DNA of 21,677 nucleotides, taken from a virus. This document shows, in pieces, positions 1-21,677 of the stretch. A model generated the notes under the pieces. The model saw nothing but the letters and a program-made list of their open reading frames with translations, did not search any database and was not told the origin of the DNA. Position 1 is the first letter of the stretch; each line of letters starts with the position of its first letter. Where the stretch lies: positions 1-21,677 of the IMG/VR virus record IMGVR_UViG_3300028883_000997; one strand, given 5' to 3'. A program made the position numbers and the translations under genes.

Positions 1-594
1 ATGCAGATACCCAAACTCATCTCCAATTCCGATTTTCAAGCCCTTTATCAATCCCTCGACAATGGACGGGATAAATTGATTATTATACTTCTATATGGGA
101 CCGGTTGTAGGGTGGGCGAGCTGGTATCTTCTAGGGTTGAAGACGTGGACTTAAACGACGGCCTGATCCATCTGCAGGCCAATAGAACCAAGACCAAAAA
201 GTACAGGTCTGCAGTAATCCCCTCTGAGATATTGCCCTCACTGAAGTATTGGATCATGAGCTTGCCTGAAGATTGCCAGTGGCTCTTCCCTGGCCAAAAA
301 GAAGGCCACCTCACAGCTAGAAGAGTCCAGCAGATTGTTCATCAAGCAGCAGATAAAGCAGGCATCCAGAGAATCTACGCCCACGACAAGAACAAGCGGC
401 CCCTAAACGTGGTCTCACCTCATTCGTTGCGACATGCTCATGCGGTAACGGCTCTTGATGCTGGCGTACCTCTCAATGACTTGCAGGCCCAGCTGGGCCA
501 TTCCAATCTGGCCACGACCTCAGTATATCTCAATGTCAACTTGGAGCACCGCAAGCGATCGTATGAGAAGGTGACGTTCGGGGTTGAGGGGTGA
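1..594 (+). CDS. Tyrosine recombinase / integrase, catalytic domain only
   Basis: Site-specific DNA recombinase of the tyrosine (XerC/D, lambda-integrase) family, expected to integrate or excise the element. The full catalytic set is visible: R37 in GTGCRVGEL, a K66/K67 beta-hairpin lysine (KTKKYR), H141-x-x-R144 (HSLRH), H167 (LGHSN) and nucleophile Y176 (TTSVYLNVN). At 197 aa it lacks the roughly 100-residue N-terminal SAM-like core-binding domain of most integrases. The ORF starts at the very first base of the window, so the N-terminus could lie outside; alternatively this is a genuine catalytic-only recombinase. It runs rightward, opposite to the virion genes, and a basic microprotein follows 25 nt downstream. 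Family assignment is firm; its role as the integrase of this element is inferred from position. Confidence 0.9.
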   Translation: MQIPKLISNSDFQALYQSLDNGRDKLIIILLYGTGCRVGELVSSRVEDVDLNDGLIHLQANRTKTKKYRSAVIPSEILPSLKYWIMSLPEDCQWLFPGQKEGHLTARRVQQIVHQAADKAGIQRIYAHDKNKRPLNVVSPHSLRHAHAVTALDAGVPLNDLQAQLGHSNLATTSVYLNVNLEHRKRSYEKVTFGVEG

Positions 595-619
595 TTGATT
601 TCTTTGGTGTTAGGCAGGA

Positions 620-784
620 ATGGGCCACCTCTGTAAACATCAAAAAGAACTTGCGCGAAGACTTGAACGTAAGGCCCGAATAGATCAACGTAACCGGGAA
701 AGAGCGGCCAAAAGAGCACAACAGGAACCCCTCGATGAGAACCAACGGCCAGTCTTTGGTATTCCTGAGGAGATGACGGCTTGA
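620..784 (+). CDS. Small highly basic microprotein, unknown
   Basis: A 54-residue ORF starting at an ATG 25 nt after the recombinase stop and ending in TGA. It begins MGHLCKHQKELARRLERKAR, and the first 35 residues form a strongly charged, probably helical stretch dominated by Arg, Lys, Glu and Gln. The tail (PVFGIPEEMTA) is acidic to neutral. A C5-x-H7 pair is too little to call a zinc finger. The only upstream signal is an AGG next to the ATG; an in-frame TAG just upstream rules out a longer form. Position suggests co-transcription with the recombinase, where a basic helical protein could be an excisionase-like or DNA-binding accessory factor, but that is speculation. Confidence 0.4.
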   Translation: MGHLCKHQKELARRLERKARIDQRNRERAAKRAQQEPLDENQRPVFGIPEEMTA

Positions 785-920
785 TAATCTCTTCATTTCC
801 TTTTTGAGGGCCCAGTTTAACATAGAAAGGCTAAATTGATTGGTAGGGCGATCGCTGTAAAATGCACTAATTTAGATAATCTCTAAGGTTTATGGTCTTA
901 TTATACGCCCGTCGCAAATA

Positions 921-930
921 TTTTTATATA
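921..930 (+). promoter_or_regulatory. Archaeal TATA box for the Asn-rich surface protein
   Basis: The run TTTTTATATA ends about 20 nt before the ATG at 951, so initiation would fall at or near the start codon and give a leaderless mRNA. The box picks ATG 951 over the in-frame TTG at 936. Confidence 0.55.
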
Positions 931-950
931 CAAAATTGATATCCACAACC

Positions 951-1580
951 ATGAAAAAGGCATTCATCGTTTTGAATATTATCATCTTATCCATAATGTC
1001 AATTTCAATTACTTCGGCTAAATCTGAGGATTTATTTTTAGAGCATCTAACTGACGTGATGTGGGAAGATTGCAAAGGCAAAGATCTTCATATTAATCAA
1101 CCGGGTATCCTGAAATATACTACAACAATGGAAAATGTTACTCTAATCAAAGGGTCTGAATATGATAGAGATTCTTTAAGGGTCATATTAAATCTTTTAG
1201 ATCAGAAACACTATAGAAATTATTTGGGAACGATTGGCGGTGGAACATTTGTAGGTAGTGGATGGGATGGTTATGGTATCCTTACATGCGGGAATAATCG
1301 GTTGGATATAAATTATGATACCTATTACTGGAATGGTATGAAAGTTGCAGTTCCTGAAAATTTATTTAATATTGCTTCAGGTAGCAATAATACTCAAATC
1401 ATCAACAAAGGCGATAATAATGCTGCAATAGTTGGCAATGATAACATAGCAAATACAGGTAATGGCAACACTATTACCCAAGAGCATTTATATTTGAACT
1501 TTGGAACTGGATTCGCAATTGGAGCAATTTTAACACAATTAGCAAATATCCTTATCCCGCGTTTGAGAAAGAAGAAATAA
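951..1580 (+). CDS. Secreted Asn-rich, C-terminally membrane-anchored surface protein
   Basis: Unrecognised protein of 209 aa. It has a clear signal peptide (MKKAFIVLNIIILSIMSISI, cleavage likely after ITSA), a central domain of about 115 residues, and an Asn/Gly-rich stretch at roughly 143-175 (SNNTQIINKGDNNAAIVGN) with a regular spacing suggestive of a beta-roll or curli-like fold. A hydrophobic helix (about 182-202) followed by RLRKKK would anchor it in the membrane, so the chain probably faces outward. ATG 951 was chosen over TTG 936 because of the TATA box about 25 nt upstream. It is AT-rich compared with the virion genes. It could be a lysogenic-conversion surface protein; function unknown. 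Confidence 0.6.
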   Translation: MKKAFIVLNIIILSIMSISITSAKSEDLFLEHLTDVMWEDCKGKDLHINQPGILKYTTTMENVTLIKGSEYDRDSLRVILNLLDQKHYRNYLGTIGGGTFVGSGWDGYGILTCGNNRLDINYDTYYWNGMKVAVPENLFNIASGSNNTQIINKGDNNAAIVGNDNIANTGNGNTITQEHLYLNFGTGFAIGAILTQLANILIPRLRKKK

Positions 1581-1596
1581 GGATCGGCTTCGTGAA

Positions 1597-1719
1597 ATGC
1601 CCTATAAGTCCGTGCGGCATAGAACAAAGGCCGTATAGATGCGAAAGGCTCTTCTCTCCGACCTTTTCGAGGAGTATCCCGATACGTTCGAGGATTGGCT
1701 CGAGGAGAGGAATTTATGA
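1597..1719 (+). pseudogene. Small ORF interrupted by an in-frame TAG
   Basis: One reading frame gives MPYKSVRHRTKAV, a TAG at 1636-1638, then an immediate ATG and MRKALLSDLFEEYPDTFEDW followed by LEERNL and TGA. Both halves look protein-like (basic then acidic amphipathic), so this may be one 40-residue protein broken by a nonsense mutation, or a 26-residue microprotein starting at 1639. The TGA overlaps the ATG of the next broken ORF (ATGA at 1716-1719), the usual arrangement of coupled genes. No function recognised. Confidence 0.35.
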
Positions 1720-1840
1720 AGCCCTGCGTTATCTGTGTGGGGTTCCTATGTCTTCCTCTCGTTTAGGAGGATGGATCCCTGGAAAAGGGCCGATTTGTCA
1801 ACAATGTAAGATAGAACCCAGGCCCGAAGGTAGGTTTTAG
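1716..1840 (+). pseudogene. Zinc-ribbon microprotein broken by a 2-nt frameshift
   Basis: From the ATG at 1716 the frame reads MKPCVIC and then runs out. In another frame the sequence continues GVPMSSSRLGGWIPGKGPIC, then QQCKIEPRPEGRF and a TAG ending at 1840. Removing two bases from the TGTGTG run at 1734-1739 fuses them into a 40-residue protein with paired C-x-x-C knuckles (CVIC and CQQC), a classic zinc ribbon. This is best explained as an expanded TG dinucleotide that inactivated a small zinc-ribbon gene; a sequencing error or programmed slippage is possible. The 82-aa frame spanning 1592-1840 is probably not the native protein. Confidence 0.5.
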
Positions 1841-1854
1841 TAAACTTTTTATCA

Positions 1855-2406
1855 GTGATTATAAAAGTAACAGGTATGTCCGATGAAACTAAGCAGCTGA
1901 TGGAAGTGGATGTCAAAAGGACAACACTACTTAGTGCTTTGAAGTGCGCATCTAATATTGCAAAAGAAATTGGCATTGGTGCGCTTTGCAATGTGGATGG
2001 TGATATTGAGGGCATTTGCCTAACTAGGGGTGTGTATGACAGGTCCGAATCCCCCTCTAAATATAAAACAATGTATTATATCAAGTTCCCAATTTTTATA
2101 AAACCTGCATTTGATGGGGGTTCGATGGGTCATTTTGAAGTTCATGTTGAGGAATGGTCGGTAGTATTAATGTCAGGCACAGAACAATTTGTTCGTGCTC
2201 TCGAAAATCTACCACCCAGGGATGATGGAACTTATCGAATGATGATCTCACAAAAGGAAACTGAATCGGATAACGTTGAAAGCACTGTGATCTTAATGGG
2301 GTTGAGAAACGCTTGGATTGGGTCGTCTATATGTCATCCAGTCGAACTGGGGTCGGATGAAATAAAAGATATGTATCCGATCGACGAGCGACTTGAATGT
2401 GTCTGA
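1855..2406 (+). CDS. Hypothetical protein, probably cytoplasmic
   Basis: Unrecognised protein of 183 aa. It has no signal peptide or membrane segment. The sequence looks like a mixed alpha/beta domain: a helix around LLSALKCASNIAKEIGIGAL, beta-like segments (MYYIKFPIFIKP, FEVHVEEWSVVLMSG) and an acidic C-terminus. The start is uncertain: GTG at 1855 or ATG at 1876 (MSDETKQ). A weak T/A-rich box near 1843-1852 lies at a leaderless distance from 1876. It follows the two decayed small ORFs and precedes the secreted HEAT gene, which has its own promoter. AT-rich accessory composition; no functional call. Confidence 0.55.
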   Translation: MIIKVTGMSDETKQLMEVDVKRTTLLSALKCASNIAKEIGIGALCNVDGDIEGICLTRGVYDRSESPSKYKTMYYIKFPIFIKPAFDGGSMGHFEVHVEEWSVVLMSGTEQFVRALENLPPRDDGTYRMMISQKETESDNVESTVILMGLRNAWIGSSICHPVELGSDEIKDMYPIDERLECV

Positions 2407-2426
2407 TGCTCCGGATATTTCAACTG

Positions 2427-2434
2427 TTTAAATA
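2427..2434 (+). promoter_or_regulatory. Archaeal TATA box for the HEAT-repeat gene
   Basis: TTTAAATA centred about 29 nt before the ATG at 2460. The spacing predicts a leaderless or nearly leaderless transcript. Confidence 0.55.
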
Positions 2435-2459
2435 TTTGTTAATTTGGGGCGATAACTGA

Positions 2460-3290
2460 ATGAGACCTATGAAATGCATTCTTTTTGCAGCTGTTTTTGT
2501 GTTACTTGCACCATCGGTATTGGCGGATGAAGTAGACGATCTCATACTAGACTTGAAATCTGAGCTGCCCTACGTCCGAGCAGATGCAGCATCAGCACTT
2601 GGCGAAATAGGCGATGTTAGGGCGGTAGATCCTTTGATTGAGGCTCTAAAGGACGGGGACCCAGATGTTAGAGGGAAATCTGCTTGGTCACTTGCTGATA
2701 TTGGAGACCCCAAGGCAGTTGAACCATTGATTGAAGCACTCAGAACCGATGATTCATGTGCCAGAGGAAAAATAGCATGGTCTCTCGGTGAGATCGGGGG
2801 AGATCGAGCAGTAGAGCCGTTGATTGATATCCTTAATAACGACAAGGATTCTGATAATCGATGGGTTGCAGCAGATGCACTTGGAACTATTGGGGATTCT
2901 CGTGCAGTTGAACCATTGATTGCAGCTATAAATGATTCAGACAGTTGGGTTCGCCAGTGTGTTGCCTACGCACTCGGAACTATTGGGGACCCGTGTGCAG
3001 TGGACCCTTTGATCGTAGCGCTGAACGACTCGGATAGTTCTGTTCGAGAGGCGGCTATATATGCGCTTAGGATGATAGGAGATGTCAGGGCAGTTGATCC
3101 CTTGATAGTTGCATTGAACGATACTGATGGGTCTGTACGTCGGGATGCTGCAGATGCGCTTGGTAGTATAGGCGATGCCCGTGCTGTTGGTCCATTAACA
3201 TTAGCATTGAGCGATTCAAATTCTAATGTTCGTGAGTCGGCAATATATGCTCTCGAACTCATTGAACAATCAAAGTTTGTTTCGGACTAA
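2460..3290 (+). CDS. Secreted HEAT-repeat (PBS-lyase HEAT-like) protein
   Basis: The 276-aa protein has an N-terminal signal peptide (MKCILFAAVFVLLAPSVLAD) followed by about eight HEAT-like repeats of roughly 31 residues with the pattern VRxxAAxALGxIGDxRAVxPLIxAL (for example at about 36-63, 67-94 and 99-125). Such repeats form an alpha-solenoid used for protein-protein binding. With the signal peptide it should act outside the cytoplasmic membrane. Methanogens carry many similar secreted HEAT proteins, so this may be host-derived cargo or a host gene captured by the element. It starts at ATG 2460, placed 26 nt after the TATA box; ATG 2469 is an alternative. The binding partner is unknown. 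Confidence 0.8.
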   Translation: MRPMKCILFAAVFVLLAPSVLADEVDDLILDLKSELPYVRADAASALGEIGDVRAVDPLIEALKDGDPDVRGKSAWSLADIGDPKAVEPLIEALRTDDSCARGKIAWSLGEIGGDRAVEPLIDILNNDKDSDNRWVAADALGTIGDSRAVEPLIAAINDSDSWVRQCVAYALGTIGDPCAVDPLIVALNDSDSSVREAAIYALRMIGDVRAVDPLIVALNDTDGSVRRDAADALGSIGDARAVGPLTLALSDSNSNVRESAIYALELIEQSKFVSD

Positions 3291-3482
3291 GGGCCCCTTC
3301 TTCTCCCTAACCTTTTTTATGCTATGCCAAATAAAAAATAATCGCTTTATTCAATTTATCTCATGTCTAAAAACCGCTATGCATCGCTAACCGATGGCGG
3401 GCAGTGCATTTTAGCATTGTAATCATCGTTTTTGGGCTTTTACCCACCATGGTAAGCGATAGAATCCGCTTATTCATGTAGT

Positions 3483-3668
3483 CTATGGAACACTGGGGTT
3501 AACAAAATGGTACCCCTCCTCCTTCTCATAAGGTGGATTGAATAAAAACCGCTCTCTGATTCTATACAAATCACTAACTAAATCTATTCGTTCTGAAAGT
3601 CTTATATGGCATTCTTTTGGTTGGCGGGCATTTGTCCATATAAGACTAATTGAAGTTATTCCAATCAA
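3483..3668 (-). CDS. Possible small hypothetical protein
   Basis: A 61-residue ORF downstream of, and 14 nt after, the leftward 3683-4078 gene. Its residue mix is protein-like (basic and aromatic, with ECHIRLSERIDLVSDLYRIR probably helical). Against it: the only start is a TTG, there is no clear ribosome-binding site, and it resembles no family I know. If it is not real, 3291-3682 is a 390-bp non-coding stretch with T-rich runs near 3310-3320 that could terminate the HEAT gene and one short hairpin near 3378-3395. Confidence 0.35.
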   Translation of the reverse strand: MIGITSISLIWTNARQPKECHIRLSERIDLVSDLYRIRERFLFNPPYEKEEGYHFVNPSVP

Positions 3669-3682
3669 ATGCGGATTAGATC

Positions 3683-4078
3683 TTAATCAATTCGCCTGAA
3701 TGGATCTTGAGTTCCATCCTTATTTATCAACACTGATGGAAAATCTAACCCGTCTTCTTTGGGTGGGCTAACCGCAATGATGCCCTCGTTTCTGTTATCG
3801 GCATACGCCAACAACTCACTGATGTTATCATATTTGTCAAGTTCAATATCCAGTGGTCTTTCATTTGGATCTACAGTAAACGAGCCGGACCAAATATTGT
3901 TACCGATCCGATCATGGTTAGCGGCCCACTCATATATATTGATCCTACAGCTCCAGTATTCTTCTCGTGGGTTTTTTACTATTATATGGCCATTCCATTT
4001 GGAACGGTCATAGCAATAGTAATATATGGGTTTATATAAGTGATTACCTAACATATCAAAATCTTTAGCTGTGAACAT
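3683..4078 (-). CDS. Hypothetical protein with its own leaderless promoter
   Basis: Unrecognised 131-aa soluble protein rich in Tyr, Trp, Asp and Asn (for example YKPIYYYCYDRSKWNGHIIV and WSCRINIYEWAANHDR). The early part looks beta-rich and the tail polar (PPKEDGLDFPSVLINKDGTQ). It has no signal peptide or membrane segment. The ATG at 4078 lies about 29 nt after a good TATA box on the same strand, so the mRNA is probably leaderless. It is transcribed away from the lysis module and converges with the HEAT gene. AT-rich; probably accessory cargo. Confidence 0.6.
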   Translation of the reverse strand: MFTAKDFDMLGNHLYKPIYYYCYDRSKWNGHIIVKNPREEYWSCRINIYEWAANHDRIGNNIWSGSFTVDPNERPLDIELDKYDNISELLAYADNRNEGIIAVSPPKEDGLDFPSVLINKDGTQDPFRRID

Positions 4079-4102
4079 GGTCTCTCAATTAGATTCTATT
4101 GC

Positions 4103-4111
4103 TATTTATAC
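4103..4111 (-). promoter_or_regulatory. Archaeal TATA box for the 3683-4078 gene
   Basis: On the minus strand the sequence reads GTATAAATA, centred 29 nt before the ATG at 4078. There is no Shine-Dalgarno site between it and the start codon. Confidence 0.55.
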
Positions 4112-4318
4112 TTATGTCTAAACCATTCAATTAATCATTTTTGACATCAAAATGCTATAATAACTCTCGAAAACTATGCTGTAATGCTTGTTTTTAAAAA
4201 TTTCGTTGCGAGACCGGTGTAAAATTGTTTTGTTTAGATTTTTACATAGTCATGTAGAATTTATATCTTATATGGACTTTCAAGGGCGGATAAAGAAAAT
4301 GCCATATAGGATAATGTG

Positions 4319-4723
4319 TCATCCCCCTTTTTCCTTCAGCGCCTCCAAAGCTTCCACCAACCTTTTGGGTATGGGAACTCCAATGGCTGCAGCATTCTCA
4401 AGCATGCTCAGGCCCTCGTTGGCTATGAAGAACATGATAACTACGGTCCGTAAAAGCGGCTCCTGCAGCCCCAGGCCCAAATCCAAAAACCCAGCCATCA
4501 TTACCACCAATAGCATGGTCACTTTGCGAATGATCCCACGTAACCCTATCTTGGAGTTTAGACGATTGGCGGAAAAGGCCGCCGAAACACCGGTGATGTA
4601 ATCCAGAACCATCAACGCCACCAAAGCTTGGAGGATGGTATCCCACCCTCCGAGCAAGGCCACTCCACAAGTCCCAACGGCGACACAGAGGCTTTTGATG
4701 CTCGTTATTTCGCTGAAGGTCAT
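4319..4723 (-). CDS. Phage-type holin (toxin secretion/phage lysis holin family)
   Basis: Small membrane protein (134 aa) that would permeabilise the cytoplasmic membrane at the end of the lytic cycle. It matches the Cp-1-type phage holin family found mostly in Firmicutes phages: DYITG at 41-45, NSKIGLRG at 56-63 and the C-terminal NEGLSMLENAAAIGVPIP at 102-119. Hydrophobic segments lie at about 11-26, 29-47, 67-85 and 91-105, with a charged tail EALEALKEKGG. Its ATG overlaps the upstream gene's stop (ATGA at 4720-4723), so translation is coupled. No endolysin is recognisable beside it; the 94-aa upstream partner is unknown. Export of another protein is an alternative role. Confidence 0.85.
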   Translation of the reverse strand: MTFSEITSIKSLCVAVGTCGVALLGGWDTILQALVALMVLDYITGVSAAFSANRLNSKIGLRGIIRKVTMLLVVMMAGFLDLGLGLQEPLLRTVVIMFFIANEGLSMLENAAAIGVPIPKRLVEALEALKEKGG

Positions 4724-5004
4724 TCGCCTTCTAGCTCCTTTTTGACATCAGAAGGCAGAGGACCGTGACCCATCTCTGTGAACCAGATGATAGGATCTAC
4801 CTCTCGGTCTTCGCCTGATAGTTCTTTTACGACAGACTTGGACCACTCTTTGTACTGCTCTCTGGTCAAGAGCTGAGAGTCTTCATTGCGATACTGGCGC
4901 GGCATTCCCACTTTCTTGATAGTTCCCACAGGTGCTACGTTGCAATGCTTGTTGCAGAAATCGGCTAACCATCCTTCGTCTTGTGCGTTTTTTGGGGTAG
5001 GCAT
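4720..5004 (-). CDS. Small unknown protein coupled to the holin
   Basis: A 94-aa polar protein with no signal peptide, starting at the ATG at 5004 (MPTPKNAQDEGWLADFCNKH). The frame stays open upstream to 5127, but that part overlaps the divergent gene and its promoter, so the ATG is preferred. It contains C-x(3)-C (FCNKHC) and an acidic end (DVKKELEGE). Its stop overlaps the holin ATG. Genes in this position of virus lysis modules can be endolysins, antiholins or spanin-like factors, but I see no peptidase, amidase or glycosidase motif. A central TATA-like box at about 5025-5034 would serve it on this strand. Confidence 0.6.
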   Translation of the reverse strand: MPTPKNAQDEGWLADFCNKHCNVAPVGTIKKVGMPRQYRNEDSQLLTREQYKEWSKSVVKELSGEDREVDPIIWFTEMGHGPLPSDVKKELEGE

Positions 5005-5021
5005 GATCTTTATTGGGTATG

Positions 5022-5040
5022 AAAGGTATAATAGACCTTT
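5022..5040. promoter_or_regulatory. Bidirectional promoter inside a 19-bp palindrome
   Basis: AAAGGTATAATAGACCTTT has perfect 6-bp arms (AAAGGT/ACCTTT) around a central TATA-like box. The box lies about 29 nt from the ATG at 5059 on the plus strand and about 25 nt from the ATG at 5004 on the minus strand. Both genes could therefore start leaderless transcripts from the same element, and the arms are a natural operator. Confidence 0.5.
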
Positions 5041-5058
5041 TGGTTTTACTGCATAAGT

Positions 5059-5844
5059 ATGACGGAAATTATGCGCTCGGAATGCGCCGCTCTGTTCGAG
5101 CCTATGTTCGTCTACTACTGGGTTCATCGGGGCATCCGAGACGGGAGGACCTGCCCCGTATGCGACCGATTAATCGACAACTCCTACCGAGTTGAGGACA
5201 ACCCAGAGCCTCCTTACGATCTGCCGGTTACCATTCACGAAGGTTGCAGATGCCGCTGGGAGCAACATCTGTTTGCAGTCGTTCCTGACAGTGCTTTGGA
5301 TCGGTTGGCCGAGTTCGAACAGGCTTCAAAAGATGCCGAGAAGGCCAGAGACGAAGCGGTTCAAGCTCTCCAAGGTACTAGAAACGCGTTGCCTGACTTC
5401 GAACAAGCAGTTGAAGATGCAAAAAGCGAGTTAGAAAAGGCCGAAGAGGAGGTCGAGCACTGGCAAGAGCTGGTAGAAGAGTATTGGGACAAGTGGCAGG
5501 AGTGGGTTGAGTGGTGGGGGGAGGATTCCAGCGGTCCTACTGGGAACTGGCCCACTTGGCACAAGGAGGCTTTAGAAAAGCTGACCGAGGCCGAGGATGC
5601 CCTTGAAAAAAAGGAGACGGAGGTTTACAGTGCCGAATCCGCCTTCAGTGACGCCCGTTATTCCATAATGAGGGCTGAACATGATCTTGACGAGGCCGAA
5701 GACAAATACAGCATCGCCAACGGCAACTTCCTCATGGCCGAATACTGCATAAACGAATATCGGGACGCTCACGATGGTGAGTTCCCTAGATTAATCAAGC
5801 TCAGCAGTGGCGGTTATAAGATGCCCACTTGGGACGACGTTTAG
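5059..5844 (+). CDS. Mu gpF-like zinc motif fused to a long coiled coil
   Basis: The first ~75 residues resemble the C-terminal zinc-binding part of phage minor head proteins (Mu gpF/SPP1 gp7 family): RDGRTCPVCDRLID then PVTIHEGCRCRWE, giving C32, C35, H60, C63 and C65. In those families the motif reads roughly D-x-R-x-C-x-x-C ... P-P-x-H-x-x-C-R-C. The large N-terminal part of the usual protein is missing. Residues ~81-255 are instead a charged heptad-type coiled coil (FEQASKDAEKARDEAVQALQ) with a Trp-rich break near 140-165. The gene is transcribed against the virion genes, from a leaderless promoter, and its TAG overlaps the converging propeller gene by 4 bp. It may be a virion-attached or antagonistic protein built from a minor-head domain. 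Confidence 0.7.
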   Translation: MTEIMRSECAALFEPMFVYYWVHRGIRDGRTCPVCDRLIDNSYRVEDNPEPPYDLPVTIHEGCRCRWEQHLFAVVPDSALDRLAEFEQASKDAEKARDEAVQALQGTRNALPDFEQAVEDAKSELEKAEEEVEHWQELVEEYWDKWQEWVEWWGEDSSGPTGNWPTWHKEALEKLTEAEDALEKKETEVYSAESAFSDARYSIMRAEHDLDEAEDKYSIANGNFLMAEYCINEYRDAHDGEFPRLIKLSSGGYKMPTWDDV

Positions 5845-7694
5845 GCTGAAACCGAAACGTTCTGGATCCAGAAACTAATCTCATCCGATCCTCCTTCGTT
5901 TCCAGATCTAATCAGGTAGATGTACCTCCATTTTCTCGTGCCAAACCCGCCAACGGTCAGAGTGTCCAGTAGATTCGTCCTGCTGCTGTTTGAATAGACT
6001 TTGAGCTGTGCAGAATCCCCGTTCCTTATCAGGCGGCAATAGTAGGTCTGGTCCTCGTTTATGACCATATAATCCATTGCTGCACCCCATCGGAAGAGCT
6101 GCAAATAGCAGGTGTAGTTGCCGTTTCCGTATTCGTCGCTCTCCCAGTCCCAGCCTAGACAGACGTTCAGATCGTTAGTTCCATAAGCGTCGTCGAGATC
6201 GCCGTAAGTATTTGAGAGACACAATGCGCCGTCTACTGTTTCCGTCCACTCGTCGGGCTCGCCCTCGAGATCGGTATAGGCGTCTGTTAGACGTATCTCG
6301 AAGTCGATGGAGAAGTTAATATCAAAAGCTTCAGGCCCGTAATCTTTGAAACAGAAACAAGCATCACCTGCTATCAGGCCGTATGCCGTTGCTCTCGATG
6401 AGGTCTTTGATATCTGGCTGTTCTCGTCATCTTCCATGTAGGAGCTGGGAACTTCCGAGCCAGGGCCGGAAGGTGGCGATTGGGTTGGGCAAGGATCCTT
6501 CTTCAGCCTTAAGATGTTTCCATGATAAAACTGACTGCCAGATGAGGGGCTGGCCCTGTATGGCACTAGGTAGAAGTAAACGCCGTCGCCTATTACTCCT
6601 TGGTATCCGTCACAGAATAAATCGTCAGTTGTTAATACGTTTTTGAGGCCCCAACTTGACGCGGAGTTAAACGGGTAATTTCTATCATACCCCAGTAGAT
6701 CACAACCGCAAGGGGCGAAGCATACGAACTGAGCATAGAAGAAACAGCCTGTGTATTGTCTGGGGTAGGTGTAGAGGGCTGATAAGTCGAAATGGTCATA
6801 TGAGCTACTGGATTTTAATGGCTGGCCTAGCTTGTATCTCAGTACTCGGCTCTTGGCATAGGGTGCCAAGTAAAGATAATCTTCGTCAGCTGCTATGCCT
6901 CGAAATCCTTTAAGGTCGGCGTGGATGGTGGTTAGGTTGAAAGCGTCCCAGCTTGATGATAATTTGAAAGGCTTTTCTGTGTCATACCGTAATAGATTGC
7001 CGTGTTTTACTGCGCCCCATTCCCTTTGATAAGGGCAGAAGTAAACGTACCGCCCGTCAAATACTGCTCCTGCGTATCCCTTTGTAGGTAGGCCGTCTAT
7101 ATTGTCGTGGTTATAGGCTACCCAGCTTGAAGACGACTTGAAAGGGCTTTCAGTGTCATATCGTAGGACCGTACCATCTGTGTAATATGGGCTGAAATAG
7201 GTGTATCTGCCGTCAAATGCAGGCGGCCCAAGATAGCCCATTGCATCTTCTCCATCTGTATAAGTAGCGTCGTAAGAGTCCCATGCCGAGGCGTTCTTGA
7301 AAGGCTTTGTTGTGTCGTATCTTAGTACAATACCGTGTGGCTCGTCTCCGTTGTCGTATGGGCTGAAATAGATATACCGCCCGTCAAATACTGCGCCCGT
7401 ATACCCTTTTGTGTTCAGGCCGTCTATGTTTCCGGCGTTATAAGCGTCCCATGCTGAGGCCGATTTGAACTTATCGAAAATATGGAAACGGAGGACGTTA
7501 CCATGATATGCCCCGTTATAATACGGCGAGAAGTAAACATATTCTCCATCAAAAACGGCTCCTACATACCCTTTTGTATTAAGTCCGTCTACATTTCCGG
7601 CGTTGAACGCTTCAATCTTTGGGAAATAGTAGCCCATTTCGTCACCTGCTGACGTTATCGATATTAATAACAAAACTAAGATAAACTTCTTCAT
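5841..7694 (-). CDS. Secreted seven-bladed beta-propeller with C-terminal lectin-like domain
   Basis: A 617-aa protein with a signal peptide (MKKFILVLLLISITSAGDEM). Seven repeats of about 50-55 residues follow (roughly 25-400), with the consensus GYxGAVFDGRYVYFSPY ... VLRYDTxxPFKSSSSWDAYN. Repeats 1, 2 and 4 are almost identical and 5-7 divergent, which fits a seven-bladed propeller. After a Pro/Ser-rich linker (~405-425), the last ~190 residues look like a beta-sandwich, possibly concanavalin-like, with paired Cys. It lies 12 nt after the Ig-repeat virion gene in the same operon, yet signal peptides are unusual for tailed-virus structural proteins. It may be a surface protein of the infected cell (receptor masking) or a receptor-binding protein exported before assembly. 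Sugar binding is inferred only from fold. Confidence 0.7.
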   Translation of the reverse strand: MKKFILVLLLISITSAGDEMGYYFPKIEAFNAGNVDGLNTKGYVGAVFDGEYVYFSPYYNGAYHGNVLRFHIFDKFKSASAWDAYNAGNIDGLNTKGYTGAVFDGRYIYFSPYDNGDEPHGIVLRYDTTKPFKNASAWDSYDATYTDGEDAMGYLGPPAFDGRYTYFSPYYTDGTVLRYDTESPFKSSSSWVAYNHDNIDGLPTKGYAGAVFDGRYVYFCPYQREWGAVKHGNLLRYDTEKPFKLSSSWDAFNLTTIHADLKGFRGIAADEDYLYLAPYAKSRVLRYKLGQPLKSSSSYDHFDLSALYTYPRQYTGCFFYAQFVCFAPCGCDLLGYDRNYPFNSASSWGLKNVLTTDDLFCDGYQGVIGDGVYFYLVPYRASPSSGSQFYHGNILRLKKDPCPTQSPPSGPGSEVPSSYMEDDENSQISKTSSRATAYGLIAGDACFCFKDYGPEAFDINFSIDFEIRLTDAYTDLEGEPDEWTETVDGALCLSNTYGDLDDAYGTNDLNVCLGWDWESDEYGNGNYTCYLQLFRWGAAMDYMVINEDQTYYCRLIRNGDSAQLKVYSNSSRTNLLDTLTVGGFGTRKWRYIYLIRSGNEGGSDEISFWIQNVSVSA

Positions 7695-7706
7695 ACTTCT
7701 TCATAA

Positions 7707-9662
7707 TTATGAGATAGTATAAGTCACTTGCTTCTCTCGGCTGCTCGATCCGTCCCAAAGTGTTCCTGCAATTTTGATCTGGGATTTCACGTAGTTTACT
7801 CCAGCATCGCAGTCGGTCGTTCTCCATTTCCAGTTGTTCTTGGAAATCCAGCCGCTCTTATCTTGCCAGACGTTCCCGGTGCCTGGCCCCTTCAGCCAGA
7901 ACCGGAACATCACGTTATCAGTGTCAAAGTCTTGGTTTGTGACTGCTGTAAATTCGATCGTCGTCTCTCTGGCTTGAGGTGAAGAAAGAGATGGGTTCAA
8001 TGAGGATAGTTGAAGAGAGTGGTTGATTACGTAGGTTAGTTGATTTTGGTCGTCGTAGTAACCTTCTTCTGAATGTCTACTGTCTCTGATCTGAACCTTT
8101 ATGTAATTCGTTCCAACGTCGTCTCTCGAAGGGTTCCAGCTCCAACTGTTAGCGGTCTGCCAACCAGTTGCCGCACTCCATTTGTTGCCTGTACCAGGCC
8201 CGTAAAGCCAGAACTTGTAGTAGGGGCCGTCTTTATCAGGATCTGAAGCTTCACAAACGAAGTTGATGATCTCCTCAAACTCTTGTGGGCTTGATTTGTT
8301 TGGTGTCAGGCTAGTGATCGTCGGCACATTATCTGTGCTTGGCTCTAATTCGAACGTGGCTTGGTCGTCGTAAGAACCTTCTCCTGCGTGTTTACCGTCT
8401 CTTATCTGGGCTTTGTAGATGATTGGTTCGCCATCGGATATTCCCGCTAGCTTCCCAGATTTGAGGGGTATAGGCAAAATGTTCGTTTTCTGCCAGTTTG
8501 ATAACGCTCGCCATATCCCAGCTTCGTCGTATAGCCAGAACTTGTATAGTATCTCGTCGCCGTCGGGGTCAGACGCTTCGCATACCAGTATATTGTCCTT
8601 TATCGTTCCGTATTCCAATCCTTCGTATGCTTCAAAGAATGAGATTGAGGGTTCGTAGTTGTATGAGATGGTCAGTGAAGAAGTGGCTTGATCGTCATAT
8701 GATCCTTCATCTGCATGTTTTCCATCCCTAACTTGGGCCTTGATGCTGAAAGTATCAGCGGATATGCCCACTAGCTTGGAGGCGTTCAAAACTAAAACGT
8801 TGCTTTTCTGCCAACCCGATAACGTTCTCCATATCAAGTCTTCGTCCCTGATCCAGAACTTGTACAGTATCTCGTCGTTGTCCGGATCTGATGCTTCACA
8901 GATCAGAGCCGTTTCTTCGTCCATGTCTATCGTCGGCGGAACTGCAAAGAAAACTGAGATCGTCGGTGCTGTGTTGCTTGATAATGAATATGTAAGCTGG
9001 GACTCGGCATCACAAGATCCTTCGCCAGCATGCTTTCCGTCTCTGATCTGGACTTTTACGTAATTGGTGCCTATGTCGTCTTTTGATGATCTCCAGGTCC
9101 AAGAGTTCCTAGGGTTCCAGCTGGTCACCTCTTGCCAAACGTTCCCAGTCCCAGGCCCTTTGAGGAGGAACTTGTACAACAGTCGGCCTTCTGATGCCGA
9201 AGCTATGCAGGTAAAGGCGATCTCCTCGCCGTAAGGTTGAGGACTGGTTTTGGATGCTGTAAAGCTGACTATTGTTGCTAGAGGAGTGATTGAAGTTTTG
9301 ACGTCTACCTGTATCTCGTCGGCATGGGCAAACTTGTTGCGTAATAGCGAGCCTACCGATGCCGAGACGTAGATCTTGTTCTCACCGGTTTCTAGCGTAC
9401 CGTCTTCGATTAGGGTTTTTACTCTGTCTGCTATGGATAAAGCGTGCTGAGGCGACTTTCTGCAGACTACTTTGATACGGTAGATGGGGTCAGATCCCCA
9501 GTCCTTGACCTCGACAGATATGTAGGACTGGTTACCGATTTTGAGGTCGTCTTGAGCCGTTTCCGGTGGTTGATGCTGGTAAATGTTAGAATCGCACAGC
9601 GTTTTTAGCGTATCGTCGCCGTTTAGGTGGTCATAGATCTTGTCCAGATAGGCGAAGGCCAA
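7707..9662 (-). CDS. Tail-completion-like domain fused to five Ig-like repeats
   Basis: The N-terminal ~130 residues (MAFAYLDKIYDHLNGDDTLK ... IADRVKTLIEDGTLETGENK) look like a DUF3168/gp17-type tail-completion or terminator protein, as expected just after the connector gene. Then come five Ig-like repeats of about 100 residues (roughly 133-650) with SSPQ, ASDPDxDEILYKFWL, GPGTGNVW, W-x-W and V-Q-I-R-D-G-K-H-A-x-E-G-S-Y-D-D-Q. The same repeat type occurs in large methanogen surface proteins, so the virus appears to display host-like adhesive domains on its neck or tail. The start is TTG at 9662, supported by GGAGGA (9671-9676) 8 nt upstream. Repeats 2 and 3 are closest to each other, suggesting recent internal duplication. 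Confidence 0.75.
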   Translation of the reverse strand: MAFAYLDKIYDHLNGDDTLKTLCDSNIYQHQPPETAQDDLKIGNQSYISVEVKDWGSDPIYRIKVVCRKSPQHALSIADRVKTLIEDGTLETGENKIYVSASVGSLLRNKFAHADEIQVDVKTSITPLATIVSFTASKTSPQPYGEEIAFTCIASASEGRLLYKFLLKGPGTGNVWQEVTSWNPRNSWTWRSSKDDIGTNYVKVQIRDGKHAGEGSCDAESQLTYSLSSNTAPTISVFFAVPPTIDMDEETALICEASDPDNDEILYKFWIRDEDLIWRTLSGWQKSNVLVLNASKLVGISADTFSIKAQVRDGKHADEGSYDDQATSSLTISYNYEPSISFFEAYEGLEYGTIKDNILVCEASDPDGDEILYKFWLYDEAGIWRALSNWQKTNILPIPLKSGKLAGISDGEPIIYKAQIRDGKHAGEGSYDDQATFELEPSTDNVPTITSLTPNKSSPQEFEEIINFVCEASDPDKDGPYYKFWLYGPGTGNKWSAATGWQTANSWSWNPSRDDVGTNYIKVQIRDSRHSEEGYYDDQNQLTYVINHSLQLSSLNPSLSSPQARETTIEFTAVTNQDFDTDNVMFRFWLKGPGTGNVWQDKSGWISKNNWKWRTTDCDAGVNYVKSQIKIAGTLWDGSSSREKQVTYTIS

Positions 9663-9666
9663 CGTT

Positions 9667-10047
9667 TCAGTCCTCCAACTTGAACTTGGGAGGTCGATCT
9701 AATCCACCCGCTGCCGCCACTAGAGGTACGTCTTCCTCTTCAGATCCATTCTCGCCAGCCTCGTTTCGATCTCTTAGCCGATCGGCCAACAACCGATAGT
9801 TTAGGGCCTTCTTGGAGAGGTCCTGTTCAGAATCGCCAACCTCCTCTACGGCCATCCTCGAATATTGAGCCGATAAGGCGTCAGCAGCATCTGCCGAGGC
9901 CAGTATAACGTCGTTCTCGTTCAGGGAGAGGAAGTAGGCGATCTCCTCGTCTGAGAGCTGTTGATCAGAATCGTCAGTATCTCCAATGGCCAGCCTCACG
10001 GCGTCCCTTGGTACGGTTTCCGGACTGTTGGTGTATGTCCAGCTCAT
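9667..10047 (-). CDS. Head-tail connector (gp6-like adaptor)
   Basis: Small soluble protein (126 aa from ATG 10047; TTG 10053 is an alternative) that would bind beneath the portal ring and complete the head. It shows the usual pattern of the phage connector family: RDAVRLAIGDTDDSDQQLSD, an EEIAYFLS helix, a long AADALSAQYSRMAVEEVGD helix, and a YRLLADRLRDR helix. The acidic, Pro/Gly-rich C-terminal tail after ~100 is probably disordered. It follows the capsid gene by 23 nt and precedes the tail-completion gene by 4 nt, the canonical order. Assignment is by pattern; no structure comparison was possible. Confidence 0.75.
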   Translation of the reverse strand: MSWTYTNSPETVPRDAVRLAIGDTDDSDQQLSDEEIAYFLSLNENDVILASADAADALSAQYSRMAVEEVGDSEQDLSKKALNYRLLADRLRDRNEAGENGSEEEDVPLVAAAGGLDRPPKFKLED

Positions 10048-10070
10048 TTGCAAAGACCAATTTGAAGGGA

Positions 10071-11048
10071 TTAGATCAGGCCGTCAAAGAATATCCCCAA
10101 ATGCTGCGATACCTGCTTCTGATCCAATGCAAGTTCCACCTCGACTCTGAAGGCTTCAAGCTCTTCCATGTAGAACTTCTTGATCCTGTAACCCTTATTC
10201 CCTCCGTAGAACTGCTTCCAGGCCATGGTGTAACCTGCAGACGGCATCCTGGGGCTTGGATAGGGGTTGATGTAACAGAGCAGGGCGTCATCTGAGGCAA
10301 AGAAGTCGAGATCGTCAGTGGCACCTTTGGCAGCAGAGTTGTAGACACCACCTGACACCAAAACCAAGTCCAGCTCGAACAATGAAGCCAGAATCTCCGT
10401 GGATATGATGCCTCGTTGGGTGTACTTCACTCGGTTCAAAATGTCGTCGCATTCCTTGAGGGCATTGAAGACATCGACACCTATTGCCATACAGTTGGGC
10501 TTGAACCCGGTCTTGCCCTTGATCAACTTCTGATAGTATCCGATCTCTTTTACGGGCTTGGCATCGGTCGCATCAGACCACTTGACCACGGAGACACCCA
10601 ACGATTCGCTACCTGAAGCAACACCCTCGATGTCGTCATGCCAAACTCCTGTCTTGAAGAAGTTGTCATGCCAGGTCTTCTCGGTGTTTATGAGCGCCTT
10701 CTTGGTCAGGAACATAACTGCGTCCTTATCAGGATCAAGAGGCGTATCTGCATTTGCATAATCTTCCTCCCCCACATCCTTATGCAAAGCCTTCTTTTTG
10801 CAGTTGTAAGTGTCAGTGTCAAGATCATAACCGGACCCCACAGATTCGGTGGCAGGAGCCCTCTCTTCCATCTCGTCACGGCTGAAGTCGCCAATATCAT
10901 AACGGAAATAAGAGTCGGACTGCTTATTCACCGGCAGGAGGGGAAATATCTTAGTGGCGATGAATTCGCTAGCGTCCTGAATGTAGGCCACCGACATGTT
11001 GGTCAGGGGCGTGTTTACGTGCATGTCAGATTTTTGAGGTCTAGGCAT
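10071..11048 (-). CDS. Major capsid protein (HK97 fold)
   Basis: A 325-aa protein with the layout of a widespread HK97-fold capsid family: an N-terminal segment for shell contacts (YIQDASEFIATKIFPLLPVN), an E-loop region with charged and Tyr-rich strands (YFRYDIGDFSRDEM), a spine helix (DKDAVMFLTKKALINTEKTW), then the A-domain signature VKWSDATDAKPVKEIGYYQK, FKPNCMAIGVDVFNALKECD and KYTQRGIISTEILASLFELD. The C-terminal part (YINPYPSPRMPSAGYTMAWK) is typical of these proteins. The length is normal. The ATG at 11048 has GAGGTG 7 nt upstream, overlapping the stop of the cement gene. It would be the most abundant virion protein. There is no sign of truncation. Confidence 0.88.
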   Translation of the reverse strand: MPRPQKSDMHVNTPLTNMSVAYIQDASEFIATKIFPLLPVNKQSDSYFRYDIGDFSRDEMEERAPATESVGSGYDLDTDTYNCKKKALHKDVGEEDYANADTPLDPDKDAVMFLTKKALINTEKTWHDNFFKTGVWHDDIEGVASGSESLGVSVVKWSDATDAKPVKEIGYYQKLIKGKTGFKPNCMAIGVDVFNALKECDDILNRVKYTQRGIISTEILASLFELDLVLVSGGVYNSAAKGATDDLDFFASDDALLCYINPYPSPRMPSAGYTMAWKQFYGGNKGYRIKKFYMEELEAFRVEVELALDQKQVSQHLGIFFDGLI

Positions 11049-11060
11049 CTTTTTTTCACC

Positions 11061-11441
11061 TCATGCAGGAGCGTCATACTGACCTACTGGGCAGATTAGC
11101 ATCGATCTGTATTCGTCTTCGGATCCTGCTTCTAACAAGATCCCTGTACAATATTCGGTATCGGCAGTGGCCACAGCTTCACCGTTTGTGTCAGACGAAA
11201 TTGAAATGCCAGCGTTGGTCTGGTTTGCACCCAGTTTGATGGGGCTTATGCCGATTACCATCACAGAGGCCACGTCTCCTTGTTCGGGGGCGTTTTGAAG
11301 AATACCATAAGCAAGCTCGCCGTCTCCACAGGCCACAACATCACCGTCAGAATCTACCTTGACGAAAGTGTACTGCTTGGCCGAAAGGTCGGCACCGGCC
11401 AACCTGGACCCGTCGACAAACCCGGGCAGCTCGATGGCCAT
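11061..11441 (-). CDS. Capsid cement / decoration protein (DUF2190-like)
   Basis: A 126-aa beta-rich protein whose pattern fits the DUF2190 family, which stabilises HK97-type capsids from the outside: ADLSAKQYTFVKVDSDGDVV, then ELAYGILQNAPEQGDVASVM, VIGISPIKLGANQTNAG and a final GILLEAGSEDEYRSMLICPV. It sits directly between scaffold and major capsid protein. The ATG at 11441 directly abuts the stop of the scaffold gene, with a strong GGAGG (11448-11452) inside that gene. It overlaps the SD of the next gene, so the four head genes are tightly coupled. Confidence 0.75.
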   Translation of the reverse strand: MAIELPGFVDGSRLAGADLSAKQYTFVKVDSDGDVVACGDGELAYGILQNAPEQGDVASVMVIGISPIKLGANQTNAGISISSDTNGEAVATADTEYCTGILLEAGSEDEYRSMLICPVGQYDAPA

Positions 11442-12143
11442 TCAGGCCGCCTCCTGCTGTTCGTTGAACTGTTTGTAGAGGGTTGGGTCCATCTCCAAGA
11501 CTTTGGAAACTGCTTTCTCGAAAGTCATCTCGCCTGCGGATTTCTCGACCAGTGCCTGAGCCCGTTTGGTGATCTTATCCCAGACGTCTCCATTGCTTTC
11601 CTCGGAGCTGCTTTCTTTTCCGATCTCTGAATAGAGCGACCCTTTCTCGATGGCCGTATCTGCAGCTTTCAAAATGGTGGCGATCTTCTCTTCCATCTCT
11701 GGCGAGGCTTCTGATATGGTCTTGAGGATCAGGCCCAGCTCTTGAGGGTTTGCCGATATGTGCTTCAAGCCACGGGCCTTCTCGACGAAGGCCTTCTCCA
11801 CCTTCTCTCGTTCCAGCTCGGTAGCCTTCTCGACGGCTTTTTTCCGCTCGTCCTCGGCCTTCTCGGCTCGATCCAACTCTCTGTGGATCTGCTCGTCTCG
11901 CTCTTTCAGGGCCTTCTCGATCTCGGCCCTCTCATCTTCAGGGAGATTTTTGAGTATATCTTCTAGATCTCCCCCCGTTCTGGTGCGTTTCACGTTATTC
12001 TCTCCCTTCGTTACGAGTTCTAAATCGACATCTTCCCCCGCACCTGCACTTTTGCAAACCAAGAACTGCTGGCCGTTGGCACCCTGGGCCACCAAAGATA
12101 TCTCAAAGATTTCAAGGTCAGTCAATTGGAATACGATGGCCAA
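11442..12143 (-). CDS. Scaffold half of a split XkdF-like protease-scaffold
   Basis: The first ~32 residues (TDLEIFEISLVAQGANGQQF, LVCKS) match the C-terminal end of the XkdF/prohead-protease-like domain, where E-I-S-L-V-x-x-x-A-N is the usual ending. The rest is a charged coiled coil at about 60-125 (EDERAEIEKALKERDEQIHR), then a helical tail with the capsid-binding look of scaffolds (GDVWDKITKRAQALVEKSAG). The apparent start is TTG 12143, only 2 nt after a GGAGG, which is too close. The preceding gene overlaps it by 26 nt in another frame. The two together would make a normal-length (~350 aa) XkdF-scaffold protein, so this is either a frameshifted gene or one expressed by reinitiation. Confidence 0.75.
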   Translation of the reverse strand: MAIVFQLTDLEIFEISLVAQGANGQQFLVCKSAGAGEDVDLELVTKGENNVKRTRTGGDLEDILKNLPEDERAEIEKALKERDEQIHRELDRAEKAEDERKKAVEKATELEREKVEKAFVEKARGLKHISANPQELGLILKTISEASPEMEEKIATILKAADTAIEKGSLYSEIGKESSSEESNGDVWDKITKRAQALVEKSAGEMTFEKAVSKVLEMDPTLYKQFNEQQEAA

Positions 12144-12513
12144 CGCCTCCTATTGAAAATGAGTTGAATATGCCCGATTTTACGGCCTGCCAGATCTCCT
12201 CAGAATCAACCTTGATTCCTACTATCCAACTGCCTTCGTCGATTTTCTGGCCCTCGATGGTCAATTCAGCAGGTGCCAGATAGCTCTCCACCAAACTGGC
12301 CGGAGCTGGACTTTGGTGGGATATTCCCACCTCTCTGGAAGATATCAGAAAATCGTGGGCTGCTTGCCGGATGTCGTCTTTTGAGACTACGTCTCCCTGC
12401 AGATCTTCAGAATCTGGTTTCAAGACCACTCCGTAGATTAAACGAAGCTCTTCGCTTTTGGTTAAAATGTCCATGGTGCGGCTGAACTTTTCTAACTTGT
12501 CCAATTTGTCCAA
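12118..12513 (-). CDS. XkdF-like prohead protease-like domain
   Basis: A 131-aa protein matching the XkdF (PBSX phage-like element) putative serine protease domain: LIYGVVLKPDSEDLQGDVVS, KDDIRQAAHDFL, a HQSPAP segment after SREVGISH, SYLAPAEL, then GSWIVGIKVDSEEIWQAVKS and GIFNSFSIGG. These proteins are thought to process scaffold and capsid during maturation. The chain stops just after SIGG, before the family's last strand, which continues in another frame in the next gene. The start is TTG 12513 with GGTGA 4 nt upstream; ATG 12474 is a shorter alternative. In related viruses this gene follows portal or minor head protein directly; here a ~5-kb cassette intervenes. Confidence 0.75.
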   Translation of the reverse strand: MDKLDKLEKFSRTMDILTKSEELRLIYGVVLKPDSEDLQGDVVSKDDIRQAAHDFLISSREVGISHQSPAPASLVESYLAPAELTIEGQKIDEGSWIVGIKVDSEEIWQAVKSGIFNSFSIGGVGHRIPID

Positions 12514-12581
12514 GGTTTCACCCCTGGTACCCCAAGGCTGGCTGCGCCGAGGTAGGCTGCCATAATGAACAAATTGTAATG

Positions 12582-12601
12582 AGTAGTCTGTTTAAGTTTT
12601 C
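12582..12601 (-). promoter_or_regulatory. Shared late-promoter motif upstream of the protease gene
   Basis: On the plus strand this reads AGTAGTCTGTTTAAGTTTTC. The same 20-mer with two substitutions occurs at 20798-20817 before TerS. On the minus strand both contain a TTAAAC TATA-like core. Here the leader to TTG 12513 would be about 45 nt. Confidence 0.5.
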
Positions 12602-12630
12602 GGTGAATGAAGTTATGGCACAAGAAAAAG

Positions 12631-12718
12631 AGTACCTTAAAGGCGACTTCATTTCTTATATGTACTAATAGCTAAATGCCAGTATATTGCCATATAAGAC
12701 TGACATCGGTAAGGTACT
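12631..12718. repeat. Nested inverted repeats upstream of the cassette operon
   Basis: Outer arms AGTACCTTA (12631-12639) and TAAGGTACT (12710-12718) are perfect complements. Inner arms CTTATATG (12655-12662) and CATATAAG (12691-12698) are also perfect, 28 nt apart. The right inner arm doubles as the likely TATA box for the TPR gene (initiation near 12720, leader ~30 nt). A further AGTACCTT stands at 17332-17339 before the other rightward gene of the cassette. This looks like an operator or a large hairpin. Confidence 0.45.
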
Positions 12719-12751
12719 TATCGATCCACATTTGTAACGTTGGATCTAGTT

Positions 12752-13636
12752 ATGAAATTGGACGACTTGTTTGATAGGGCTTTAAAATGCGTAAACAACG
12801 GCAAATTCGAAGACGCCCAAGACATATTTGAGGAACTGCTAAAACTAGATCCTGAAAACGTCGATTTACTTTACAATTCAGGCATGTGCTATACTGAATT
12901 GGGCGAACCCAAAAAAGCTATCGAATTATTAGACAAATGCATCCAATTTGATCCGTCGTTCTCAAATGCACACGTTGCAATTTCTTATGCTCATTCAAAA
13001 ATTGGCAATTTAGACCAAGCTAAAACTCACTTACTCAAAGCCATCGAACTTGATCCAAATAACTCCTATGCGCTTAAAAATTTGGGTGGACTTTTAGGGA
13101 AAGAAGGCGACCACATAAAATCTCTTTATTACCTTAAACGATCTTTTGAAAATAACCCCTTCGATCCGCTCACTGTGTACGGGCTCGGGCTAACCTACAA
13201 AGAACTTGATGACTACGAAAATTCTGCAAAATATTTCAACATATTTCTGGAAATGGACGGCCCAGAACCACTTAAAAATCACGTTAAAGACTATCTAAGG
13301 GATCTGGCAGAAAAGGAGCTGAAATCAGTTGGATTGCGGATAGACGCCGTCTTTTACATGGTGCATGCTTTGGAGTTATTCGAAAATAAGTCGTTCCAAG
13401 ACGTTCAAATAATCTCATCCGAAATCGGGCTGAAAGGACAGTCTGGCATAGATATAAACGACCCAGCCAAACAATATAGCTTAGATTCGTTAGATGGCAA
13501 ATTTTCGGGATTGGAATTGATATCTACCATGTACGTCGGGTTCAAAAAAATAGCCCCAAACTTAGACATTGGCATCGATTTATCAGAAGAATACGACATG
13601 GCCTTGAAGTTGTTTAATTCAGACGATCTATTATGA
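12752..13636 (+). CDS. TPR-repeat protein, first gene of the cassette operon
   Basis: A 294-aa protein starting at ATG 12752; TTG 12740 is an alternative with no better signal. The first ~175 residues form about five tetratricopeptide repeats (KFEDAQDIFEELLKLDPENV, KKAIELLDKCIQFDPSFSNA, DQAKTHLLKAIELDPNNSYA), a scaffold for protein binding. The C-terminal ~100 residues (from LRIDAVFYMVHALELF) are a separate domain I do not recognise. The TGA overlaps the next ATG (ATGA at 13633-13636), implying a stoichiometric partner of the HECGH protein. Soluble and AT-rich. It is probably the sensing or adaptor subunit of the cassette; that role is inference. Confidence 0.8.
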   Translation: MKLDDLFDRALKCVNNGKFEDAQDIFEELLKLDPENVDLLYNSGMCYTELGEPKKAIELLDKCIQFDPSFSNAHVAISYAHSKIGNLDQAKTHLLKAIELDPNNSYALKNLGGLLGKEGDHIKSLYYLKRSFENNPFDPLTVYGLGLTYKELDDYENSAKYFNIFLEMDGPEPLKNHVKDYLRDLAEKELKSVGLRIDAVFYMVHALELFENKSFQDVQIISSEIGLKGQSGIDINDPAKQYSLDSLDGKFSGLELISTMYVGFKKIAPNLDIGIDLSEEYDMALKLFNSDDLL

Positions 13637-14439
13637 CTTTAAATTTGATTGAATCCGTCAACTCGATTTTGAGCGAAGTGGAAGACAAAAGCAATAAACC
13701 CATAGAGTTTATTGAAAAAGAGGATCTAAAAACATACGCTGTGGTGAAGATTGCTCGATCGAGCATGCCAGCTCATTTAATATTTTACAAAAAAGATCAC
13801 GCCGAACTCATCAATCATCTGATAGCACACGAATGCGGCCATATTTTGAGAACTTTCGGCGTTCCCGAGGCGAAAAGATTGATTCCCATGTCCTACAAGG
13901 ACAATCGAGATCGAGTAATTAAAGACATCTCAAAGGATCTCAAAAAATTGTCCTCGGTCGTCCCAGCCCAAAAAGTGGACCAGCTCGTCGACTTCTGGCA
14001 TCGAGGAATTGTCCAACAGATAACCAGCTACCCTCCTGATATTAGCATAGAGAAATGGATTTACGATAGCTATCCTGAACTGAGGCCGTACCAATTAGAA
14101 TCTATTGAGAAACAAAAAGAGTCCTCGATAGAAGTTTTATCTAACGAAGTAAAGATGATGGTTCCACGAAAAATTTATAACGCAAATAATTTAATGAACT
14201 ACGCATTTTTTAACATTCTAGGCGAACATATCGGCGTCGATTTGGTTAAACCATACAACAGAACACCTTACGTTAAAAAGGGTAAAAAGCTGGTTTCACT
14301 GACCAAAAAAGAGTTCGTCAATACCTACGAGGGCGACATTGAAATGACAAACCATTGGGCCAAATTTTTGAATATATCTGGTTGGTTTGAATGGACCAGT
14401 TTTGAAAATATACCTGATAATTACCTGACTTCAGTCTGA
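13633..14439 (+). CDS. Zinc-metalloprotease-like protein (HECGH motif)
   Basis: A 268-aa soluble protein containing H66-E67-C68-G69-H70 within NHLIAHECGHILRTFG, a typical HExxH zincin helix: hydrophobic before it, Gly within it, and an Ile/Leu-rich continuation. The two His would bind zinc and the Glu activate water. The third ligand is not certain; an Asp/Glu in the helical stretch IEKWIYDSYPELRPYQLE is a candidate. The N-terminal ~50 residues look beta-rich, as in small ImmA/IrrE-type (M78) peptidases, but the C-terminal ~150 residues are unfamiliar. It overlaps the TPR gene by 4 nt, so the two probably form a complex. Proteolysis of a repressor or of a partner protein is the likely activity; the substrate is unknown. 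Confidence 0.7.
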   Translation: MTLNLIESVNSILSEVEDKSNKPIEFIEKEDLKTYAVVKIARSSMPAHLIFYKKDHAELINHLIAHECGHILRTFGVPEAKRLIPMSYKDNRDRVIKDISKDLKKLSSVVPAQKVDQLVDFWHRGIVQQITSYPPDISIEKWIYDSYPELRPYQLESIEKQKESSIEVLSNEVKMMVPRKIYNANNLMNYAFFNILGEHIGVDLVKPYNRTPYVKKGKKLVSLTKKEFVNTYEGDIEMTNHWAKFLNISGWFEWTSFENIPDNYLTSV

Positions 14440-14448
14440 GATGCTTTT

Positions 14449-14778
14449 ATGTGCAAAGAACTGGACGAGATCAAACAAAAATTATCGGTATTTAGAGATG
14501 ATAGGGATTGGAAGCGATACCATTCCCCCAAAAATCTGGCAGAGGCCATCTCGATAGAATCGAACGAACTTTTGGAGATATTCCTATGGAAGGATGGTAA
14601 AGATTCGTGGGATCTGACCGATACAGAGATGGAAAACGCGAAACAAGAAATAGCCGACGTGTTCATTTACATCTCATATTTTTGCGATGAATTAAATGTA
14701 GATTTGTTCGAAAAAGTTAAAAAGAAGATACGGCTAAATGAAGTTAAACATCCTATTGAATGCGAAAAGGACAAATAA
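14449..14778 (+). CDS. MazG-like nucleotide pyrophosphohydrolase
   Basis: A 109-aa all-alpha NTP-PPase of the MazG-like family, which cleaves (d)NTPs to (d)NMP and pyrophosphate. Family landmarks are all visible: FRDDRDWKRYHSPKNLA near the N-terminus, the metal-binding ExxE at E37-E40 (ISIESNELLEIFLW), ExxD at E67-D70 (QEIADVFIYISYF), and a closing KKKIRLNEVKHPIE, equivalent to the usual K-x-x-x-N-x-x-K-Y-P. The single-domain length is normal. It starts 9 nt after the HECGH gene and ends 22 nt before the helicase gene. In this context it might deplete or sanitise nucleotides, or destroy a signalling nucleotide, when the system is triggered. The precise substrate cannot be read from sequence. 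Confidence 0.85.
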   Translation: MCKELDEIKQKLSVFRDDRDWKRYHSPKNLAEAISIESNELLEIFLWKDGKDSWDLTDTEMENAKQEIADVFIYISYFCDELNVDLFEKVKKKIRLNEVKHPIECEKDK

Positions 14779-14800
14779 GAATCGAGAGGCACTGTAGCCC

Positions 14801-16675
14801 ATGCAGCTATATTCGGGCACTTCGACTCAATTTATACAAGATACGGTTCAAAATCAAATAGCTGAAAAACTTAAAAACTCATTCTTCAACTATTTCAGGT
14901 ACAACCCTTCTCCTGCTGAAGTTAACTCCTGGAGAAACTCACTGAGAGCGGTTTCTTTGTTGTTTATGAGTGCTGAACTCAATGACCATGGCGTGATTTT
15001 AGAATATCAATTGCCGCTTAGCTCAAAAAGATTGGACTGTATGGTCTGCGGGCGAGATGCAAACGAAGAAGATAACGCAGTCATAATTGAACTCAAACAA
15101 TGGGAAAAATGCCGAGAAGCCGATGGAGATAACGAGGTTTTAACGTGGGTTGGTGGAGCTGAAAGAGAAGTTCTTCATCCATCGGTACAAGTTGGCAGAT
15201 ACCAAATGTACCTAGAAGATGGCCACACTGCCTTTTACGATGGCGTATCTCCAATTAACCTCAACGCCTGTACTTATCTTCATAATTATAGCTATAATCC
15301 TGATGATGTTATATTCTCACCGAAATTCGAAGAACCTCTAGCAAGATACCCTCTGTTTACCGAAGACGATGCTGACAAGTTAAGCAATTATCTGGTTGAC
15401 AAACTGAAGAAAGGCAGTGGTTTAGACGTTCTCAAAAGAGTTGAAGAAAGCACATTGAGGCCAAGCAGAAACCTCATGAACCACGTCGGAACCATGATCA
15501 AAGGAAAATCTGAATTCATACTTCTTGACGAACAACTTGTCGTATACGACAAGGTATTTTCTTCGGCCAAGAAAGGTTTTCACGACAAGAAAAAGACTGT
15601 CGTCATCATAAAGGGCGGGCCGGGTACTGGCAAATCCGTAATAGCAATCAACTTGATGGCAGATCTATTGTTGAAAGGTTACAATGCATATTATGCCACG
15701 GGATCTAAAGCGTTTACAGAGACTTTAAGGAAGAAAATCGGTCCTAGAGGCAGTATTCAATTCAAGTATTTCAACAGCTTTGTAAAGTCCAAATTTAACG
15801 AGATCGACGTATTGATCTGTGACGAAGCCCATCGTATAAGAAAAAGCAGTTCCAATAGATTCACTAAAAAAGCAGATCGAAGTGATAAAAAACAGATTGA
15901 AGAACTACTGAACTCGGCCAAGGTTTCTGTGTTTTTAATCGACGATAACCAAGTTGTCAGACCCGATGAAACAGGGTCGGTCAATCTAATCAAAGAGTAT
16001 GCTGAAAAGTACAATTGTGATATTTACGAGTACGAACTCGATATTCAGTTCAGGTGTGGCGGTTGTGAAGATTTTATCAACTGGGTTGATAACACATTGG
16101 GAATAAGAAAAACTGCAAATGTTTTGTGGGGCGAAAGTGAAGATTTCGATTTTAAAATCTTTGATAGCCCAGAAGAATTGGAAAGCGCCATCAAAGAAAA
16201 AGTAGACCAGGATTACAGTGCACGGTTGTCGGCTGGCTTTTGTTGGGGGTGGTCAAAGGAACTCGAACCAGATGGTACCCTAAAAAACGATGTGGTGGTT
16301 GGAAACTTCAAACGCCCCTGGAATGCGAGACATGACGCTCGTAGACTGGCTTCAGGCATCCCGAAGGCGTCTCTTTGGGCCACAGATCCTAACGGCATGG
16401 GTCAAGTGGGATGTATTTATACCGCACAGGGGTTTGAATTCGATTATATAGGGGTAATTTTTGGGAACGATCTAATCTACAACTTTGACGAACAGGAATG
16501 GGACGGTATCAAAAAGAATTGTGCCGATACAGTTGTCAAAAGGTCTGGAGATAAATTTGTAGATCTGGTCAAGAACACTTACCGAGTGCTGCTGACGAGA
16601 GGCATGAAGGGCTGTTACGTCCACTTCATGGACAAGGATACAGAACGGTTCGTAAAAAGTAGGTTAGAACATTAA
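14801..16675 (+). CDS. PD-(D/E)XK nuclease-like domain fused to DUF2075 helicase
   Basis: A 624-aa protein. Residues ~60-105 carry a PD-(D/E)XK-like core: LEYQLPLSSKRLDCMV with D79, then AVIIELKQWEK with E97-x-K99. Residues ~265-620 are a superfamily-1-like DUF2075 helicase: Walker A GGPGTGKS (272-279), Walker B CDEAHR (340-345), DDNQVVRPDE (381-390), QFRCGG (416-421), YTAQGFEFDYIGVI (540-553) and motif VI VLLTRGMKGCYV (596-607). All motifs look intact, so it should hydrolyse ATP and may cut or unwind nucleic acid. GAGAGG sits 11 nt before the ATG. It is the likely effector of the cassette. Helicase-nuclease proteins of this type are common near defence genes; a housekeeping repair role is possible. 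Confidence 0.82.
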   Translation: MQLYSGTSTQFIQDTVQNQIAEKLKNSFFNYFRYNPSPAEVNSWRNSLRAVSLLFMSAELNDHGVILEYQLPLSSKRLDCMVCGRDANEEDNAVIIELKQWEKCREADGDNEVLTWVGGAEREVLHPSVQVGRYQMYLEDGHTAFYDGVSPINLNACTYLHNYSYNPDDVIFSPKFEEPLARYPLFTEDDADKLSNYLVDKLKKGSGLDVLKRVEESTLRPSRNLMNHVGTMIKGKSEFILLDEQLVVYDKVFSSAKKGFHDKKKTVVIIKGGPGTGKSVIAINLMADLLLKGYNAYYATGSKAFTETLRKKIGPRGSIQFKYFNSFVKSKFNEIDVLICDEAHRIRKSSSNRFTKKADRSDKKQIEELLNSAKVSVFLIDDNQVVRPDETGSVNLIKEYAEKYNCDIYEYELDIQFRCGGCEDFINWVDNTLGIRKTANVLWGESEDFDFKIFDSPEELESAIKEKVDQDYSARLSAGFCWGWSKELEPDGTLKNDVVVGNFKRPWNARHDARRLASGIPKASLWATDPNGMGQVGCIYTAQGFEFDYIGVIFGNDLIYNFDEQEWDGIKKNCADTVVKRSGDKFVDLVKNTYRVLLTRGMKGCYVHFMDKDTERFVKSRLEH

Positions 16676-16800
16676 TACATGCCTGGTTTGCAACAATTCG
16701 CAGTTGTTAAGTAGTAGTGATTACAATAAAAAATATAGAATATTAATTGCGATTGGTCATAAGTCCTGTAAAATTAGTCAAGTGTAAGTGACAACACATA

Positions 16801-17190
16801 CTAAGGACTAACTGGCAAAAACAGTTCGTCATCGTTGATCTCAATGATATTATGCCTCAGTTTGTCCAAAGTGTCAAGTAACACTATTGAATATCTAGTT
16901 AAATAATACCTTCGGTTATCCACAATCACCAAATCTGCGTTTTTCATATCATAAAGAGCATGGTTAAGCGCACTTGTTGATAATCCAGTAACATCCCGAA
17001 GATCCCCTAACGTTAGACCGCTATCATTTTTTAAGGCTTTTGCAATAAGCAGCACATTTTTGTTAGCAAATTTTCGCAATGATTCCTGTAGATTGTACTT
17101 TCGTTTGCCCGTGAACTCGAATCCAGATGCTTGCAAATCGCCCTTAGGACGGGCCACCAGCAACAACAACAATATCAATGCTGTTTTCAT
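16801..17190 (-). CDS. Winged-helix protein with a hydrophobic N-terminus
   Basis: A 129-aa protein. Residues ~33-110 form a winged helix: FANKNVLLIAKALKN, GLTLGDLRDVTGLSTSALNH (helix-turn-helix), DMKNADLVIVDNRRYYLT (wing), resembling ArsR-like archaeal regulators. Unusually, the chain opens with MKTALILLLLLVARPKGD, a candidate membrane helix. The start is supported by AAATTAAA at 17211-17218 on this strand, 24 nt upstream; a TTG at DLQAS would remove the hydrophobic part. It is convergent with the helicase operon and divergent from the small charged gene, with a palindrome in the shared intergenic region. It probably regulates the cassette, perhaps from the membrane. Confidence 0.65.
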   Translation of the reverse strand: MKTALILLLLLVARPKGDLQASGFEFTGKRKYNLQESLRKFANKNVLLIAKALKNDSGLTLGDLRDVTGLSTSALNHALYDMKNADLVIVDNRRYYLTRYSIVLLDTLDKLRHNIIEINDDELFLPVSP

Positions 17191-17272
17191 TTGTTACACC
17201 ACACTTAACATTTAATTTGCACACCTTGAAATGTTGTATTTTATTGTATATAATAATGACGGTATGTCTGAA

Positions 17273-17289
17273 TAACGGAGTTTCCGTTA
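17273..17289. promoter_or_regulatory. Candidate operator between the divergent cassette genes
   Basis: TAACGGAGTTTCCGTTA is a perfect 7-bp inverted repeat around GTT, 10 bp before the TATA box of the rightward gene (17300-17307). It lies upstream of the winged-helix gene, a natural site for autoregulation by that protein. Confidence 0.5.
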
Positions 17290-17299
17290 CTTCGTTAAC

Positions 17300-17307
17300 T
17301 TTAAATA
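17300..17307 (+). promoter_or_regulatory. Archaeal TATA box for the small charged gene
   Basis: TTTAAATA predicts initiation near 17330 and a leader of about 40 nt that carries the GGAGG at 17356-17360. A short inverted repeat (AGAGA/TCTCT, 17314-17327) and AGTACCTT (17332-17339) lie in between. Confidence 0.5.
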
Positions 17308-17368
17308 CTTTCGAGAGAAATATCTCTATGCAGTACCTTGGTCATACATTCCCGTGGAGGGTACTATA

Positions 17369-17710
17369 ATGTCAAAAAAGGCTAAGATTGAGGAGGACAA
17401 AAAATCCAAAAATCAACGTCATATTTTCGAGTTTATCCTCCGCAGAGATCGGCCAGACTTAGTGCCTTTTTTAGACAGTTTTGAATATAAAATGAATCTA
17501 TTGTACCAACAACGTGAAAAAAGATCTCAAAAAATAAGCATTGAATTAACTTTGACCGACATTGATACACTTGATACACTGGCTGAAGCACTCGTAAAAC
17601 AAAGAACGCTTGACGAATGTGATGAAATCCAACATCTCAGAATACTTCTTGAAATGATGAAATACACGGTCACTATTTTGATGATAATGAACGGAATAAA
17701 CTATTCATAG
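17369..17710 (+). CDS. Small charged protein of the cassette, unknown
   Basis: A 113-aa protein starting at ATG 17369, chosen over GTG 17354 because GGAGG (17356-17360) sits 8 nt upstream of it. It begins with a Lys/Glu-rich segment (MSKKAKIEEDKKSKNQR) followed by helices: HIFEFILRRDRPDLVPFLDS, NLLYQQREKRSQ, DIDTLDTLAEALVKQ and a final hydrophobic MMKYTVTILMIMNGINYS. It has no recognised domain. Its divergent position to the winged-helix gene and its size suggest a regulator, antitoxin-like or anti-defence partner, but nothing in the sequence proves that. It ends 104 nt before the converging portal gene stop. Confidence 0.6.
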   Translation: MSKKAKIEEDKKSKNQRHIFEFILRRDRPDLVPFLDSFEYKMNLLYQQREKRSQKISIELTLTDIDTLDTLAEALVKQRTLDECDEIQHLRILLEMMKYTVTILMIMNGINYS

Positions 17711-17814
17711 AATAAAATATAGTGTAGGCCCACCCCATTGAGTCAACACTTCTAAGATTGACTTCAACTCACCTGTCGTCTTGCCCTCCAAGTAAAAACT
17801 GGATTTAATTTATC

Positions 17815-19077
17815 CTATCCCCTCTTCGGCAGATCCGCAGCCGTACGCAAGTGATTCTCCAGCTCTTCATCACTAGCCAGAGATATGTTGGCCCTGGCAA
17901 TATCCGAGATGAACCGACCCAGCTTGGCCAAATCTACGTCCTCCACCTTATCATGAACCAACTGAGGCAAACTTCCCGCCTCCATGCCGTTCAAGGCCAA
18001 AAGCCGAGGTATGGCATTGGCATTGATCACCTCGGCAATCGAGTCGAGGATGGCAGATAGAGCCTGAGTGAACAGCTTGTTCTTGCTCTCACCCAACGAG
18101 TAAGTACCGGTCTTCTCATGACCCAATAGCAAGAAATCTGCCAACATGACCATGGCTATCCGTATATCGTACCTCTCGATTATGGCCCCTGTATCAATCT
18201 GTCTTCGCCCTCCGGTGCTCAGAAGCGATATATCGTAGAGCTTGTTACCGTTTTCATCGTAAGAGAGAGGCACCAATATTCCTTCTTCCTCGTCTCGACG
18301 GAGATTTTTAACGATCTTCAAATACTCAGAAAAGGCGGCCTTGTCCTCGTCTGTAACCTTGGCTGCAACGTTGGGAGGAATCCAGATCACAGGCAGACCG
18401 GCCAAATCTCGTTCAATACCTATGGCCTCGATATCCTCCATGTTGACCTTGTAATACCAAGGCCGGTAGGCGTTCCTCAACATGGACTTCCCCTCGGGAT
18501 TGCCCTTGGTAGACATTATCCGGAACAAGAGAGCCTTTTCTAGAGGTATGGTCCGAATCTGGTAATCAGATGGAGGCATCTGGACCATGGCATTAAGGTT
18601 ACCGTTCTCGTCAAACTCCCAGCGATAAAGCGAATCTTGAGATCTGGGTGACCACTTCCTCCACCCGATCTTTCCGTCGCTGAACTTCGAATGATGGTGA
18701 TCTACTCCTTCTGGCCCCAAACGACGCTTGTAGACGATCTCCAGAAAAGACCAACCATAAATGATCATGGTCAGAATTTCAGATAGCGTCTCGTTCCAGG
18801 ATATTGACATGTCATCAAGACAGCCTTCCACGAAGTCTTTGGCCTCTTGTTCTTCTTTTGATTCCCCTTTCGGTTCCAGCCACCACGATACCCGTCTCAG
18901 ATACATGTTGACCACGAACAATACGGCGCCGATTGTTGGGTCGTTGTCGGCCATTTTGCTGAATATTTTGGCCCCTCTGGATCCCTTTAAAACGGGAAGG
19001 GCCTCTTCGTCGATGAACCCACCGTACTGCTTGAGCCCGGTTCGACCGTACTCTTCGAAAGTTCTGATGCGTTTCAT
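17815..19077 (-). CDS. Portal protein (DUF935 / Mu gp29-like)
   Basis: A 420-aa portal forming the dodecameric ring through which TerL packages DNA. The sequence fits the Mu gp29/DUF935 type: an N-terminal MADNDPTIGAVLFVVNMYLR, WWLEPKGESKEEQEAKDFVE, LSEILTMIIYGWSFLEIVYK, WKW-type strands, the FRIMSTKGNPEGKSMLRNAY motif, then WYYKVNMEDIEAIGIERDLA-GLPVIWIP. The helical stem and C-terminal part (QALSAILDSIAEVINANAIP, LPQLV) are also typical. ATG 19077 is preferred to GTG 19089 because GGTGA lies about 6 nt upstream. It follows TerL, with the TTTGGTGCG tandem repeat filling the gap. In relatives the next genes would be minor head protein and protease; here the converging cassette follows. Confidence 0.88.
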   Translation of the reverse strand: MKRIRTFEEYGRTGLKQYGGFIDEEALPVLKGSRGAKIFSKMADNDPTIGAVLFVVNMYLRRVSWWLEPKGESKEEQEAKDFVEGCLDDMSISWNETLSEILTMIIYGWSFLEIVYKRRLGPEGVDHHHSKFSDGKIGWRKWSPRSQDSLYRWEFDENGNLNAMVQMPPSDYQIRTIPLEKALLFRIMSTKGNPEGKSMLRNAYRPWYYKVNMEDIEAIGIERDLAGLPVIWIPPNVAAKVTDEDKAAFSEYLKIVKNLRRDEEEGILVPLSYDENGNKLYDISLLSTGGRRQIDTGAIIERYDIRIAMVMLADFLLLGHEKTGTYSLGESKNKLFTQALSAILDSIAEVINANAIPRLLALNGMEAGSLPQLVHDKVEDVDLAKLGRFISDIARANISLASDEELENHLRTAADLPKRG

Positions 19078-19092
19078 TTTATTCACCACGTA

Positions 19093-19112
19093 TTTGGTGC
19101 GTGTTTGGTGCG
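19093..19112. repeat. Tandem TTTGGTGCG repeat between TerL and portal
   Basis: Two copies of TTTGGTGCG start at 19093 and 19104, one helical turn (11 bp) apart, filling the short gap between the TerL stop and the portal start. The second copy, TTTGGTGCGG, is identical to the outer half of the inverted repeats at 21019 and 21243. It could be a protein-binding site such as an operator or a packaging-initiation site. Confidence 0.5.
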
Positions 19113-19117
19113 GTTTT

Positions 19118-20368
19118 TCAGGCAGAGGCCGCCGCCCACCTCGAAGGTCCGGATACCGACCCCGGCCTAAGTGTCGTGGGCTGCTGCAGCTCGACCCTGT
19201 TGATCACGTAACGGCAAGCGTCGAGCAGATCGTCAGCAACCTTGATTGGCTTGTCAAGCCCCCTCTCCGAGGCCTTGGTATCCCAGACGTAACCCTCAGT
19301 CTCCTCTTGGATCATTTCGCAACTTTTCAAGTAGCAGAGACGTTTCATAGAGAATAGGGCCGAGGTGCGAGTGATCCCTGGCAAGACGTCGTTTATGGCG
19401 GCCTTGACGTTTGGGATACCTGCCGCTTTTGCCATCTTGATTATGGCCGCTTCTTCAGGCGGAATCTCCACCGAGGCAGGCCATGCACCTCCGATGAACT
19501 CCAAAAGCTTGCTTATGATTTGGGGCGGTGTCAACCCGCTTTTCCGATACTCCTGGGCAACGATCCACAAATTGCCGAACTTGAGCAACTTGACAAAAGC
19601 CGTAGGATGTGTAAAACCGATATCAACACCTATCCTCATCTCGGAAGAGGGACCATCAGGAAGCAATGTGATTACGTGCACCGACGAGTCAAACGAATCG
19701 TAAACTGCGCCTTCGGCCATCACCCACAGACCCAAGATGTACCGTTTCCTCCACAGCCCTTTGTACTCCCTCTCGAGAGCCTCGATGTAAGCAGGCGGCA
19801 GATGAGGGTTATCGCTCAATCTGAAATGCCAACTTTTGAGGTCCAGCTCGGCCTCTCGATCGATGTAATCTTTCTTGAGGTAATGCCGAGGGTTGCCGGG
19901 GTTGCAAGTCCCGAAGAACTGGGAATCTTCCAACGACAGCCTGGTCATCAACATTTTAAAAAACGACTCTGGCCACAAGACCACTTCATCACCGTAGGCC
20001 TTGCCTATGGTCTCGCCCTGGATCCGATCTACAGCGGCTTCGTTGTTGGCCCCTTCGACCCAGATCTCTTTGCCGAAGAGATGGAGGACCTTCGAGTTCC
20101 TGGAGTACTTGTAGTTGGATTTGCCCACGAACTGCCGAAGCGGGAACAGAACGTTCCGCTCCAAAGCGCCCAACGTCCGGCCCACCATGATCATGGGATA
20201 ATCGTCAGGAGCTTCGATCACCTCTTGGATCCATTTGAAGTTGAACCCCACCGATTTACCGCTTCTGACGGCTCCGTGAGCCAAATTGATCCTGGCGTCG
20301 GAACGAAGGAAGAGATCTAGCTGCTTTCCTCGGCAGGGTTCCCAAATTCGTCCGATCCTCTCACCCCC
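19118..20368 (-). CDS. Terminase large subunit (TerL)
   Basis: DNA-packaging motor and nuclease. The first usable start codon is TTG 20284, six codons before Walker A (GAVRSGKS). The frame stays open to 20368, and the extra ~28 residues contain KQLDLFLRSDARINLAHGAV, exactly the conserved segment that precedes Walker A in TerL proteins, so I include it. Walker B-like strand and coupling region: IGKAYGDEVVLWPESFFKML and FFGTCNPGNPRHYLKKDYID. The RNase H-like nuclease begins MRIGVDIGFTHPTAFVKLLK (catalytic Asp) and ends near KVADDLLDACRYVINRVE (second acidic cluster). No ATG, GTG or TTG exists in the extension, so it is expressed from a rare start or by frameshifting out of TerS, which overlaps it by 52 nt. 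Confidence 0.88.
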   Translation of the reverse strand, partial: GGERIGRIWEPCRGKQLDLFLRSDARINLAHGAVRSGKSVGFNFKWIQEVIEAPDDYPMIMVGRTLGALERNVLFPLRQFVGKSNYKYSRNSKVLHLFGKEIWVEGANNEAAVDRIQGETIGKAYGDEVVLWPESFFKMLMTRLSLEDSQFFGTCNPGNPRHYLKKDYIDREAELDLKSWHFRLSDNPHLPPAYIEALEREYKGLWRKRYILGLWVMAEGAVYDSFDSSVHVITLLPDGPSSEMRIGVDIGFTHPTAFVKLLKFGNLWIVAQEYRKSGLTPPQIISKLLEFIGGAWPASVEIPPEEAAIIKMAKAAGIPNVKAAINDVLPGITRTSALFSMKRLCYLKSCEMIQEETEGYVWDTKASERGLDKPIKVADDLLDACRYVINRVELQQPTTLRPGSVSGPSRWAAASA

Positions 20369-20778
20369 TCAGAAGCATGATCTTTCATTTCTCTGAAGAT
20401 CTCTTTCAGCTCATTCAGCGAATCGTCATCAGGCCCCTCCTTTTCCAGGCCTAAAGCTCGGAGCACGTCAAGCTGAGCTCTGCAACCTTCAATCGCAGTC
20501 CTCCAAGATCGGGATGCCTCGGCCAAATAGGTGTAATATTTCAGCTCGCCCAAAAGTGCCCTTGCCTCTCTAAATAGGTCAAAAGATTCGTCTTGATCGG
20601 CAAGCCCGTTGGCGATTATCAACCGCTTCGCTATGTGACCATTCCTTTTGTGGCGGCCTACAGAGTCAGCCGAAACTGCGTAACGCTGCGCTATCGATGG
20701 ATAAGACTCGCCTCGGAGGATGGCCAGCTCAATCTCCAACCTCCGATTATGACAACATATGCTGCAGGGCAGTGGCAC
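20317..20778 (-). CDS. Terminase small subunit-like protein
   Basis: A 153-aa protein beginning MPLPCSICCHNRRLEIELAI, with a Cys/His cluster (C5, C8, C9, H10). A helix-turn-helix follows (GESYPSIAQRYAVSADSVGR, HKRNGHIAK), the pattern of TerS-like DNA-binding proteins that recognise the packaging site. A helical oligomerisation region (about 60-125) and an acidic Ser-rich tail follow. The GTG at 20778 is the only in-frame start after the TAG at 20794-20796, and it lies about 30 nt after the shared promoter motif, so the transcript is probably leaderless. It precedes TerL directly and heads the head operon. An unrelated HTH regulator is possible but unlikely here. Confidence 0.75.
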   Translation of the reverse strand: MPLPCSICCHNRRLEIELAILRGESYPSIAQRYAVSADSVGRHKRNGHIAKRLIIANGLADQDESFDLFREARALLGELKYYTYLAEASRSWRTAIEGCRAQLDVLRALGLEKEGPDDDSLNELKEIFREMKDHASEGVRGSDEFGNPAEESS

Positions 20779-20797
20779 ATTTTTAAGATTAGACTAT

Positions 20798-20817
20798 AGT
20801 GGTCTGTTTAATTTTTC
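20798..20817 (-). promoter_or_regulatory. Shared late-promoter motif upstream of TerS
   Basis: On the plus strand AGTGGTCTGTTTAATTTTTC, 18 of 20 bases identical to 12582-12601. On the minus strand the AATTAAAC core lies about 27-34 nt before the GTG at 20778, the right distance for a TATA box of a leaderless mRNA. Confidence 0.55.
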
Positions 20818-20839
20818 AGAAAAGTAGAAATGAGAAGAA

Positions 20840-20863
20840 TGGGCCAGCCATCAAACTGGCCCA
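20840..20863. repeat. Strong GC-rich hairpin
   Basis: TGGGCCAG and CTGGCCCA are perfect 8-bp arms around the 8-nt loop CCATCAAA. It lies 23 bp upstream of the TerS promoter motif. No T-run follows on either strand, so a terminator is unlikely; a protein-binding site is more plausible. Confidence 0.45.
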
Positions 20864-21018
20864 ATGGTCCTGATGCGTGGATGGACTTTTATGGTCCCTT
20901 AGGCGCGCCAATAACCAATTAGTGGATAGTGGTATGATAAAAGTTACCCTGAATATGAAAAATTCCTATCCCTATACGTGATTGTTAGCTAATATTACGA
21001 TTTAATCTGATAATATGC

Positions 21019-21243
21019 TTTGGTGCGGCGCACCAAACCAAATCAGCGAATGGATCCAATGGAGAAGAGAACGACTAGTTTGAATGACTTATGAATGAAT
21101 GAGATAAAGAGAGTACCGACTAAAGCTGGCACAACATTTACAAGATGTTAATAACGTCTATATGAATCTTTCGATTTTTGCGCCTATTTTGATGTCGCCT
21201 CTAATCTCACCTCCAAATATTTGGTTCGGTGCGCCGCACCAAA
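21019..21243. repeat. 225-bp unit bounded by 24-bp inverted repeats
   Basis: The left copy (21019-21042) and the right copy (21220-21243) are inverted and match at 23 of 24 positions. Each contains its own palindrome: TTTGGTGCGGCGCACCAAA on the left and GGTGCGCCGCACC on the right. The 177 bp between them contain no convincing ORF. This could be a pair of operators or packaging sites, or a small non-autonomous element with terminal inverted repeats; no flanking target duplication is evident. Confidence 0.6.
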
Positions 21244-21269
21244 CTTCACTTAATTTTATCATCGTAATA

Positions 21270-21677
21270 CTAACGCTTCCGCCCTATTGGTCGATCGTTC
21301 AGAAACACTACCATAGGCCGTCCTTTTGAGTTGATCAGCCGTTTTGAGCTGATCTTCTCGTAGCCTAAAATGTGGGATGTTAGCCTTTTCGTCTGGTCAC
21401 TGGAAAGGCCTAGTTTTTTTCGGATCTCTTGAAGGGTCAATGGAACGTTATTAGTCTCCAAAAGGGTGAACACTACCCATCCTACCCACTGTTTCGTCGT
21501 TACAGTTGGATTATTTGAAACTCTGCGTTCCAACTTGGATATACGCTTTCGATCCATTGCAGCCTCTCGAGCCCTATGATCATTGTACAACTCAACGGTA
21601 CTCTCCAGTCGCTTGATCGTCTTTTTCAGGTCTGAGATCTCAGATTTGAGCTCTGCTACCCACACATCATCGACCAT
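21270..21677 (-). CDS. Coiled-coil winged-helix regulator
   Basis: A 135-aa protein starting at the ATG at the window's last base. Residues ~5-55 are a charged coiled coil (AELKSEISDLKKTIKRLEST), probably for dimerisation. Residues ~62-130 form a winged helix: QWVGWVVFTLLETNNVPLTL, QEIRKKLGLSSDQTKRLTSH (recognition helix) and KRLINSKGRPMVVFLNDRPI (wing). Archaeal viruses often encode such regulators. The right-hand inverted repeat lies only 27 nt beyond its stop codon, and the head operon starts ~490 nt downstream on the same strand, so it is a good candidate for the protein that reads those repeats. Its own promoter would lie outside the window. Confidence 0.7.
   Translation of the reverse strand: MVDDVWVAELKSEISDLKKTIKRLESTVELYNDHRAREAAMDRKRISKLERRVSNNPTVTTKQWVGWVVFTLLETNNVPLTLQEIRKKLGLSSDQTKRLTSHILGYEKISSKRLINSKGRPMVVFLNDRPIGRKR

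Follow-up and report, generated by a model that had tools for sequence, protein, structure and literature searches.

A coupled TPR and HExxH gene pair in a virus record looks like the split form of a bacterial protein found ahead of restriction-type defence operons

What does a gene for a TPR protein, coupled to a gene for an HExxH protein, do among the virion genes of a virus? The pair lies in IMG/VR record IMGVR_UViG_3300028883_000997, whose whole 21,677-nucleotide stretch is the window of this analysis. The first-pass annotation had proposed that the two genes are made together as a possible sensor and protease, comparable in logic to ImmA-type proteases that cleave repressors. Both open reading frames lie on the plus strand where it had placed them, that of the TPR protein (294 aa) at 12752..13636 and that of the HExxH protein (268 aa) at 13633..14439, and the ATGA by which they overlap is seen in the bases CTATTATGACTTT around 13633. 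A gene for a MazG-like (PF12643) pyrophosphatase (14449..14778) and one for a nuclease-helicase (14801..16675) follow on the same strand, so that four genes form one operon (12752-16675).

This operon is flanked on the left by a head maturation protease gene (12118-12513) and on the right by a portal gene (17815-19089), both on the minus strand. Among the matches listed, the capsid and portal show about 37-49% identity to their counterparts in tailed bacterial phages. The GC content of the operon is 0.40, and that of the stretch between the two flanking genes (12514..17814) is 0.39; stretches of the same size to the left of the operon reach 0.50 and the right end of the record has 0.49, while the left end of the record is likewise GC-poor (0.41-0.43). 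Because of this dip and its position between virion genes, the four-gene operon has the look of cargo. A winged-helix-like protein encoded convergently with it (16801-17190, minus strand), with weak matches to ArsR/MarR and Csa3 models, could by its sequence be a candidate regulator of the cargo. Elsewhere in the window, a gene at 2460-3290 (plus strand) encodes repeated units of about 31 residues, HEAT/PBS-lyase-like by eye, after a signal-peptide-like start.

The first protein is what the first-pass annotation had described. Pfam TPR_1 marks five stretches within about residues 6-170 (12767..13261), and the last 100 or so residues have no Pfam match above the cut-off among the best 25 of 31 families. 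A C-terminal domain lies at about residues 195-290 (13334..13621). Over 95 aa it shares 39% identity with the end of a single-chain bacterial protein at locus L097, and it shares 43% with that of a TPR protein of the Thauera plasmid pTha01, where such a TPR and C-terminal protein without HExxH is present twice. The pTha01 copies lie at L007:5239-6868 and L008:5208-6838, one of them annotated as two pieces, and each is followed by a 176-aa gene, of which the one scanned had no Pfam match.

The second protein, whose HExxH motif is NHLIAHECGHILRTFG, stood nearly alone in searches by sequence. It has no match at E 1 in Pfam, PADLOC or NCBIfam, its sole match in PHROGs is at E 0.24, and PDB sequences gave none at E 5. 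None of the models of PADLOC-DB 2.0.0 matched it (E <= 1) or a fused relative, the L010 protein (E <= 0.001). A profile search of the PDB with the HExxH alignment returned one match, a serine protease inhibitor at E 0.26, which is not credible. Scanning genome contigs with the single HExxH sequence found no relative, viral scans with A3, A13 and P0004 found no match, and a viral scan with A8 found one fragment (L089) at a contig end. The sole viral-scan match with P0002 (L002), 41 residues inside a large phage-contig ORF, was judged by eye to be chance, and a Pseudarthrobacter match (H3; E 0.1, 27% of the query covered) was set aside as of unclear kinship. Our search of the literature, with most subscription papers outside its reach, found no description of a TPR-HExxH protein.

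Translated searches placed the two genes in a wider family. By tblastn, the HExxH protein is related to a protein of Microcystis phage Mwe-JY31 (24% identity, E 4e-5) and to one of a Hymenobacter plasmid (23% identity, E 8e-5), the alignments covering 89-96% of the window protein. Both relatives are of about 670-685 aa and run from TPRs through an HExxH domain to a C-terminal domain; in both, a MazG-like gene comes after the fused gene. When aligned, the two ends of the fused proteins correspond to the window TPR protein and the middle to the HExxH protein. By these alignments, the window pair is a split form of the fused protein, with the putative catalytic domain on its own chain and the C-terminal domain left on the TPR chain. 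That the two products form one unit, as first supposed from their overlap, gains from finding the same parts fused in bacteria.

Among the bacterial loci gathered, the fused form predominates. A search of genome contigs with domain alignments gave 120 candidate stretches, of which 85 were relatives and 80 loci were kept, all of them bacterial: 65 Bacteroidota, nine Chlorobiota, four from other named phyla and two without a phylum. In 61 of the 80, the TPR/C-terminal and HExxH matches share a single N-free frame, counted from stop to stop, of 600 codons or longer; in the remaining 19 the frame is shorter, often because the contig ends there and sometimes through an interruption, or it contains an N. 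A profile search of the phylum of Formosa maritima matched 22 of 395 sampled genomes, and no separate window-like HExxH gene was found at places above 100 bits, because all of these lie in frames of at least 440 codons. In the phylum of locus L070, two of 148 genomes had matches, both in fused-size frames. The window HExxH protein is highly divergent, with 18-29% identity to its relatives and a branch length of 5.3. Its nearest row in the tree is L097, a placement made unsure by long branches on both; the L097 protein is fused, and the order downstream of it is MazG, a 363-aa gene and helicase. A model of the fused protein reached pLDDT 88.8 and pTM 0.70, its list of structure matches being filled by TPR matches.

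The HECGH motif (H66, E67 and H70; 13828..13842) is, on the evidence of sequence comparison, more than chance, because distant homologues found by whole sequence align with an HExxH at its place and because its three residues are invariant in all 81 homologues that hold those columns (83 in the alignment). D136 and E140, in a D-x3-E arrangement (14038..14052), are invariant in 83 of 83, and H48 in 80 of 80. Loci had been gathered by two peptide patterns, one containing HE and the other D..IE, and we checked this for bias. HExxH is present in 43 of the 44 loci fitting the second pattern only, the 44th (L082) starting inside the domain at a contig end, and D..[IV]E is present in all 25 that fit the first only. 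Both motifs occur in 21 of 22 loci drawn by profile, nine of the 22 being repeats of earlier loci. The exception, L096 (L096:5896-7476), has MSQLIH at the place of the motif and ends without the C-terminal domain. Its neighbours are ClpB-like, gamma-glutamyltranspeptidase and SpoIIE genes; within the 13 kb read there is no MazG or helicase match, and no defence genes were recognised beside it. A homologue that had lost the motif while keeping the operon was thus not seen.

AlphaFold on 59 rows gave a confident model of the HExxH domain (pLDDT 93.3, pTM 0.89), in which three strands precede the HExxH helix and a later long helix holds D136 and E140. The two acidic residues are candidates for a helper and for the third metal ligand that the first-pass annotation had suggested seeking. 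Comparison with known structures gave fainter signals. Foldseek against the PDB returned nothing at E <= 0.001. With VIA-align, metallopeptidases make up 20 of the best 50 rows, all at Z < 5; they are identified by title except for the MATCAP, CapP, BlaR1 and selecase rows, which we take to be metallopeptidases. Other rows are bundles, CorA and glutathione transferases. An uncharacterised virus protein (E 0.0033, probability 1.00) heads the BFVD rows, and 12 of the best 50 are named as zincin-type (SprT-like, IrrE, M48), a few with low probability. From the motif, the order of strands and helices and the weak VIA-align and BFVD rows, the HExxH domain is likely a zincin. The zincin fold expected at first thus finds a confident zincin-like model in its favour, while the structure matches are weak.

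The other two genes of the operon match known families. The helicase matches the SLFN-g3/DUF2075 family PF09848 at 306.7 bits against a cut-off of 24. N-terminal to this, R77, D79, E97-L-K99, Q130 and Y134 are invariant in 10 aligned sequences, a pattern that presumably corresponds to the PD-(D/E)xK motif; we read the N-terminus as a putative PD-(D/E)xK nuclease, in a region where no family match covers the motif. The MazG-like protein matches PF12643 at 42.3 bits against a cut-off of 27, and its nearest solved relatives are a 'pyrophosphatase' (4qgp, E 7e-22) and dCTP pyrophosphatase 1/RS21-C6 (E 4e-12). By sequence it is an enzyme of the DCTPP1 type. The DCTPP1 type is described as binding both dCTP and its modified forms with high affinity (PMC7162842).

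Indications of its role came from what lies beyond the fused gene in other genomes. The context set comprised 84 loci (the 80, the window, and L003, L004 and L006), of which 67 had at least 2.6 kb downstream and 17 too little room. Among those with room, MazG and an SLFN-g3-type helicase are both present in 30 and MazG alone in 14, while 23 have neither beside the gene; the family therefore does occur apart from these partners, as the first-pass annotation had suggested checking. We then took the first frame of more than 200 codons other than MazG in 60 of the 80 loci, and as a control the furthest-upstream frame in 61 loci (stop-to-stop frames, a few possibly spurious). An SLFN-g3 helicase is the first downstream gene in 26 of 60, against three of 61 controls. 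Other downstream matches, among the best 25 of 33 families, are to ResIII (23, in part the same genes as SLFN-g3), Peptidase_S24 (11), SNF2 (4), GIY-YIG (4), AAA_5 (3), BrxA (2), HSDR_N (2), Eco57I (2), DUF6079, N6_Mtase and one RHS repeat. The best 25 of 96 families in the control set are mainly housekeeping and secreted-protein families, with three integrases and one AbiEi antitoxin. The main context of the gene pair is an antiviral defence operon, a setting that the first-pass annotation had missed.

The downstream systems are diverse. L011 has AAA_5 with DUF2357/PDDEXK_7, a pair that we read from its sequence as McrBC-like; type I genes follow at L031 and L063, type IIG-like genes at L053 and L055, a type III methylase at L048, BrxC at L046 and SNF2 at L050. 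They also appear to be swapped. Nine downstream labels, assigned by hand to 59 rows, require 21 changes on a quick tree built from 78 HExxH domains, against a minimum of eight, a count made without a shuffle control. At L018, L026 and L031, the HExxH domains are 90-94% identical, yet three different systems lie downstream. The next gene of more than 200 aa is spaced at -15 to +40 bases in 12 of 60 loci. Of the 12 new motif-bearing loci drawn by profile, only four (L097, L099, L101 and L108) have recognised defence genes downstream: two SLFN-g3, one SNF2 with Eco57I, and one methylase. Four others (L103, L106, L111 and L116) have less than 3 kb of downstream room, and at L109, L112, L114 and L115, which have room, no defence gene was recognised among the genes scanned, a part of those present.

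Several loci show further arrangements. A 723-aa SLFN-g3 helicase (L014:8551-10719) carries GIY-YIG at its N-terminus and a Peptidase_S24-like stretch at its C-terminus. At L028:8154-8864 and L029:8191-8898, the fused gene and MazG are separated by a gene of about 237 aa, with an Exo_endo_phos match in L028. Two different SLFN-g3-type helicase genes stand in tandem at L045:8560-12361, the second 55% identical to that of the window, and the operon of the Marivirga plasmid (L006) is broken in several frames.

ImmA and ImmR form a protease and repressor pair, and this was the likeness first drawn for the window. Membership of the ImmA family finds no support: the HExxH protein has no Peptidase M78 match, and no Pfam match at all at E <= 1. 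Nor does the window itself speak for repressor cleavage, since the two small HTH profiles that we used, which other kinds of regulator would escape, matched nothing upstream of the operon, and the weak Pfam winged-helix match noted above lies downstream on the other strand. Of 76 loci, 10 have a cI-like HTH gene upstream whose end lies no more than 450 bases away, and these are 10 of all 13 matches of the two profiles; those of L010, L011 and L031 are Pfam HTH_3/HTH_31. Because of these 10, the repressor idea stays alive for some relatives: an HTH repressor could be the substrate in some loci, though not visibly so in the window.

Among the closest known parallels is CapH + CapP, an ssDNA-activated protease and its repressor ahead of diverse immune operons. 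Like CapP (PMC13373217), the protein is an HExxH peptidase-like one encoded beside such operons, and one of the weak structural rows for its model is CapP (7t5t, Z 3.4). It differs in having no M78-type sequence match, in its TPR and C-terminal domains, in an adjacent HTH gene at only the 10 of 76 loci, and in the distance from the last motif histidine to the acidic candidate ligand, which is 70 residues here (72 in 78 of 82 sequences). ImmA and PprI(IrrE) share the HExxH and the logic of a protease acting on a regulator (PMC10904395 for PprI(IrrE)); the window protein has no sequence match to these proteases and has other companion domains, and no counterpart of their ImmR and DdrO repressors was found in the window by the two HTH profiles. 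The logic therefore looks analogous to that of CapP and ImmA, in a protein that is no recognisable member of the M78 family. CapW/BrxR and CapK+CapS are likewise controller genes beside diverse immune operons (PMC13373217); the former is a WYL-type regulator and the latter a kinase with a repressor, whereas here the protein is protease-like. The EPEC R-M/DarTG island offers a similar setting, with a metallopeptidase beside type I R-M (PMC12255303); by its authors' description that one differs in being of the M48 family and in lying at the downstream end. The accessible text of a BREX survey (PMC12839542) yielded no TPR, MazG, zincin or HExxH. That of DefensePredictor (PMC13092281) lists MazG among predicted, uncharacterised defence domains, and that of a survey of archaeal immunity (PMC12988326) has a viperin-associated TPR protein, a different system.

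Taking together the fusion, the conservation of the motif, the zincin-like model, the position ahead of diverse defence genes and the swapping among these, our preferred reading, on which we are evenly balanced, is that the TPR-HExxH protein is a metal-dependent, protease-like accessory or controller of restriction-type antiviral operons, carried here as virus cargo. It looks like an accessory to operons with SLFN-g3 helicases, McrBC-like pairs, type I, IIG and III restriction-modification, and BREX, and is probably a control or sensor part of these defences. We infer the metal, the cleavage, the trigger and the substrate. The two window genes would be the two chains of a usually single bacterial protein made of a TPR array, a zincin-like HExxH domain and its own C-terminal domain. 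The HExxH protein would be a cytosolic metal-dependent protease, held or addressed by the TPR and C-terminal domains, so that these sense or address and the HExxH domain cuts. An infection cue may release the catalytic domain, and the neighbouring nuclease system would then be turned on when a single regulator or partner protein is cut.

It is also conceivable, if rather doubtful, that the protein is itself an effector which cuts host or virus proteins upon infection, its neighbours being independent defences that share islands. Defence genes are often clustered, and the 23 of 67 loci with neither MazG nor an SLFN-g3-type helicase adjacent, like the eight of 12 profile-sampled loci in which no defence gene was recognised downstream, fit such independence; the close spacing to the next gene and the exchange of downstream systems among nearly identical copies fit an accessory better. 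We think it very unlikely that the HExxH domain has lost, or always lacked, protease function and instead has a structural or binding role. Structural matches are weak throughout and the motif-less L096 exists, but L096 has no recognised defence genes nearby, and H48, H66, E67, H70, D136 and E140 are invariant in the homologues holding those columns.

The pyrophosphatase raises a different, improbable account, in which the TPR-HExxH protein and the pyrophosphatase form a quality-control pair that shields the host from its own nuclease, either because the enzyme removes modified dCTP or because the protease removes surplus nuclease. The DCTPP1 type of the enzyme is in keeping with this, as is a count over 58 loci with at least 5 kb downstream, in which a [NDS]PP[YFW] methylase-type motif occurs downstream in one of 40 loci with MazG against seven of 18 without (Fisher p 0.0007). 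Once relatedness is allowed for, however, the association is not significant: five independent pairs give a median p of 0.5 for the methylase-type motif alone, and six pairs a median p of 0.06 with BREX loci included among the methylase-bearing ones, a post hoc choice. The mutual exclusion of MazG and the methylase-type motif is thus a trend. A bolder extension, and a long shot, is that a portable module of TPR-zincin and dCTP pyrophosphatase serves methylase-less restriction, the enzyme barring modified cytosine nucleotides from host DNA, which would then bear no target mark, and the protease freeing the nuclease only on infection. If true, such a module would let bacteria, and viruses that have borrowed it, discriminate self from foreign DNA with no need of methylation.

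In summary, on the controller or accessory reading the TPR-HExxH protein looks like a new family whose kind of role is already known. Immune operons must be kept in check, and to our knowledge few of their controllers have been identified. The split virus version would be a natural two-chain reagent for the effect of the TPR and C-terminal domains upon the catalytic domain, and the same protein would serve as a handle for finding new defence systems. Moreover, a protease-like protein that stands before chemically unrelated DNA-targeting defences, and is swapped among them, would be a control or sensing part of general use.
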